Part shown: one piece after another, positions 1 through 64,000 of the stretch
Numbering within the stretch: position 1 is the first letter of the stretch
Layout: each line of letters starts with the position of its first letter
NCBI GenBank assembly: GCA_027069135.1
Contig: JALXFE010000588.1
Span: 1-64,000 of the forward strand
Direction: 5' to 3'
Source: Thermoanaerobaculia bacterium
GTDB lineage: Bacteria > Acidobacteriota > Thermoanaerobaculia > Multivoradales > JAHZIX01
Length of the DNA stretch: 64,000 nucleotides
The notes under the pieces: generated by a model
Seen by the model: the letters and a program-made list of their open reading frames with translations, nothing else
Database searches by the model: none
What the model was told of the DNA's origin: nothing
Made by a program: the position numbers and the translations under genes

Positions 1-2
1 TA

Positions 3-134
3 CGTCACTGTAATCGCTGCAGAGTGTGCGGGCGAGGACGCAGTTTCATGAGGAAATTCGCCCTTTGCCGGATCTGCTTCCGAAATCTAGCCCTTCAAGG
101 ATACCTGCCGGGCGTGATCAAGGCGAGTTGGTAG
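3..134 (+). CDS. rpsN: 30S ribosomal protein S14, zinc-binding type (5' truncated by window)
   Basis: This is the last 43 codons of the short (about 61-residue) zinc-type S14, a 30S head protein. Two CxxC pairs are visible (C-R-V-C and C-R-I-C) and the end is the family-typical G-V-I-K-A-S-W before TAG. The frame is open to the window edge, so the start lies upstream. It precedes rpsH by 63 bp, as in the standard spc operon order. The paired cysteines mark the C+ paralogue rather than the cysteine-free long form. Confidence 0.93.
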
Positions 135-197
135 ACGAGGCCCCATTTCGGGTCGCTCAGGAGAGTAAAGCCTAAAGGCCTGGCAAGGAGAGCGAAG

Positions 198-596
198 ATG
201 AGCATGACTGATCCCATTGCGGATCTGCTAACGAGAATCCGCAACGCCCATTTGGCGAAACATGATCGGCTGGATGTGCCGACATCAAAGCAGAAGGTTG
301 AGATCTGTAAGATCCTCAAGAAGGAAGGGTATATCCGAAACTTCCGGTTGATTGATGCGAGTCCGCAGCGCACGCTGAGGATCTTCCTAAGATATAGCCA
401 GGAAGGGACTCCGGCGATCAGCCACCTTGGCCGTGTCAGCAAGCCAGGACGGCGGGTGTACCGGGGAGCCGATCAGATCCGACCCGTCAGGAACGGGCTG
501 GGACTGGGGATCGTCTCTACTTCCCAGGGACTGGTTTCGGACCGCGATGCAAGGGATCGCCGCCTCGGCGGTGAAGTCCTTTGCGAGGTTTGGTAG
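198..596 (+). CDS. rpsH: 30S ribosomal protein S8
   Basis: S8 is a primary 16S rRNA binder of the 30S platform and the usual translational repressor of spc operons. The 132-residue product begins M-S-M-T-D-P-I-A-D-L-L-T-R-I-R-N, the family N-terminus, and ends in the conserved G-G-E-V-L-C-E-V-W. AAGGAGA sits 7 bases before the ATG at 198. A second in-frame ATG at 204 is also possible. Gene order and spacing (9 bp to rplF) support co-transcription. Confidence 0.97.
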   Translation: MSMTDPIADLLTRIRNAHLAKHDRLDVPTSKQKVEICKILKKEGYIRNFRLIDASPQRTLRIFLRYSQEGTPAISHLGRVSKPGRRVYRGADQIRPVRNGLGLGIVSTSQGLVSDRDARDRRLGGEVLCEVW

Positions 597-605
597 GAGA
601 AAGCC

Positions 606-1145
606 ATGTCGCGAATAGGAAACATGCCGATCACCATTCCGGGCGGGACGAAGGTCGAGGTCCTGCAGGGCAAGATCTCGGCGAAGGGGCCCAAGGGCGA
701 GCTTTCACAGATGATTCTCGAGGGTACTCAAGTGTCCTTGAAGGATGGCCGAATGACGGTCACGCGCTCGGGAGACAGCGGCCCGGAGAGGTCGAAGCAT
801 GGACTTATGCGATCCCTGTTGGCAAATGTTGTCGAAGGGGTCACCAACGGATTCGTGAAGCAGCTCGAAGTCATCGGAGTCGGTTACCGAGCCGATGTAC
901 AAGGCCGAGTGCTAAATCTTTCTCTCGGTTTCTCCCATCCGGTGGTAGTTCCAATTCCGGATGGGATCCAAATCGCTGTCGACAAGCAGAACCGGATTTC
1001 CATCAGCGGTTGCGACCGCCAGCAGGTTGGACAGGTAGCTGCCGAGATTCGGAGCCTGCGGCGTCCCGATCCTTATAAGGGTAAGGGTATTCGGTATGTC
1101 GGCGAGGTCGTCCGGAGGAAGGTCGGCAAGGCCGGCGCCAAGTAA
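606..1145 (+). CDS. rplF: 50S ribosomal protein L6
   Basis: L6 is a two-domain 50S protein near the factor-binding site. The 179-residue product starts M-S-R-I-G-N-M-P-I-T-I-P and carries the C-terminal signature R-S-L-R-R-P-D-P-Y-K-G-K-G-I-R-Y, both diagnostic. The length matches the family (about 178). AGGAGA lies 7 bases before the ATG. It is third in the spc block, 12 bp from rplR. Confidence 0.97.
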   Translation: MSRIGNMPITIPGGTKVEVLQGKISAKGPKGELSQMILEGTQVSLKDGRMTVTRSGDSGPERSKHGLMRSLLANVVEGVTNGFVKQLEVIGVGYRADVQGRVLNLSLGFSHPVVVPIPDGIQIAVDKQNRISISGCDRQQVGQVAAEIRSLRRPDPYKGKGIRYVGEVVRRKVGKAGAK

Positions 1146-1157
1146 CGGAGTGATCAG

Positions 1158-1544
1158 ATGAGCGAATATCAGCGCAAGAGAACGCAGTTGAAGCGGGGGC
1201 GCCGTCGTCGCGCCCACCTGCGAATACGGCGACGGGTTCGAGGTACCGCCCAGCGACCCAGACTAGCGGTGTACAAAAGCCTGAGATACATCTATGCCCA
1301 GTTGATCGATGATGATCAGGGCCATACGTTGGCACAAGCGAGCTCCCGCGAGGCAGATCTGCTCAAAGGGATCAAGACCTCGGCGGGAAGTCGGGAGGCT
1401 GCACGCAAGGTCGGCGAAACGCTGGCAGAACGGGCAAAGGAAAAGGGTGTAGAGGACGTGGTTTTCGATCGGGGTGGATTCATCTACCACGGCAGGATCC
1501 GGGAAGTAGCTGAGGGAGCCCGGAAAACAGGGCTGAACTTCTAG
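1158..1544 (+). CDS. rplR: 50S ribosomal protein L18
   Basis: L18 binds 5S rRNA and helps dock it to the 50S subunit. The 128-residue protein has the basic N-terminus ([13 protein letters not shown]) followed by R-P-R-L-A-V-Y-K-S, and the conserved C-terminal segment [14 protein letters not shown], ending in A-R-K-T-G-L-N-F. It lies between rplF and rpsE as expected. Confidence 0.96.
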
Positions 1545-1561
1545 GCCGGGAGGAGATTGTT

Positions 1562-2071
1562 GTGGCTAGAGACTTCAAACGCGAGAGCGAGTTCATCGAG
1601 CAGGTGGTGCACATCAACCGGGTGACCAAGGTGGTCAAGGGTGGCAAGAATTTTTCTTTTTCTGCCCTGGTTGTGATCGGCGACGGAAAAGGCCGCGTGG
1701 GCTACGGTTCCGGTAAGGCCCGAGAAGTGCCGATGGCGATCCGAAAGGGTATCGATACGGCAAAGCGGAACATGGTTCGGATTCCGATGGAAGCGGGTTC
1801 GATCCCCCATGAGGTGATCGGCGTCTTCGGAGCCGGCCGGGTGTTAATGAAGCCTGCCTCGCCGGGTACCGGTGTGATCGCCGGCGGTCCGGTTCGAGCG
1901 GTGGTCGAGGCCGCGGGCATTACCGATATCTTGACGAAATCTCTGGGTACCACGAATCCCCAGAATGTTGTGAAGGCGACTTTCGCCGGCCTGCTGGAGC
2001 TCCGGAACGAGAAGACCGTCCGTCGCCTGCGGGGGCTCGATAGTAACGACGAGGCCGAGAACGTCGCCTGA
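1562..2071 (+). CDS. rpsE: 30S ribosomal protein S5
   Basis: S5 lines the mRNA entry channel and affects decoding accuracy. The 169-residue product contains [14 protein letters not shown] and the C-terminal domain signature [13 protein letters not shown]. It starts with GTG at 1562, preceded by GGAGGA. It follows rplR by 17 bp and precedes rpmD. Confidence 0.97.
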
Positions 2072-2105
2072 GGCGACCGAGCTCTCAAACGACAAGGAGC
2101 CTACG

Positions 2106-2309
2106 ATGGCCAAGAAGGAAGCGACCAAGACGATCAAAGTCCGGCAGCGGAAAAGCCCCATCGGGTATCCGAGGCCGCAGCGAGAAGTTCTGCGTAGTCT
2201 GGGGCTGCGCCGTATCCGGCACGTTGTCGAACGGCAGGATACGCCTGCCGTCCGGGGAATGATCAAGAAAATCCCTCACCTCGTCGAGGTGGTCGAGGAA
2301 ACGCCATGA
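2106..2309 (+). CDS. rpmD: 50S ribosomal protein L30
   Basis: This is the small L30 protein (67 residues). It contains the family motif [18 protein letters not shown] and [13 protein letters not shown] short lysine-rich leader precedes the core. AAGGAG precedes the ATG, and the stop overlaps the start of rplO by 4 bp, indicating translational coupling. Confidence 0.95.
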
Positions 2310-2743
2310 AGTTGCACGAACTCTCTCCCGCAAAGGGAAGTACCAAGAAGCGCAAGCGCATCGGCCGTGGGCCGGGGTCCGGGCAGGGGAAGACCGCCGG
2401 GCGAGGCTCAAAGGGACAGAAGTCTCGTAGCGGCTACAGCCGGAGGCTCGGATTCGAAGGTGGGCAGATGCCCTTGATCCGACGGGTACCGAAGCGGGGC
2501 TTCACCAACATTTTTCGGACTCACTATGCCATCGTGAACCTAGGCTCACTGGAAGGCTTCGAAGGGGATGTAACACCGGAGACTCTCCTCGAAGCAGGGT
2601 TGGTCCGCAAGGGGCTGCCGGTGAAGATCCTCAGTAACGGTGAGTGCACCGGAGCTCTCAAGGTTTCGGCCCACAAGTTCAGCAAATCAGCGCGCGAGAG
2701 GATCGAAGCAGCGGGTGGCTCTTGTGAGGAGCTGGGCTCGTGA
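2306..2743 (+). CDS. rplO: 50S ribosomal protein L15
   Basis: L15 is a late-assembly 50S protein. The 145-residue sequence begins [12 protein letters not shown], has the glycine/lysine-rich stretch [18 protein letters not shown] and the G-F-E-G-G-Q-M-P-L motif. ATG overlaps the rpmD stop by 4 bp and its own stop overlaps the secY GTG by 4 bp, so rpmD-rplO-secY are tightly coupled. Confidence 0.97.
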
Positions 2744-4122
2744 TCACTGAAAGTTTCAGAAATATTTGGGCGATTCCCGATCTCCGCAAGAGGCTGCTGT
2801 TCACGTTTGCCATGCTCGCGGTGTATCGGGTGGGATGTTTCATCCCGGTTCCCGGCGTCGATGCCACGGTGCTGCTCGAGTTGATGGAGCAACTGGGCGG
2901 TGGACTGCTGGGCTTCGTCAATAACTTTACCGGGGGAAGCCTGGCCCGAGTCGCGGTCTTCGCGCTGGGGATCATGCCCTACATCACGTCCTCCATCATT
3001 CTTCAGCTGCTGACGGTCGTCTGGCCGTACCTCGAAAAGCTCTCCAAAGAGGGAGAGATGGGGCGCAAGAAGATCACCCAATACACCCGCTATCTGACGG
3101 TCGTGATCTCCCTGGTTCAATCCACGGGAATCGCCATCTTTTTGATGAAGACGCCGAGCCCCGGCGGCGCCCCCTTGGTGCCGAACCCCGGGTTGGGCTT
3201 CGTTCTGGTAACCGTGATCACGCTTACCACGGGTTGTGCCTTCGTCATGTGGCTCGGAGAACAGATCAGTGAACGGGGTGTTGGAAACGGCATCTCGCTA
3301 ATCATCTTCGCCGGGATCGTCGTGGGGTTGATTCCTGCCCTGTACAACACGATCGGCTCGGTCGGCCAGGGACAGATCAGCATTCTGAGCATCCTGATTC
3401 TCTGCGTCTTCATGCTCCTGGTAGTCGCTTTTATCGTCTACATGGAGCGTGGGCAGCGCAGGATTCCGGTTCAATATGCCAAGCGGGTCGTGGGGAGGAA
3501 GGTCTACGGGGGACAGAGCACCTATCTGCCGCTGCGGGTGAACACCAGCGGCGTGATCCCGGTGATTTTTGCCAGCTCCGTCGTGATGGTACCCACAACT
3601 ATCGGTGGCCTGATCGAGTTCGACTGGATTCAGAGAATCGTCAACGCGATCTCTTGGGGACAGCCGTTGTACTATTTGCTGTACTCCATCGCGATCATCT
3701 TCTTCTCCTACTTCTACGTCTCCATCATTTTCAACCCTCAGGATCTCGCCGAGAACATGCGCAAGCATGGCGGCTTCATTCCGGGCATTCGTCCCGGACG
3801 GCGAACCTCCGACTACATCGATCGCATCCTGACTCGGTTGACACTGGTAGGGGCCCTGTATCTGGCAGCGGTGTCCGTGCTGCCGGACTTCCTCCTCGCT
3901 GGCATCAAAGTAGCCAGCCTGCCTTTCATCGGGAGTGCTCTCGATTCGATGCTACCCGGGTGGGTCACCAACGGTATGGGGATCCAGTTCAGATTCGGTG
4001 GAACGTCACTCCTGATCGTGGTCGGCGTGGCTATGGATTTCGTGCAGCAGGTCGAGAGTCAGCTGGTCATGCGCAACTACGAAGGCTTCATGAAGAAAGG
4101 GAGGCTTCGTGGTCGACGCTAG
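2740..4122 (+). CDS. secY: Preprotein translocase subunit SecY
   Basis: SecY is the channel subunit of the Sec translocon in the inner membrane. The 460-residue product has about ten hydrophobic segments, the first near residues 22-42. It has the conserved M-P-Y-I-T-S-S-I-I stretch of TM2 and the cytosolic C5-type loop with [10 protein letters not shown]. It ends in [17 protein letters not shown], matching the family C-terminus. It starts with GTG inside the rplO stop and overlaps adk by 14 bp. Confidence 0.97.
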
Positions 4123-4696
4123 GTCTCCCGTAAGACGCCTCCTGCTAGTAGGTCCGCCCGGTGCCGGAAAAGGTACCCAGGCGGCCTTTCTGTCGGAGGC
4201 TCTCGGGACGCCAGCGGTCTCCACCGGAGATATGCTGCGGGCAGCTGTGGCGGCGGGCTCAGAGCTCGGCCTCCAAGTTGCCGACCTTATGAAGCGCGGA
4301 GCCCTGGTCGACGACGACACGATGGCGAGGGTCGTCGGCGGGAGACTGGCCGCCGAAGATGTCCGCGAGGGATTTCTTCTTGACGGCTATCCTCGCACCC
4401 TCAGGCAAGCGGAGACGCTCGACGGAATCCTGGGTCAGCTCGGCTTGAAGCTCGACGCGGTCTTGGTGCTCGAGGTTCCGGAAGAAGAGTTGGTCACCCG
4501 CGCCCTCGCACGGAGCCGGGAAGACGACAAAGAAGAAGTCATCCGGCATCGCCTCGCGGTGTATCGGGAAGATACTGCCCCCCTCGTAGATTTCTACCGC
4601 GAACGCGGTATACTGCGCCGTATCGATGGGCATCAGCCGATCGAAAAGGTGACGTCTGCCTTACACTCGGCACTTTCGGCGGAGGGAACCTGTTGA
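4109..4696 (+). CDS. adk: Adenylate kinase (short, LID-less form)
   Basis: This enzyme interconverts ATP + AMP and 2 ADP in the cytoplasm. The P-loop G-P-P-G-A-G-K-G-T is at about residues 15-23. The AMP-binding G-D-M-L-R-A and D-G-Y-P-R-T motifs follow, then a helix with R-S-R-E-D-D-K-E-E-V-I-R-H-R-L. At 195 residues it lacks the roughly 30-residue LID insertion with Cys4 zinc or H-bond motif seen in long forms, so it is the short type. It starts with GTG inside the end of secY, and its stop overlaps the map ATG by 1 base (TGATG). Confidence 0.95.
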   Translation: MVDARSPVRRLLLVGPPGAGKGTQAAFLSEALGTPAVSTGDMLRAAVAAGSELGLQVADLMKRGALVDDDTMARVVGGRLAAEDVREGFLLDGYPRTLRQAETLDGILGQLGLKLDAVLVLEVPEEELVTRALARSREDDKEEVIRHRLAVYREDTAPLVDFYRERGILRRIDGHQPIEKVTSALHSALSAEGTC

Positions 4697-5448
4697 TGGT
4701 GCTCAAGACCGAAGGCGAGATCGGGCTTATGGACGAGGCCAATGGGATCGTCCACAGCGTGCTAAACATGATCTCGGAGCGGCTCGCCCCGGGAGTCACG
4801 ACGAAAGAGCTCGACCGCGAGGCCGAAGATTTGATCCGAGGCTTCGGAGCAGCACCAGGATTTCTCAACTACCGAGGCTTCCCGGCGACACTTTGTACCG
4901 CCCTCAACGACGTCATCGTCCACGGGATTCCCAACGAAAAACCCCTGAAAGACGGGGACATCCTTGGGATCGACTGCGGCGTTCTTTACAAAGGATATTA
5001 CGGGGATGCTGCCCGTACCTATGCCGTAGGGAGGGTGGACGAGCGCAGCGCTCGTTTGATGGAAGCCACCAAGAAGTCCCTGGAGCTGGCTGTTCGTCAG
5101 GTCAAGCCCGGTGGTCGTCTCTCAGATATCGGCCATGCCGTGCAGAGCTTCATCGAGGATCAGGGGTACTCGGTGGTTCGTGAGTTCGTCGGCCACGGCG
5201 TCGGTTTGGCTCTCCATGAGGAGCCTCAGATTCCGAACTACGGCAAGCCTGGAAAGGGGCCTCGTTTGAAGCCTGGCATGGTGCTAGCCATCGAACCGAT
5301 GGTGAACGAAGGCGGACCGGCAGTTCGAATGGATTCAGATGGTTGGACAGCGCGCACGGCGGACGGATCGCTGTCGGCCCATTTTGAGTACTCAGTAGCA
5401 GTGACCCGTGCGGGGCCGAAGATCCTCGGGATCTCTGCGGCCCAATAG
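4696..5448 (+). CDS. map: Methionine aminopeptidase, type I
   Basis: This enzyme removes the initiator methionine from new proteins using a dinuclear metal site. The 250-residue M24 'pita-bread' enzyme shows all five metal-ligand contexts: G-I-D-C-G and G-D-A-A-R (two Asp), G-H-G-V-G (His), E-P-M-V-N-E (Glu) and H-F-E-Y-S-V-A-V-T (Glu). There is no N-terminal SH3 or zinc extension. I chose ATG 4696, which overlaps the adk stop by one base. An in-frame TTG at 4693 is an alternative. Confidence 0.95.
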
Positions 5449-5473
5449 GTCAAGGACGGAAGGAAGTATAGGT

Positions 5474-5698
5474 TTGTCGACTAAGGAAGAAGCGATTGAA
5501 GTCGAGGCGGTTGTAGTTGAGCCGCTTCCAAATGCGATGTTCCGGGTGGAGCTCGAGAACGGCCACCTGGTATTGGCGCATATCTCGGGCAAGATGCGGA
5601 AGCACTTCATCCGCATCCTTCCGGGGGACAAAGTGCTGGTGGAATTGTCTCCCTACGACCTGGATCGTGGCCGGATTGTCTATCGGCTCCGTAGCTGA
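5474..5698 (+). CDS. infA: Translation initiation factor IF-1
   Basis: IF-1 is a single OB-fold factor that blocks the A site during initiation. The product is 74 residues with [20 protein letters not shown] and the conserved [10 protein letters not shown] and [10 protein letters not shown] motifs. The start is a TTG at 5474 with GGAAGGAAG about 7 bases upstream. Reading further upstream gives a non-homologous extension overlapping map. The rare start codon is unusual for so abundant a factor. Confidence 0.93.
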
Positions 5699-5727
5699 CG
5701 ATACCGGCAAGGCAGAAGGGAAATTCC

Positions 5728-5841
5728 ATGAAAGTAAGACCATCAGTCAAGCGGATGTGCTCCAAATGCAAGATCGTACGGCGCAAGGGCGTAGTCCGAG
5801 TTATTTGTGAGAACCCGAAACACAAGCAGAGACAGGGTTAG
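5728..5841 (+). CDS. rpmJ: 50S ribosomal protein L36, zinc form
   Basis: This 37-residue protein of the 50S subunit begins M-K-V-R-P-S-V-K-R and contains zinc ligands C11, C14, C27 and H32. It is the C+ paralogue, ending H-K-Q-R-Q-G before TAG. It sits between infA (29 bp) and rpsM (9 bp), the canonical place. It is very short but unambiguous. Confidence 0.95.
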
Positions 5842-5850
5842 GGTAAGACA

Positions 5851-6231
5851 ATGGCACGTATCGCAGGGGTAGACCTTCCCCAGCAGAAAAGGGTCGAAAT
5901 CGGTCTGACGCACATCTTTGGGATCGGTCGCGCCAACGCCCAGGTGATTCTGGGGAAAGCGGGAGTCGACGGAGCTACCAAGGTCAAAGACCTGACAGAA
6001 GACGAGAGCCGAAAGATCCGCAAGGTCATCCAAGATGAAGTGCGGGTGGAAGGTGATCTGCGGAAGGAACGCAGCCAAAACATCAAACGCTTGATGGAGA
6101 TCGGTTGCTACCGGGGCGTCCGGCATCGCCGGGGCTTGCCTGTCAATGGTCAGCGGACCCACACCAACGCCCGGACCCGGAAGGGACCGAAGCGAAGCAG
6201 CATTGCCGGCAAGAAGAAGGTCCGCAAGTAG
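5851..6231 (+). CDS. rpsM: 30S ribosomal protein S13
   Basis: S13 sits in the 30S head and contacts the P-site tRNA and the 50S subunit. The 126-residue product begins [10 protein letters not shown] and has the helix-hairpin region [12 protein letters not shown]. Its basic tail is [19 protein letters not shown]. It opens the alpha-operon part of this continuous block. Confidence 0.97.
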
Positions 6232-6264
6232 GGCGCAAGTCAAGTAGTTCGGAAGGAAGGCACG

Positions 6265-6663
6265 ATGGCCACAGGAAAAAAGGACCGCAAGGGCGGCAAG
6301 AAGAAGGAAAAGCGGATCGTTCCCCATGCGGTCGCGCATATCCAGGCGACTTTTAACAATACGTTGGTATCCATCACCGATCCAGAGGGAAACGCTTTGG
6401 CATGGTCCTCCGCGGGTCGCATCGGCTTCAAGGGCTCCCGTAAGGGCACGCCCTTTGCCGCTCAGGTGGCGGGCCAGAATGTTGGGAACGCTGCCCGAGA
6501 TCTCGGGGTGCGTTCTCTCGATGTCCGGGTCAATGGCCCGGGAGCCGGCCGAGAGTCGGTGATACGGGCAATGCAAGCGGCGGGGTTGAGCATCAAGTCT
6601 ATAAAGGACGTTACCCCGATTCCGCATAATGGCTGCAGACCGCGCAAGCGGCGTCGCGTCTGA
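6265..6663 (+). CDS. rpsK: 30S ribosomal protein S11
   Basis: S11 is a platform protein near the mRNA exit. The 132-residue product has a lysine-rich leader, then [15 protein letters not shown] and the C-terminal signature [28 protein letters not shown] precedes the ATG. It follows rpsM by 33 bp. Confidence 0.97.
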
Positions 6664-6706
6664 GCCGAAAGCGGACGAACTCAGGGCGTCTTCGGAGGAA
6701 TAGGAA

Positions 6707-7336
6707 GTGGCACGATACAAGGGACCCGTTTGCCGGCTTTGCCGCCGCGAGCGGATGAAGCTCTTTCTCAAGGGCGATCGGTGTTTCAAGGAAAAGTGCG
6801 CCATCGAGCGGCGTGGCTATCCACCGGGTCAGCACGGTACGCGCCGTGGCCGTAGGGCTCAGGGCTACGGAATTCAGCTGCGAGAGAAGCAGCGGGTCAA
6901 GCGAATCTACGGAGTTCTGGAAAAGCAATTCCGGATCTATTTCAAGAATGCGGATCGAAAGAAGGGAATCACCGGTGAGAATCTTCTGGTGAGCCTCGAA
7001 CGCCGCTTGGATAACGTGGTCTATAGCCTCGGCTTTGCGGGCTCTCGGGCCCAGGCCCGGCAATTCACCCGGCACGGTCACGTCCAGGTGAACGGCCGGA
7101 AGGTGACAATTCCGTCGTATCAGATTCGTCCGGAAGACGAAGTGACGATCCGGGAAAAGAGCCGACAGAACCCATTTATCCGCGTCAGCGTCGAGACAGC
7201 TCGGGGCCGCGGAGTGCCCGAGTGGCTGCAACTCGATCCTGAGAACTTCAGTGGCAAGGTCTTGCGAGCTCCTAACCGCGAGGACATCAAGTTGCCCATC
7301 CAGGAGCAGCTGATCGTCGAGCTGTATAGCCGCTAG
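6707..7336 (+). CDS. rpsD: 30S ribosomal protein S4, zinc form
   Basis: S4 is a primary assembly protein that nucleates the 30S body and in many bacteria represses the alpha operon. The 209-residue product has the zinc knuckle (C9, C12, C26, C31) of the C+ form. This is followed by the S4 RNA-binding domain [12 protein letters not shown] and [11 protein letters not shown]. The start is GTG at 6707 with GGAGGAA upstream. It lies between rpsK and rpoA. Confidence 0.97.
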
Positions 7337-7383
7337 TCCCGGACCCGCTTGCCGCGGATGCGGAAGCCAGCAAGGAGAACCTA

Positions 7384-8367
7384 ATGCTTTGGAAGGATTT
7401 TCAGCGCCCCAAGCGCGTAGAAATTGATGCCAGCTCGCTCGAGCCGACGTACGGGCGGCTGACAGCCGAACCGTTCGAGCGTGGTTTCGGTATGACCATC
7501 GGCAACGCCCTGCGGCGTAGCCTGCTGTCCTCGATCGAGGGTACCGCCATTACGGCGATCCAGATCGAGGGCGTGCTGCACGAATTTTCGGCGATGGCCG
7601 GAGTCGTGGAGGACGTCACCGACATCATCTTGAATTTGAAGCAGATTCCGATTCGAGGACTCAGCGAAGAGCCGAAGATTTTGAGCCTCGACGTCAAGGG
7701 GCCGGGAGTGGTCACCGCGGGAGATTTCGAAGGCGACCCGAGCCTCGAGATCGTGGATCCCACCACACATATCGCGACTCTCAACGAAGAGGGACACCTC
7801 CGGCTTCAAGCCTTGGTCAAGAGGGGACGGGGCTACGTCAGTGCGGACTTGAACTTCGATGAATCTCTCGGTATCGGATGGATTCCTTTGGACTCTGCCC
7901 ACAGCCCGGTTCGTCGAGTGAACTATCGTGTGGAGGCCGCACGGTTGGGCCGGACCACCGACTACGACCGCCTGGTGCTCGAAGTCTGGACCAACGGTAC
8001 GGTGCTGCCGCAGGAGGGGGTTTCCCTAGCGGCAATGACCCTCAAAGGGCATCTCGGGATCTTCATCGATGCCGAGGAGAGCCTGCTCGAGGATCGAAGC
8101 GATGGCCGTAGCGAAGAGATGGCGGCGATGGACGAGCTGCTCAACAAGAATATTGATGAGCTCGATCTTTCCGTCCGTTCCGCTAACTGCCTGAAGAACG
8201 CCAATATCGCGACCCTCCGGGCTCTCGTGCGTCGGACCGAGAAAGAAATGCTCGAAACCAAGAACTTCGGAAAGAAGTCGTTGGAAGAGCTACAAGAGCT
8301 CTTGGGACGACTCGGCTTGAGCTTCGGCATGAACGTGCCGGAAGAGCCGGTCGGAGTCGGGGCCTGA
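7384..8367 (+). CDS. rpoA: DNA-directed RNA polymerase subunit alpha
   Basis: This is the assembly platform of RNA polymerase. The 327-residue product has the N-terminal dimerisation/assembly domain at about 10-235 ([15 protein letters not shown]). A short linker leads to the C-terminal domain (about 255-320), which carries [16 protein letters not shown]. The C-terminal domain is the one that contacts UP elements and activators. AAGGAG precedes the ATG. It precedes rplQ by 16 bp. Confidence 0.98.
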
Positions 8368-8383
8368 GAGAGGAGACCTCACG

Positions 8384-8770
8384 ATGCGTCATGCAGTAAA
8401 AGGCCGCAAGCTGGGCCGCACCACTTCCCATCGGCTGGCGATGTTCCGCAACCAACTCGCCTCGTTGGTGGAGAATGAGCGGATCATCACGACCTTGGCT
8501 AAGGCCAAGGAGCTCCGACCGATCGCGGAGAAGGTCGTCACGAAGGGCAAGAAGGGAACCGTCCACGCGCGGCGTCAGGTGCGCAGCTGGCTCCCCAATC
8601 GGGATCATGTCAAGAAGCTATTCGATGACATCTCCCCGCGGTTCCAGGATCGCCCCGGGGGCTACCTCCGGATCGTCAAGCTAGGGCCCCGCCGGGGTGA
8701 CAATGCCGAGATGGCGGTGATCGAGTTTGTCGATTACGAATTCGGCGTCACCGGAGCTGGAGACAGCTAG
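8384..8770 (+). CDS. rplQ: 50S ribosomal protein L17
   Basis: L17 lies near the polypeptide exit tunnel. The 128-residue product starts [17 protein letters not shown] and has R-N-Q-L-A-S-L-V and [15 protein letters not shown]. It ends in the conserved [16 protein letters not shown]. It is the last gene before a strong terminator. Confidence 0.97.
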
Positions 8771-8798
8771 CAGGTTCCGAGAAACTATCTCAGGTCCC

Positions 8799-8830
8799 AA
8801 AAAAGCCCGGTTTTCGGACCGGGCTTTTTT
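8799..8830 (+). terminator. Intrinsic terminator of the ribosomal operon
   Basis: A perfect 13-base inverted repeat (AAAAAAGCCCGGT / ACCGGGCTTTTTT) encloses a 6-base loop and supplies its own U-tract. It lies 28 bp after the rplQ stop and ends the long ribosomal transcript. Confidence 0.92.
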
Positions 8831-8873
8831 CTGTTTAGGGAGCTACGGGCCCTACCGGCTCACCAAATTCGTC

Positions 8874-8895
8874 AACCCGGGTAGCATCCCGGGTT
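8874..8895. terminator. Short hairpin between convergent genes, possible terminator
   Basis: AACCCGGG, TAGCAT, CCCGGGTT forms an 8-bp perfect stem directly after the stop of the leftward exported-protein gene. Its poly-T tail is weak on either strand, so the terminator role is tentative. It may also be a backup for the ribosomal operon. Confidence 0.4.
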
Positions 8896-8898
8896 TTC

Positions 8899-9450
8899 TC
8901 AATTCGTCAAATAGGCGTAGAGGTTCACGGACGCCGTCTTGTCCGTAGAGTTGTAGAGCAGAACCCGATACCTAGGAAAGGCGATCGGCAAAGAGCTCTT
9001 GCTGTCACTGAAGTAGGCGGCTTGGTAGGCAGCCACTGAGACGGCGGCTTCGAGGGTCAGATGGAGCTGGCCTTCTTCCTGGAAAGCTCGAACTACGGGT
9101 TCTTCGTCCGGTAATAGGATTACGCCGATGCTCCCACCTTCGAAGGGCCGCCCCTTGACCTGCCCTTCGAGGCTGAGAACCAGAAATGTGAATCCATCCG
9201 TCTCGATGATGCCGGCATCGGTAAACTGCGTCGTTTCGTGGCGTTGGGCTGGGGAGACGATGAGATCCGTCCGGCGGACGAGCTCTCCATGGGGGATGAT
9301 ATTTCCTACGTCCACCGCGCCGGTGATTTGCTGTGGATTGTGGAAATTGGTCACGAAGACGTGATTGATGCGATCTGCCGTCCAGGCCAGGGGTGCCAGG
9401 GCGAGCAGGAGGATGAACAACAGGGCGAGTAGGTTGAGCTTCTTCGGCAT
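8899..9450 (-). CDS. Exported protein of unknown function
   Basis: The 183-residue product has a clear N-terminal signal peptide (positive M-P-K-K followed by a leucine-rich core and A-W-T-A, cleavage near residue 24). The mature part is predominantly beta-type, with repeated short hydrophobic strands and no cysteines. I recognise no catalytic motif. It is transcribed away from msrB and converges on the ribosomal operon. It may be a periplasmic beta-sandwich protein, but the function is unknown. Confidence 0.7.
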   Translation of the reverse strand: MPKKLNLLALLFILLLALAPLAWTADRINHVFVTNFHNPQQITGAVDVGNIIPHGELVRRTDLIVSPAQRHETTQFTDAGIIETDGFTFLVLSLEGQVKGRPFEGGSIGVILLPDEEPVVRAFQEEGQLHLTLEAAVSVAAYQAAYFSDSKSSLPIAFPRYRVLLYNSTDKTASVNLYAYLTN

Positions 9451-9613
9451 GACAGCCTCCTGAGAGTGTGCAGCACGGCCATGAAGTCAGAGAGTATCGC
9501 GGTGGCGGAAGACTCGGAAGGGATGTGAGGTCCTGGGATCAGTTTTCCCTGTTACATTAGGATTCGAGAAGATTTTCTTGAAGACCCCTTGGTGGTCGAA
9601 GGAGGGAGGCGAG

Positions 9614-10009
9614 ATGGCCTCAGACCAGAGTGACGAGAAATGGCGTGAGGATCTGACACCAGAGCAATACCGTATCGCCCGCGAAAAAGGGACGGAGCGA
9701 GCGTTCACGGGCGAGTATTGGGACAACAAAGAAGCCGGCATCTATCGCTGTATCTGTTGTCATCAGGAGCTTTTCGCTTCCGACGCGAAATTCGACTCCG
9801 GGTCCGGCTGGCCGAGTTTCTTTCAGCCCTCGGGAGAAGCACAGGTCATTACCGAGACGGATCACAGTCATGGGATGGTGCGGACCGAAGCCCTATGTAG
9901 CAGCTGCGACGCTCATCTTGGCCATGTATTTCCGGATGGTCCCGCCCCGACCGGCCAACGGTATTGCATCAACTCGGCGTCTTTGAGATTCGATCCCCAG
10001 GACTCTTGA
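9614..10009 (+). CDS. msrB: Peptide-methionine (R)-S-oxide reductase MsrB
   Basis: MsrB reduces R-methionine sulfoxide in oxidised proteins. The 131-residue product has two structural zinc CxxC pairs (C-I-C-C and C-S-S-C), the G-S-G-W-P-S-F motif, [10 protein letters not shown] and the catalytic cysteine in [10 protein letters not shown] chose ATG 9614 because GGAGGGAGGCGAG is directly upstream. A TTG at 9578 would add a non-homologous 12-residue leader. There is no signal peptide, so it is cytoplasmic. The reactive residue is Cys, not selenocysteine. Confidence 0.95.
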
Positions 10010-10187
10010 ACGGAAGAAAGAAGAGGACTGAAACTCCCCCGCGGAAGTTTCGTACGTATCGAGGAGGGCTATTTCGAGTCCACCTACCCTTCCTGTGCTG
10101 TCTTTTTTCTTGGGCCGGCCCGAGCTTGCGGGCGAACCTGGCGGCATTGGCTGATTCCAGCGAGAAGATACCGAGGAGATTCTGACC

Positions 10188-13100
10188 ATGTTTCATCGAC
10201 ACCTCTTGGGCCCGATTTGCACGTTGGTGCTCGCTACCGGGGTCCTGCCTGCCTTGGCCTTGGATACGACCGATACGCGCATGCTCGCTCAGCCGGCTCT
10301 GAGCGCGGACCACGTCGCCTTTGTCTACGGAGGAGATCTCTGGATCTCCCGCCGCGACGGAACCGACGTGCGCCGTCTGACCTCCCATGTGGGGGATGAG
10401 TTTCGTCCCAGATTCTCCCCCGACGGCCAGCTCGTGGCTTTTAGCGGCGAGTACGATGGAAACTTCGATGTTTTTGTCGTCCCGGTCGGGGGAGGGATTC
10501 CGAAGAGAATGACCTGGCATCCGGGTCCGGACGCGGTCCAGGATTTTTCACCGGACGGACGCGAGATCTACTTTGTCTCTCCCCGCTCGGTCCATACCCA
10601 GCGTCATACCCAGCTTTTTTCCTTGGCCCTCGATGGGGGTGTGCCGACGCAGATTCCCCTCCCTCATGCCTTCAAGGCGGCGGTTTCGCCGGATGGCAAG
10701 AGGATCGCGTATGTCCCCTTGCAGGAGGCGTTTGGCCAGTGGAAAAACTACCGAGGCGGCAGGGTCTCGAGGATTTGGATCTACGACGTCGGGGATCACT
10801 CGGTTGTCCAGGTGCCCCAGCCGGCAGGACGTTGCAACGACACCGATCCGATGTGGTTGGGGGAACAGCTGTATTTCATCTCGGACCGGGACGGAGAGTT
10901 CAATCTCTTTTCCTTCGACGAAGAGCAAGACTCAGTCCTGCGTTTGACGAACCATGAGGACTTTCCCATCGCGAGTGCCTCCGCCGGTGGTGGTGGCCTC
11001 GTCTACGAGCAGGGTGGTTACCTCCACATCTTCGATCCCGACTCCGGGACATCGGAGCGTCTGCAGATCGGTGTCGCGGCGGATCTCGGCGAATTGCGGC
11101 CCCGGTACGTCGAAGGAAAGGACTACCTTCGCAGCTTCGGGCTGTCGCCTTCCGGGGCCCGGTCGGTTCTGGAAGTTCGGGGAGAGATCCTGACTCTACC
11201 GGCGAAGAACGGCGATGCGCGCAATATTACCCGTTCGCCGGGAGCCCACGACCGCTCCCCGGTGTGGTCTCCGAAAGGGGATCGCATCGCGTATTTTTCA
11301 GACGCTACTGGTGAGTATGCTCTGCACCTCGTGGCGCAGGATGGAAGGGGAGAACCGAAGGTCTACTCCCTGACCGGAGCAGGGTTCTACGAGGATCCCC
11401 GATGGTCCCCGGACGGCAAGAAGATCAGTTTCGTCGACAACTCCTGGTCCTTATTCCTCCTGGATCTGGAGTCCGGCGAGGAGACGAAGGTGTCTTCGGA
11501 GCCGATATATGGGGCCCAGCGTACCCTCTCCCATGCCTGGTCGCCGGATTCCCGGTGGCTTGCCTACACGAGAATCACCGAAGCCTACTTCCAGCAAGTC
11601 CATCTCTTCGATGTCGAGAAGGGCGAATCCCATCCGGTAACGGACGGTTTGAGCGATGTCGGCGAGCCGGTCTTTGACGCCAGCGGAAAATATCTCTACT
11701 TCGCCGCATCGACGGACGTCGGCCCGGTACGCCATTGGTTCGCCCAATCGAATCAGGATACGGCCTGGTCCCGATCCCTATATCTGGCGGTGCTGGCTTC
11801 CGGTGAGGAATCTCCTCTCGCCCGGGAGAGCGACGAGGAGAAGGGCGAAGGTGAGGCTTCGAAGCATGGGGAGGAGTCGAGCGATGAGGAGGAGACCGAG
11901 CCCCCCATCGTGACGGTAGACTTTGACCGTCTCCATGAGCGGATTCTTGCGCTGCCTTTGCCACCGGCCGAGTACTCAGGGCTCATCGCCGGAGAGGCCG
12001 GGAAGCTCTTCTACCTCGAAGCACCGATCCGGACGCTGTCCCAGAGCGCTCGGCAACAAGGGCCGCCGACAGGTGCGTTGAAGCGTTTTGACCTGAAGGA
12101 GCGAGAGGCTACGACCCTGGCCGAGGGCGTCTTGGCCTTCACGCTGTCCCGAGACGGCAAGAAGGTCTTGGCGCAGACGCCCGAGGGATTTCGAATCGGT
12201 TCCTCCGAAGAGGCGTTGGAAGGCGGGGAGACCCTGGCCGTCGACGCCATCCAGGTCAAGATTGATCCTACAGCCGAGTGGAAGCAGATCTTCAACGAAG
12301 CCTGGCGGATCAACCGTGATTACTTCTACGATCCGGGAATGCACGGTGCGGACTGGCCCGCGATGCGAGAGAAATATGCCCAATTCCTGCCGCATCTCTC
12401 GAATCGCAGGGACCTCAACCGGCTGTTGCGCTGGATGTCGAGCGAGCTCGCCGTCGGTCACCATTTTGTTTTCGGTGGAGATCGTCTCGCAACGGCGGAC
12501 CATGTCCCAGGAGGTCTCCTGGGCGCGGATTACGAAATCGACGAGGGTCGCTACCGATTCGCCAAAGTCTTCGGTGGTCTCAATTGGAATCCGCAGTTGC
12601 GGGCACCGTTGACGGAGCCCGGAGTCGAGGTGCACAGCGGCGACTATCTGCTAGCCGTCGAGGGAGAGGACCTGCGACCGCCGGAGAATCTCTTTCGCCG
12701 CTTCGAGAATACCGCGGGTAAGATCGTAGAGATCACGGTCGGGCCCCATGCCGACGGACGCGATTCACGGACGGTCCGGGTGGTTCCGGTAGCCGACGAG
12801 GCTGCGCTGCGAAACCGAGAATGGGTCGAGGGGAATCTGCGTCGGGTAGACGAAGCGACCGGAGGCCGGGTCGCCTATGTTCACGTCCCCGACACGGCGA
12901 CTCTCGGGCATGCCTACTTCAAGCGCTATTTTTTCCCTCAAACCTATAAGGACGCCATCATCGTCGACGAACGCCATAACGGCGGTGGTCAGGTCGCGGA
13001 CTATTACATCGACATCTTGCGGCGGCCGTATCTCGCCAGTTGGACGCCGCGCTACGGAAGCGCCCTGCATAGCCCCTTTTCCTCCATCCAAGGACCCAAA

Positions 13101-13472
13101 GTCATGTTGATCGACGAGACCGCGGGCTCCGGTGGTGATCTTCTTCCGTGGATGTTTCGCAAATTCGAACTCGGCACCCTCATCGGTCGCCGCACCTGGG
13201 GTGGACTGGTCGGAATCCTCGGGTTTCCCATCCTGATGGATGGTGGGGCGATCACCGCTCCCAATATTGCCTTTTGGACGACGGAGGAAGGCTACGGGGT
13301 GGAAAACGTCGGCGTTCCCCCGGATCTTGAAGTGGAACAATTTCCGGCCGAGACCCTCCACGGCCGAGATCCGCAACTGGAAAAGGCCATCGAGGTGGTG
13401 CTCGAACAATTGGAAGCCAATCCGCCGAAGGAGCCGAAGGCGCCCCCGTTCCCGATTCGAGTACGGAGGTGA
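10188..13472 (+). CDS. Tricorn-like serine protease (S41), exported
   Basis: This 1094-residue protein is a Tricorn protease homologue, expected to trim oligopeptides. It has a signal peptide (cleavage near residue 24). N-terminal beta-propeller repeats are marked by recurring F-S-P-D-G and W-S-P-D-G motifs up to about residue 520. An acidic linker at about 545-575 is rich in Glu/Ser. A PDZ-like domain spans about 780-860 and a C-terminal S41 core contains D-E-R-H-N-G-G-G and the nucleophile segment A-G-S-G-G-D (Ser near 981). GAGGAG precedes the ATG. Archaeal Tricorn is cytosolic, whereas this one carries an export signal, so it probably works in the periplasm. A second paralogue lies at 34247-37447. 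Confidence 0.9.
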   Translation: MFHRHLLGPICTLVLATGVLPALALDTTDTRMLAQPALSADHVAFVYGGDLWISRRDGTDVRRLTSHVGDEFRPRFSPDGQLVAFSGEYDGNFDVFVVPVGGGIPKRMTWHPGPDAVQDFSPDGREIYFVSPRSVHTQRHTQLFSLALDGGVPTQIPLPHAFKAAVSPDGKRIAYVPLQEAFGQWKNYRGGRVSRIWIYDVGDHSVVQVPQPAGRCNDTDPMWLGEQLYFISDRDGEFNLFSFDEEQDSVLRLTNHEDFPIASASAGGGGLVYEQGGYLHIFDPDSGTSERLQIGVAADLGELRPRYVEGKDYLRSFGLSPSGARSVLEVRGEILTLPAKNGDARNITRSPGAHDRSPVWSPKGDRIAYFSDATGEYALHLVAQDGRGEPKVYSLTGAGFYEDPRWSPDGKKISFVDNSWSLFLLDLESGEETKVSSEPIYGAQRTLSHAWSPDSRWLAYTRITEAYFQQVHLFDVEKGESHPVTDGLSDVGEPVFDASGKYLYFAASTDVGPVRHWFAQSNQDTAWSRSLYLAVLASGEESPLARESDEEKGEGEASKHGEESSDEEETEPPIVTVDFDRLHERILALPLPPAEYSGLIAGEAGKLFYLEAPIRTLSQSARQQGPPTGALKRFDLKEREATTLAEGVLAFTLSRDGKKVLAQTPEGFRIGSSEEALEGGETLAVDAIQVKIDPTAEWKQIFNEAWRINRDYFYDPGMHGADWPAMREKYAQFLPHLSNRRDLNRLLRWMSSELAVGHHFVFGGDRLATADHVPGGLLGADYEIDEGRYRFAKVFGGLNWNPQLRAPLTEPGVEVHSGDYLLAVEGEDLRPPENLFRRFENTAGKIVEITVGPHADGRDSRTVRVVPVADEAALRNREWVEGNLRRVDEATGGRVAYVHVPDTATLGHAYFKRYFFPQTYKDAIIVDERHNGGGQVADYYIDILRRPYLASWTPRYGSALHSPFSSIQGPKVMLIDETAGSGGDLLPWMFRKFELGTLIGRRTWGGLVGILGFPILMDGGAITAPNIAFWTTEEGYGVENVGVPPDLEVEQFPAETLHGRDPQLEKAIEVVLEQLEANPPKEPKAPPFPIRVRR

Positions 13473-13505
13473 GGAAGAGCGCGGGCTATTTTTTGGGGAA
13501 GTCTT

Positions 13506-13787
13506 CTAGATTGGCTCTGAACCAGCCTGGGTAGGAATGGCCGGCCGGGTTCGAGGCAGCGGTCGCTCCCGGGTTCGAGAGCGTTCGCCGCGCCGCAGGG
13601 CCGCCGTGATGTAGAGGCCGCACGAGCAAAGCCAAGCGCCCCAGACGACCGTCAGAAAGGAAGCTCCGAAAAAGGCACTCGCTTCCGGTAGCCGGGTACG
13701 GAGCAGGAAGAACACGACGCTGGCGGCACCGTTGAGGGTGGCCATGGCCGAGAGTAAAACGAGGGTCATGCTGCTGCTTCCAGACAT
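13506..13787 (-). CDS. Small two-TM membrane protein of unknown function
   Basis: The 93-residue product has two hydrophobic segments, at about residues 7-29 and 37-62, and an arginine-rich soluble tail. No family is recognised. It converges on the Tricorn-like gene, with 34 bp between stops. It lies beyond the terminator of the gamma-glutamyltransferase gene on the same strand, so it is probably transcribed separately. The reading frame is plausible but unsupported by homology. Confidence 0.5.
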   Translation of the reverse strand: MSGSSSMTLVLLSAMATLNGAASVVFFLLRTRLPEASAFFGASFLTVVWGAWLCSCGLYITAALRRGERSRTRERPLPRTRPAIPTQAGSEPI

Positions 13788-13843
13788 CTCATAGGTGGGT
13801 ACGCAAGGCGAAGGCGGAAGGTTTTCTTCAAGAAAAACAAGGA

Positions 13844-13874
13844 AGCCCCCTCGCGGGGGAACCCGGAGGGGGCT
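13844..13874 (-). terminator. Intrinsic terminator of the gamma-glutamyltransferase gene
   Basis: A 9-bp GC-rich perfect inverted repeat (AGCCCCCTC / GAGGGGGCT) lies about 80 bp past the ggt stop. On the minus strand it is followed by the T-rich run TTCCTTGTTTTT, so it fits a leftward terminator. Confidence 0.8.
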
Positions 13875-13952
13875 TTACTCAGCACCGAGAAGTGCCGAGG
13901 CTGCCTGTTGGGAGGAAAGTTAGCCTTTGAAGGGGGAAGGGTCAAGGGGGAG

Positions 13953-15566
13953 TCAGACGTAGCGGGTGACCCCGCCGCGGCGGGCGTCGCTGGCTCCGAA
14001 GAAGGTTCCCCGGCGGGAATCCAGTCCGGCGCTGTGGACCCCTCCGAAGAAGAGGTTGGTTTCTGGCCAAAGGCGGTGGTCCGGATAGGCCCCTTGCAGG
14101 AAGCGGACGGTGTCCTCCGGGAAGCCCGGCTCTATGTGCAGAGTTCCTCGCTCGAAGTGAAGCCGGGGTCGGATGACGGCTTCTCCCAAGGGCAGGCCCA
14201 GGTCCAAGTAATTCACCAGGGCCTGGGTGATCGCGGTCCGGAGCCGGTTGGAACCTCCGGAACCCAGAGCCACTCGACAGCCATCAGGGCTTTCGAGGAC
14301 CGTCGGAGCCATCATGGAGGAGAGCCGTCGATTCTTGGGCCAGGCGTGAAATCCCCCAGGGTTTAGATCTTCTTCACCGAGCATGTTGTTGAGGAGAATG
14401 CCGGTTCCCTCGAGGAAGATCCCGCTGCCCTCGCCGTTGGAAAGGGTCAAGCTGGCCAGGTTGCCCGCTCGGTCGGCGACGCTGATCTGGGTCGTCCCGC
14501 GAGTGGCGGAGACATGATTCCGCAGAGTCCTGCGATAGGCGTCGAGGATCGGCCGCTCGAGAAGGGGGTCGAGAGAGGCCTCGGGATCTGTCGCCAGCTG
14601 ACAGCGGGCCAGGTTGGTCAAGGCCATGGCCTCGACCAGTCCATGAACGTGGTGGCGACTGCCGAAGGATTCCAACTCGCCGGTCAGGCTTGAGAGCAGC
14701 TCCAGGCAAAAAGCGATGAGGGTTCCCCCGCTGGAGGGGGCCGGGTTGGTGGCGATGTCTGCCCCACCGTGGCGAAATCGCAGGGGGCTTCGGCGTTTGA
14801 CCCTGTAGTCGGCCAGATCCTTAGCAGTGAGGTGTCCACCGCCCTCGACGTTGGCTCGGACGAGGCGGTCTGCGACTTCACCCCGGTAGAAGAGGTCCTC
14901 CCCCTCGCGGGTCAGAGCCTCCAGAAAATCGGCGAACTCAGGTAGGCGGAAGAGCTCTCCCGGAGCGATCGAAGCGCCGGTGGTCTCATCCCAATGGAAG
15001 ATGCGGCGTGCTTCCGGGGTCGAATGGAGAATCGGGGCCAGGATCTGCTGAATATAGGCCTGGAAGCAATTGACCTGCACACCCTTCTGAGCCAATTCGA
15101 TCGCCGGGGCTGCGAGCTCCGGCAGCGGCACGGATCCGAGATCCTGGTGGACTTCGAAGAGACCTTTGACCCCGCCGGGGCAGGCGATGGAGGCATAGCC
15201 GATGTGAAATTCCTGAGTCGCGTCGCCGAAATCGCCCTCGATGGGGTAGAAATCCTCTCCATCCTCCCGCCGCCGGTGGGGCGTCTGGGTGAAGAAGTCA
15301 TAGAGGGTCTGCCGGCCGTCTTGGCGATGGGCCAGGAGAAAACCACCTCCCCCGAGAGACGAAAGAATCGGTTCCGCAACGCAGGCCGCCAAAAAGGCAG
15401 CGAGGGTGGCGTCGAACGCGTTGCCACCGGCTTCGAGGATCGTGCAGGCCGCTTCCGCCGTCGCCTCATGTCCGGCGGCGACGACTCCATGGGTGGCGGT
15501 CTCATGGCCGGCGGTTCGATCGCAGGCAATTTCATGATTGGCAGTCCGGGGGGCTAGCATCTTCAC
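13953..15566 (-). CDS. ggt: Gamma-glutamyltransferase family protein
   Basis: Members hydrolyse or transfer the gamma-glutamyl group of glutathione and related compounds. They self-cleave before a conserved Thr. The 537-residue product has G-H-E-A-T-A-E-A-A near the N-terminus, G-G-N-A-F-D-A-T-L-A-A, and G-T-T-Q-I-S-V-A-D around the expected processing Thr (about residue 358). It also has the C-terminal G-S-G-G-S-N-R-L-R-T-A oxyanion segment. The usual T-T-H-x-S is here T-T-Q-I-S. No signal peptide is seen, so it may be cytoplasmic, unlike classical periplasmic GGT. An ATG two codons downstream is an alternative start. Confidence 0.88.
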   Translation of the reverse strand: MKMLAPRTANHEIACDRTAGHETATHGVVAAGHEATAEAACTILEAGGNAFDATLAAFLAACVAEPILSSLGGGGFLLAHRQDGRQTLYDFFTQTPHRRREDGEDFYPIEGDFGDATQEFHIGYASIACPGGVKGLFEVHQDLGSVPLPELAAPAIELAQKGVQVNCFQAYIQQILAPILHSTPEARRIFHWDETTGASIAPGELFRLPEFADFLEALTREGEDLFYRGEVADRLVRANVEGGGHLTAKDLADYRVKRRSPLRFRHGGADIATNPAPSSGGTLIAFCLELLSSLTGELESFGSRHHVHGLVEAMALTNLARCQLATDPEASLDPLLERPILDAYRRTLRNHVSATRGTTQISVADRAGNLASLTLSNGEGSGIFLEGTGILLNNMLGEEDLNPGGFHAWPKNRRLSSMMAPTVLESPDGCRVALGSGGSNRLRTAITQALVNYLDLGLPLGEAVIRPRLHFERGTLHIEPGFPEDTVRFLQGAYPDHRLWPETNLFFGGVHSAGLDSRRGTFFGASDARRGGVTRYV

Positions 15567-15678
15567 AGGAATGGAATTATCAGGGATCCGTCGGCGGTTT
15601 ACCAGATGACGAAAGGCCTAACGGTAAAATGGTTCGCAACATTGCTGCCGGACGATGCGAGGCGTCGGGATCTTGTAA

Positions 15679-15706
15679 CCTCTCTCTTGTAGCCTCTCTC
15701 TTGTAG
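15679..15706. repeat. 14-bp perfect tandem duplication
   Basis: CCTCTCTCTTGTAG occurs twice back to back, preceded by a partial copy (TCTTGTAA). It lies in the divergent intergenic region between ggt and the TPR-like gene. No function is assigned; slippage is the simplest origin. Confidence 0.7.
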
Positions 15707-15834
15707 CTTTTCTGGCGAGACTTACGATCGAGCCCGGGCCCCTTCGAATCTGCTACCTTCCTAGGTGGCCGGTACCGGCATAGGATTATCTACGATGGGG
15801 CCTGGCTCCACGAGAACTTCTTAGGAGTAGGTAT

Positions 15835-17091
15835 ATGGCGTTCTTGAGCCGAGTTTTCCGACGGGATCCCCGGCGGTTACTGCACAAAGCGGAGGGCTGG
15901 TTGCGGGACGGCCAGGGGGTCCGAGCACTCCATGCAGCTGAAAATGTCGTCGAGGGCGCTGAGGGGCGAATCTTGGAGGAGGCGGAAGATCTCGCCCGTC
16001 GGGCTCATGCTGCGATCATGAACCGAGCCCTTCAAGAGGCGAAGCTCTCCAAGGAGGCCGGTGATCTGCGGGAAGCCGCCGATTGGATGGGGACCGCCGC
16101 CGATCATTGCGACGACGAGGCCCAGAGGACGGAGATCGGAAACCTTCGAGCCGCGATGCTCGAGCGGGCGGGACGCGCTGACGAGATAGCTCTTGAAGAA
16201 GATCCGGGGGACGGGGAGGAGCCGCTGGGGGACGAAGAGATCGCCTACGAGATGCTGGCGGGAACCTTTTCGCCGCAGATAGCCGACCTCTACAACCAGC
16301 GCCCGGCGGAGCTCCGCGCGGCGGTAGTGGCTTTTCATGGAGGCAGTCCCACAGAAGCCCTTTCGATCCTCGAGAACCTGCTCGCGGAAGATCCGGACGA
16401 CCCGGTCTTCCGTCTCGAGGCGGGTCAATGCCGGCTCGCGATGGGCCAGATGGAAGCCGCCCAAAGCGATTTCGAAGCCGCGGGAGAAGCCCTCGGCGAT
16501 GATGCTCTCGACGCTGCCGGGAGCCTCTCCATCCCCTTCCTGCTCGCGACCACGCTCTTTGAGGGGGGGAAGTCCAAGGAATTGCTGACCCGATTTGAGG
16601 AAGACATCGATCTCGAAAAAGGCCCAGCAGAGTTGGGAAGACTATGGGCTCGTGCATTGCTCGAGGAGGGCCGTGACGCCGAGGCCCTCGAGGCCATGTT
16701 GATCTTGGGAAATCGATCTCCTGCGGATGCGGAGCTTGCCTTCGAGCTCTCCACGGTTCTCGAAGTCCAGGGCTACGAAGAAGAGGCCATCGCCCGCCTC
16801 GAGAGGGTCGTGGCTCCCGGTTGCTCGACGGGAAGTTGCAATCGGGGGGCCTTGTTTCTGCCGGCGGCGAGGAGGCTCGCCGCCCTCTATCTCAAGGGCG
16901 AAAGGAATCCTCAGCGGGCCGGTGAGGTGCTCGCCTGGGTCCTCGTGGCCTCCGGCGGTCGGTTGTCGGAGGAGGACCTTCCTCTCGTGGAACGGTACCG
17001 AGATCTCCTGGGCGATGAGGATCTGCCGGAGCTTACAAGCTCCCTCGAAGTCTCCGAGAGCCTGTCGGTGATGGGCGGCGCGGGGGAGTGA
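15835..17091 (+). CDS. TPR-like helical repeat protein
   Basis: The 418-residue soluble protein is rich in Ala/Glu/Leu helices. It has recurring TPR-like pairs, such as A-L-S-I-L-E-N-L-L-A-E-D-P-D-D-P-V-F-R-L and A-I-A-R-L-E-R-V-V-A-P, the latter typical of tetratricopeptide scaffolds. A more acidic stretch (about residues 120-140) splits the N-terminal helices from the repeat region. AGGAG precedes the ATG. It overlaps the next gene by one base (TGATG), so the two are probably co-translated. The partner proteins are unknown. Confidence 0.7.
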   Translation: MAFLSRVFRRDPRRLLHKAEGWLRDGQGVRALHAAENVVEGAEGRILEEAEDLARRAHAAIMNRALQEAKLSKEAGDLREAADWMGTAADHCDDEAQRTEIGNLRAAMLERAGRADEIALEEDPGDGEEPLGDEEIAYEMLAGTFSPQIADLYNQRPAELRAAVVAFHGGSPTEALSILENLLAEDPDDPVFRLEAGQCRLAMGQMEAAQSDFEAAGEALGDDALDAAGSLSIPFLLATTLFEGGKSKELLTRFEEDIDLEKGPAELGRLWARALLEEGRDAEALEAMLILGNRSPADAELAFELSTVLEVQGYEEEAIARLERVVAPGCSTGSCNRGALFLPAARRLAALYLKGERNPQRAGEVLAWVLVASGGRLSEEDLPLVERYRDLLGDEDLPELTSSLEVSESLSVMGGAGE

Positions 17092-17690
17092 TGTTGGCCA
17101 AGTCAGTCTGCATCGCGCTGCTGGCCCTATTGGCCACGCCGAGCCTCGCAGGAGCGCGATGCGCCCCGAGGGATGACGACGTGCATGCGCCCTGGCGCCT
17201 TCTTACCTGGGAGGACTTCCGGGCCAGGCTGGACTCGAGAAGGACCGCCGACGCGGCGACGACCAAGACCGGCCTCATCTTGAAACGAGTGACATCGACC
17301 CCCGAGCGCGACGGCGATGAATGGGTGGCGAAGCCGGAGAACGTCTGTGTCTACTCGGTGATGTACAAACTCGAGTCCGGGTACGCCGAGGGGGGGAGGA
17401 ACGGTAAGAATCTTCGCCATGGCCAGTTGCGCTTCGACCTCACGGAAATCTTTGCCCGTCGGCTCTACCGCAGGATCGTCGCCACGCAGCTGCGGGGGCC
17501 GGAACCCCGGGCTTTGAAGGCGCGGCTTGAGGGAGACATCGAAAAGATGTACCAAGAGACGCTCCAGGAGTGGATCGAGGCGATGGAAGCGTTCAACAAG
17601 GAAACCGACTTTGGGCGCAGCAAGAGGGCTGAGAAAAAGTGGGCGCGCCAGGTCGAGGAGTGGTTAGAGGAGGTTCCGCCCGTTCCCTGA
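17091..17690 (+). CDS. Exported DUF922-like protein lacking the HExxH motif
   Basis: The roughly 199-residue product has a signal peptide (L-L-A-L-L-A-T-P-S-L-A-G-A). It then has L-T-W-E-D-F-R-A-R, an A-T-T-K-T-G segment, and R-H-G-Q-L-R-F-D-L-T-E-I-F-A-R-R-L. This pattern resembles the DUF922 putative secreted zinc protease family, whose active segment is usually H-E-Q-x-H-F-D. Here the Glu is Gly and the second His is Arg, so a metalloprotease activity is unlikely. I chose ATG 17091, which overlaps the upstream stop. A GTG at 17088 is possible. The assignment is from remembered family patterns and is moderately sure. Confidence 0.6.
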   Translation: MLAKSVCIALLALLATPSLAGARCAPRDDDVHAPWRLLTWEDFRARLDSRRTADAATTKTGLILKRVTSTPERDGDEWVAKPENVCVYSVMYKLESGYAEGGRNGKNLRHGQLRFDLTEIFARRLYRRIVATQLRGPEPRALKARLEGDIEKMYQETLQEWIEAMEAFNKETDFGRSKRAEKKWARQVEEWLEEVPPVP

Positions 17691-17741
17691 TCGAACCCTC
17701 GGGGCCAAGAAGGGAACAGGCGGTGAGCCAAGCCGCTCTCT

Positions 17742-18719
17742 CTATTTCTTCAACAGAGCGGTCTCCGGGTGGACCGAAACCCAGTTGTACCAGAAGGTGT
17801 CGAAACCGGCGATCGGCTCAAATCCTGGTGGTAGAGCCTCGTCGGGGCCTGGAAGCAGGCCTGCGGGGTCGGTCTTCTCCGGGTCGATTTTAGCTGGGAT
17901 GAGGTAGGCCCGACTGGACTCGAACATGGATGCCCCCGGTCGGCGAAAGATCAAAAGATGACGCCCACCGAAGATCTTGGAGCGAAGGATCTTTCCTCCG
18001 GCAAAAACCGTGTGGGGAACGGCCACGGGTCGATCGTCGATCAGGAAGGAGAAGATCGAGCCCTTTGGCGGCAGTCGGTCGTCCTTGACTTCCATATTGC
18101 GAAAGGTTTTTTCGTTGGAGAAATAGTTGTCGTAAGGGTTGTTCTCGATGTGTTCCTTACCATCGACGGAAAGCACTCGTGTATCCGGGTATCGTTCCCG
18201 CCATTTCTTCCAGGTCGTTTTCTCGCTCACCGGCAGCTCGACCAGGTCTTTCTTGTCGAGGGTGCCGCCGATAGCCTTGGAGGTCATGATCGACCACCAA
18301 CTATCGGTCTCTCGGTCCCGCATGACGAGGGCAGCGTTCCAAAGAGCGCCGGAGGCTTCAAAGCTCAGTTCTCGGTTTCCAATTTTGCGGTCGTAAACTA
18401 CGGCCGTATTCGCCAGGGGTCACCACACGGCGGCGAAGCTCTTGTCCCCGATTCGATCGTTGACGATCTCATGGCGGTTGAGCAGGTTCAGGCTGTAGGC
18501 GCGGGCCTCGCCGTCGATCACTACGCCTAAGATCCAGGCGTCATCATCCATCTTTGCCGTTTTGGCATCGACGAATTTCGGCTCGAAAACCGCGGGGATA
18601 CCGCCTCGCGGCAATAGCTGTTCGACCCCCGGCGGAAGCTCCTCGCTTGCGGCCCCGAGAAAGGTGGGGAAGGCGGCGAGGAGAGTCGCCGAGAGAATTC
18701 GATTCCAGGGATGGGTCAT
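17742..18719 (-). CDS. DUF3179 family exported protein with in-frame TGA (candidate selenoprotein)
   Basis: The reading frame is continuous for 326 codons apart from one TGA at 18420-18422 (codon 100). Upstream lie a signal peptide (residues 1-24), E-P-K-F-V-D and the DUF3179 motifs L-G-V-V-I-D-G-E-A-R-A-Y-S-L and H-E-I-V-N-D. Directly after the TGA come P-L-A-N-T-A-V-V-Y-D-R and later T-T-W-K-K-W and N-P-Y-D-N-Y. The family normally has C-P-L-C-x-T-A-V-x-x-D-R here, so TGA sits at the first Cys and the second Cys is Ala. A hairpin fitting the bacterial SECIS rules follows. AAAGGAG precedes ATG 18719. The alternative is a pseudogene with one nonsense mutation. No sel genes are in the window. 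The family's biochemical role is unknown. Confidence 0.8.
18388..18406 (-). promoter_or_regulatory. Candidate bacterial SECIS-like hairpin
   Basis: On the minus strand, 13 bases after the TGA, CGG-C-CGUA-GUU-UACG-A-CCG folds into 3 + 4 base pairs with one C-A mismatch and a GUU apical loop. The loop begins 22 bases after the UGA, with G as its first base. As I recall the bacterial SECIS consensus, it asks for a 3-14-base loop with G in the first two positions, 16-37 bases from the UGA. An overlapping palindrome (UACGGCCGUA) could compete. The call is an inference from folding by eye. Confidence 0.5.
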
Positions 18720-18857
18720 ATAGGCTCCTTTCGTGCCGATGATACGCGAACTCGAGGGGGTTTGGATCGATCTGGAAGACCGGGAGTTTTCGTGCCGGGA
18801 TCTTGCCTCGCGGCCGGGGCCGTGGGGCTGCCACAGACTGCTAGACTCGATTTCGTG

Positions 18858-19535
18858 ATGAGGGACCGCTACACACGCTATCCACGGCCGATTCTCTGGC
18901 TCATTCCGGGAGGGGAGACCCGCATCGGAGGGGCCGAGGCGGACGCCCAGCCCTGCTTCCACGCGGATCTTGCACCGTTCTATCTGAGCAAATTTCCGGT
19001 GAGCAACGAGCAGTTCGAGGCTTTTAACCCGGCGCACGAGCGCTCGCCTATCTCCCTGGGCGATACCGATCCGGTGGTAGGTGTGAGCGGGTCCGAGGCG
19101 GATGAATACTGCGACTGGTATGCACATGTAACGCGTAAGCCGATGCGCCTCCCCACGGAAGCCGAATGGGAGCATGCCTGCCGAGCCGGATTCGAGGGGC
19201 GGTTTTTCTTCGACGACGACCTCGAGGAAGCCGATCTCTATCTTTGGGATGCTGACAATAGTGCAGGAATCCTTCACAGAGCCCAGGAGAAGAAGGCCAA
19301 TGGCTTCGGTCTTTTTGGAATGCTGGGAGGACTTTGGGAGTGGACGGCCTCATCCTACCGGGCCTACCCCCTGACACAACCGACTCCTGAGGCGGAGGGC
19401 GACGAGCTCAGAGTTCTTCGAGGAGGCTCCTTTCGTACCCCGAGAAAAGAAATCTCATGTTCCCTACGCCACGCTTGCAATCCGAAAACAATCATTTCGG
19501 ATAGTGGTTTTCGTATTGCGAAAAACTTACGGTAG
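18858..19535 (+). CDS. Formylglycine-generating-enzyme-like (SUMF1/C-type lectin fold) protein
   Basis: The 225-residue product has the family landmarks P-F-Y-L-S-K-F-P-V-S-N-E-Q-F, M-R-L-P-T-E-A-E-W-E-H-A-C-R and G-L-F-G-M-L-G-G-L-W-E-W-T. These are followed by V-L-R-G-G-S-F and G-F-R-I-A. The paired active-site cysteines expected soon after R-G-G-S-x in true formylglycine-generating enzymes are not in the usual arrangement (only S-C-S-L-R-H-A-C), so sulfatase activation is doubtful. It is divergent from the DUF3179 gene. I chose ATG 18858, which removes a non-homologous leader. There is no signal peptide. Confidence 0.75.
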   Translation: MRDRYTRYPRPILWLIPGGETRIGGAEADAQPCFHADLAPFYLSKFPVSNEQFEAFNPAHERSPISLGDTDPVVGVSGSEADEYCDWYAHVTRKPMRLPTEAEWEHACRAGFEGRFFFDDDLEEADLYLWDADNSAGILHRAQEKKANGFGLFGMLGGLWEWTASSYRAYPLTQPTPEAEGDELRVLRGGSFRTPRKEISCSLRHACNPKTIISDSGFRIAKNLR

Positions 19536-19541
19536 GTCGTT

Positions 19542-19565
19542 TCCCTCTTCGAGGGATTCTTTTCT
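19542..19565. terminator. Hairpin between convergent genes, likely terminator
   Basis: TCCCTC, TTC, GAGGGA forms a compact stem with a UUCG-type loop, followed on the plus strand by TTCTTTTCT. It lies between the FGE-like gene (+) and the DUF72 gene (-), and could serve the former. Confidence 0.6.
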
Positions 19566-20481
19566 AAAATAGCTCGAGCTGGGAAGCGACTGGATGCTCG
19601 CCTTCGCAAGGCCAGGGAGGGAGGTCGCCCACGTGATTCTCTGAAGACAAAAGGGAGTGGAAGCGTCTAGCGAGGGGTGGGGCATCGATATTGTTCGGGC
19701 AATGGACGAAGAAGTAGGGTGAAGTACCCGCTCGGAGCCAGGGGGTCAGGTGAAGGACCCATTCTCGGAGCCAGGTTTCGTTGACTGCAGGCTCCGGGTG
19801 ACCGACAAAACGAATGATGGGTGAGTTACCGACGAATCCCGGGTGAACCGGAAGGTCAGGTTTCTTACGGAGGGCCTCATGAGTCGCATGGTCTTCGGCC
19901 TTACCGCTTCTCAGGGCTCGGGTGTCCATGATGACCCTGCCGCAGCCCGTCTCCCGGAGTCTCGCTTCGAGGGCGGCAACCGTCTCGGGACGACGAAAGA
20001 AGCCCGGGTGACGAAGCTCTACAGCGTATTTGAAGTCTTTGGGGAGCCGAGGGAGAAATTTCCAGAGGACTTCCTGATCGGCGGGGGAGAGGGCCCTGGA
20101 AAATTGCAGCATGATCGGTCCCACGCGCTCCCCGAGAGGAGCGATACGCCGCAAGAATTGAGCCGTTTCCCGGTCGACGTTCCGGAGCTGCTGTTGATGA
20201 GTGATGGTTTGTGGAAACTTGAAGGAGAAGCGAAACCTCTTCGGAGTTTGGTCTTTCCATCGGCGGACGTTCTCAGCGCTCGGGAGACTGTAAAAGGTAG
20301 TGTTTCCTTCAACCGTGTTAAATGTTGAGCTATATTGTTTCAGGTAGTCTCGGGGCTGCGCATCGCTTCTGTAGAAGTTTCCGACCCAGGCCTTGAAACC
20401 CCAGAATGGACAACCGAGGAAGAGGTTTCTACGGTCTTTGGGATCTTCGTGAAGGGGATCGGGAATGATGGGCCTTCTCAT
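19564..20481 (-). CDS. DUF72 domain-containing protein
   Basis: The 305-residue cytoplasmic protein matches the DUF72 TIM-barrel-like family. Matching motifs are G-C-P-F-W-G-F-K-A-W-V-G-N-F-Y, F-N-T-V-E-G-N-T-T-F-Y, R-F-S-F-K-F-P, M-L-Q-F, Y-A-V-E-L-R-H and V-H-C-P-N-N. The biochemical role of the family is not established. No signal peptide is present. It converges on the FGE-like gene and is divergent from the HU gene. Confidence 0.88.
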   Translation of the reverse strand: MRRPIIPDPLHEDPKDRRNLFLGCPFWGFKAWVGNFYRSDAQPRDYLKQYSSTFNTVEGNTTFYSLPSAENVRRWKDQTPKRFRFSFKFPQTITHQQQLRNVDRETAQFLRRIAPLGERVGPIMLQFSRALSPADQEVLWKFLPRLPKDFKYAVELRHPGFFRRPETVAALEARLRETGCGRVIMDTRALRSGKAEDHATHEALRKKPDLPVHPGFVGNSPIIRFVGHPEPAVNETWLREWVLHLTPWLRAGTSPYFFVHCPNNIDAPPLARRFHSLLSSENHVGDLPPWPCEGEHPVASQLELF

Positions 20482-20699
20482 GATTCACTAAAGTGGTTGA
20501 GGTGAGGCTCGGGGCCGGGGGCTCCCGGATTGAGATATTTGGACTGCCGCATTCTTTTTACCGACGAGAGCTCTCCCGGGCCCCGTCTTTGCATAAGTGC
20601 TTCGACGGTCCTTTGGACAGAACGGACGGTGTCGGTCGAGGCGATGGCTCGTGGAACGCCCTCAGGGCCCCTTGGAGGCCCATTTTAGCGGAATCAAGG

Positions 20700-20729
20700 T
20701 TGACACTCCTATTGACGATGCCGTATCTT
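20700..20729 (+). promoter_or_regulatory. Sigma-70 type promoter of the HU gene
   Basis: TTGACA at 20700-20705 and TATCTT at 20724-20729 are separated by 18 bp. They lie about 50 bp before the HU start codon. The -35 box is perfect and the -10 box matches at four of six positions. Confidence 0.65.
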
Positions 20730-20780
20730 TGCGTCCTGACCGCTTCCGCAAATCCATTGGGAGACAATAAGGAGAAATTC

Positions 20781-21059
20781 ATGGCTGGAAAATCTGACAT
20801 TGTGGACGCCGTTGCGAACGCTGCGGGCCTGACTCGGAAGCAGGCCGGGGATGCCTTCGATGCGGTTTTCGAGGCACTTTCCGGACACCTGAGCGACGGT
20901 GATCGTGTGCAGGTTCCAGGCTTTGGTAGCTTCTCTATCAGCGAGCGTGCGGCCCGTACCGGAATCAATCCGTCCACCCGCGAGCCGATGGAGATTAAAG
21001 CGAGCAAGAACGTCCGTTTCAAGGCCGGTAAGGATCTGAAGGAGGCCGTCAACGGCTGA
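20781..21059 (+). CDS. hup: HU-family DNA-binding protein
   Basis: This is a small histone-like nucleoid protein that bends DNA as a dimer. The 92-residue product has the N-terminal helices D-I-V-D-A-V-A-N-A-A-G-L-T and V-P-G-F-G-S-F-S-I. The arm signature R-T-G-I-N-P-S-T-R-E-P-M follows, then K-N-V-R-F-K-A-G-K-D-L-K. AAGGAG sits upstream of ATG 20781. A longer frame upstream is not homologous. A strong promoter and a downstream hairpin indicate a single-gene transcript. Confidence 0.95.
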   Translation: MAGKSDIVDAVANAAGLTRKQAGDAFDAVFEALSGHLSDGDRVQVPGFGSFSISERAARTGINPSTREPMEIKASKNVRFKAGKDLKEAVNG

Positions 21060-21100
21060 TCGCGCAAAGCTTTCCTGATTTTCTAGAATCTTTTCGAGAC

Positions 21101-21142
21101 TCCCTGCAGCGTGAGCCCCTCCGAGGTAGACGCTGGCAGGGA
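21101..21142. terminator. Long hairpin after the HU gene
   Basis: TCCCTGCAGCGT pairs with ACGCTGGCAGGGA with a one-base bulge (12 bp), loop 17 bases, followed by TTCTTAG. It lies between the convergent HU gene and glycosyltransferase gene. The tail is only moderately T-rich. Confidence 0.5.
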
Positions 21143-21162
21143 TTCTTAGTATCTGGACTCCC

Positions 21163-21843
21163 TCAACGAATCTTCTGGTAGAGCCGGGCGAGGCGTTGGG
21201 GTGGGACGCGAAGTACGAACAAGCCCCAAATTAGCCAATTCCGAGCGATGGTTCGAAGGGTGCCGAGACCCTCGAAGCGTCGAACTGCTGTAAGGGCAGG
21301 GCCTTTTAGGATCACGATGGATCCCTGCCGGCGGAGGCGTCGGACGAAATCCAGATCCTCAAGGATCGCCCAGCTTTGGAATCCATGGATGGCCTCGAAG
21401 GAAGCCCGGGTCGCGAATTGAGCCTGGTCGCCAAGGGGGACCTTGAACCACCGGGTTCTCTGATTGACCCACCAGGAGCCGAATCGGAAGAGGCTGCGAT
21501 CACTATCGAAACGAATGCAGAAAGCTCCTCCCACGGCCCCTCGGGAGATGGCGTTGCGAATCTCCTGGGGCGCTTCGACGGGCAGGAACGTATCGGCGTG
21601 GAGGAAGAGAAGGATTTCCGCACGAGTGGCGGCGGCTCCGCGGTTCATCTGAGGGCCACGGCCCGGGGAGCCTTGGACGACGGTCGCGCCGAGGCGACGG
21701 GCTAGGTCCACGGTTCCATCCCGGGATCCGCCGTCGCTGACCACGACTTCATCACCGAGGGCCAAGGCCGCTGGCAGGCTCTCCTTGAGAGCCTCGGCCT
21801 CGTCCAGGGTGGGCATCACAATGGCGATCCGCAGAGGGTTCAA
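21163..21843 (-). CDS. Family 2 glycosyltransferase (TIGR04283-like)
   Basis: The 226-residue GT-A enzyme has I-V-M-P-T-L-D-E-A-E and V-V-S-D-G-G-S-R-D-G-T. It also has G-R-G-P-Q-M-N-R-G-A, F-L-H-A-D-T (DxD-like metal site) and W-A-I-L-E-D-L-D-F. The G-R-x-x-Q-M-N-x-G motif is typical of the subfamily labelled 'rSAM/selenodomain-associated transferase 2'. No radical SAM partner is seen here. The start is uncertain. I used TTG 21843, just before the conserved strand. An ATG at 21921 would overlap the divergent moaC start by 24 bp. Confidence 0.82.
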   Translation of the reverse strand: MNPLRIAIVMPTLDEAEALKESLPAALALGDEVVVSDGGSRDGTVDLARRLGATVVQGSPGRGPQMNRGAAATRAEILLFLHADTFLPVEAPQEIRNAISRGAVGGAFCIRFDSDRSLFRFGSWWVNQRTRWFKVPLGDQAQFATRASFEAIHGFQSWAILEDLDFVRRLRRQGSIVILKGPALTAVRRFEGLGTLRTIARNWLIWGLFVLRVPPQRLARLYQKIR

Positions 21844-21897
21844 GGTGCGGCGGATGCTAGCATAGCGAGGACGGGAATCCAGAGACGAATCATCCTC

Positions 21898-22389
21898 ATG
21901 AACAAACTTACTTTCAGTCATCTCGATGCGGCCGGGAAGGCCCAGATGGTGGATGTGTCGGCCAAGGCGGTGACCCGAAGAGTCGCCGAGGCGTCCTGCC
22001 GCGTCCTCCTCGAAGAGAGTACCGTGGAACGCCTGGGGGACCTCCCGAAGGGGGACGCTTTTGCTGTCGCCCGACTCGCCGGGATCCAGGCCGCCAAGAG
22101 GACGGATTCTCTGATTCCCCTCTGCCACAGCCTGCCGCTGGAACAGATCGAAGTGGAGATCGAGCCCGTCCCAGGTGGGGTGAGAATCCGATCCATGATC
22201 GTTTTGACCGCCAAGACCGGCGCCGAGATGGAAGCCCTCGTAGCATGCTCTACGGCTGCCCTGGCTCTCTATGACATGGTGAAGGCTGTCGAGCGTGGGG
22301 CGGTGATCACAGATTTGCGCCTGGAGAGCAAGAGGGGCGGGAAGACCGGCTCGTGGAGTCGAGGCGGCGATGGTTCGGACCGGGCTTGA
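21898..22389 (+). CDS. moaC: Cyclic pyranopterin monophosphate synthase MoaC
   Basis: MoaC converts the MoaA product to cyclic pyranopterin monophosphate in molybdenum cofactor synthesis. The 163-residue product shows M-V-D-V-S-A-K, K-R-T-D-S-L-I-P-L-C-H-S-L-P-L, E-M-E-A-L-V-A-C-S and the catalytic L-Y-D-M-V-K-A-V. It ends with L-R-L-E-S-K-R-G-G-K-T-G-S-W. The C-terminus overlaps the next gene by 20 bp. No other moa gene is adjacent. Confidence 0.95.
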   Translation: MNKLTFSHLDAAGKAQMVDVSAKAVTRRVAEASCRVLLEESTVERLGDLPKGDAFAVARLAGIQAAKRTDSLIPLCHSLPLEQIEVEIEPVPGGVRIRSMIVLTAKTGAEMEALVACSTAALALYDMVKAVERGAVITDLRLESKRGGKTGSWSRGGDGSDRA

Positions 22390-23554
22390 CCGCCTCCTTC
22401 GGGGCGCCGATCGTCTCGAAGGTCGCCGTTATGCCCTGTTAGCCCATCGGGCTTCGATGACCGCCGAGGGTCTCCCAACCCATGTGGCACTAGCGAAGCT
22501 GGGGCCCCCGCCGGTGGCTCTCTTTGGCCCCGAGCACGGATTCTACGGCGTCGAGCAGGATATGGTCGCCGCCACTGGTGGCCGCGACCCCTTAACGGGT
22601 ATTCCCGTGCTCTCCCTCTACGGTGAGAGCGAAGAGTCCCTTCGACCCCGAAACGATGCCTTTGACGGCCTCGATCTGCTGATCATCGATCTCCAGGATG
22701 TGGGGAGCCGCTATTACACCTACGCGGCCACGGCGGTTTGGGCGGCCCAGGGGGCGGCCCGCGCAGGCTGCGAAGTTTGGGTGCTGGACCGGCCCAACCC
22801 CATCGGCGGGAAGGAGGTCGAAGGGGGCCTTACGAGGTCGGGGTTCAGGTCCTTTGTTGGCGCTTTTAGAATCCCGGTCCGCCACGGCCTGACCCTCGGG
22901 GAATTGGTACGGTTTCTGGGGGCTGGCGAATCCTGGGGCGACGCCATCGAGGTATGGCCCATGAGCGGCTGGCGGCGGACGATGACTTGGAACCAGACCG
23001 GGCTTCCTTGGATTCCGCCTTCCCCCAACATGCCGACGCTGGAGACGGCGTTGATCTACCCTGGCGGGTGTCTCGTGGAGGCTACCGAGCTCTCGGAAGG
23101 CCGCGGCACGACCCGCCCCTTTCATCTGGTGGGGGCACCCCATCTCCATCCCGTGGAGTTGGCGGACCGCCTGCACAGCCGGGACCTCCCAGGGGTTCGC
23201 TTCGTTCCGACCTACTTCCGTCCCCAATTTCAAAAACATGCCGGCAAGATATGTGGCGGCGTCGAGATCTTGGTGCGGGATCCGCAAAGCTTCCGTCCCT
23301 ATCGAACCGGGATCGAAGTCTTGCGGGCGGCTCATGCGTGCGACCCGGGACGATTCGCCTGGCGAGCCGAGGCTTATGAATTTGTCGACACCATCCCCGC
23401 CATCGATCTGCTCACCGGGAGCGCTGTCTTCCGCGAAGCCCTCGAAGGGGGGGAGGAGGCGCCCCAGCGGCTCGACGCATGGATCGGGTCCTGGCCTGCG
23501 GAAGAAACGCGATTCGCCGAGCAGACTGAAGATATCCGGCTCTACGAGGAGTAA
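22370..23554 (+). CDS. DUF1343 / NamZ-like exo-beta-N-acetylmuramidase
   Basis: The family (GH171) cleaves terminal N-acetylmuramic acid from peptidoglycan fragments. The 394-residue product has F-G-P-E-H-G-F-Y-G, G-I-P-V-L-S-L-Y-G, L-L-I-I-D-L-Q-D-V-G-S-R-Y-Y-T-Y and L-D-R-P-N-P-I-G-G. It also has P-S-P-N-M-P-T-L-E-T-A-L-I-Y-P-G. There is no signal peptide, so it would act on internalised muropeptides, unless the start is misassigned. It overlaps moaC by 20 bp and is followed by a small gene 6 bp downstream. Confidence 0.9.
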   Translation: MVRTGLDRLLRGADRLEGRRYALLAHRASMTAEGLPTHVALAKLGPPPVALFGPEHGFYGVEQDMVAATGGRDPLTGIPVLSLYGESEESLRPRNDAFDGLDLLIIDLQDVGSRYYTYAATAVWAAQGAARAGCEVWVLDRPNPIGGKEVEGGLTRSGFRSFVGAFRIPVRHGLTLGELVRFLGAGESWGDAIEVWPMSGWRRTMTWNQTGLPWIPPSPNMPTLETALIYPGGCLVEATELSEGRGTTRPFHLVGAPHLHPVELADRLHSRDLPGVRFVPTYFRPQFQKHAGKICGGVEILVRDPQSFRPYRTGIEVLRAAHACDPGRFAWRAEAYEFVDTIPAIDLLTGSAVFREALEGGEEAPQRLDAWIGSWPAEETRFAEQTEDIRLYEE

Positions 23555-23560
23555 GAGCGC

Positions 23561-23974
23561 ATGAAGACTCCCCATATCCTACGGGTTTCCCGAGGGCCGG
23601 ATTCTTTCTCGGGCCTGTTCCGATCCCTCGATGAGGAAGGGTTGCGGTATGGCTGGTTGGAGTACTCCGAGGTCGAGGCGCCGCCTTCTCTCGCCGCCGC
23701 CGCGGCCCACGGGGCGCTGAGGGCGGTTTCGGTCGGGGAAGCGGGTTCCGTGGTAGTCAAGCCGCGCCGGGGAGCGGCGGTTCTCAAGGATCTCTTGCGG
23801 GAGCATTTTCGAGGCTGTGCGCTGGTCTTGCTCCGAGGATCGGTCGCGGCCCCGGAGCTCATCGAGGCCGATCAGACCTGCCGCCTGTGTTTTTCCGACG
23901 GCACTTCCCGCACCCTCTCGACGGAGAGCTTCGTCTCCGCGTTGCGGCGAGTCTCTCCTTGGCCCCAAGCCTGA
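23561..23974 (+). CDS. Hypothetical protein in the NamZ operon
   Basis: This 137-residue soluble protein has no family that I recognise. It begins M-K-T-P-H-I-L-R-V-S-R-G and is Ala/Leu/Ser rich. A single C-x-x-C occurs in T-C-R-L-C-F-S-D-G. GAGGAG precedes the ATG, which lies 6 bp after the NamZ-like stop, so it is probably co-transcribed. Codon use is like its neighbours, supporting a real gene. Confidence 0.6.
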   Translation: MKTPHILRVSRGPDSFSGLFRSLDEEGLRYGWLEYSEVEAPPSLAAAAAHGALRAVSVGEAGSVVVKPRRGAAVLKDLLREHFRGCALVLLRGSVAAPELIEADQTCRLCFSDGTSRTLSTESFVSALRRVSPWPQA

Positions 23975-24062
23975 TGTACACCCCGGCACCCGGATTGACG
24001 GTGGTGAGCCGCGCTGCCACAATGCGGCTTTAGTTGTGAAAACCTTCACAAGCTCTTGAGCT

Positions 24063-25184
24063 ATGACGAGACCCCAAGAACCGATTCGCTGTTTCCTGCC
24101 GGGGCCGGCCTACGTCCTCGCAGAGGTCCGACAAGCCATGACCCGGGAGGTCGTCGCTCACCGATCACCGGAGTTCAAGAAGGTCTACCGGAGACTGGCG
24201 GTGGGTTTATCACAGATTTTCCGAACGTCCGGCGAAGTCTTGGTGGCCACGGGAAGCTCGACCCTCTTGATGGAGAGCGCGGTGATTTCGACGGTTCGCC
24301 GAGACGTGCTCAACCTCATCAACGGTGGATTCTCGGAGCGTTGGCACCACATCTGTCGCAGCCTCGGTCGCTCGGCGGATTCGGTGGTTGTCCCCTGGGG
24401 CGAGGCGGTAGATCCGGATCTTCTGCGCCAGGCCTTGCGGCGCAAGAGCTATGAGGCGGTGACCATCGTCCACAACGAGACTTCCTCCGGCGCCGTCAAC
24501 CCCATCGCAGAGCTTGTCCAAGTCGTGCGCCAAGAAAGCGATGCCCTCGTCCTAGTGGACGCCGTGTCGTCCCTCGGGGGAGCCCCCTTCGAGACGGATT
24601 CCTGGGATGTCGATGTGGTGGTGGTCGGTTCCCAGAAGGCCCTGGCGGTCCCCCCGGGCCTGGTGCTCTTCACCTTGTCGCATCGTGCCGCGCAGAGGGC
24701 GGCGGCGGTGCCTCACCGAGGTTTCTACACGGACCTTCTACGCTACCTTGACCAGCATCAGAAGGGCGGTACGATCACGACTCCGGATATCCCGGGAATC
24801 TGGGCCCTCGACCACCAGGTCTCGAGGATTCTGGAGGAAGGCATCGAAGCCCGCTGGGCTCGTCACGAGGCCCTCCAAGAGCGGACCGCCCGATGGGTCC
24901 AGGAGAGCGGTTGGACTTTCACCTGCCCGCGGGGCATCCGGTCGCAAACCGTCAGCTGCCTCAGGCCCCCGGTGGGCGTCGATCCGGGCTGGCTCCGGAC
25001 GCAGCTAGAATATCGTGACTTCGTCGTGGCCTCAGGGTACGGCCAGTGGAAAGATGAAACCGTGCGCATCGGCCATATGGGGGATCACCGTCTCGAAGAT
25101 CTGGAGCGGCTCCTCGAAGCTATGAATACAATCTTAGAAGAAAAAGGCCATGAGGGAGCGGGCTCCCGCCGCCGCGCGCGGTAG
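24063..25184 (+). CDS. Class V PLP aminotransferase, probably phosphoserine aminotransferase
   Basis: The 373-residue fold-type I enzyme has F-L-P-G-P-A-Y-V, A-T-G-S-S-T-L-L-M-E-S-A, H-N-E-T-S-S-G-A-V-N-P-I and V-D-A-V-S-S-L-G-G. The PLP lysine lies in V-V-G-S-Q-K-A-L-A-V-P-P-G-L. The motifs match the serine-glyoxylate / alanine-glyoxylate group. serA follows only 36 bp downstream, so the likely role is transamination of 3-phosphohydroxypyruvate to phosphoserine, in place of classical SerC. Other amino-group donors or acceptors are possible. Confidence 0.85.
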   Translation: MTRPQEPIRCFLPGPAYVLAEVRQAMTREVVAHRSPEFKKVYRRLAVGLSQIFRTSGEVLVATGSSTLLMESAVISTVRRDVLNLINGGFSERWHHICRSLGRSADSVVVPWGEAVDPDLLRQALRRKSYEAVTIVHNETSSGAVNPIAELVQVVRQESDALVLVDAVSSLGGAPFETDSWDVDVVVVGSQKALAVPPGLVLFTLSHRAAQRAAAVPHRGFYTDLLRYLDQHQKGGTITTPDIPGIWALDHQVSRILEEGIEARWARHEALQERTARWVQESGWTFTCPRGIRSQTVSCLRPPVGVDPGWLRTQLEYRDFVVASGYGQWKDETVRIGHMGDHRLEDLERLLEAMNTILEEKGHEGAGSRRRAR

Positions 25185-25220
25185 GGTCCTTACTCCGGAT
25201 AGGCATATAGGGGAATGACC

Positions 25221-26804
25221 ATGTATCGTATTTTGATTTCTGACCCCCTCCACCCGTCGGGGATCTCGCTTCTGCGGGAGTCCGGGGCCCAGGTCGATGT
25301 GCTGAGCGCCGAGGACAAACCACGCCTTGCGGAGCTCCTTCCGAAGTATGACGCTCTCGTCGTGCGCAGCGGGACGACAGTGACCGCCGAGTTGCTGGCA
25401 GCAGGGGAGCGGTTGCGGGTCGTGGGCCGCGCGGGAATCGGTGTCGACAACGTGGATGTCAAGGCTGCGACGGAGCGTGGCATCCTCGTGGTCAACGCAC
25501 CGACGGCCAATATGATGTCCGCGACAGAGCATACCTTCGCCCTGATGCTGTCGCTGGCTCGGCGGGTGGCAGCAGCGGATGCGAGCCTCAAGAGCGGAGC
25601 CTGGGATCGTAAGAAATTCGTCGGCTCCGAGCTCCAAGGAAAGACTCTGGGGATCCTCGGATTCGGCCGCATCGGTCAGCGGGTGGCGGCCCGGGCCCGG
25701 GCCTTCGAGATGACGGTCATGGCCTACGATCCGTTCCTGGACGAGGAGGTTGCCCGACGCCAGGAGGTTGAGCCGGCCTCCCTCGAAGAGTTGCTCCCTC
25801 GAGCGGATGTGGTCACCCTCCACACCCCGCTGACCGAGGGTACGAAGAATCTGCTCAATGCCCAGCGTTTGGAGAGCCTCAAGGCTGGGGCTTTGGTCAT
25901 CAACTGTGGCCGCGGCGGAACCCTCGATGAAAAGGCCCTCCTCGCTGGGCTTCAATCGGGGCATATCGCCGGCGCGGGTCTCGATGTCTTCTCCAAGGAG
26001 CCGCTGACAGATTTCGAGTTGGTTCGGCATCCCAACGTCGTGGCCACTCCCCATATCGGCGCCCAGACGAAGGAGGCTCAGCTGCGCATCGCCAAGGATA
26101 CGGCGGAGATGCTCCTCAAGGCCCTCGACGGCTCCATGGCGGTGACGGCGGTGAATCTTCCGTTTCGATCTGTCAGTGCCCAGGCGGAGCTGCAATTGAG
26201 TCTTGGGGAGCGTCTGGGTCGCTTGGCCTCTGTTCTGCTGGACGGCCAGGTCCGGCGAGTCGAGGTCGATTTCACGGGGGTGGATGCAAGTCTTCATCGA
26301 CCGATCGGGGTCGCGGTGCTCAAGGGGGCGCTGACCCCCGCCATCGGGGAGGCGGTCAACTACGTCAACGCCGAGCATCTCGCCGCAAGCCGGGGAATCA
26401 GCCTGGCCCGGGCGGAGCATCAGGGAATCCCTGACTACTCTCAGCTGCTGCAGGTTCGCCTGGAGGGACCGGAGGGTTCTATCGAGCTTGCCGGAACGAT
26501 CCTTGGAGCTCGGGACGCCCGGGTGGTGTCCTACCGAGGCTACCCGTTGGAGTTTCGTCCGGAAGGCCGCTTGATGTTGCTTCGCAACGACGATGTGCCC
26601 GGAGTGGTCGGGAAACTGGGCACCTTCCTCGGGGAAAACGGGATCAATATCGGCAATATCCATCTCGCCCGCCGGAAGGGTGAAAGGGACGCCGTCGCCG
26701 CCCTTCTTCTGGACTCTCTACCTTCGTCCGCCGTGGTCGAGGATCTCCTGGCCTTCCCGGAGGTGGCAGAAGCCAAGGTCGTCGACCTGGGAGATCGGAT
26801 CTGA
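25221..26804 (+). CDS. serA: D-3-phosphoglycerate dehydrogenase
   Basis: SerA oxidises 3-phosphoglycerate, the first step of serine synthesis. The 527-residue long form has the substrate-binding domain, then the Rossmann motif L-G-I-L-G-F-G-R-I-G-Q-R-V-A. The catalytic R-x-G-I-G-V-D-N-V-D and H-T-P-L-T motifs follow, then an intervening ASB domain (about 320-450) and a C-terminal ACT domain (about 455-527) with N-D-D-V-P-G-V-V-G. The ACT domain suggests serine feedback. An ATG at 25215 is also in frame. I prefer 25221 for its spacing to AGGGGA. Confidence 0.95.
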   Translation: MYRILISDPLHPSGISLLRESGAQVDVLSAEDKPRLAELLPKYDALVVRSGTTVTAELLAAGERLRVVGRAGIGVDNVDVKAATERGILVVNAPTANMMSATEHTFALMLSLARRVAAADASLKSGAWDRKKFVGSELQGKTLGILGFGRIGQRVAARARAFEMTVMAYDPFLDEEVARRQEVEPASLEELLPRADVVTLHTPLTEGTKNLLNAQRLESLKAGALVINCGRGGTLDEKALLAGLQSGHIAGAGLDVFSKEPLTDFELVRHPNVVATPHIGAQTKEAQLRIAKDTAEMLLKALDGSMAVTAVNLPFRSVSAQAELQLSLGERLGRLASVLLDGQVRRVEVDFTGVDASLHRPIGVAVLKGALTPAIGEAVNYVNAEHLAASRGISLARAEHQGIPDYSQLLQVRLEGPEGSIELAGTILGARDARVVSYRGYPLEFRPEGRLMLLRNDDVPGVVGKLGTFLGENGINIGNIHLARRKGERDAVAALLLDSLPSSAVVEDLLAFPEVAEAKVVDLGDRI

Positions 26805-26872
26805 AGGCCTCCCCCCGTTCTCGCAGGCGCTGGCTTATCGCGGTCGGCGTTGGAGCCTTTGCCGCTCTCTTC

Positions 26873-28750
26873 GTGGCGACGGCCTGGGTGGGAGACGACA
26901 TCTTCATCACCTTCCGCAGCCTTGAGCAGCTGATCGAGGGCAACGGTCCCCGCTTTAACCCTCACGAGAGGGTTCAGGCCTTTACCCACCCTCTGTGGTT
27001 CCTCCTGCTGCTGCCGGCGCGCCTGGTCTTCGGCGATCCGATCCTGGGCGCCCTGGCTCTCTCCTTCATCCTTTCCCTGGCAACGCTCTTCTTGTTGGTG
27101 CGCTTGCAGCAGCGAGCGGGTGGCCCCGGGTGGCTGACCTTGGCCCTTCTTTTTTCTTCACGGGCTTGGGTCGACTATCTGTCGAGCGGCCTTGAAACGC
27201 CCCTGATCAACCTCTTGTTGACGCTATGCCTGCTGCGATGGCTGACGCTCTCCCGAGACCTCGAGGCGGCGGCCCTGGGCTCCGGCGGTCCATCGACCCC
27301 ATGGAATCGGCAGCTTCTCTCCCTGGTGACCCTCGCCTCTCTGGCGGTTCTTACCCGATTCGATCTGGCGATTCTATTGTTGCCCATGGCCCTCCAGGCC
27401 CTCGTGGATCTCCTGCGTGGCCGTCACCTGAGCCGCTGGGGCGCCGTTCGCGTGGTGGGGGTCGGCTCCCTCCCCTTCGTCGCCTGGAGTCTCTTTTCGG
27501 TGACCTATTTTGGATTCCTTCTGCCCAACACCGCGTACGCAAAGCTGGCGACAGGTCTGCCCCAGGCGGAGCTCTGGCGTCAGGGAGGGAGCTATCTCCT
27601 GCATTTCTCGGGCTGGGATCCGGTGGGCTTCGCCGTGGTGACGGCGGGACTGGGATGCGCTCTCTGGCTGCGGGGGCGGTGGCTCGCACCAGCCCTGGGT
27701 ATGCTCGGCTACGGGGTGTACGTGCTGCGGGTAGGGGGGGACTTCATGGCCGGACGATTCTTCGTTCCGCTGCTCGTTTTTGGCGCTGTAGCCTTGAGTG
27801 TCACCCTGGCTCGAGTTGGACGCCAACGGCAGGCGGTGCTCGTGCTGCTGGCCTTCACCGTGCTTTTCCCGTTTTCCCTCTTGAAGGGCCTTGGCCCTCG
27901 AGAGGATCGGTCGAATGTATCCGGCATCGTTGATGAACGGGGCATCTACTCCCGTCATCTCTCGTTGCTTTCCGTGCTCGAGAGGCCACCACCCATGCGT
28001 ATCGCCGTGGGGCCGATCACCGAAGCGAAGAGCATCGGGCGGTTGGGCTACGCCTCGGCGCTCGACCAGATCCTTATCGACCGTCACGGACTGACGGATC
28101 CTCTCCTGGCCCGTCTCGGGGCGCTGCGTCCGTGGCGTATCGGCCATTTCGAGCGCGCTATGCCCCGGGGCTATCGAGAATCCTTGGAGAGTGGAGACAA
28201 CCGGATTCGAAATCCCTACGTCCGATCCCTCTACGACGACGTGGTGAGCGTGACCCGAGGTCCTCTGTTCAGCGTCCGCCGGTGGCAGGCCTTGGTGCGG
28301 CTGAATCTGCGCCGAGACTTTCCCCGGTGCAGTGATCCACCCTGCCGGGATCTTCGGGTGTCGGTGCGGGCCCGGGAATTCTACAAACCCGTCTGGCCGA
28401 GCGCTTCCGGGGAGCTCTTTCGAGTCCGGGCCATGGGTACGCGGGTGATCGTCGCCGGTCGTTTCGATCTGGCCGACGACGACCCACACCAAACCGTGAC
28501 GTTGATCGTGCCGTCGAAACCGGTTCGGCGGTACTTACGCCCCGAGTTTCTGAGAGTAAGTAAGACCGGCGCCTCCCGGCAGGCTAAGGATTCGGAGGGG
28601 CGGTTTCGGCTGGTGATCGAGTTTCCCGACAAGGTACAGGCTCGGGCCGCTGAAGAATCCCTCTGCCTGGTGGCGGAATCAGAGTACGAGCATCCCCATA
28701 TCGTGGGCAGCTCCCGGCCCCCTTGCCGAGAGCTCCTTTATTCTCCCTAG
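26873..28750 (+). CDS. GT-C fold membrane glycosyltransferase (AftB-like)
   Basis: The product has about ten hydrophobic segments in the first 330 residues and a soluble C-terminal domain. The N-terminal G-D-D-I-F-I-T-F-R with F-N-P-H-E-R-V-Q-A-F-T-H-P-L-W resembles lipid-linked-sugar GT-C enzymes such as mycobacterial AftB. The acidic D-D is the expected catalytic site. The GTG used here (26873) lies inside the first membrane helix. The frame is open back to a CTG at 26801 overlapping the serA stop, which would restore a basic leader and full helix. The start is therefore uncertain. The substrate is unknown. Confidence 0.72.
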   Translation: MATAWVGDDIFITFRSLEQLIEGNGPRFNPHERVQAFTHPLWFLLLLPARLVFGDPILGALALSFILSLATLFLLVRLQQRAGGPGWLTLALLFSSRAWVDYLSSGLETPLINLLLTLCLLRWLTLSRDLEAAALGSGGPSTPWNRQLLSLVTLASLAVLTRFDLAILLLPMALQALVDLLRGRHLSRWGAVRVVGVGSLPFVAWSLFSVTYFGFLLPNTAYAKLATGLPQAELWRQGGSYLLHFSGWDPVGFAVVTAGLGCALWLRGRWLAPALGMLGYGVYVLRVGGDFMAGRFFVPLLVFGAVALSVTLARVGRQRQAVLVLLAFTVLFPFSLLKGLGPREDRSNVSGIVDERGIYSRHLSLLSVLERPPPMRIAVGPITEAKSIGRLGYASALDQILIDRHGLTDPLLARLGALRPWRIGHFERAMPRGYRESLESGDNRIRNPYVRSLYDDVVSVTRGPLFSVRRWQALVRLNLRRDFPRCSDPPCRDLRVSVRAREFYKPVWPSASGELFRVRAMGTRVIVAGRFDLADDDPHQTVTLIVPSKPVRRYLRPEFLRVSKTGASRQAKDSEGRFRLVIEFPDKVQARAAEESLCLVAESEYEHPHIVGSSRPPCRELLYSP

Positions 28751-28854
28751 GAAGTGGCTGGGCGGGCCGTTCGCCACGGTAGGAGCTGCTATATACTGCG
28801 AGCGCTTTCTTCGTCGCTGTCCACCCTGCCTGGCCTGTCTCAGAGGATCTTTCC

Positions 28855-31086
28855 ATGAATTCCAAGAACTCTCGCTTTTCGATCTCTGCCCTGATTCTTG
28901 CTCTTTGCTTGTCCATCGCAGCCACCGCTCAACCGGACCGTTCCCATCTCATCGCTTTGAGGTCCGGGATTCTCGACGTGGGTAGCGCAGCCCTGGCAGA
29001 TCCCTGGCAGGGAGAGCAAGACTCTCTGGCGAGTCGAGCGGCTCTGGCGTTGGTGAAATTCGAAGCTCCGGCGACGGCGCCTCAGATGGAGGCTCTGGCC
29101 GGTGTAGTGGAACGGATCTACACCTACCTTCCCCACGACACTTTCCTGGTACGTCTTCGTCGAGGGCCATTAGCGGTGGAGTCCATTCCCGGGGTGCGCT
29201 GGGTCGGGCCCTACCGGGCGGAGCACAAGATCTCACCGACGGTAGCTGCCGTCGCCGAACCATCTTCCGGTAGGGACATCCCTGCCAAGGTTGGCCGACT
29301 TCCGTTGATGATCCAGATCCTGCCGGACGCCGACCTGCCCGCGGTAGTGGCAAGAATCGAGGCCCTGAGAGGCTTCGAAGTCGTGGGCGTTGCAGCCCGG
29401 GAGCGCTTCTCGAGGATCCGGATCTTGGCGACACCTTCACGAATCGTCACTTCGAGGTCGTTTCTGGCCCAGCAGCCGGAGGTCTTCTGGATGGAGTTGG
29501 AGGGGCGCCGAGTGCTGCTGAACGACACTACCGCCTGGGTGGGCCAAAGCGGCACCGCCGGGGGCCAGGTGACGCCGATGTACAGCCATGGGATTTTCGG
29601 TCAGGGCCAGGTGATCGGTGTTCTGGACACCGGCATCGATCCCGACATCTGTTTCTTCCGCGATAGCGTCGTCGGGCTGCCGGCCAGAAACGAATGCGAT
29701 GGGGGGACGGTGGTCAATGCAAACCACCGGAAGATCCTGGCGGTGGATTTCCTGTGGCAGAACGACTGCAACGGCGGCATTAACGACTTCGAATGGGACG
29801 ACAACGGCCACGGAACCCATGTGGCGGGGACCGCCACCGGGGATTGGGAGACCACTCCGGGAGAGCGGGATACCGCGGACGGCATGGCTCCGGCGGCCAA
29901 GGTGGTGATCCAGGACGGCGGATTCCAGACCGACAACTGCGCCGATTTACCGGGCCTGGGATGTCCCGTGGTAGACCTCAACCCGATTTTTCAACAGGCC
30001 TACGACCAGGGGGCCCGCATCCACACCAACTCCTGGGGGGACCGGGAAAACTTCAGCCCTCAAAACATCTACAGCGCCGGCAGCGAGGATTCCGACGAGT
30101 TCATGTGGAACCACAAGGATTTCTTGCTGCTCTACGCCGCCGGAAATTCCGGCCCCGGGAGCGGCACTGTCGGCAGTCCGTCGACGGGCAAGAACGTCGT
30201 TTCCGTCGGCTCCACCCTGCGGGGTGCCAGCGCCGAAGCCATGTCGGGTTTTTCGAGCTGCGGCCCCACCGATGACGGCCGCATCAAACCGGATGTGACC
30301 ATTCCCGGCAGCACGATCATTTCCGCTCGCAGCGACGGCAACGCCACCAACAACAACTGCGGGGTCACTTCTTTGAGTGGCACCAGCATGGCCTCCCCGG
30401 GTGCTGCCGGATTCTCCGCCTTGATCCGGCAGTACTTCACGGATGGTTTCTACCCCTCCGGCACCGCCAATGTCGGGGATGGTTTCGTGCCGTCGGCGGC
30501 CCTGGTCAAGGCGGCTTTGATCAACTCCGCCCAGAATATGACCGGGGTCGGTGCGCCGATCCCTTCGAATTGTCAGGGTTGGGGCCGTTTGCTCCTCGAC
30601 AACGCTCTCCACCTGGGAGCGGAGACCCGCAAGCTCTGGGTGGAGGACGACGGCACCGGCTTTCCCAACGGGGGTAACGCGGCGCGGACCTTCAGCTTCA
30701 CCGTCCACAGTGATCAGGAACCCTTCAAGGTGAGTCTCGTTTGGACCGACTTTCCCTCCACACCGGCGGCCATCACGAACCTGGTCAACGATTTGGATCT
30801 GGAAGTGACAGGCCCCGGAGGTACGTTCTTGGGCAACGTCTTCACCGCCGGCCAATCCACCGCAGGAGGCAGTGCCGATCGCCTAAACACCGTGGAGCAG
30901 GTCCTTCTGGCTTCCCCAGCGGCGGGGGAGTACACCATCACGGTGCGCTCCTTCAACATCCCCAACGGCCCCCAGCCCTTCGCCCTGGTGGTGATCGGCG
31001 ACATGACGTCGAACAACACCACACCATTCTTTGCAGATAGCTTCGAATCCGGCGACACGACGGCCTGGTCAGCAGTGGCGCCCTGA
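28855..31086 (+). CDS. Subtilisin-like serine protease (S8), secreted
   Basis: The 743-residue protease has a signal peptide (cleavage after A-T-A near 25) and an N-terminal prodomain to about 235. The S8 catalytic domain has Asp258 in L-D-T-G-I-D, His319 in G-H-G-T-H-V-A-G and Ser511 in S-G-T-S-M-A-S-P. A beta-sandwich P/C-terminal domain covers about 600-720. The extreme C-terminus (F-F-A-D-S-F-E-S-G-D-T-T-A-W-S-A-V-A-P) matches the tail of the pentaheme cytochrome at 55873-57705, so it may be a sorting or surface-attachment signal. Confidence 0.93.
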   Translation: MNSKNSRFSISALILALCLSIAATAQPDRSHLIALRSGILDVGSAALADPWQGEQDSLASRAALALVKFEAPATAPQMEALAGVVERIYTYLPHDTFLVRLRRGPLAVESIPGVRWVGPYRAEHKISPTVAAVAEPSSGRDIPAKVGRLPLMIQILPDADLPAVVARIEALRGFEVVGVAARERFSRIRILATPSRIVTSRSFLAQQPEVFWMELEGRRVLLNDTTAWVGQSGTAGGQVTPMYSHGIFGQGQVIGVLDTGIDPDICFFRDSVVGLPARNECDGGTVVNANHRKILAVDFLWQNDCNGGINDFEWDDNGHGTHVAGTATGDWETTPGERDTADGMAPAAKVVIQDGGFQTDNCADLPGLGCPVVDLNPIFQQAYDQGARIHTNSWGDRENFSPQNIYSAGSEDSDEFMWNHKDFLLLYAAGNSGPGSGTVGSPSTGKNVVSVGSTLRGASAEAMSGFSSCGPTDDGRIKPDVTIPGSTIISARSDGNATNNNCGVTSLSGTSMASPGAAGFSALIRQYFTDGFYPSGTANVGDGFVPSAALVKAALINSAQNMTGVGAPIPSNCQGWGRLLLDNALHLGAETRKLWVEDDGTGFPNGGNAARTFSFTVHSDQEPFKVSLVWTDFPSTPAAITNLVNDLDLEVTGPGGTFLGNVFTAGQSTAGGSADRLNTVEQVLLASPAAGEYTITVRSFNIPNGPQPFALVVIGDMTSNNTTPFFADSFESGDTTAWSAVAP

Positions 31087-31101
31087 GGCGGGGGGGGTTC
31101 C

Positions 31102-31130
31102 GGAAGCCGGCTTGTAGCCGCTAGGCTTCC
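31102..31130. terminator. Hairpin between convergent protease and DUF349 genes
   Basis: GGAAGCC and GGCTTCC (7 bp, perfect) enclose a second small stem GGCT-TGT-AGCC. It overlaps the last codons of the leftward DUF349 gene and follows the subtilase stop by 15 bp. CGCTCTTTCT follows on the plus strand. The U-tract is weak. Confidence 0.4.
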
Positions 31131-34100
31131 CGCTCTTTCTCCAGCTTGGTGAGGTCCTTGAAGATCTTGTCGAAGCGCTTGGCGACTTTGGTGTCGGCTT
31201 CGCCGGGCAGCTCGTTCCAGCGCTCGCGAAGGCCTTCGAGCTTGCGGCGGGCCTTGCGGAATTTGTTTCCGGAGTCCGAGATCTCGGCCCCTTTGCGAAT
31301 CGTGTTGGCAGCAAAGGCTGCCTTGAGCTGGTTCGCCAGGTCGGCCAAGGAGGGCTCCGGAGCCTCTTTGGCGGCAGTGACCTCGGCATGGAGGTCGTCG
31401 AAGAGGCTCTTGGCACGCTCGGCGATGCTTTCACGTTTCTCGGCCAGAGCCTTGGGGTCGAGGGGCGTCCCTTCGAGGTTCTCCGGGTAGGCGCTCATGA
31501 GGGCCTTGCTGACCTTGGCGAAGCGTTTTTCGAGGTCGACCCGCCGCCGACTGGGAATTTCGCCTGCTGAGCTCCAATTTCCGAGGGCGGATCGTACGGC
31601 TTCCGCCAGGTTTTCGGGGACGCTGGGTTCCGCTGGCTCAGGTTCTGCCGCCGCTTCAGGTTCTGCCGCTGGCTCAGGTTCTGCCGCTGGCTCAGGTTCT
31701 GCCGCTGGCTCAGGTTCTGCCGCAGCCGTGGGATCGCTCGCTGCATCCGGCTCAACCGGTGCCTCCGACTCAGCTGCCGTTTCGGGTTCTGGGGCCACTT
31801 CGGGTTCTGGGGCCACTTCGGGTTCTGGGGCTGCTTCGGGCTTGGCCTCCGCTTCGGGCTTGGCCTCCGTCTCAGGCTTTTCGGCGGCGGAGGCTGCTTC
31901 CTCCGGAGTCTTCTTCGGGTCGGTGGCCGGGGCGGCCTCCTTCGGGGTCTGTTTTTTCGGCACGAGAGCCTCGAGCTCTGCGAGGGCTGCCTCTTTCTGC
32001 TGAAGGTTGTCCTCAAGGGGCAATTCGTCCCGGCGGGAACGCCGGTCGAAGAATTTGTCACAGGCTCCGCGGAAGCGTCTCCAGATCTGATCGGAGACTT
32101 TCCGAGGGACCGGTCCGACTTCCTTCCACCGTGCTTGCAGGCGTTTGAGCTTGTTGGTGGTGAGCTCCCAATCTGTGGATTCGGCCAGGGTCTCCGCTTC
32201 TTCACACAACGTGGTCTTGCGCTTCAGATTTTCTTCCCGCTCCTTGTCCAGGAATGAGAAATGCTCTTTCCGGAGGTTGAAGAATTGGTCGCAGGCGGCG
32301 CGGAACCGCTTCCAGACCTGGTCGGAGACCTTGCGGGGAACCGGGCCGAGAGCCTTCCACTCGGCTTGGAGAGCCTTGAGCTTGTCGGCGGTATCCCTCC
32401 ACTCGGTGGAGCCCGCCAGGGCCTCGGCTTGCTCGCAGAGAGCGGTTTTCTTGACCAGGTTTTCCTTGCGCTGTTTGTCCTGATCCTGGAGAAACACCTT
32501 GACTCGGTCCCGAACCTTCTCTCGCGCAGTCCGAAAGCGTTGCCACAGCTCCTCGGATTTCTCCCGTGGGACGGTGGCGACGGTCTTCCATTCGTCGGAG
32601 AGGGCCCGAAGCTCGCGAGAGGCATGGGCCAGATCTTCGGTCTCGATCAGAGCCTCCATGCGTTCGCAGAGGGCTTCTTGCAAGGGGACGTTGGCCCACC
32701 GCTTCCATTCCTCTTCCTGCTCGATCTGCCGAACCCGGGGGGTAAGGTTGTCCCGAGCGGTTTCGAGGTGCTTCTTGATGGCCGGCCAAGCTTCATGGGA
32801 GTGGGCGGCGCTCGACTCGCCCAACGCGGTGGTCGTTTCCCGGAGGGCTCTTTCCGCCTTTCGGAGATTCAACTGCTCCGAAGAGGTCATGCTGTCGAGC
32901 CGGTCGCAGAGGCTCTTGAGCCGTGCGACGGTTCGCTCCGGGTTTTCCGCCTTGTCCCCAGCCTTGGCCTTTGTGGCCCCAATAGAGGCTTCTCCAGTAG
33001 AGGCTTCTCCAGTGGAGGCTCCCGCAGTGGAGGCTCCCGCAGTGGACTCTGCATCAGCCGAGGCGGTTTCGGAAGTCTCGTCCACGGTCTCGGCGGCGGC
33101 CGGTTCGGCGGAATCCTCCGCCACGACGGGTTCTTCCGGCGAGGTCTCGGTGGGGGCCTCCCTCGGAGCAGAGTCGTCCTGGGGGGCTGCGGCTGCTTCC
33201 GGGGTGTCGGTGGCCACGGATTCCTCTGGCGCGTCCTCTGGCGCGTCCTCTGGCGCTTCCTCTGGAGTTTCTTCGGGCGCTTTTTCTTGGGGAGTCTTTT
33301 CCAGATGGGCCTTGAACCGTTGGATAAACCGTTCGCGAGCGCCGAAGAAGCGCTGGCCGAGCTCGTCGTCCTCGGCGGCTCCCATTTCTAGCCAGGCGCT
33401 GCGGGCGGCCTCGATACCGTCGCGAGCGGATTCCAAATCTTCCGAATCGGCCAGGGCCTCGACCTTCGCAATGAGCTCTTTCTGGCGCTCCTCGCGCTCC
33501 GCGGCTCGGGTCGGGTGCTCCTCGTCGCTGAGAGTGCCGAGCCGGCGGCTGGCTTCTTCTCGGACGGTCTTGACCTCTCCCTTTTCGGAAATTTCCAACC
33601 AAGCTTGGGGATCGTCGATGCGAGCCAGAGCCGCCAGGGCGATTTCACCGAATTGTTCGTGGAGAGCCAGCTGCTTGAGGGCATCCGGGTCGTCGAGGCG
33701 GGTAATCGCCTGCTTGCGCGTCTCGTTGTCGGCAGCGGCTCGAGCCACCTCGAGCAGATCTTCCGGAGTGGAGAGGCTGGCCAAAGCCTGCTTGCGGACG
33801 TCTTCAAGACTTGCCGTTCTGGCGACCTGGGCCAAGACCGAAGGCGCGGAGATCTGTCCGAGGGCTCGGAGAGCTGCCGCGGAGTCTTCGCCGACCGCCT
33901 CCTCGACCAGGAGGTGGTGGGCTCGTTCCTCGGCCAGGGCCTTGACCTTGGGGTCCGAGTCCGAACCGGCGACCTCCCGCAGCAAGTCGACATCCTCGAT
34001 CTTTCGGACGGCGATGGCCCGTATCTTGGTGTCGGTATCGGTACGGGCGATCTCCGCAAGAGTTTGCTTTGCGGATGGTCCCAACTGCCGGACGGCGTCG

Positions 34101-34159
34101 GCGCGTACGTCCGGGTCTGTGTGCTTCCAGTCTGGGCGAAATTTATCGAGAAGGCTCAT
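31121..34159 (-). CDS. Large DUF349 / HEAT-like repeat protein
   Basis: The 1012-residue cytoplasmic protein begins with HEAT-like helical repeats (about 1-215; D-P-D-V-R-A-D-A-V-R-Q-L-G). There are several DUF349 units with the pattern W-K-x-x-G-P-V-P-R-K-V-S-D-Q-V-W-K-R-F-R-A-A (about 450-720). Two low-complexity linkers are rich in Glu, Pro and Ala (about 280-380 and 740-850). A final helical module follows. DUF349 proteins lack a settled function. The linkers arise from short DNA tandem repeats and probably vary in length between strains. It lies 87 bp after the second Tricorn-like gene on the same strand. Confidence 0.85.
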   Translation of the reverse strand: MSLLDKFRPDWKHTDPDVRADAVRQLGPSAKQTLAEIARTDTDTKIRAIAVRKIEDVDLLREVAGSDSDPKVKALAEERAHHLLVEEAVGEDSAAALRALGQISAPSVLAQVARTASLEDVRKQALASLSTPEDLLEVARAAADNETRKQAITRLDDPDALKQLALHEQFGEIALAALARIDDPQAWLEISEKGEVKTVREEASRRLGTLSDEEHPTRAAEREERQKELIAKVEALADSEDLESARDGIEAARSAWLEMGAAEDDELGQRFFGARERFIQRFKAHLEKTPQEKAPEETPEEAPEDAPEDAPEESVATDTPEAAAAPQDDSAPREAPTETSPEEPVVAEDSAEPAAAETVDETSETASADAESTAGASTAGASTGEASTGEASIGATKAKAGDKAENPERTVARLKSLCDRLDSMTSSEQLNLRKAERALRETTTALGESSAAHSHEAWPAIKKHLETARDNLTPRVRQIEQEEEWKRWANVPLQEALCERMEALIETEDLAHASRELRALSDEWKTVATVPREKSEELWQRFRTAREKVRDRVKVFLQDQDKQRKENLVKKTALCEQAEALAGSTEWRDTADKLKALQAEWKALGPVPRKVSDQVWKRFRAACDQFFNLRKEHFSFLDKEREENLKRKTTLCEEAETLAESTDWELTTNKLKRLQARWKEVGPVPRKVSDQIWRRFRGACDKFFDRRSRRDELPLEDNLQQKEAALAELEALVPKKQTPKEAAPATDPKKTPEEAASAAEKPETEAKPEAEAKPEAAPEPEVAPEPEVAPEPETAAESEAPVEPDAASDPTAAAEPEPAAEPEPAAEPEPAAEPEAAAEPEPAEPSVPENLAEAVRSALGNWSSAGEIPSRRRVDLEKRFAKVSKALMSAYPENLEGTPLDPKALAEKRESIAERAKSLFDDLHAEVTAAKEAPEPSLADLANQLKAAFAANTIRKGAEISDSGNKFRKARRKLEGLRERWNELPGEADTKVAKRFDKIFKDLTKLEKEREA
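31641..31850. repeat. 18-bp tandem repeats encoding a Glu-Pro-Ala linker
   Basis: GGTTCTGCCGCTGGCTCA recurs four times with small changes. A related 18-bp unit, CTTCGGGTTCTGGGGCCA, recurs three times further on. In the DUF349 protein they give P-E-P-A-A-E and P-E-V-A-P-E repeats. The frame is kept because 18 is a multiple of three. Confidence 0.85.
33222..33265. repeat. 12-bp tandem repeat in the DUF349 gene
   Basis: TCCTCTGGCGCG is repeated about 3.7 times and encodes E-D-A-P / E-E-A-P units of the first acidic linker. A separate 15-bp repeat at about 32990-33045 encodes A-S-T-G-E units. Confidence 0.8.
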
Positions 34160-34246
34160 GAATCAGTCTCCACTTGCGTTTTGCGAGTGTCAGGGCAGGC
34201 GAGGATACCTTTTCACCGGGGTTCGGGTCCACCGTCGCGGCTGAAT

Positions 34247-37200
34247 TTACCAGGCGCCGGCCCGTGGATCAGTCTTTAGTTCGCCCAAGAGTACCTCGAC
34301 AGCCCGTCGGAGTTGGGCGTCTTCCCAAGAAGAAGTGTCTTGGATCGGCGGTTGGCGGACGAGAATGTCAGGGACCGCCCCGCCGTGTTCCATGTTGAGG
34401 TCGCTGCCGGCAACGTACCACCCTCTAAAGGGTAGCCGCACGAAGGCACCGTTGATCAGCCGGGTACCCCCGGTGGAGATGACGGCGCCGAAGGTGGGTA
34501 CCCCCACGACTTTTCCGCGCCCGAGAGTCTTGAAAGCATGGGCGAAAATTTCCGCGTTGGAGTAGGAGTCCTGGTCACAGACGGTGACCGCCGGGCGCGT
34601 CCAGGCCGCAAGAGGAAGGCGTCCCTGGGGATAGGCAGAGATCGTGGGATCTCCGCCCCGGGGCACCGTACGGGCATGGCGCCGCACGCTCAAGACCGCC
34701 ATCAGATAATCCGTGGTCCATCCACCCGGATTGGCGCGCACGTCGATGACCAGACCCTCTTTGCCATGGCCCGCGGTATATAGCGAGTGCTCGAATTCTT
34801 CGAAGGAGGGCAGGCTCATCCCTTGGATATGCAGGTAGCCGAGGCGTCCGTCGGAGAGCTCCTCCACCAACGCGACCCGCTGGCGCGTCCAGAGGTCGTA
34901 GCGCAGTTGGCGGACGTCTCGAATGGGTATCGGTAGGATCGTCACCGTGCGCTCGGAACCGTCCTCGGATCGGACGCCGAGGCGGACGCGTTCACCGACG
35001 GTGTCCGCGAAGAGGCTGTAGATGTTGATTCCGCTCTCCACCGGAGATCCGTCGACGGTGAGAATTCTCTCGCCGACCCGGAGGTTCACGTCGTGACGAG
35101 CCGCCGGTGAGTCGGGGAGCACTTCCCGAATCCGAAGCCCGGGGCCACCGGCGCCGGGATCGAAGAGAGCACCGGTCCAACCGGTGGTTTCCCCCGAATC
35201 CGAGCCGGGAAGAAAGTAGCCCATATGTGACGCGTTTAGCTCTCCAAGGAGGAGGTTCATGACGTCGCCGAAATCGCTTTCATGGGAGGCGGCCAGGGCC
35301 CACGGGCGGTATTTCTCACGCTGGCCGGGCCAGTCGACGCCGTGGAATTGCGGATCGTAGAATTGGTCCGCCAGGGCTTGCCAGGCGGAGTCGAAGACCA
35401 CCGCTGCTTCTTCTCGATGATCGACCGTGTACCGGGCGGCAAACGGCACCGGATCCCCGGCCTTGCCGTCGAGGGAGAGGCGCCGGATCCGGCCCTTTTG
35501 GCCGAGGTAGAAGAGGGTCGACTCAGCGACCTGGACCGCTTTGGGCTGGTCCTGGTTTTCGGTGAGGCGTTTCAGATCCTTGCCGTCCCAGCGGATGGAG
35601 TAGAGGTCTCCCTCCCCCTGATGATTTGCCGTGAAGAGGATCCGTTCTCCTTTGGGACCGGGAGTGACGGAGGTCTCCTCCCCGGGAAGGTCTGTGAGCG
35701 CGACGGCCCGTTCCCAAAGACCTTCAAAGTCGATATCAACCACCGGCGTCTCGGTGTTTTTCTCCGGTGTTTCGTCCTTGTCTTGGTCCTTGCTCTTGTC
35801 CCTTTCGCCTTCCTTCTTGAGGAGAGTCAGCCAGCCCCGCGGGCGGCGTTCTTGGTCTTCCCGGGTGAGCCACACGGACCAGATGTCGAAGGTGTCCTGG
35901 TGGCGGCGGCTCTGCCAGTACAGGCGCCGACCGTCCGGGGAGAAGTGGGGCTCGACATCGTCGTCTGGGTGGCGGCTGACGTTGTAGGGCTCCCCTCCTT
36001 CGACGGATTGGATCCAAATATCGTGGTTGAAGCTCAGGTCCGGGATCGAATAGGTGATCCACCGGCTGTCCGGGGACCAATGGAAGGCGGGGACGGACCA
36101 ATGCTCGAGGAGGGTGCGGGCGTTGCCTCCATCCGCGTCCATGACGACCAGATCCCCGGCGCCGCGAATATAGGCGATGTGCTCTCCGTCCGGTGAGTAG
36201 CGGGCAAGCTGTTCGGTCGTCTCGGTGTCCGTGAGCCGTTCCCAGGAAAGCTCGAGATTCTCAGCCCACGGTTGCTCGGCGTCCTGCCTCTGCACTCGGT
36301 AGAGGTCGCCGGTGCCGGAGCGGTAGGAGGTGAGGAGGAGTGCCTCGCCGTCCGGCGACCAGCTGATGTCGGATTCCGGCTCCGGGGTCGCCGAGACCCG
36401 GGTGGTCATCGGTGGGGCGATTTCCTGGTCCTCAGCGGAGAGGATGTCGGACAGGAAGACGTCCCCATGAACGATGATGGCCACCACTTCCGCCTTCGGA
36501 TGCACCGCCAGCTCTGTCGCGTCTTTGCGATCGAGGTGCCGTTCTACAGGGTTGACGACGAAATCCGCCGGCACCTGGATCGACAGGCGGTGGGGAGCTC
36601 CGCCGCGGGTGGGTAGAGTCCAGATGCCGTCCTCGAATTCATAGGCTAGAAGGCTGCCGTCCGCCGAGATCCGGGGAAAGCGGATGTCTGAACCCTGGTG
36701 GGAGGTCAGAGCCTGTACCTCGCCGCTGGTGATCTCCAATCGGAAGAGATTCTTGCGACCCTCTCGGGAGGATTGAAAGATCAGGGTCTCGGGGTCGACC
36801 CAATTCGGACGGTCATCGTCACCGTCGAAATCTGTGAGCTTTAGAAAGCCGTCCTCCCCCCGCCAAAGCCATAGGTCTCGGTTGGCGGCGCCCCGGTAAC
36901 CCCGCCGGGTCCAGCGCGTGCCGCCGCGGGTGAAGGCCAGGGTTTGACCGTCCGGCGACCAGGAGCCGAAGAGACCCAAGGCGGGCATCAGGAGCTGCGG
37001 TGTGCCGCCGGAGAGGGGCACGGTGTAGAAGGCCGTTCTGGATCGATAGGACTCTTCCCGGGTCGACACGAAGAGGACGGACTCACCGTCCGGGGAGAAA
37101 TCTACGGGCCGGTCCGAAGTCGAGGCGAAGGTCAGCCGTCGCGGTGCGGCAAGGCCGTCGGCAGCCATCAGGTAGACGTCGGCGTTGCCGTGTCGGTTGG

Positions 37201-37447
37201 ATTCGAAGGCCAGCCAACGTCCATCCTTGGACCACACCGGATATCGATCAAGGCCCGTATGGGCTGTCCGGCGATGCGCCAATCCGCCCTCCGAAGAGAT
37301 CTGCCAGAGATCTCCCTGCCATGAAAAAACAATGTCTCCACCGTCCGGTGAGGGGGCCGGATGACGAGGCAACAGAGCCTCCGAGCCCAAGGCGAAGTCC
37401 GCAGCCAGAAGGCTGATCAACAGAGTGATGAAAGGCGCGCGAAACAT
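34247..37447 (-). CDS. Second Tricorn-like serine protease (S41), exported
   Basis: This 1066-residue paralogue of the protein at 10188 has a signal peptide (L-L-I-S-L-L-A-A-D-F-A-L-G-S) and N-terminal propeller repeats with F-S-P-D-G and W-S-P-D-G. A lysine/aspartate-rich spacer falls at about 555-580. A PDZ-like region spans about 745-840. The S41 core has V-I-D-V-R-A-N-P-G-G and the nucleophile segment D-S-Y-S-N-A-E-I-F (near residue 963). The nucleophile context differs from A-G-S-G-G-D of the first copy, so the two belong to different subclades. ATG 37447 has AAAGGAG upstream. It sits 118 bp after an M28 peptidase gene, suggesting a peptide-degradation unit. Confidence 0.88.
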   Translation of the reverse strand: MFRAPFITLLISLLAADFALGSEALLPRHPAPSPDGGDIVFSWQGDLWQISSEGGLAHRRTAHTGLDRYPVWSKDGRWLAFESNRHGNADVYLMAADGLAAPRRLTFASTSDRPVDFSPDGESVLFVSTREESYRSRTAFYTVPLSGGTPQLLMPALGLFGSWSPDGQTLAFTRGGTRWTRRGYRGAANRDLWLWRGEDGFLKLTDFDGDDDRPNWVDPETLIFQSSREGRKNLFRLEITSGEVQALTSHQGSDIRFPRISADGSLLAYEFEDGIWTLPTRGGAPHRLSIQVPADFVVNPVERHLDRKDATELAVHPKAEVVAIIVHGDVFLSDILSAEDQEIAPPMTTRVSATPEPESDISWSPDGEALLLTSYRSGTGDLYRVQRQDAEQPWAENLELSWERLTDTETTEQLARYSPDGEHIAYIRGAGDLVVMDADGGNARTLLEHWSVPAFHWSPDSRWITYSIPDLSFNHDIWIQSVEGGEPYNVSRHPDDDVEPHFSPDGRRLYWQSRRHQDTFDIWSVWLTREDQERRPRGWLTLLKKEGERDKSKDQDKDETPEKNTETPVVDIDFEGLWERAVALTDLPGEETSVTPGPKGERILFTANHQGEGDLYSIRWDGKDLKRLTENQDQPKAVQVAESTLFYLGQKGRIRRLSLDGKAGDPVPFAARYTVDHREEAAVVFDSAWQALADQFYDPQFHGVDWPGQREKYRPWALAASHESDFGDVMNLLLGELNASHMGYFLPGSDSGETTGWTGALFDPGAGGPGLRIREVLPDSPAARHDVNLRVGERILTVDGSPVESGINIYSLFADTVGERVRLGVRSEDGSERTVTILPIPIRDVRQLRYDLWTRQRVALVEELSDGRLGYLHIQGMSLPSFEEFEHSLYTAGHGKEGLVIDVRANPGGWTTDYLMAVLSVRRHARTVPRGGDPTISAYPQGRLPLAAWTRPAVTVCDQDSYSNAEIFAHAFKTLGRGKVVGVPTFGAVISTGGTRLINGAFVRLPFRGWYVAGSDLNMEHGGAVPDILVRQPPIQDTSSWEDAQLRRAVEVLLGELKTDPRAGAW

Positions 37448-37565
37448 CGGAGCTCCTTTGGTTCGAGGTGGACCTTGATGTGGTTCGTAGGGGACCGCCG
37501 GTTTGGGCCGCACGGCCGCTAAAGTGTAGCAGGAGATGAAACGGTATCCTTTTAAAGACTTGTCT

Positions 37566-38405
37566 TCATTGCCACGCCGTACAGTGGGAGCGGTCGATCT
37601 CCGCTACCAGGCCGAGGGCCAGGCGGTACCCGAGATAGAGACTGCGACCGTGGATCTTCTCCACTTGATCGTTGCGAGTGTGGAGGACTTTTCGAAAATC
37701 TCGAGGTAGTCCGTGAATCGTGAGAGCCGGGATGCCGAGGTCGAGAAACGAGGTCGAATCCGAGTTTCCAGGAATCACACCTTCAGCGAAGGGGATGTTC
37801 ATTTTTTTCGCCAGATCCCGAGCTAAACGGGTGAGCCTTCGGGATGAGAGGTTCTTTCCAACCTGGGGTTTGGTCAGCCCGAGGCTGTCGAGATTGACCA
37901 TGGCGCAGAGCTTGGTTCTTTCGGGTTTCGGGATGGCCTTGGCCATGGCTTTCGATCCCACCAGGCCTTCCTCCTCCCGACCGAAAGCCACGAAGACGAG
38001 GGTCTTGTCCCTGGGGATGGATCGCAGGGTCTGGAAGATATGGGCCAGGGCGACGATGCCCGACCAATTGTCGACGGCGCCGCAACCTTTCGACACCTTG
38101 TCCCAATGGGCGCCGATGAGGATCGCCTCCTCCGATGTTCCGGCCAGCTCAACGCGGAGGTCCTCTACCCTGCGGTAGCTATCGATGAAGATCTCCTCCG
38201 GTGCGGCACCGACGGCGAGGAAGAGCTGCCGGACGGCTTCTAAGCGTTGTCGATTGTCGCAAGGAGCTTTGAGGGCGTCCTCGAGCAACGCTCCTTCCGT
38301 CGACAGGTGTAAAGAAGGGGGCTCGCGCGGCTGGGCGTGGCTCGTGGCGGCCAGGAGAAGCAGCCCGGCAAGGGCTCCCCTTCTGCGATTCTTCGGTAGG
38401 TTCAT
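37566..38405 (-). CDS. M28-family metallopeptidase, exported
   Basis: The 279-residue product has a signal peptide ending T-S-H-A. The M28 zinc-ligand segments are I-G-A-H-W-D-K-V, A-V-D-N-W-S-G-I, R-E-E-E-G-L-V-G-S, V-N-L-D-S-L-G and T-I-H-G-L. This pattern fits a co-catalytic dizinc aminopeptidase acting in the periplasm. It is upstream of and on the same strand as a Tricorn-like protease, so both may process peptides. It is divergent from the arylsulfotransferase-like gene. Confidence 0.88.
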   Translation of the reverse strand: MNLPKNRRRGALAGLLLLAATSHAQPREPPSLHLSTEGALLEDALKAPCDNRQRLEAVRQLFLAVGAAPEEIFIDSYRRVEDLRVELAGTSEEAILIGAHWDKVSKGCGAVDNWSGIVALAHIFQTLRSIPRDKTLVFVAFGREEEGLVGSKAMAKAIPKPERTKLCAMVNLDSLGLTKPQVGKNLSSRRLTRLARDLAKKMNIPFAEGVIPGNSDSTSFLDLGIPALTIHGLPRDFRKVLHTRNDQVEKIHGRSLYLGYRLALGLVAEIDRSHCTAWQ

Positions 38406-38550
38406 TTTCGTTGTTCCGGAGCGTTTCTCCGATGGGGTCTCCAGAGACTACGAACGTTTCGGGGTTGGGGTTTTCTTCCCGAGGTGTTCTACCGGGCGGA
38501 CCTTCGAGCCGCGGGTGACTCTCCAGCGTGGCCTCTGTTAGCCTCCCGCT

Positions 38551-39855
38551 GTGTCGAAGGGGAACCACAACGCAGAGGGATCGAAGGGAGCAGCGGAGGA
38601 AGGCAGGAAGGCTTCTGTTGTCGCCTCTTGGGGCGCCGTGGCGGTCGCTCTCAGCCTCTGCTGGCTCTCGGGGTGCGGCAAAGAGGAGTCGGTCTCCGAG
38701 AAGGCTCCCAGCCTCGGTCCCGTCCCGACCTCCCGGGAAGAAGCCGCTGAGAGTCTGAAGGCCGTGCCCTACCTTCAGGGGTATCGGCCGGCGCGGGACG
38801 AGTCCTCGGTTACGGTTTTCGACCGGGAGCGCGCGGCTCCCGGCCTCAATCTCTACGTCTCCGGGCACGGCGAAGAAGCCCTGCTCATGGACATGGAAGG
38901 AGCCGTCCTTCACCGGTGGCGGTACCCGCTGCGGCGGGCTCTGCCGGACCTCCCGCCCTCGGCCGAAATCTCCAAGCTGCGCTATTGGCGGCGAGCCCTG
39001 CTCTATCCCGATGGAGACCTCCTGGCGATCTACGAGACCCTCGGCCTGGTGCGCTTGAACCGCGATTCCGAGCTTGTGTGGATCTACCGCAGCGATGTCC
39101 ATCACGACCTCTTTGTCGATCCGGATGCAAAGATCTGGGTCCTGGACCGGCGGGGTCGGCTGATACCCCGCATGCATCGGGAGAAGGGGGTTCTGGAGGA
39201 TCTGGTCACCGTTCTCAACCCCGAGGATGGGAGCGTTGAGCGGCAGTTTTCCATCCTTCAAGCCTTTGAACGGTCCCCCTATCGTTCCCTGGTCGTCGAT
39301 CGGGCGGTGCGTCACGGAGATATCTTCCACACCAACACTCTCGACCGGCTCGACGCGGCTCAGGCGGCTCTTCATCCGGCGTTCCGGGAGGGGGATCTTC
39401 TCGTTTCCGTCCTGCAGCTCAATACGGTGGCGGTGATCGATCCGGACACAGAGACGGTGGTGTGGGCCTTGGGCGGCCTGTGGCGCAAACAACACCAACC
39501 GGTTCTCCTGCCCGGAGGGACGCTTCTGGTCTTCGACAATCTCGGTGCCGGAGGGCAGCGTTCCCGGGTACTGGAAATCGACCCGTTCACTCAGGAGAAG
39601 GTCTGGTCCTACGGAGCCCGTCCGGAACAGGAGCTCTATTCGAAAACCCTGGGCAGCTGCCAGAGGCTCGCCAACGGCAATACCCTCATCACCGAGTCTG
39701 AGAACGGACGGGCCCTGGAGGTCACATCCGCCGGGGCGGTGGTGTGGGAATTCCACAACCCCCACCGGTCCGGAGAGGAAGGCGAGCTGGTGGCGACCCT
39801 CTTCGAAGTCGTACGCTTGCCCCCGGATTTCCCGTTCCAAGGCGACCGTTCCTGA
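38551..39855 (+). CDS. Arylsulfotransferase-like beta-propeller lipoprotein
   Basis: The 434-residue product has a lipobox-like sequence (L-C-W-L-S-G-C-G-K-E, Cys near 48) after a longer basic leader. It then has propeller-type repeats such as H-R-W-R-Y-P, L-L-Y-P-D-G-D-L-L-A-I-Y, H-Q-P-V-L-L-P-G-G-T-L-L-V-F-D-N and Q-R-L-A-N-G-N-T-L-I-T-E-S. This pattern is typical of the ASST family. His residues in H-H-D-L-F and D-I-F-H-T-N-T may be the active-site set, but I cannot confirm sulfotransferase activity. It starts with GTG. Confidence 0.72.
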   Translation: MSKGNHNAEGSKGAAEEGRKASVVASWGAVAVALSLCWLSGCGKEESVSEKAPSLGPVPTSREEAAESLKAVPYLQGYRPARDESSVTVFDRERAAPGLNLYVSGHGEEALLMDMEGAVLHRWRYPLRRALPDLPPSAEISKLRYWRRALLYPDGDLLAIYETLGLVRLNRDSELVWIYRSDVHHDLFVDPDAKIWVLDRRGRLIPRMHREKGVLEDLVTVLNPEDGSVERQFSILQAFERSPYRSLVVDRAVRHGDIFHTNTLDRLDAAQAALHPAFREGDLLVSVLQLNTVAVIDPDTETVVWALGGLWRKQHQPVLLPGGTLLVFDNLGAGGQRSRVLEIDPFTQEKVWSYGARPEQELYSKTLGSCQRLANGNTLITESENGRALEVTSAGAVVWEFHNPHRSGEEGELVATLFEVVRLPPDFPFQGDRS

Positions 39856-39883
39856 CCTCCGAGGGCTCGGTTCTTCAAGCTCG

Positions 39884-39907
39884 AAGGGTTCTCCCTGGGC
39901 CCTTTTT
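39884..39907 (+). terminator. Weak intrinsic terminator after the ASST-like gene
   Basis: AAGGG and CCCTT flank an 11-base loop with TTTTT overlapping the right arm. It lies between convergent genes, 29 bp after the stop. The stem is only 5 bp, so the call is tentative. Confidence 0.35.
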
Positions 39908-39912
39908 CAAGG

Positions 39913-42402
39913 CTACTCGCTCGTTCGGAAGATTCGCCGCACCCGATGGGAGATGCGGGTGAGGAGCTCGTAGGGGATCGTGCCGGCCAGCCGGGCCATC
40001 TCGCCCAAGGAGGGATCCTCAGGCCCCGGGCCGAAAACAGTGACTTCCTCCCCGGGGGTGACGAGGTCGCCCAACTCGGTGACGTCGATGGAGGTCACAT
40101 CCATGCTCACTCGACCGACCACGGGGCATCGCCTTCCGCGAACGGCCATCCACCCACGGTTGGAAAGCGACCAGGGATAACCGTCGTTGTACCCGAGAGC
40201 CACCAGGGCGATGGTGCTGCCGTCCTTGGGAGCCTGGTAGGTCAGACCGTAGCCCAGGGCCTGACCGGCGTCGATCTTGCGCACCGAGATCACGTGGCTC
40301 ACCAGGCGCAGGGCCGGATGCTGTTCAAGGGCCGTCCCGTCGGTGAAGCGGCAGTAGCCAAAGAGGGCCAGGCCTGCCCGCACCATGGTCCCGTGAGCCT
40401 GGGGAAATCGGGCCAGGCCGGCGCTATTGCAGGCGTGGCGCCAGCGAGGCTCGAAGCCCGAGGCCGCGAGCCTCGCCTCCGCCTCCCTGAAACGGCGGAT
40501 CTGGAGAGTCGTGAACTCGTCCTGGGCCGGGTCCTCGGCGGCGGCGAAATGGGTCATGAGCCCCTCGAGGGTGAGCCAGGGTGAGGCCTCGAGGATTCGG
40601 GCCAGATCCGGCGCTTCAGAAACGGTAGCGCCGGATCTGGCCATGCCGGTGTCGACTTTCAGATGGACTCGAACCGCCCGCCGCTGGGCTGCAGCTTCCG
40701 CTTCCAACCAGGTGATCTGGGCCGCCGTCGAGATCTGAGCCGTGAGGCCGTGGCGCACGATTTTCTCCGCCTCCATCTCAAGGAGGTTCTGGACCAGAAT
40801 CGGTGAGGTGATCCCGCTGTGACGCAGCTGGGCACCCTCGTCCGGATAGGCGACGGCCAGGTATTCGATGCCGGCCCGCTTGAGGGCCCGGGCCACCCGC
40901 ACCGCGTCGAGGCCGTAGCCGAAGCTCTTGACCACCGCCATGACCCCGCAATCTCGGCCCACCCAGCGGCGGATGGCCCGATAATTGGCCAAGAGGGCAT
41001 CGAGATCCACGTAGAGGCGAGCGGGGGAGACGGTATCGAAGAGCGTCGCCGCGATGGTCTCCAAACGTTCCGGACGGCTGGCCTTGAGAAGAACCCGATC
41101 GCCGGCCTCGCAATGTTCTTCGAGCACGAGAGAGGCCTCGGCGGCGGTGGGTACGATGTGGATTCGCTCCGGCGGCATTCCGGCCACGAGAGCCGCGTCG
41201 GCGATCTGACGCCCTCCGTCCCCGACCCCGACGAGTCGATCGAGGCGCAACTCCCGCACTCTCTTACCCACCAAGCGATGGGCAGCGGCGCTGGCCTTGC
41301 CCAATTGGGCCATGCCGCCCAAGACCGCCACGGCCTCCCCTCGGGATTTTTCCTGCCGCAGGGTTTGCAGGGCGGACTCCATGCTCAGAGGATCCGCGGT
41401 ATAGGCGTCGTTGATCAGAAGGATGCCGCGAGAGGTCGTGCTGATTTCAAGGCGCATGGGAGCCGGTCGCCAAAGACGCAGGCCCTCGGCCACCGCTCGG
41501 GGGTCACCGCCGAGAAGGAGGGCCGCAGCCGCAGCCAGGGCGGCGTCCTGGAGCAAGTTGGGAGAAGGGGCTTCGATCTCCAGCGGGACCGAGGTGTCAG
41601 CGGTTTCGAGAGTGGGGGGATGACGATCGGCTTCGAGGGAGTATTCGGCCCCGCTCCCCGGCGCCCCGACGGCGAGCACCGGAACGTCCAGCTCCCGAAG
41701 AGCCCCAGAGGCCAGCTCTTCCTCGGCCCCGGTCAGGACCCAACCTCCTGGACCCAAGCCGCGGAAGAGCTCCGCCTTCTCCCGGGCGATGGTCTCCCGG
41801 CTGCCCAGGCCTTCGAGGTGGGCGTCACCGACATTGGTGAAGATGCCGACATCCGGAGCCACCAGGGCTGCCAACCGGGCCATTTCCCCGACCGAGTCGA
41901 TGCCGCATTCGACGATCGCCACCTGGGCCTGCGGGTCGAGTCCCAAGATCGAAAGGGGAACCCCGACCTGAGAGTTGTAGGACCTGGGACTGGCGTCGAC
42001 TCGGAGGGTCGTCCCCAGGGCTACGACCAGCATGTCCTTGACGGTCGTCTTGCCATTGCTGCCGGTAATGGCCAGGACCTGTCCGGAGAATCGGCGGCGA
42101 GCCTCCGCGGCCAGAGTCTGGAGGGCTGCCAATGGGTCCGGGACCCGGAGGAGAGCTTGGCCTTCCCGGAGCTCGATGGGCGAGGATCCGCGGAGGACGG
42201 CGATGCTAGCGCCTTCGTCGAGGGCGCTCTGGGCGAAGCGCCCGCCTTCGAAATGAGGACCATCGAGGCCGAAGAAGACATCCCCGGAGCGGACTCCGGA
42301 GCGGGAGTCCGTGAGGATGCGTTCCCCGCGGCTACTCGGATTTCCTTGCAGCTCACCGCCGATGATGGCTAGCAGCTCTCGAGCGGTCCGGGGCCAGATC
42401 AA
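39913..42402 (-). CDS. murF-alr: MurF-alanine racemase fusion
   Basis: The 829-residue protein joins two cell-wall enzymes. The N-terminal half is MurF (UDP-MurNAc-tripeptide:D-Ala-D-Ala ligase), with the P-loop I-T-G-S-N-G-K-T-T-V-K near 110-120, E-C-G-I-D-S and N-D-A-Y-T-A-D-P. From about 455 onward it is alanine racemase, with the PLP lysine K492 in A-V-V-K-S-F-G-Y-G, H-L-K-V-D-T-G-M-A-R, and the tyrosine region G-Y-G-L-T-Y with V-G-R-V-S-M-D. It would both make D-Ala and use the dipeptide. The start is TTG 42402, overlapping the pepT stop by 2 bases. The arrangement is best known from Bacteroidota. Confidence 0.92.
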   Translation of the reverse strand: MIWPRTARELLAIIGGELQGNPSSRGERILTDSRSGVRSGDVFFGLDGPHFEGGRFAQSALDEGASIAVLRGSSPIELREGQALLRVPDPLAALQTLAAEARRRFSGQVLAITGSNGKTTVKDMLVVALGTTLRVDASPRSYNSQVGVPLSILGLDPQAQVAIVECGIDSVGEMARLAALVAPDVGIFTNVGDAHLEGLGSRETIAREKAELFRGLGPGGWVLTGAEEELASGALRELDVPVLAVGAPGSGAEYSLEADRHPPTLETADTSVPLEIEAPSPNLLQDAALAAAAALLLGGDPRAVAEGLRLWRPAPMRLEISTTSRGILLINDAYTADPLSMESALQTLRQEKSRGEAVAVLGGMAQLGKASAAAHRLVGKRVRELRLDRLVGVGDGGRQIADAALVAGMPPERIHIVPTAAEASLVLEEHCEAGDRVLLKASRPERLETIAATLFDTVSPARLYVDLDALLANYRAIRRWVGRDCGVMAVVKSFGYGLDAVRVARALKRAGIEYLAVAYPDEGAQLRHSGITSPILVQNLLEMEAEKIVRHGLTAQISTAAQITWLEAEAAAQRRAVRVHLKVDTGMARSGATVSEAPDLARILEASPWLTLEGLMTHFAAAEDPAQDEFTTLQIRRFREAEARLAASGFEPRWRHACNSAGLARFPQAHGTMVRAGLALFGYCRFTDGTALEQHPALRLVSHVISVRKIDAGQALGYGLTYQAPKDGSTIALVALGYNDGYPWSLSNRGWMAVRGRRCPVVGRVSMDVTSIDVTELGDLVTPGEEVTVFGPGPEDPSLGEMARLAGTIPYELLTRISHRVRRIFRTSE

Positions 42403-43658
42403 TGGGGGCTGCGCTCCTCCCAGATTTTCGCCAGCTCGACGATCACTTCCACGGCTTTGTGCATCTCCCACACCGAAGCCCACTCCAGCCGGGAATGGAT
42501 GTTGTGCTGTCCGGCGAAGAGGTTGGGGGTGGGAAGGCCCATGAAGCTCAGGCGGGAGCCGTCGGTCCCGCCACGAATCGGCTGGGATTTCGCTTCCAAG
42601 CCGGCTCGCCGGATGGCCTCTCGAGCGTGCTCCGAGGTGGCGGGATGCTGGTCCAAGATTTCCTTCATGTTGCGATAGGACTCGTGGACGGAGATTTCTA
42701 CGGTGGATCCGGGCCAATCTGCCACGGTCTCACGAGCCAGTTTCTCAATCCAGGCTTCCTTCTCGGCCAGGGCCGGGGTGTTGAAATCCCGGATCAGAAG
42801 GCGTAGGACGGTGCGATCCACCGCCGCCTCGGCGACATTGGGGTGAACGTAGCCTTGGTACCCATCGGTGGTCTCCGGCGAGAGGGAATCTTTGGGAAGC
42901 CGGTGGATAAAATCTGCGGCCACCTTGAGGGAGTTGACCATCTTGCCCTTGGCATAGCCCGGGTGGGTGTTGAAGCCCTGGAAGGTCAATTCCATGCCAT
43001 CGGCGGAGAAGGTCTCGAGCTCCATCTCTCCGGCTCCGGCGCCATCCAGGGTATAGGCGTAGCGGGCGCCGAATCGCCGGACATCGAAGAAATCCGCGCC
43101 GCGGCCGATTTCTTCGTCCGGGGTGAAGGCGATGCAAATCGGGCCGTGGGGAATGGAGGGGTGGGCCAGCATATATTCGGCTGCCCCCATGATTTCGGCC
43201 ACTCCGGCCTTGTCGTCGGCTCCCAGAAGGGTCTTCCCGGAGGCGGTGATGAGATCTCTGCCCACCTCTCCCAAGAGCTCCGGGCAGTCTTGGGGGCGCA
43301 GGACCGCGGAGGGGTCGTCGGGCAGGGGGATTTCACCACCCTGGTAGTCCCGGTGGAGGATCGGCTTGACCTGGGTGCCGCTCATCTCCGGAGAGGTGTC
43401 GACATGGGCCACGAAGCCGATGGCCGGCACCCCCGTCTTCTCCGTAGTAGCGGGGATCGTCGCCATGACGTAGCCGTGCTCGTCCATTGTCGCCTCGGAC
43501 AGACCGAGCTCCTGCAACTCTTTCTTGAGCTGGCGGAGCAGGTCCAGCTGGCCCGGGGTGCTGGGGAAGTCCTCCGCTCCTTCCTGGCTCCTGGTGTCGT
43601 AGGTGACATAGCGCATGAAGCGCTCGATGACGCTGGTTGGATATTTGGGCTCTTCCAT
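42399..43658 (-). CDS. pepT: Peptidase T (tripeptide aminopeptidase, M20B)
   Basis: PepT releases N-terminal residues from tripeptides in the cytoplasm. The 419-residue product has V-I-E-R-F-M-R-Y, F-V-A-H-V-D-T-S-P-E-M, L-L-G-A-D-D-K-A-G, F-T-P-D-E-E-I-G-R-G, the lid/dimerisation domain, and R-G-G-T-D-G-S-R-L-S-F-M-G-L-P-T-P-N-L-F-A-G. These supply the two zinc ligand sets. It is coupled to murF-alr by a stop/start overlap, linking tripeptide use and peptidoglycan assembly. Confidence 0.95.
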   Translation of the reverse strand: MEEPKYPTSVIERFMRYVTYDTRSQEGAEDFPSTPGQLDLLRQLKKELQELGLSEATMDEHGYVMATIPATTEKTGVPAIGFVAHVDTSPEMSGTQVKPILHRDYQGGEIPLPDDPSAVLRPQDCPELLGEVGRDLITASGKTLLGADDKAGVAEIMGAAEYMLAHPSIPHGPICIAFTPDEEIGRGADFFDVRRFGARYAYTLDGAGAGEMELETFSADGMELTFQGFNTHPGYAKGKMVNSLKVAADFIHRLPKDSLSPETTDGYQGYVHPNVAEAAVDRTVLRLLIRDFNTPALAEKEAWIEKLARETVADWPGSTVEISVHESYRNMKEILDQHPATSEHAREAIRRAGLEAKSQPIRGGTDGSRLSFMGLPTPNLFAGQHNIHSRLEWASVWEMHKAVEVIVELAKIWEERSPH

Positions 43659-43796
43659 CTCGGCAACGGCCTCCTCTTTCCGACTTAGGACCCCCTATGG
43701 GTCGCGAGAGAAACCTAACCGAGCTGGCGAGGGGGTGCAAGCGATACAATCCCGGGCAGATATCCGACCCAGCGCGAATCAACCAGGAGCTATCCC

Positions 43797-45731
43797 ATGA
43801 TCCCCGTCAAACCGAGCATCGCCGAATCCGCCCACGTCTCCTCTCTCGAGGCCTACCAGGAGCTCTATCGCCGGTCCCTCGAGGATCCGGACGGCTTCTG
43901 GGGCGAGGCGGCGGAAACCCTGGATTGGTTCCACGCGCCGGTGGCGGCGGGGAATTGGGATTACCACGAGGTGGAGACTTCCTGGTTCCCGGGAGGGCGC
44001 TTGAATGCTTGTTTCAATTGCGTCGATCGCCATGTTCTCACCCAACCGGAGAAAACCGCCATCATTTGGGCCAAGGACGAAGCCGGGGAGTACGAGCATA
44101 TTTCCTATCGCCGCCTCCTGCGGGAGGTGTCCCGGGTCGCCAACGTGTTGCAGGCCCATGGGGTGCGTCGGGGTGATCGGGTCTGCATCTATCTGCCGAT
44201 GATTCCGGAGCTCGCCTACACCATGCTGGCCTGCGCCCGCATCGGGGCGATCCACTCTATTGTCTTCGCGGGCTTTTCGGCGGAGTCCCTGCGGGATCGG
44301 ATCCTCGACGCCGGTTGCAAGATATTGGTGACCGCCAACGAGGGCTTGCGGGGCGGCAAGAAGATTCCGCTCAAGGCCATCTCCGACGAGGCCCTGGAAG
44401 GTGCCGAGGTCGTAGAGACGGTCCTGGTGGCCCGCCGCACACAGGAGGAGGTCCCCATGGAGGAGGGCCGGGACTTCTGGCTGGACGAAGAAACCGCCCG
44501 TCAACGGGGTACCTGTCCCGCCGCCTGGATGGATTCAGAATCCCCCCTCTTCGTGCTCTACACCTCCGGCTCCACGGGAAAGCCGAAGGGGTTGTTACAC
44601 ACTACCGCCGGGTATTTGCTCTACGCCGCCATGACCCACCGCTACGTTTTCGATCTTCAGGAAGACGACATCTACGCCTGCGTCGCCGATATCGGTTGGG
44701 TCACTGGCCATAGCTACATCATCTACGGCCCGCTGGCCAACGGCGCCACGACGGTGATGTTCGAGTCGACACCCCTCTATCCCGATGCCGGTCGCTACTG
44801 GCAACTGGTGGATGATCTGGGAGTCACCATCTTCTACACCGCTCCCACGGCCATTCGGGCCATCGCCCGGGAAGGGGATGAGTGGGTGAAGAAGTTCTCC
44901 CGGGGGAGCCTCCGGGTGCTGGGGACGGTGGGTGAGCCGATCAATCCGGACGTCTGGGAGTGGTACCACGACGTGGTCGGCAACGGCCACTGCGCCATCG
45001 TCGACACCTGGTGGCAGACGGAGACCGGAGGCATCCTCATTTCTCCCCTGCCCGGGGCCATCCCCGCCAAGCCGGGCTCGGCGACTTTGCCTTTTTTCGG
45101 CGTGGAACCGGTCTTGGTGGACGACGAGGGGAAGATCATCGAAGGCAATGACGTGCGCGGCAACCTGTGCATGAAACGCTCCTGGCCCGGTCAAGCGAGG
45201 ACCATCTACGGCGATCACGAGCGTTTCCGGGAGACTTATTTCAGTCAATACCCCGGCCTCTACTTCACCGGCGACGGCTGCCACCGAGACGCCGACGGCT
45301 ACTACTGGATCACCGGACGGGTGGACGACGTCCTCAACGTCAGCGGTCACCGCATGGGCACGGCGGAGGTGGAGAGCGCTCTGGTGGCCCACGACGCCGT
45401 GGCCGAGGCCGCCGTAGTGGGCTTTCCCCACGAGATCAAGGGCACGGGAATCTTTGCCTACGTCATCACCACGCCGGACTTCGCGACCACCGATCCGGAG
45501 GAACTCGTCCGGGCCCTCAAGCAGCAGGTGCGCAAGGTCATCGGCCCCATCGCCCAGCCGGATCGCATCCAGATCACTCGGGGTCTCCCCAAGACGAGAT
45601 CCGGCAAGATCATGCGCCGCATCCTGCGCAACATCGCCGCCGGCGACTACGACACCATGGGCGACATCTCCACCCTAGCCGACCCGAGCGTCGTTGAAGG
45701 CCTGATCGAGGCCCATCGGGGAGAAGGGTAG
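43797..45731 (+). CDS. acs: Acetyl-CoA synthetase
   Basis: Acs activates acetate with ATP and CoA. The 644-residue ANL-superfamily enzyme has [11 protein letters not shown] (nucleotide loop), [39 protein letters not shown] and the regulatory lysine segment [11 protein letters not shown], usually the acetylation site. AGGAG precedes the ATG. It is divergent from pepT-murF-alr. Confidence 0.97.
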
Positions 45732-45826
45732 GCGTCAAGCCCGAAGGAACTACCCCCGTTCCGGGCCCGGTAATGGCCTTGAGTGATCTCAGCGGCGGTG
45801 GCGGAAGGTGCCGGCTCGCGAAGCTC

Positions 45827-45859
45827 TTAGAGGGAGACGCTGAACTTGACGGTCGACAT
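45827..45859 (-). pseudogene. Possible remnant of an RHH-type antitoxin start
   Basis: CCAGGAGG with spacing of 3-4 bases is followed by ATG and ten codons, M-S-T-V-K-F-S-V-S-L, then TAA. The peptide resembles the N-terminal strand of ribbon-helix-helix antitoxins, after which a Pro-Glu-x-Leu helix would be expected. The rest is absent. The remnant idea is speculative. Confidence 0.25.
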
Positions 45860-45891
45860 GAGGCCTCCTGGTTGAAATCTCTAACAAGAAT

Positions 45892-46056
45892 CTAGTGTCC
45901 CGATTGACAAATTCATCGCATAAATACACGGCCCTTTCGGGCTCTAGCTGCGTTGTTCCTCCGCGCAATAGCTCTGCTATTACTTGTCCTCACGCCTTAC
46001 CAGAGTCCCGAAATGCCTCGCGATTTCTCACGCGAATTAGCCAATCGGGACACTAG
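45892..46056. mobile_element. 165-bp MITE-like element with terminal inverted repeats
   Basis: Perfect 15-bp inverted repeats CTAGTGTCCCGATTG / CAATCGGGACACTAG extend to 23 bp with two mismatches. They flank 119 bp holding a small hairpin AATAGC-TCT-GCTATT at 45967-45981. The palindromic CTAG at both ends could be a 4-bp target duplication. It has no coding capacity. It occupies most of the 438-bp gap between acs and the TerC gene. Confidence 0.7.
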
Positions 46057-46169
46057 TTGAGACCTCGCCGGCTGGGCAAGGCCGTCATCCCGGGATCGCC
46101 CGTCGGTCGGGTAGACTCGGAGGACCTAGGGATTCGCGTTTTACGGGAACGATTCAAGAGGGGGACGAC

Positions 46170-46943
46170 ATGGCGGAGCTGTTTACTTTGGAGAACCTGG
46201 TGGCCTTGGGGATGCTGACCCTACTCCAGGCGGTCTTGGGCTTCGACAACCTGCTCTATATTTCTCTCGAGTCGAAACGGGCACCGGTCGAGAAGCAGGC
46301 ACGGGTTCGGCACCTGGGCATCGGTTTGGCGGTGGCCTTTCGCCTCGTTTTGCTCTACGCCTTGATGAGCGTGATCCAATATTTTCAGGATCCGGTCTTT
46401 AATCTGCGCTGGCTCGGAATCGCCGAAGGCGAGTTCAGCCTCCACAGCCTCATCGTCCTGGCGGGCGGAGCCTTCATCCTCTACACGGCCACCAAGGAAA
46501 TTTTCCACATGATGAGCCTGGAAGGGGCCGAAGAGGGGGAGAGGGAAGTCCTTTCCGCCGGATGGGTGGTGTTCTGGATCGTCTCCATGAACGTGGTCTT
46601 CTCTTTCGATTCGATCTTGAGCGCCATGGCCTTGAGCAAGGTCTTCGCGGTCATGGCCACCGCCATCGTCATCGGCGGGATCCTGATGATCTGGTTGGCG
46701 GACCGGGTCTCGAGCTTCCTGCAGAAGAACCGTCTGTACGAGGTTCTGGGCCTCTTCATCCTCTTTGTGGTGGGTATCATGCTGCTCACCGAGGGCGGGC
46801 ATCTGGCCCATCTGCGGCTCTTCGGCAACGCGGTCCATGCCATGACCAAAACGACCTTCTACTTCGTCATCGGGGTCCTGGTCCTGACGGACATCGTCCA
46901 GAGCCGCTACCAGCGCAAAATCATGAAGTCGAAATTGGATTGA
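46170..46943 (+). CDS. TerC-family integral membrane protein
   Basis: The 257-residue protein has about seven hydrophobic segments and the TerC hallmarks V-L-G-F-D-N-L-L-Y-I-S (TM1) and V-V-F-S-F-D-S-I-L-S-A, whose acidic residues probably bind metal. TerC-family members are linked to metal (Mn/Ca) export and to tellurite resistance in some bacteria. The substrate here is unknown. The start has a purine-rich GAGGGGGAC sequence upstream. Confidence 0.88.
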   Translation: MAELFTLENLVALGMLTLLQAVLGFDNLLYISLESKRAPVEKQARVRHLGIGLAVAFRLVLLYALMSVIQYFQDPVFNLRWLGIAEGEFSLHSLIVLAGGAFILYTATKEIFHMMSLEGAEEGEREVLSAGWVVFWIVSMNVVFSFDSILSAMALSKVFAVMATAIVIGGILMIWLADRVSSFLQKNRLYEVLGLFILFVVGIMLLTEGGHLAHLRLFGNAVHAMTKTTFYFVIGVLVLTDIVQSRYQRKIMKSKLD

Positions 46944-47014
46944 GCTGCGGTGGAACAGTTGGGCGGGCTCCTGCGTAGGAATTTCTGGACACGGAAATTC
47001 TCTGGAGATCTCTC

Positions 47015-49516
47015 ATGGCCCATCTCCGCCTCGCGTTTCGCTCGCTCCGAAAAACTCCCTTGGTGACCGCTGCGGCGGTGCTCTCGTTGGCCCTTGGCAT
47101 TGGCGCCAACGCGGCGATCTTTTCGATCTTCGAGCAATTGGTCCTAAGACCCCTCCCCGTCGAGGCGCCTGGGCGGTTGGTGAATCTCCTGAGCCCCGGC
47201 CCTAAATCGGGATCTCAATCCACGGGAACTGCCGGTGGCATCGAGGCGGTGTTCAGCTACCCGATGTTTCGGGATCTCGAATCCTCCGAAGCCGTGGGGG
47301 TCGAGGGTGCTCTCTCCGGTCTGGCAGCCCATTGCGCCTTCGGCGCCAACCTGGCCCTCAATGGTGAGACCTCGAGCGCAGCGGGCCTTCTTGTGTCGGG
47401 GAGCTACTTCAAGGTCCTCGGCCTAAAGCCGGCGGTGGGGCGCCTGCTGACGGCCCAGGACGATCAAACGCCGGGGGCTCACCCGGTGGTGGTCTTGAGC
47501 CACGATTATTGGCGGAATCGCTTCGAGAGCAGCCCGGCGGTCGTGGGCAAGTCCTTGTTGGTCAACGGCGTTCCCATGACCGTGCTCGGCGTCGCTCCCC
47601 GGGGCTTTCAGGGGACGACCCTCGGGATCGCCCCGAGGATCTTCGTTCCGATCAGCATGCGGGAAGCTCTCCTGCCGCTGTGGACCGGATTGGACGACCG
47701 GCGCAGCTATTGGGCTTATCTCTTTGGCCGTCGGGCGCCGGGGGTAAGTCCGGAGCGGGCCGCAGCGGCTCTCACCGGGCCCTACCAGGGGATTCTTCAG
47801 GACGTGGAGCTCGACCTGCAGGGAGGCTCCAGCGAAGCGACCCTGGAACGCTTCGCCGCCAAAGAGATTCTTCTAGAGCCCGGCCGTTTCGGGCAGAGCA
47901 CCTTCCGTGGCGAGTCCGGGCCGCCGTCGATTCTTTTGCTCAGCGTGACCGGGTTTGTGCTGCTCATCGCTTGTGTCAATCTCGTAAACCTCCTGCTGGT
48001 GCGGGCGGCTCGCCGTTCCAGCGAGATCGCCGTGCGCCTTTCCCTCGGCGCGCGTCGCTACCAGGTGGTGGGGCAGTTGATGACGGAATCCTTTCTCCTG
48101 GCGGTGCTCGGCAGCGCATTGGGGTACCTGGTGGCTCGTGGCACCCTGGGACTGCTGGCGAACCTTCTTGCGGGAGCTACGACCCTCGATCTTCGGGTCG
48201 GTCCGGTGGGGGGGATATTTCTCGCCGTCCTCGCTTTGCTCACCGGAGCGGTGGGCCTGATTCCTGCGTTGCGCAGCACCCGGGACAGCCTGGCGGTTGC
48301 CATGAAGGGGCAGGATGGGCGCACTTCGGGAACCCGACGCGCTAACCGCGTCCGGTTGGTCCTGGTCACGGTACAGATCGCTCTCTCCATGGTGCTGCTC
48401 GTCTCGGCGGGGCTTTTCACCCGGAGTTTGCTCAAGGTGGCCCGGGTCGAGCTGGGCTTAGAAGTCGATTCCATCGCCACCTTCGGCCTATCGCCCCAGC
48501 TCAATCGCTATTCCTCGGCGGAGGCGATGCGCTTCTACCGGCGCCTGGAGGAGGAGATCGCCGCTCTCCCGGGAGTCACCGCCGTGACCGGTTCCACAGT
48601 GCCGCTCATCTCCGGGAGCAATTGGGGAACCAATGTTTCCGTCGAAGGGTTCGATGCCGGGCCCGACACCGATACCCATTCCCAATTCGACGAAGTTGGC
48701 CCGGGTTTCTTCAAGACCCTAGGGATCCCCCTCCTGGCCGGTCGGGAATTCGAGGCTCGGGACGATCTCGACGCCCCGAAGATCGCGGTGATCAACGAGG
48801 CTTTTGCCCGGAAGTTCGCCCTGGGGACAGAGGTCACCGGCCAGCGCATGCAGATGGGGGCCGGCGGCGAGATGGACATCGAGATCGTCGGGCTGGTCCG
48901 GGATTCCAAATACAGCCAGGTCAAGCAGGCGGCGCCGCCGGTGTTCTTCATCCCCTACCTTCAAGATGAAACCCTTGGGGGAATGAATTTCTACGTCCGC
49001 ACCGCCGGGGATCCGGAGCAGATCCTGACCTCTCTGCGCCAAACTGTCGCCAGGTTGGATCCCAACCTGCCGGTAGAGGACTTGCAGACCTTCGCCTTCC
49101 AGATTCGGGACAACATCAGCCTGGACCGCGTCCTCTCGGTCCTCTCCGCCTCCCTGGCTCTGCTGGCGACCTTGTTGGCGGTGGTGGGCCTTTACGGCGT
49201 GATGGCCTACTCCGTGGCCCAACGTACCCGCGAGATCGGCCTGCGCATGGCCTTAGGCGCCGACGCCGCTCGCGTGCGCCGGTTGATCCTGGGAACCGTC
49301 TCCTGGATGCTCCTGGTGGGAGGGGCCTTCGGCACCCTGGCCGCCTTGGGGATCGGCCGGGCTGCACAATTCTTGCTCTTTGAAATGGAAGGCCACGACC
49401 CGGTGGTCTTCAGCCTCTCCATCGCCCTCCTCGCCGCCGTCGCCCTCACCGCCGGCTTCCTCCCCGCCCACCGGGCGTCGAAGATCGAACCCATGACGGC
49501 ACTGCGGGACGAGTAG
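47015..49516 (+). CDS. ADOP-type ABC transporter permease (duplicated FtsX/MacB-like)
   Basis: The 833-residue permease begins with F-R-S-L-R-K-T-P-L-V-T-A-A-A-V-L-S-L-A-L-G-I-G-A-N-A. This is the signature of acidobacterial duplicated orphan permeases. It holds two copies of a MacB periplasmic core plus FtsX domain. Hydrophobic segments fall near 20-40, 310-420, 440-470 and 690-820. The FtsX2 segment contains R-E-I-G-L-R-M-A-L-G-A and ends P-M-T-A-L-R-D-E. No ATPase gene is adjacent, consistent with the orphan description. The substrate is unknown. Confidence 0.93.
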   Translation: MAHLRLAFRSLRKTPLVTAAAVLSLALGIGANAAIFSIFEQLVLRPLPVEAPGRLVNLLSPGPKSGSQSTGTAGGIEAVFSYPMFRDLESSEAVGVEGALSGLAAHCAFGANLALNGETSSAAGLLVSGSYFKVLGLKPAVGRLLTAQDDQTPGAHPVVVLSHDYWRNRFESSPAVVGKSLLVNGVPMTVLGVAPRGFQGTTLGIAPRIFVPISMREALLPLWTGLDDRRSYWAYLFGRRAPGVSPERAAAALTGPYQGILQDVELDLQGGSSEATLERFAAKEILLEPGRFGQSTFRGESGPPSILLLSVTGFVLLIACVNLVNLLLVRAARRSSEIAVRLSLGARRYQVVGQLMTESFLLAVLGSALGYLVARGTLGLLANLLAGATTLDLRVGPVGGIFLAVLALLTGAVGLIPALRSTRDSLAVAMKGQDGRTSGTRRANRVRLVLVTVQIALSMVLLVSAGLFTRSLLKVARVELGLEVDSIATFGLSPQLNRYSSAEAMRFYRRLEEEIAALPGVTAVTGSTVPLISGSNWGTNVSVEGFDAGPDTDTHSQFDEVGPGFFKTLGIPLLAGREFEARDDLDAPKIAVINEAFARKFALGTEVTGQRMQMGAGGEMDIEIVGLVRDSKYSQVKQAAPPVFFIPYLQDETLGGMNFYVRTAGDPEQILTSLRQTVARLDPNLPVEDLQTFAFQIRDNISLDRVLSVLSASLALLATLLAVVGLYGVMAYSVAQRTREIGLRMALGADAARVRRLILGTVSWMLLVGGAFGTLAALGIGRAAQFLLFEMEGHDPVVFSLSIALLAAVALTAGFLPAHRASKIEPMTALRDE

Positions 49517-49521
49517 GGAGG

Positions 49522-50358
49522 GGGCCGGCCCGGGCATGAATGCCTTCTTCCTTCGGCCGCCGACCGGCGGACCCGCGACCAGCCCGTGGGCTTTAGCCCC
49601 GACGCTGTGGGCAACTCCGTCCCGGCCGGAGGGCCTTGGTGGTGGATTTAAGTTCCCGGCGCGGTTCTTGCCGGGCATGAATGCCCGGGCTAGTAGCGAG
49701 CCCGGCTCAAGCCGGCCCTTCTTGGGGCAGGACTTCTTCCTTCGGCCGCCTTTAGGCGGGCCCGCAACCAGCCCGTGGGCTTTAGCCCCGGTGCTGTGGG
49801 CGACTCCGTCCCGGCCGGAGGGCCTTGGTGGTGGATTAAGGTTTCCGGCGCGTGTTTTGCCGGGCATGAATGCCCGGTCTAGTAGCGAGCCCGGCTCAAG
49901 CCGGCCCTTCTTGGGGCAGGATTTCTTCCTTCGGCCGCCTTTAGGCGGGCCCGCTACCAGCCCGTGGGCTTCAGCCCCGGCGCTGTGGGCAACTCCGTCC
50001 CGGCCGGAGGGCCTTGGTGGTGGATTAAGGTTCCCGGCGCGGTTTTTGCCGGGCATGAATGCCCGGTCTAGTAGCGAGCCCGGCTCAAGCCGGCCCTCCT
50101 AGGGCAGGACTTCTTCCTTCGGCCGCCTTTAGGCGGGCCCGCAACCAGCCCGTGGGCTTCAGCCCCGGCGCTGTGGGCGACTCCGTCCCGGCCGGAGGGC
50201 CTTGGTGGTGGATTAAGGTTCCCGGCGCGGTTTTTCCCGGGCATGAATACCCGGTCTGGTAGCGAGCCCGGCTCAAGCCGGCCCTCCTAGGGCAGGACTT
50301 CTTCCTTCGGCCGCCTTTAGGCGGGCCCGCAACCAGCCCGTGGGCTTTAGCCCCGGCG
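49522..50358 (+). repeat. Tandem array of ~188-189-bp hairpin-rich repeats (left part)
   Basis: About 4.4 units lie head to tail, the landmark CTTCGGCCGC recurring at 49550, 49740, 49929, 50117 and 50305. Each unit has at least four self-complementary segments: GGCCGCCTTTAGGCGGGCC (one bulge), GGGCTTTAGCCCC, CCGGGCATGAATGCCCGG and CCCGGCTCAAGCCGG. A 189-bp unit keeps frames open on both strands, but the unit varies (188/189) and has no start/RBS logic, so I do not call a gene. The array fills the gap from the ADOP permease to the caspase-FGE gene. Confidence 0.9.
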
Positions 50359-50477
50359 CCGGGGGGCCTTGCCGTGGCATCTCGTCCTCTCCCCGCGCGC
50401 TATGGTTTGCCTTCTTAGAACTTCGTCGGACAGAATAGGCTTGCAATCAAGCCAGTTCGGAAGTTCGAGGAGGTCGA

Positions 50478-53075
50478 GTGCCGGAGCGAGTCGCAGCGGT
50501 CGGAAAAGATGTGCACGAGCGGGAGGGTTTTGATCCCGGAGCCTCCACCGGGCTCTTCGTGGGCGTCTCGACCTTCGAGGATTCCCGCTTTCCGGCCGTG
50601 CCCTGCGCTGTAGACGACGCCATCGACCTGGCCCATCTCTTCTCGGTAGAGCTTGGTCTACTGCGGCCAGAGCGCACGGTTTTGGCCATTTCCGGGACTC
50701 CCCGCAAGCCGGAATCCGGGCGGCGTCTCGAGCGTCTCCTCGAACTCGGGGCCGAACAGAGCACAGCTCGACAGTCCGAGATTTACCGCGGGCTCGGAAC
50801 CCAGGCCCGCGCTTCCGGCCCGGCGGGGCTCTTCCTCCTCTCCGTGGCCACCCACGGCATCTCCACTCAGGGCGGCGATTACCTGATCGCCGAAGGTTCG
50901 CTCCGGGAACGGATGGAGAGAACCGGGGTGTCCCTCGAAGAGTTTCTGGACGAGGTCGGCCAGGCGCCGGCACTGCGCAAAGTGGTGCTCTTGGACGCCT
51001 GCCGGGAACGGGTGAGCGGTGAGACCCGTGGTCTCGCCACCCCACCCATGGCCCAGAGCTTTGCCGACGCCATTGCCAAGGCCTCCGGGCAGGTGGTCCT
51101 CTCCGGAAGCACGCAAGGAGGTTATGCCTACGACGATTTGACCCGAGGCAACGGTGTCTTCACGGGAGCCCTCCTCAACGGTCTGCGCGGCGCCGCCCCG
51201 GCCGACGCCCGGGGCCTGATCACCGTCCGCAGCCTCGCTGACTACCTGCAGGAGCGGGTCGAGGATTGGGTGCGCCGCAACCGTCCGGACCACGCGAAGA
51301 TGAGCCGCGGTATCGGCCGGCGCATCGAGGGGCCGGCGGAGTCCCTGCCCCTGGCCGTCAATCCGCAGCGGGCCGAGGGTCTCGAGCGCTACCGTCATCG
51401 CCGGAGGGCTGCTTTGGATCACCTCAAGGAGAACCTCGGAGGGATCCTCGCCGGCTCCCTCTTCGACCAAGTCCTCAGCCTCCTTCCAGCAGAGGCTCCG
51501 CAGCCGCCCGCTCTTGGGAAGGCCGAGGAGTTGTTGGAGGAGATCGAGGCCCTCGACAAGGGGGAGCGGAGTCAGCGGAGCTTGCGGGATTTCGTGCGGG
51601 AGGTGGTCGGGTCTGCTACCGAGCCCCCACAGCCCCACCCGAGCAAAGCCAAGAAGATTTCTGGCCTAGGAAGTCGAGCTCTCTTTGCGGGTCTGACCGC
51701 CTTGGCGTTGCTGGCGCTGGTCGAGGTCTGGAGATTGAATTTTACGGGGTTTGAGATTACCGATGAAGAGGCCTTTCCTCTACAAATCAAAGAGATTTCA
51801 TTCTCAAGCGATAGTGGAGGGAAAGAGCCGGAAACGGAGGGGGAGACGGTAGTCTCTGCTCCGACTTCCAAACCACCCCCTCCCTCTTTGGCTGTGGAAA
51901 AAGATTCGCCGAAGGCCGGGACCCAGGTCGCCTCGGGAGGGAAAGCCGCGGCGCCTGCACTGGGGGATCCCTGGGACGGTCCCGAAGAGTCTTCCTTGTC
52001 AAGCGATGGCGGAGGAAAAGAGCCGGAAACGGAGGGGGAGACGGTAGCCTCCGCTCCGACTTCCAGACCACCCCCTCCCTCTTTGGCTATCAAGAAAGAT
52101 TCGCCGAAGGCTGAGACCCAGGTCGCCTCGGGAGGGAAGGTCGCGGCACCTGCACCGGGGGATCCCTGGGACGGTCCTTCAGGAATTCGCTTCCGTTTCA
52201 TTCCGCCGGGGACCACGACGCTGGGGAGCCCGAAGGTTGAGCCGGGTCGATTCGATTGGGAGCAGCTGCCTCACCACGTTACCTTGACCCGAGGGTTCTG
52301 GCTGGCGGAAACAGAAGTGACGCAGGGGCAGTGGGACCGATTGGTTCGCGAGAACCCCTCCTCTTTCAAGGCGTGTGGCGAGGATTGTCCGGTGGAGCGG
52401 GTCAATTGGTTCGAGGCTGTGGCCTTCGCGAATCGCCTTTCCGCCAAGGAGAATCTGGAAAGCTGTTACGAGTTGGAGGATTGCCACGAAACGATGGGGA
52501 AGGGGGAGTATTCCTGCAAGAAAGTACGGTTTACGGGCCTCGACTGCCCGGGTTACCGGCTGCCCACGGAGGCGGAGTGGGAGGTGGCGGCCCGCGGAGG
52601 TACCGGCCAGGGCCCCATCTACACCGGCGGCCTGACCTTGCGGGGGCAGCGTGACGCCCCAGAGCTCGACGCCATTGCCTGGTATTGCGGCAACAGCGGA
52701 GTGGACTACAAGCCGGCCTATGATTGTTCCGACTGGTCAGAGACCCAATATGCCGCAGAGCACTGCGGGACTCATCCGGTAGCGGGGAAGAAGGCGAATC
52801 CCTGGGGACTGCACGACATGCTAGGAAACGTCTACGAGTGGACCGGGGATTGGCATTTCACCACCCCACCAGTGCAGAAGAGAGATCCCTCGGGGCCTCC
52901 GGAGGGCTCGAACCGGGTGATCCGCGGTGGCTCGTGGGTCAGCGACGCGCGCTACGTGCGCGCTGCGTATCGCAACAACTACCCTCCGTCCGACCGGTAC
53001 CACAACCTGGGCTTCCGCCTTGCCCGAGGTCAGGTGCGCTCCGGAGGAGAGGCGGCGGAGCCGCAGGAACGGTAG
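50478..53075 (+). CDS. Caspase-like protease fused to a C-type-lectin/FGE-like domain
   Basis: The 865-residue protein opens with a caspase-fold domain (about 22-285): G-L-F-V-G-V-S-T-F, C-A-V-D-D-A, catalytic His126 in S-V-A-T-H-G and Cys175 in L-L-D-A-C-R-E. A helical linker leads to one membrane segment (about 401-420). A 65-codon direct repeat follows (about 443-567; DNA period 195 bp). The C-terminal FGE-like domain (about 570-855) has L-P-T-E-A-E-W-E-V, G-N-V-Y-E-W-T-G-D and R-G-G-S-W. The active Cys pair of true FGEs is missing, so it is probably a binding domain. GTG 50478 follows GGAGG. The topology puts the protease in the cytoplasm and the lectin-like domain outside, or both inside if the segment is not spanned. 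Confidence 0.85.
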   Translation: MPERVAAVGKDVHEREGFDPGASTGLFVGVSTFEDSRFPAVPCAVDDAIDLAHLFSVELGLLRPERTVLAISGTPRKPESGRRLERLLELGAEQSTARQSEIYRGLGTQARASGPAGLFLLSVATHGISTQGGDYLIAEGSLRERMERTGVSLEEFLDEVGQAPALRKVVLLDACRERVSGETRGLATPPMAQSFADAIAKASGQVVLSGSTQGGYAYDDLTRGNGVFTGALLNGLRGAAPADARGLITVRSLADYLQERVEDWVRRNRPDHAKMSRGIGRRIEGPAESLPLAVNPQRAEGLERYRHRRRAALDHLKENLGGILAGSLFDQVLSLLPAEAPQPPALGKAEELLEEIEALDKGERSQRSLRDFVREVVGSATEPPQPHPSKAKKISGLGSRALFAGLTALALLALVEVWRLNFTGFEITDEEAFPLQIKEISFSSDSGGKEPETEGETVVSAPTSKPPPPSLAVEKDSPKAGTQVASGGKAAAPALGDPWDGPEESSLSSDGGGKEPETEGETVASAPTSRPPPPSLAIKKDSPKAETQVASGGKVAAPAPGDPWDGPSGIRFRFIPPGTTTLGSPKVEPGRFDWEQLPHHVTLTRGFWLAETEVTQGQWDRLVRENPSSFKACGEDCPVERVNWFEAVAFANRLSAKENLESCYELEDCHETMGKGEYSCKKVRFTGLDCPGYRLPTEAEWEVAARGGTGQGPIYTGGLTLRGQRDAPELDAIAWYCGNSGVDYKPAYDCSDWSETQYAAEHCGTHPVAGKKANPWGLHDMLGNVYEWTGDWHFTTPPVQKRDPSGPPEGSNRVIRGGSWVSDARYVRAAYRNNYPPSDRYHNLGFRLARGQVRSGGEAAEPQER
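51805..52182 (+). repeat. Internal direct repeat, 195-bp period, in the caspase-FGE gene
   Basis: Two nearly identical copies start at 51805 and 52000, each encoding a Gly/Lys/Glu then Pro-rich linker ending in D-P-W-D-G-P. The period is 65 codons, so the frame is kept. Few substitutions between copies suggest a recent duplication. Confidence 0.85.
52935..53012 (+). other. Possible DGR-type variable region in the lectin-like C-terminus
   Basis: After R-G-G-S-W come 24 codons up to L-G-F-R with the layout of the variable segment of C-type-lectin DGR targets (A-Y-R-N-N-Y-P-P-S-D-R-Y-H-N). Fifteen of the 24 codons end in C, with AAC AAC TAC, TCC GAC and TAC CAC AAC at the expected contact positions. 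No template copy or reverse transcriptase is visible in the window, and a GC-rich genome favours C-ending codons. The call is an inference. Confidence 0.35.
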
Positions 53076-53094
53076 GCCGGGCGGAGGGAGCGAG

Positions 53095-53507
53095 GTCCCG
53101 GCCGGAGGGCCTTGGTGGTGGATTTAGGTTCCCGGCGCGTGTTTTGCCGGGCATGAATGCCCGGTCTGGTAGCGAGCCCGGCTCAAGCCGGCCCTTCTTG
53201 GGGCAGGATTTCTTCCTTCGGCCGCCTTTAGGCGGGCCCGCAACCAGCCCGTGGGCTTTAGCCCCGGCGCTGTGGGCGACTCCGTCCCGGCCGGAGGTCC
53301 TTGGTGGTGGATTTAAGTTCCCGGCGCGTGTTTTGCCGGGCATGAATGCCCGGGCTAGTAGCGAGCCCGGCTCAAGCCGGCCCTTCTTGGGGCAGGATTT
53401 CTTCCTTCGGCCGCCTTTAGGCGGGCCCGCAACCAGCCCGTGGGCTTCAGCCCCGGTGCTGTGGGCAACTCCGTCCCGGCCGGAGGGCCTTGGTGGTGGA
53501 TTAAGGT
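53095..53507 (+). repeat. Continuation of the ~189-bp repeat array (right part)
   Basis: About 2.2 further units in the same orientation (landmark at 53216 and 53405) follow the caspase-FGE gene. The first base here corresponds to a point in the unit about 14 bases after where the left array breaks off. The array ends at 53507 directly against the pseudogene on the other strand. Confidence 0.88.
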
Positions 53508-54027
53508 CGCGGGGGCCGGTGGTTCGCTTGATCTCGAAGCCCCGGCGGCGGTCGCCGGCGACGATGAGCAAGTCGAGCTCGGCGCCGGTGTGGGTGGCCC
53601 CGAAGTAGCACTCTTCTCTGCGGGCCTCCCGATCTTCGATGCCCAACCAGGCGTGGAGAATTCCTGAGTCCTCGAATTAGACCTCCGGCGAAGCGCTGCC
53701 GAGAACGAGAAAGCGAGTCTTCGAGGCGGGGCGGTCGACGAGGACCCTCAGGACTTGAAATAGCTCCGGCTGGCGCTGGATCTCATCCAGGATCACGAGG
53801 CCTTCCAATCCCTCCAAGGCCAGCAACGGGTCCGACAGCCGAGCAGAATCCTGAGGGTTCTCCAGGTCGAAATGAGCCGTAGGGTGGTCCGAACGACCTG
53901 CAAAGGTCCTGGCGAGGGTGGTCTTCCCGACCTGCCGGGGGCCCAGGAGGGCGACGACGGGAAAGGTCTGAAACAACCACTCAACATCCCCGTCGATCGA
54001 AACGAGGGTTGTGCCAATCGTTGGCAC
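53508..54027 (-). pseudogene. Decayed AAA ATPase / DUF4143 gene with internal deletions
   Basis: From ATG 54027 the frame encodes [14 protein letters not shown] (P-loop) and [14 protein letters not shown] (Walker B) to G-S-A-S-P-E-V, then a stop. Right after it, in another frame, E-D-S-G-I-L-H-A-W-L-G-I-E-D resumes the DUF4143 domain. Then E-C-Y-F-G-A-T-H-T-G-A-E-L-D-L-L and G-F-E-I-K-R from its end. Roughly 200 residues between these blocks are missing, and a shorter segment is lost before E-C-Y-F. A normal family member has about 380-400 residues. The end is cut by the repeat array. Confidence 0.8.
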
Positions 54028-54178
54028 CGGTTGACCTGAGCGCAGCCGTTCCGGCGCTTGCTTGAAATATGTTGATTGTTATTCTCAAGGGCGAATAGAA
54101 TAGGGTTCTGGTAGCGCTCGGGGCGATGCCTGAAGCGATGCTATCGGGATCTATTTCATTCTTCAGTGAGGAGGACGT

Positions 54179-55078
54179 ATGCGCAGGACACAGAAAGAGA
54201 AGCTCCGCCGAGCCTGGCCCTGGGTTTTGGGGATGATGATCGGAATCGGGGGAGGCTTGCTCCATCTCGGAGCCGAAAGCGCGGCGGCCCGCGGGGATGA
54301 CGCGGTGGTTTACGAGATCGACCTGAGCCACCCCTTGAACCAAGTCGAGATCGACGAATTGGCGCGCTTCGCCCTGGAGCACGAGGGCAGCGACGTGATT
54401 CTGCGACCTTCTGCAGGATTTGAAATCCTGAGCGGAGAGGAGCGTCGCCGGCAGGATGAAGAGCGGGCGGCGCGGGAGGAAGAAGAGATGGGCGCCGCCC
54501 TGGCCGCTGCCACGGCAGAGGGGCTTTACGTCACCGGTGAGGAAGAACGTTCCCCCTGTGCGGTGTCCAGCCAGCGGGTGGTGGGCGAACCGGCTCGTCA
54601 CCTTCTATGTGAAGGTGGTTTGGCTACCGCCCCGGCGCGCCTCCCCTTCGAGCGGGCTCTGGGGGCTGGCGCGGTGGAATCGACTCTGGAGGCCTATGTC
54701 CGGGATCTCCTGGAGGGAACCCTGGCGGAAGAAGAGGCAGCGGGCTACGGCTCCAGCTTCTCGGATTCGACGGCCCTCACTTCGCTCACGGTGCTGGACG
54801 GAGGGCTCGTCGAGCTCGAGCTCAATTCCGGGATCGAGGCCCAGGTCGGAAGCCTCCATACCGGCTACGCCACCCACAACATGCTGCAACAGATCTACCG
54901 AACCCTTTTCCAATTTCGAGACGTTTCGGCGGTGGAGATCCGCCTCGAGGGCAGTTGCGAGGCTTTCGGCAAGCTGATCGGTGGTCCCTGTCAGAAGTTG
55001 GATCGGGAGACCTGGGAGCTGATGAATAGCGAGAACGGCGAACGAGTGGAGTTTTTCACCCTGGCAGGAGGCAAATGA
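54179..55078 (+). CDS. GerMN-domain exported protein
   Basis: The 299-residue protein has a signal anchor (about 12-36), an acidic coiled-coil-like stretch (about 95-115, R-R-R-Q-D-E-E-R-A-A-R-E-E-E-E) and a GerMN-type domain (about 150-285). The domain has L-P-F-E-R-A-L-G-A, E-A-Y-V-R-D-L-L-E-G-T and L-Q-Q-I-Y-R-T-L-F-Q-F. GerMN domains occur in cell-envelope and germination proteins and probably bind a peptidoglycan or protein partner. GAGGAGG precedes the ATG. The following amidase-like gene starts 1 bp after its stop, indicating an operon. Confidence 0.75.
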   Translation: MRRTQKEKLRRAWPWVLGMMIGIGGGLLHLGAESAAARGDDAVVYEIDLSHPLNQVEIDELARFALEHEGSDVILRPSAGFEILSGEERRRQDEERAAREEEEMGAALAAATAEGLYVTGEEERSPCAVSSQRVVGEPARHLLCEGGLATAPARLPFERALGAGAVESTLEAYVRDLLEGTLAEEEAAGYGSSFSDSTALTSLTVLDGGLVELELNSGIEAQVGSLHTGYATHNMLQQIYRTLFQFRDVSAVEIRLEGSCEAFGKLIGGPCQKLDRETWELMNSENGERVEFFTLAGGK

Positions 55079-55079
55079 G

Positions 55080-55751
55080 ATGTTGAGACAGCTACTGACC
55101 CTCGCCGCGGCAGCGGCTCTGACCTACGCCGCCGTCGTCACCGTGCTTCGCGCCGATGCGGACACGATCTGGAATGGCTCCAACGGGTTCAAGATCTACG
55201 TTTCCCCCGCCAAGCACTCGCCGGACAACATCGGCTGTGACAATCATGGGGAGAGCACTTGGGCCCGGGCCGCGGCGACGACGGCAGCAGCCGGCGCGGG
55301 CTACGATCTGGTCGCCCGCGGTTACTCCGTACGCCTGGGGAGCGGAAACTTCTCCGCCAACAAGAATAGCTCCAACGCCTGGGGAAGCCACTACCACATC
55401 CCCATGCACTCGAACGCTCCGGGGCTGACCAGTCAATGGGATTGCGTCGCACCGTACAACCTCAACACTGGCGCTTCGGGAACCTTGTTGATGCACTATC
55501 CCGGGAGCACGGGAGGAGCGGGACTGTCGGATAGCCTGGTCTATACCCTCGCGTCCCAGAGCCCGGGGCGGGGGCTGGACAAGAAGATCTCCAGCACCTG
55601 CTGCTCAGAGATCACCGCGACCAACGCCAAGGCGGCCTATATCGAATCCGCCTTCCACACCTTCAATCCGGATCAGGATTGGCTCCAGACCCACTCGGGG
55701 TGGGGCTGGCGGGTCGGTTGGGGAGTGGATCGGTACTTGGGATACCCCTGA
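55080..55751 (+). CDS. N-acetylmuramoyl-L-alanine amidase-like exported protein
   Basis: The 223-residue product has an N-terminal hydrophobic leader (signal peptide or anchor, to about 26) and segments resembling Amidase_3 enzymes. These are I-Y-V-S-P-A-K-H-S-P-D-N, H-G-E-S-T-W-A-R-A-A, H-I-P-M-H-S-N-A and a late A-Y-I-E-S-A-F-H-T-F. Zinc ligands (His, Glu, His) and the catalytic Glu could be in these. The fit is by eye and only moderately sure. It is tightly coupled to the GerMN gene, so the pair may remodel peptidoglycan. Confidence 0.65.
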   Translation: MLRQLLTLAAAAALTYAAVVTVLRADADTIWNGSNGFKIYVSPAKHSPDNIGCDNHGESTWARAAATTAAAGAGYDLVARGYSVRLGSGNFSANKNSSNAWGSHYHIPMHSNAPGLTSQWDCVAPYNLNTGASGTLLMHYPGSTGGAGLSDSLVYTLASQSPGRGLDKKISSTCCSEITATNAKAAYIESAFHTFNPDQDWLQTHSGWGWRVGWGVDRYLGYP

Positions 55752-55872
55752 GGATCCGGAAACTCTGTAGAAAGGACGGCTGCCGAGCTACGTCTCGGTA
55801 GGGCGGCAGGCCGTACCTTTCTTTCAAATCTCTAAGGGAAGCAGCGCAGCTCATGGTCTTACACAACGGGTC

Positions 55873-57705
55873 CTACGGAATCGTCAGCCGCCAGGCGGAG
55901 GTATCCCCGCTCTCGAAGCCGTCGGTGAAGATCGAGCTCGTGAGGGCTACCGAACCGGAGCCGAGCTGCATTTCGAAGGGCGGTGAGCGGTCGTAGGTTT
56001 GCCAGAGATCGTGGAGCAACTCGCCCCGACTCATCCCTACCGGAGTCCCGCTGACGCGGGTGATGCAATCGTCCGGGAAGCTGTTGGCCACGGCTTGGTC
56101 GCGGAGGAAGTCCACGTACTCCCGGCTGGTGGTCTGGAAGTAGAGCCGGGCCTCGACGGATAGAGGGGAGACGGCGCCGCCAGGGATGGGCACGGAGTAG
56201 CTGGTATCGTCGAAATTGACGAGAATTCCCGAACCGGGTGTGGTTTCCGGATAGGTGTAGGCCACCGGCTGCGTTTCCGGATCGCTGCCGCCGGAAAAAC
56301 CCCGGGGCGGGATGCGGTTGTCCTTGCGGATGCAGTTGTCGAGGACGGAGTGGAAGACGTGGGCGCCGCCGCCGTCGACCACGTCGCATTCGTTCGTGCC
56401 ATTGGCGTTCCAAACGCCGCTTTTCCGTTCGTAGACTTTGGCCTGGGCGTCCAAGCTCAGATCGCCGGTCGCTGTATCGTAGGCGGCACTCTCGAAGATC
56501 AGGGCATCCGTGGCGTCCCGTACCTGAAGGTTGAGCCACATCCGCCGCCCTTCGGTATAACCGGAAGGCAATTTGTGGCCGCCCAGGTTGGTTACCCGTA
56601 CGCTGAGCTCCAGCGTCCCGCCGATGGGGGCCGTCGGTGGGGAGGTCAACTGGACGGTGGCCGTCTGGTTGGCCAGGAGATCCTCGGCCCAGGCGACGGT
56701 GGCGTTGTAGCTGTCGGTTCTTGTGAGGTTGGGGTATTCGTCCCTCAGGAGCGCAGGAATCCAGGTGTTTCCACCGACGAAGCGGTGGACCGCCAGGTCG
56801 CCGGTTCGGTCGTTGCTCTCGAAGGCACAGGCGAAGACCGGGCTGACGGAGGTTTGCGGCATATGGCAGCTTTGGCACGTCTGCTGGCCGGCTCCGGGAG
56901 TGGAGTAGTCGCTTTGCTGCCATTCCTTGTAGGTACGCTCCACCGGGTAGGGAATTCCCGTATCGGCGCCCGTCTCGTCGATCAGAGTCTGGGTGGGGTT
57001 GGTGACGTTGTGGCAGTTGCCGCAAAAGCCGGAGTCCAGGTGGTAGCCGGAGAAGGCCCACTCGTGGGGTGGTGGGGTGCCACCGCCGGCGTAGTCGTAG
57101 GGGCCCCGGCGGCAGGGTCCGCTGCCGGCGGTGGTGCAATCGGTGTCGTCGATCCAGTATTGGCCGTTCTCGAAGTAGAGGGAATCCTCGCCGGCGGGGG
57201 GATTGTCGTTCTCCATCATGCGATGGCAGAAATGACAGCTGATCCCCTCGAAGTCGCTATCCGGCTCGTCGAGGCTCCCGAGCATGGCACAGCCGTCGGT
57301 GCTGCCGGTCGGAGGCTCGGAGCGGCCCGCCAGCCAGCCTGTCGGCATATGGCAGCGCAGGCAGAAATCCCCGATCCCGGGGGCGTCGTTGTTGGCGACG
57401 TCCAGGGCAGCCCAAAATATAGGATCCCGGGCGGCGTTGGCCATCATCGAGCCGGACCAGGTGGGGAAGGGCTCGATATTGTGGGTGGCATCGTAGTTCC
57501 CATGGCAGCCGGCACAGTTGCCGGGGTTCTCGATGGCCGTCGTCAGCGGAGGCTGTGTCCCTTTGGGAGTGAAACCACCACCGAAGACGCCGAAGACCAC
57601 GGATGAGACGAGAACCCCGACGGCCAAAGTGAAGGCCACCGGTCGACGCGGGACGGTTGTTGGGGAGAGTTGGGTGGAGTCAGGTCCTACCTCGATCGAC
57701 GGCAT
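55873..57705 (-). CDS. Pentaheme c-type cytochrome, exported
   Basis: The roughly 610-residue product carries five CxxCH heme sites (C-A-G-C-H, C-L-R-C-H, C-H-F-C-H, C-G-N-C-H, C-Q-S-C-H) in its first half. A hydrophobic signal/anchor lies just after P-R-R-P-V-A-F. A beta-rich region without hemes follows, and the tail is S-I-F-T-D-G-F-E-S-G-D-T-S-A-W-R-L-T-I-P. It resembles periplasmic or surface multiheme electron carriers. I chose ATG 57705 (GAGGA upstream). ATGs at 57768 or further upstream are possible, to 57837. Confidence 0.85.
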   Translation of the reverse strand: MPSIEVGPDSTQLSPTTVPRRPVAFTLAVGVLVSSVVFGVFGGGFTPKGTQPPLTTAIENPGNCAGCHGNYDATHNIEPFPTWSGSMMANAARDPIFWAALDVANNDAPGIGDFCLRCHMPTGWLAGRSEPPTGSTDGCAMLGSLDEPDSDFEGISCHFCHRMMENDNPPAGEDSLYFENGQYWIDDTDCTTAGSGPCRRGPYDYAGGGTPPPHEWAFSGYHLDSGFCGNCHNVTNPTQTLIDETGADTGIPYPVERTYKEWQQSDYSTPGAGQQTCQSCHMPQTSVSPVFACAFESNDRTGDLAVHRFVGGNTWIPALLRDEYPNLTRTDSYNATVAWAEDLLANQTATVQLTSPPTAPIGGTLELSVRVTNLGGHKLPSGYTEGRRMWLNLQVRDATDALIFESAAYDTATGDLSLDAQAKVYERKSGVWNANGTNECDVVDGGGAHVFHSVLDNCIRKDNRIPPRGFSGGSDPETQPVAYTYPETTPGSGILVNFDDTSYSVPIPGGAVSPLSVEARLYFQTTSREYVDFLRDQAVANSFPDDCITRVSGTPVGMSRGELLHDLWQTYDRSPPFEMQLGSGSVALTSSIFTDGFESGDTSAWRLTIP

Positions 57706-58275
57706 CTCAGATTCCTCGTCCGCTGGAAAATCTTCTGGAGGGGGGTACGAGAGACGAGGATATGCCATGGAGCCGGAGCCATCAAGGGGGCCGAAATCAA
57801 GAATGGGCTGCGCCCAAATGACACAGGAAGCGGTCATTCTGCGCTTGTATAAGTAGGAGACGCCCGGTTTGGCCGCGGCTGCGGAGCATTCGCCCGATCG
57901 GCTCGCTGCCCGGAACCTCCTTCATCGAGGGTTCCGCAATACCAAGGGTCCAGGCTCTTCTACCCTCCTCCCACCGGCGATCGGGACTTGTTTCCGGTCG
58001 CCGATTTTTTCTCAGCCACCCTCGGTGCCAGAAAAAGATGTCCCTCGGTGATACGTTTTTCGGTTTCCTTCCGCGTACCCAGATAGAGACCACCGGCGCC
58101 GGGCGGCGACCATAACACCGCAGCCCTTAGCTGCTTCGGTACCGGGTGGTCTCTTATTTATTTCCCTTCCCGCCTCGACCCTCTGTCTCTTTCGTAGAAA
58201 TATTGAATCATGAAAGCTTTGTCTCTCCTTGATCCGGGGAAGGCCTTTTGCCTATCCTGAGCCGAAGGAGACGCC
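57706..58275. other. Divergent intergenic region with hairpins
   Basis: Between the divergent cytochrome and receiver/GGDEF-like genes no supported gene exists. It holds a 7-bp hairpin at 57911-57936 (CGGAACC / GGTTCCG) and the intrinsic terminator at 57975. A TATAAG at about 57853 could be a -10 box without a good -35. Short repeats of CCCTCGGTG occur at about 58019 and 58041. Confidence 0.5.
57975..58010 (+). terminator. Orphan intrinsic terminator in a divergent region
   Basis: CGGCGATCGG pairs with CCGGTCGCCG (10 bp, one G-U) around GACTTGTTT, followed by ATTTTTTCTC. It faces rightward although no rightward gene ends upstream, so it may end a small RNA or act as a leader attenuator for the gene at 58276. 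Confidence 0.75.
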
Positions 58276-59154
58276 ATGCACATCGCCATCGCAGAGGCTC
58301 TGAAGTCGAATCAGGAGTTTCTGGAAGATCATTTGCAGCGCTGGGGCCACAATGTGGAGACTTTTTCCCGGGGGGCAGCGCTCTTGCAGCGTCTGCAGAA
58401 AGCCCAGGCTCCCCGGACCCTCCTCCTGAGCTGGGATCTTCCGGCTCCCTCCGCCGGGGAGGTCTGCCGCCTCCTCCGAGAGCCCGCCGACGGCCTCCCC
58501 CCCCACGTCTGCCTGTTGGTCGGGCGCTCTCGGTTTCACGAAGCCCTCGAGGCGGTCAGTGAAGGCCTGGCGGATGATTGCCTTCTCTTGCCGTTGGACG
58601 CCTACCCCCTCGAGGTTTGCCTGGTGACGGCTCGCAAGAATCTCGCGCTTCGGGGCCAGCTGGCTCGTACCGAGGCAGAGCTCGGCGCTCAGACCTTGAA
58701 GGATGGATTGACGGGTTTGTGGAGTCGAGACGCCTCGCTGACGTTCTTGGGTCGGGAGCTCGCCGGAAGCCGCCGAGAGGGGACGCCGGTTTCTGCCGTC
58801 CTCCTGGATCTCAAAGGCCTTCGGGATCTCTATGACCTCCACGGTCTGGAGAAAGGGAACGCGGCTCTCAAAGAGGTTGCGGATCGACTGCGCACAGCGG
58901 TGCGGACCACCGATTGGGCCGGCCGTTTCTCCCGCAACCGCATCTTGGTGGTCCTACCGAATTGCGGGGAGGCCCGAGCCCGAAGCGTCGCCGTTCGCCT
59001 CAGCCAAGTGGCGCAGGAGGGATTGGCGACGGCCGCCGTGGTGGGATGTACCCAGGTCCACAGCGGCGCCGCGGCGGCAGAGAAGGACGAGGAGGATGTC
59101 CATCGTTTTCTGGCCGCGGTGGAAGTGGATTTGGCGGTTCGCGCCACCGGCTAG
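58276..59154 (+). CDS. Degenerate receiver-GGDEF protein
   Basis: The 292-residue protein has a receiver-like domain (about 1-120). At the phosphoacceptor place L-L-L-S-W-D-L-P has Ser instead of Asp. A GGDEF-like domain follows (about 140-285), with D-G-L-T-G-L-W-S-R but R-F-S-R-N-R in place of R-x-G-G-D/E-E-F. It is therefore unlikely to make c-di-GMP. It may be a structural or ligand-binding regulator. GAAGGAG precedes the ATG. Confidence 0.78.
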   Translation: MHIAIAEALKSNQEFLEDHLQRWGHNVETFSRGAALLQRLQKAQAPRTLLLSWDLPAPSAGEVCRLLREPADGLPPHVCLLVGRSRFHEALEAVSEGLADDCLLLPLDAYPLEVCLVTARKNLALRGQLARTEAELGAQTLKDGLTGLWSRDASLTFLGRELAGSRREGTPVSAVLLDLKGLRDLYDLHGLEKGNAALKEVADRLRTAVRTTDWAGRFSRNRILVVLPNCGEARARSVAVRLSQVAQEGLATAAVVGCTQVHSGAAAAEKDEEDVHRFLAAVEVDLAVRATG

Positions 59155-59372
59155 AAGCTCTCGGGAATGCCCTTTGTTGACCTCGGATCTCGTGGAGGAG
59201 GAGCCGAAGGCTTCGCGCCCGCTAGAATCCTCATGGGCATTGCGTGACTCGTGTTGTCGGAGTCGCTCTGCCGCGGGCCGGCAGGTGGGTGCATTCTTCG
59301 ATAAGGTAGGCCCCGCAACAGGTACTCACCTATCATCTCGAGCAGATTTCGTCCCAGGAGAGGGAGAACTTC

Positions 59373-59807
59373 ATGGCCGATCAGGATTACGCCACCCACC
59401 GCCGCTTTGTCCCGGGGTTCCATTTCGCCCTCGCAGGGCTCATCTTCGCTACTCTGATCGGGGCTTCGGTCAATCTCGTCGTTTCGATCCGTCGGGATCA
59501 GCCCCTCTACGATCCGGCTCTGCTCCTGGCCGTCGCCATTTTCGGCATCTTTCTCTTTTACTATTCCCGGGTTTTTGCCCTCAAGGCTCAAGATCGGGCC
59601 ATCCGGGCGGAAGAGAATTTTCGCCACTACCTGCTGACCGGCTCCCCTCTCGATTCCCGGCTGAACACCCGCCAAATCATCGGCCTACGCTTCGCTTCCG
59701 ATGAAGAATTCCCCGAGCTTGCCCGCCGCGCCGCGGACGAAGGCCTCTCCGAGAACGGCATCAAAAAGGCCATCAAGAATTGGCGAGCGGACGGCTATCG
59801 GGTGTAG
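59373..59807 (+). CDS. DUF6526 family membrane protein
   Basis: The 144-residue protein has two hydrophobic segments (about 15-36 and 47-67). The cytoplasmic tail has A-L-K-A-Q-D-R-A-I-R-A-E-E and L-R-F-A-S-D-E-E-F-P-E-L and ends with I-K-K-A-I-K-N-W-R-A-D-G. I recognise this pattern as DUF6526, whose function is unknown. AGGAGAGGGAG lies upstream. Confidence 0.8.
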   Translation: MADQDYATHRRFVPGFHFALAGLIFATLIGASVNLVVSIRRDQPLYDPALLLAVAIFGIFLFYYSRVFALKAQDRAIRAEENFRHYLLTGSPLDSRLNTRQIIGLRFASDEEFPELARRAADEGLSENGIKKAIKNWRADGYRV

Positions 59808-59935
59808 CAGCCAAGTCGTGAGAGTTGAGGCCCCTAGTGGAAATACCGAAAGCTAGCGACCTACTATGAGCTTGCCGAGTGTGGGTCCTCGAGCGTCTTT
59901 GATTCCTCGGTAGATCCGCCGTCTTTGGAGAATGC

Positions 59936-61240
59936 ATGGCCCATCCGGAACTGGTCTTGGGACTCCTCATAGGAAGCCTCCTGGTCAATCTTCTTCTCGT
60001 GGGGATCGTGCTCTGGCGTACCTCCGGTCGTTCTAAGGCAGCGGCGGAGAAGGTCTTGAGGGAGGAGCTCCGCGCCGGGCGAAGGGAGGCCGGGGATTCT
60101 GCCCGGGAGCTCCGGCAGGAGGTGGCGGACGGCCTTCGGCGGTCTGGGGAGACTCTCACCATGACCTTGGGTGAGATGGGGATGCTGCAGAAGGCTCAAG
60201 GGGATGTGGTGATGGAGCGGCTCCAGGGGTTGACCCAGGCCAATGAATCACGCTTGGATCGGCTTCGGCAGACTTTGGAAGACCAGCTTGGGAAGCTCGA
60301 GGAGAGCAATCAGCGGAAGCTCGAGGAGATGCGCCGCACGGTGGATGAGAAGCTCCAAAGCACCCTCGAGAAGCGTCTTGGGGAGTCGTTCCAGCGGGTG
60401 AGTGAGCGGCTGGAGGCGGTGCAGCGTGGCCTCGGTGAGATGAAGTCTCTCGCCACCGGAGTGGGGGATTTGAAGCGGGTGCTGGTCAACGTCAAGGCCC
60501 GGGGCACCTGGGGAGAGGTGCAGCTCGGTGCCATCCTGGAGCAGATTCTCACCCCGGATCAGTACCAACGCAATGTCCGCACCAAGGAGGGTTCTTCGGA
60601 TCATGTGGAGTTCGCTATTCGGCTGCCGGCGGGCGAAGGGTCCGAGATCTGGTTGCCCATCGACTCCAAATTTCCCCAGGAGGACTACCTTCGCCTCCAG
60701 GCCGCTGCCGACGAGGGGGACGGGGAGGCGGTCCAGAAGGCGTTGACCGCCTTGGGTCGCAACCTCCGAGCTTCAGCCCAGCTGATCAGCGACAAATATG
60801 TGGATCCCCCTCGTACCACCGATTTCGCGCTCCTCTTCTTGCCCACGGAGGGTCTCTACGCCGAGGCGTTGCGTATTCCGGGCCTCCTCGAAGAGCTCCA
60901 GACCACCCACCGCGTTTCCGTCGCCGGCCCGACCACCCTGGGAGCCCTCCTCAACAGTCTGCGCCTCGGATTCCGTACCCTCGCCATCGAGCAGCGGGCC
61001 AGCGAGGTCTGGCAAATCCTGGCCGCCGTCAAGACCGAATTCGGCCGCTTCGGCGGTGTCCTCGACAAGGTCAAGAAACAACTCGACACCGCCACCCGCA
61101 CCCTCGACCAAACCGGAGTCCGGACCCGGGCCATGGCGCGAAAGCTTCGGCAAGTGGAATCCCTGCCAGCGGAGGAGGCGGAGGATCTCCTGGAGTTGGG
61201 ACCGGACAGCGAAACCAAGAACCCAAGGGGGAGCTGCTGA
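59936..61240 (+). CDS. rmuC: DNA recombination protein RmuC
   Basis: RmuC limits recombination at inverted repeats. The 434-residue product has an N-terminal membrane anchor (about 5-27), a long coiled coil (about 50-160) and the core nuclease-like domain. The domain has L-K-R-V-L-V-N-V-K-A-R-G-T-W-G-E-V-Q-L, D-H-V-E-F-A-I-R-L-P, P-I-D-S-K-F-P and F-L-P-T-E-G-L-Y-A-E. The start is ATG 59936 after GGAGA. Confidence 0.95.
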   Translation: MAHPELVLGLLIGSLLVNLLLVGIVLWRTSGRSKAAAEKVLREELRAGRREAGDSARELRQEVADGLRRSGETLTMTLGEMGMLQKAQGDVVMERLQGLTQANESRLDRLRQTLEDQLGKLEESNQRKLEEMRRTVDEKLQSTLEKRLGESFQRVSERLEAVQRGLGEMKSLATGVGDLKRVLVNVKARGTWGEVQLGAILEQILTPDQYQRNVRTKEGSSDHVEFAIRLPAGEGSEIWLPIDSKFPQEDYLRLQAAADEGDGEAVQKALTALGRNLRASAQLISDKYVDPPRTTDFALLFLPTEGLYAEALRIPGLLEELQTTHRVSVAGPTTLGALLNSLRLGFRTLAIEQRASEVWQILAAVKTEFGRFGGVLDKVKKQLDTATRTLDQTGVRTRAMARKLRQVESLPAEEAEDLLELGPDSETKNPRGSC

Positions 61241-61421
61241 TCCCCGAGGTTTGATCGAAGGCCGCAAAGGGGGGACCACCTCGCGGTGGGCGAGCTCGAC
61301 GGAGAGGGTGTCGTAGGCGGCCAGGCCCAAATCCTAGGCTCTCACCAGGGCACCCTGCCAGAGCTCACGGACCGGGCCGGAGCGAATTCCCAGGCCGCTA
61401 TACTACCGGTGGAGGAACAAG

Positions 61422-61889
61422 GTGAATTTCGACGGTACGAGAAACGTCTTGGCGGCGTTGGAGGCAAAGGGAGTTCGCTATACGGTATTCGGAGGCGTGG
61501 CCCTCAACCTGCACGGGCTTTCCCGGGCCACGGAAGATCTGGATATCTTCATCGAACCGGATGCGCAGAACGTCGTTCGTCTCCGAGAGGCGTTGCACTC
61601 AGTCTTTGATGACCCTCATATCGATGAGATCCGAGCCGAGGACCTCCTGGGAGAATATCCGGCGGTGCAGTACATCCCCCCGGAAGGCGGATTCCATATC
61701 GACATTCTCACGCGCCTGGGCGAAGCCTACGCCTTCAGTGACCTCGAGACGGAGCGTCTGGATTTCGAAGGCTTATCCGTCACTGTTGTCACACCCCGTA
61801 CTCTCTTCGAGATGAAGAAGGATACGGTGCGACCCCGAGACCGGGGGGATGCCGATCGTCTACGACATCGGTTCGGGTTTGGAGACTAA
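61422..61889 (+). CDS. Nucleotidyltransferase-fold protein (possible toxin partner)
   Basis: The 155-residue product shows Y-T-V-F-G-G-V-A-L-N-L-H-G, R-A-T-E-D-L-D-I-F-I (the GG... DxD nucleotidyltransferase core) and F-H-I-D-I-L-T-R (third Asp). This resembles MNT/AbiEii-type nucleotidyltransferases. GTG 61422 follows GGAGGAAC. A small gene starts 2 bp after its stop. Such pairs often act as toxin-antitoxin modules, but that is inference. Confidence 0.75.
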   Translation: MNFDGTRNVLAALEAKGVRYTVFGGVALNLHGLSRATEDLDIFIEPDAQNVVRLREALHSVFDDPHIDEIRAEDLLGEYPAVQYIPPEGGFHIDILTRLGEAYAFSDLETERLDFEGLSVTVVTPRTLFEMKKDTVRPRDRGDADRLRHRFGFGD

Positions 61890-61891
61890 CG

Positions 61892-62185
61892 ATGGCGGTA
61901 CGCAAGTTTCGGGATGTTAGCGAAATGGAGGGAAATACCTGGCGCCGACCGGGAGACCCGGAGCTTTTTCGGGCCATGCGAGATCTTTGGGAATTCTCGG
62001 ACCGGCTGTTGCGTCCCCATTTTCCTCCCGGGGTCTACAAGCATCGTTCCCTCGAAGAGGCGGAGGCGCAGCGGGAACGTTGGGAGGAGGCCAACTTCAG
62101 GGCCTATCGAGCCCGACTTTCCGGATCGAGAGAGGCTCTCACCACCGGCGCATCGCAGCAGGATCAGCCTGCCGAGGATGGATAG
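61892..62185 (+). CDS. Small partner of the nucleotidyltransferase
   Basis: The 97-residue protein begins M-A-V-R-K-F-R-D-V-S-E-M-E-G and contains F-P-P-G-V-Y-K-H-R-S-L-E-E-A. I have seen this pattern adjacent to similar nucleotidyltransferases. There is no recognised DNA-binding domain. The 2-bp spacing supports coupled expression. The role could be partner, substrate or antitoxin. Confidence 0.65.
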   Translation: MAVRKFRDVSEMEGNTWRRPGDPELFRAMRDLWEFSDRLLRPHFPPGVYKHRSLEEAEAQRERWEEANFRAYRARLSGSREALTTGASQQDQPAEDG

Positions 62186-62210
62186 CTCCCTAAGCCGAGG
62201 GCGAAGCTCC

Positions 62211-62339
62211 TCATTCAATCGCAAGGAACTTCTCGGCCAAGCCTACAGTCCGGGCACTTTTCCCGCCAACCTCCGCCGAGCGGGCGTACTCTCGCCAATT
62301 CGCAACCACGGCTGCGCCTTCGTCGAGGATCAAGGTCAC
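62211..62339 (-). pseudogene. Unexplained minus-strand open frame, possible gene remnant
   Basis: From GTG 62339 the minus strand encodes 42 residues, V-T-L-I-L-D-E-G-A-A-V-V-A-N-W-R-E-Y-A and T-V-G-L-A-E-K-F-L-A-I-E, then TGA. The frame is open for about 20 more codons upstream (H-Y-D-H-A-K-N-S-S). The sequence looks protein-like, but no RBS or family is recognised. It may be the tail of a lost gene. Confidence 0.25.
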
Positions 62340-62439
62340 CTCTCGGTCATGGATCCCCGCCTGGGAGGAGTTTTTTGCGTGGTCGTAATGCGCGCATACA
62401 CCGGTCCGTCTCTTGCCACGGGCTGCTAGAGTAGACCCA

Positions 62440-63183
62440 ATGACGACTCCGAGAGGACACTACAGCGTTTTATTCTGCGTCTTGGCGCTCCTGGCCGTGA
62501 CCGGCTGTGCCTCCCTCGATCCGGCCCTCATCGAGGACATCCTCGGTTCCGCCGCGGCTTCCGGCAGCCAGGCGCCGTTGGACGAGGCGACGGTGGGCAA
62601 GGGCCTCAAGGAGGCGTTGCGGGTAGGTACCCGACGGGCGGTGGAACGGGTTTCCCAGCCGGACGGTTACCTCGCCAACGAAGTGATTCGCATTCGACTC
62701 CCGAATGAGCTCGAAGACATGGCGACCGCCCTGCGAACCCTCGGGTTCAGTCGGCAGGTGGAGAATCTCGAGGTGGCCATGAACCGGGCGGCGGAACGGG
62801 CGGCGAAGGAAGCTGTGGATGTTTTCGTCGGCGCCATCACCTCCATGACCCTGGGCGACGTCTGGGGTATTTTTCGGGGGCACGACACGGCCGCCACGGA
62901 GTACTTTAAACAGCGCACCACCGCGACGCTCAGCCGCCGCTTTCAACCGATCATCGAGGACAAGATGAACCAGGTCGGCCTCTACCGTGAATACGAGCGT
63001 CTAGCCGGCGTCTACAACACTCTGCCGTTCGTTCGACGACCCGCCGTCGATCTCGACTCCTACCTCACCGACAAGGCTCTGGACGGCCTTTTCAAGGAGT
63101 TGGCCAAGGAGGAGCGCAAGATCCGAGAAGATCCTATCGCTCGCACGACGGAGCTTCTCCGGAAGGTGTTCGGGTCGCGGTAG
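62440..63183 (+). CDS. DUF4197 family lipoprotein
   Basis: The 247-residue product has a lipoprotein signal (L-L-A-V-T-G-C-A-S). DUF4197-type sequence follows: G-L-K-E-A-L-R-V-G-T, Y-F-K-Q-R-T and L-F-K-E-L-A-K-E-E. The function is unknown. It would be anchored to the periplasmic side of a membrane. I chose ATG 62440. A GTG/ATG further upstream (62413) adds a non-homologous leader. Confidence 0.82.
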   Translation: MTTPRGHYSVLFCVLALLAVTGCASLDPALIEDILGSAAASGSQAPLDEATVGKGLKEALRVGTRRAVERVSQPDGYLANEVIRIRLPNELEDMATALRTLGFSRQVENLEVAMNRAAERAAKEAVDVFVGAITSMTLGDVWGIFRGHDTAATEYFKQRTTATLSRRFQPIIEDKMNQVGLYREYERLAGVYNTLPFVRRPAVDLDSYLTDKALDGLFKELAKEERKIREDPIARTTELLRKVFGSR

Positions 63184-63239
63184 GTCTTGGCCTTTTCCCC
63201 GCATTCCAAGAAGTATCCCGATACCCGGGCCGGAGTGGA

Positions 63240-64000
63240 TCACTCGCCACCGGTAAGCTCTGCCGTCACGTATTCTTCCAATGATTCCAGAAAATCGTCC
63301 ATGTACTCCCGGCCCTCGTGGGTCTCGCCGGAGACCCAGCGGTTCATGAAGACCAGGCGTAGGCAGGTGAGGGAGTCGCGGTCCCGGGTCAGGGTGGAGA
63401 GGAAGGGATGGCCTCGGACGTAGGGGGTGTCGGAGCCGATGCGGGTCTTGGAGACCAGGTAGTCATAGCCTTGTACGCTCGCCACATCTCGAACCCCAAA
63501 GCGCAAGGCCGCGCTGCGATTGAGGGCGTCTACTTCGGCGAGGGTGCGGGCGTCCTCAGGCACTACCAGGAGGCAGACGATGTTGGTCTCCGGCCGGGCG
63601 ATGGAAAGAAGCCGCAGCGGGGCATCCGCTTCCCGGAGGGCGTCGTTGCGTGCCAGAACCCGGCCGTGGAAGATATCGGCCAGGCGGCAGAGGTCCATCA
63701 GGAGGTTGCCGTAGCCGTCGAAATTCAAGGGGAAGAGGCGGTGGTTGAGGATTACCGCGGCGGCGGCGGCTCCGGGCTTGGAGCCCTCGAGGATGAACTT
63801 CCCCAGATCCTCATGGGGAAGGCCCTGGGTATCGAGGGCGTAATGAGCCCCTTCGGCCACCAGGTGGCGGAGGAATCCCTGGCGCAATACGAAGGCACCG
63901 GCGCCGTAGGGTGCGTAGCCCATCTTGTGGGGATCGACGGTGACGGAATCCGTGGCGTGGAGGGTGGCCGAGGCCCGGCACAAGGGCCCCAGGCAGGCTT
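63240..64000 (-). CDS. Group II PLP-dependent decarboxylase (5' part off window)
   Basis: About 253 C-terminal residues are visible and the frame stays open to the window edge, so the start lies outside. The PLP lysine is in T-V-D-P-H-K-M-G-Y, typical of glutamate/aspartate/tyrosine decarboxylases. It is followed by A-L-D-T-Q-G and a long C-terminal domain ending E-L-T-G-G-E. The substrate cannot be told from this part. It converges on the DUF4197 gene. Confidence 0.85.
   Translation of the reverse strand, partial: ACLGPLCRASATLHATDSVTVDPHKMGYAPYGAGAFVLRQGFLRHLVAEGAHYALDTQGLPHEDLGKFILEGSKPGAAAAAVILNHRLFPLNFDGYGNLLMDLCRLADIFHGRVLARNDALREADAPLRLLSIARPETNIVCLLVVPEDARTLAEVDALNRSAALRFGVRDVASVQGYDYLVSKTRIGSDTPYVRGHPFLSTLTRDRDSLTCLRLVFMNRWVSGETHEGREYMDDFLESLEEYVTAELTGGE

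Follow-up and report, generated by a model that had tools for sequence, protein, structure and literature searches.

A probable selenoprotein gene of the DUF3179 family with a U-x-x-A motif in a Thermoanaerobaculia bacterium

Results

A gene of the DUF3179 family on the minus strand of the window (the whole stretch of 64,000 nucleotides analysed here, from contig JALXFE010000588.1 of a Thermoanaerobaculia bacterium) is very probably a selenoprotein gene, in which an in-frame UGA at codon 100 would be decoded as selenocysteine (Sec). This reading, put forward in an earlier note on the same DNA, is supported because UGA recurs at a column otherwise occupied by Cys, the SECIS hairpin behind it covaries, the genome holds a complete set of sel genes and the frame downstream of the UGA is under purifying selection.

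The gene (Table 1) opens with an ATG at 18719-18717 and closes with a TAG at 17744-17742. The frame is open between codon 100 and the TAG and contains no other in-frame UGA, which bears out the earlier description of this TGA as the sole stop in the frame. Read through, the protein matches the PF11376 DUF3179 profile over residues 39-320 (E = 6e-63; 213 bits against a gathering cut-off of 27). The motif around codon 100 is W-U-P-L-A where the family has C-P-L-C, so the second Cys is indeed Ala, as had been noted, and the whole protein carries one Sec and zero Cys. It is probably exported, and its putative signal peptide coincides with low pLDDT in the predicted model. An Rfam scan of the window matched no family, NCBIfam holds no model for the protein and a PDB sequence search with it returned no match. 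Downstream of the gene, 17088-17690 on the plus strand encodes a protein of 200 residues that has an apparent signal peptide and matches no Pfam family; similar-looking proteins are present in a genome of the same genus (L190), where they do not adjoin DUF3179.

Table 1. Features of the DUF3179 gene and its product, in positions of the window
Feature	Position	Strand	Details and basis
DUF3179 gene, probable selenoprotein gene	17742..18719	-	325 residues, stop TAG
Putative signal peptide, residues 1-24 (MTHPWNRILSATLLAAFPTFLGAA)	18648..18719	-	hydrophobic stretch and small-residue end, by inspection
UGA codon 100, read as putative Sec	18422-18420	-	UGA/Cys column in aligned homologues
Ala codon 103, at the second-Cys place of C-x-x-C	18411..18413	-	sequence
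Candidate bacterial SECIS hairpin, CGGcCGUA-GUU-UACGaCCG, loop 18398-18396	18388..18406	-	covariation, synonymous-codon test
First DUF3179 repeat, residues 55-190, with Sec100; Rieske-like predicted fold	18150..18557	-	hhalign, structure models
Second DUF3179 repeat, residues 191-325	17745..18149	-	hhalign of halves

UGA and Cys at one column of the family

The search for DUF3179 covered 59 relatives, a genome collection (36 loci) and, across the phylum, 297 genomes; the combined alignment comprises 138 homologous stretches, some loci entering it twice via two collections. The earlier note had proposed looking among homologues for TGA or Cys at the codon-100 column, and both recur there: UGA in 95 stretches, which come from several phyla, Cys in 42 and Ser in 1. 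Every match in the 297-genome phylum search with at least 47% identity has UGA. The two states also differ in what stands three residues on, since the second Cys is kept in 41 of the 42 Cys rows and absent from 84 of the 95 UGA rows. Of the 95 UGA rows, 73 have the UxxA form.

A quick tree of 115 rows requires at least three changes between the U and C states. The window protein belongs to a clade of 48 rows (SH-aLRT 100) that all have Sec, except for one with Ser, and none of which has Cys at this column; about a quarter of its members carry one to three Cys elsewhere in the protein and most carry none. By depositors' titles, the clade extends over Acidobacteriota, Krumholzibacteriota, Latescibacterota, Calditrichota, KSB1 and Gammaproteobacteria. 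The Ser row (L075) is a Planctomycetota MAG with W-S-P-S-S-N, in which Ser replaces Sec; here Sec was apparently lost without a return to Cys.

Downstream of the UGA, five comparisons over about 220 codons gave dN/dS of 0.19-0.26, the mark of purifying selection. The frame past the UGA has thus been kept. The earlier note had listed missing selABCD genes, a lack of homologues with TGA or Cys at this column and further inactivating changes in close relatives as findings that would speak against a selenoprotein, and the gene withstood all of these tests. One partial DUF3179 match elsewhere (L118; G001:C43:177394-177996) has both a UGA and a UAG in frame and is likely a decaying copy.

A covarying hairpin behind the UGA

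The hairpin of the window gene begins 14 nt past the UGA and its loop 22 nt past it. Bacterial SECIS (bSECIS) rules call for a small apical loop with a G in its first two positions, placed 16-37 nt from the UGA on a stem of at least 4 bp, and this hairpin, with its GUU loop, spacing of 21 and 7 bp including one mismatch, agrees with them. Its MFE of -6.3 kcal/mol falls short of the cut-off of the published bSECIS model (-7.5 kcal/mol or lower), and a z of +0.5 against dinucleotide shuffles places its stability at chance. The earlier proposal of a GUU hairpin, 22 bases from the UGA and obeying the bacterial SECIS rules, therefore holds for loop and spacing and fails on energy. The energy cut-off discriminates poorly here because it is reached by 14 of 28 Cys homologues as well as by 47 of 65 UGA homologues. 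Since the window hairpin taken singly is at chance, the SECIS argument rests on the comparison across homologues.

In the first set of sequences, the hairpin occupies a single register in 59 of the 65 distinct UGA sequences, and positions 22 and 23, counted from the UGA, are invariably G and U. Compensatory changes turn the G-C pair 15-31 into U-A in four sequences and the C-G pair 18-28 into U-A in five; in the latter, the new A falls within a Ser codon (AGC) and the new U is synonymous (Ala GCC to GCU). Over 57 distinct sequences, 30 double-change cells were counted against 7.5 ± 2.2 in shuffled alignments, none of 500 shuffles reaching as many, although these counts come from related sequences and the events are not independent. 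In register, 84% of the cells are paired; when the pairing partner is shifted by one to three columns, this share drops to 23-61%.

Because the hairpin region also encodes the conserved A-V-V-Y-D/G-R, the pairs were compared with those expected under synonymous codon choice: pair 15-31 is formed in 90% of sequences against 29% expected, and pair 18-28 in 100% against 62%. No excess folding is found in the Cys homologues (mean z -0.07, compared with -0.84 in the UGA homologues). A U-x-x-C subfamily (Y-U-T-L-C and similar, L082-L088) lies outside the main register and appears, by eye, to have another hairpin nearer the UGA, CACACC-GGUCU-GGUGUG. Two DUF3179 genes of the U-S-L-C type (L083 and L085; G033:C69, G044:C463) are located about 2.6 to 3.4 kb from a tRNA-Sec gene.

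Selenocysteine genes and a second DUF3179 gene

A search for selA, selB, selC and selD, suggested earlier as a check, found all of them in the genome of the window as one selA-selC-selB-selD cluster on contig C342. The tRNA-Sec has a UCA anticodon and adjoins selA and selB, and the SelD of this cluster is itself Sec-containing (CGUAAK). Among the 59 relatives, 55 have a tRNA-Sec. The genome of the window has two intact tRNA-Sec genes (G000:C342:83033-83127 and G000:C185:5396-5491), against one at most in each of 58 relatives, and two selD genes, each with an in-frame UGA (C342:80030-80953 and C320:8966-9889). The contigs with the extra copies resemble the window in base composition, so that they may stem either from duplication or from a contaminating relative (contamination estimated at 2.4%).

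The second DUF3179 gene of this genome, on contig C182, also bears a UGA (W-U-A-S-E), encodes 242 residues and has a perfect 8-bp form of the window gene's hairpin. Its product is lipoprotein-like. On C182 it is flanked by a UnbV/FG-GAP gene on one side and, on the other, by a TlpA-like gene with W-A-T-W-C-x-x-C (Pfam), an order also read from sequence in L182, L183 and L185. The short DUF3179 proteins of these loci (L010/L011 on G000:C182, L182, L183, L185) combine U-A/P-S-E with a CAHC motif at the C-terminus. Downstream on C182 there is a P-type ATPase gene, a neighbour seen in this one genome only. Among 36 loci, the window DUF3179 gene has no conserved neighbours.

Internal repeats and predicted fold

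The two halves of DUF3179 align with each other by hhalign at 98.6% (E = 8.6e-16), with the same outcome for disjoint sequence sets and less than 1% for reversed and column-shuffled controls. Judged from these profiles, DUF3179 is an internal duplication. The 28 best structural rows for the model of the window protein (pLDDT 94.6) are all Rieske domains (Z 7.4 to 4.0), as are 50 of the 50 best rows for the model of the short paralogue (pLDDT 80.5; Z up to 8.5, 92 residues, 2.8 A). A Foldseek search of the PDB with the window model gave no match at E <= 0.001, and a Rieske sequence profile gave no profile-profile match to the first repeat; the Rieske-like beta fold predicted for the first repeat is therefore a lead and not a membership. 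In this model, Sec100 would stand at the end of a strand and, going by the order of the strands, ahead of the site of Rieske box I; a position exactly at the box I Cys was not supported. A predicted DUF3179 fold match was also obtained for the Indivirus giant-virus protein A0A1V0SD44 in BFVD (E = 3e-8).

Discussion

In the mechanism that we favor, SelB and tRNA-Sec would read UGA100 as Sec in vivo under the direction of the hairpin, and the exported protein would most likely be a redox enzyme of the envelope that works through one selenol residue. Its substrate would oxidise the Se atom of Sec100, and a separate thiol protein of the TlpA or thioredoxin type would reduce it, as the protein has no resolving Cys of its own. 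More generally, DUF3179 selenoproteins may be envelope redox proteins whose Se is reduced by a TlpA-like thiol partner. We consider a redox role of the window protein reasonably likely. Since the window gene stands alone, its thiol partner is an extrapolation from the short paralogue.

Within a selenoprotein, Sec100 could also coordinate a metal or metalloid, or be a binding residue, in place of acting as a redox catalyst. The missing second Cys of a redox pair and the position of the short paralogue upstream of a P-type ATPase gene are consistent with such a role, but C-x-x-C in the Cys homologues and the TlpA-like gene adjoining the short paralogue point to thiol redox chemistry, and the ATPase neighbour is confined to a single genome. 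We therefore regard a ligand role as unlikely, at clearly lower probability than a redox one.

Alternatives to decoding as Sec fare far worse. UGA permits readthrough, and another amino acid might be inserted by Trp suppression or under another code; such insertion is very improbable, given that homologues have Cys at this column, that the hairpin covaries and fits the SECIS rules for loop and spacing, that the genome has a tRNA-Sec with the UCA anticodon along with sel genes, and that no further UGA occurs in the frame. A code change was rejected on the recurrence of UGA, dN/dS and the SECIS covariation. The nonsense mutation that the earlier note kept as its alternative, with the UGA as a true stop and the remainder of the gene decaying, deserves hardly any weight: an in-frame UGA is formally a stop and the window's own hairpin has chance strength, but UGA at the same column in 95 stretches of several phyla, the purifying selection downstream and the covariation of the hairpin refute it.

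Sec decoding of UGA100 thus being by far the preferred reading, the distribution of the residue bears on its chemistry. Because, in the sampled tree, the clade of the window protein fixes Sec and loses the partner Cys, Sec is not just an improved version of one Cys of a C-x-x-C pair, and its use, usually without a Cys partner, in a widespread branch would alter the chemistry that is possible. A fuller picture, which we offer tentatively and hold to be rather doubtful in its entirety, is that of an exported, two-repeat, Rieske-like clade in which an Fe-S cluster was lost or never present and which works via a single Sec and never a Cys. If this picture is true, Acidobacteriota, Krumholzibacteriota, Latescibacterota, Calditrichota, KSB1 and Gammaproteobacteria share a class of selenoenzyme. 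What had been a one-line catalogue entry is now a well-sampled selenoprotein clade. Gene callers that halt at UGA will split such genes in two. Should the fold lead hold, DUF3179, a family with no assigned function, would gain its first structural relative.

The earlier statement that no selenoprotein had been described in this family was wrong: DUF3179 (PF11376) is catalogued as a selenoprotein family with the motif UxxC/T in two reviews (PMC9312934, PMC13188914), the second of which names Zhang and Gladyshev 2007 as the source, with an Olavius algarvensis symbiont. The main text of the deep-Sep paper does not mention DUF3179 by DUF or Pfam number. The UxxA form seems to be absent from the catalogue entries for DUF3179, and a UxxA member may possibly stand in the 2007 alignment. 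Under the rule of the 2026 review that different Sec motifs within one domain family are separate subfamilies (PMC13188914), UxxA would form an unlisted subfamily. We keep it within the known DUF3179 selenoproteins, because UxxT already lacks a second Cys and the 2007 alignment may include UxxA members. The same catalogue includes UxxT and UxxS selenoproteins of other families, namely GPX-like and OsmC-like proteins and arsenate reductase (PMC13188914).

To conclude, the window protein resembles the catalogued DUF3179 selenoproteins in its Pfam family and in the replacement of Cys by Sec, and differs from them in its motif, UxxA (U-P-L-A) in place of UxxC/T, in being free of Cys and in belonging to a clade in which no Cys form was found. 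The motif without a second Cys is a feature that it shares with the UxxT and UxxS selenoproteins. We take the folds of those GPX-like, OsmC-like and arsenate reductase proteins to be unrelated to that of DUF3179. The predicted fold of its first repeat resembles that of Rieske [2Fe-2S] proteins (ferredoxins, NirD, the small subunit of arsenite oxidase), whereas the cluster ligands of these proteins, C-x-H ... C-x-x-H, are absent from the Cys-free window protein, which would carry a single Sec instead.
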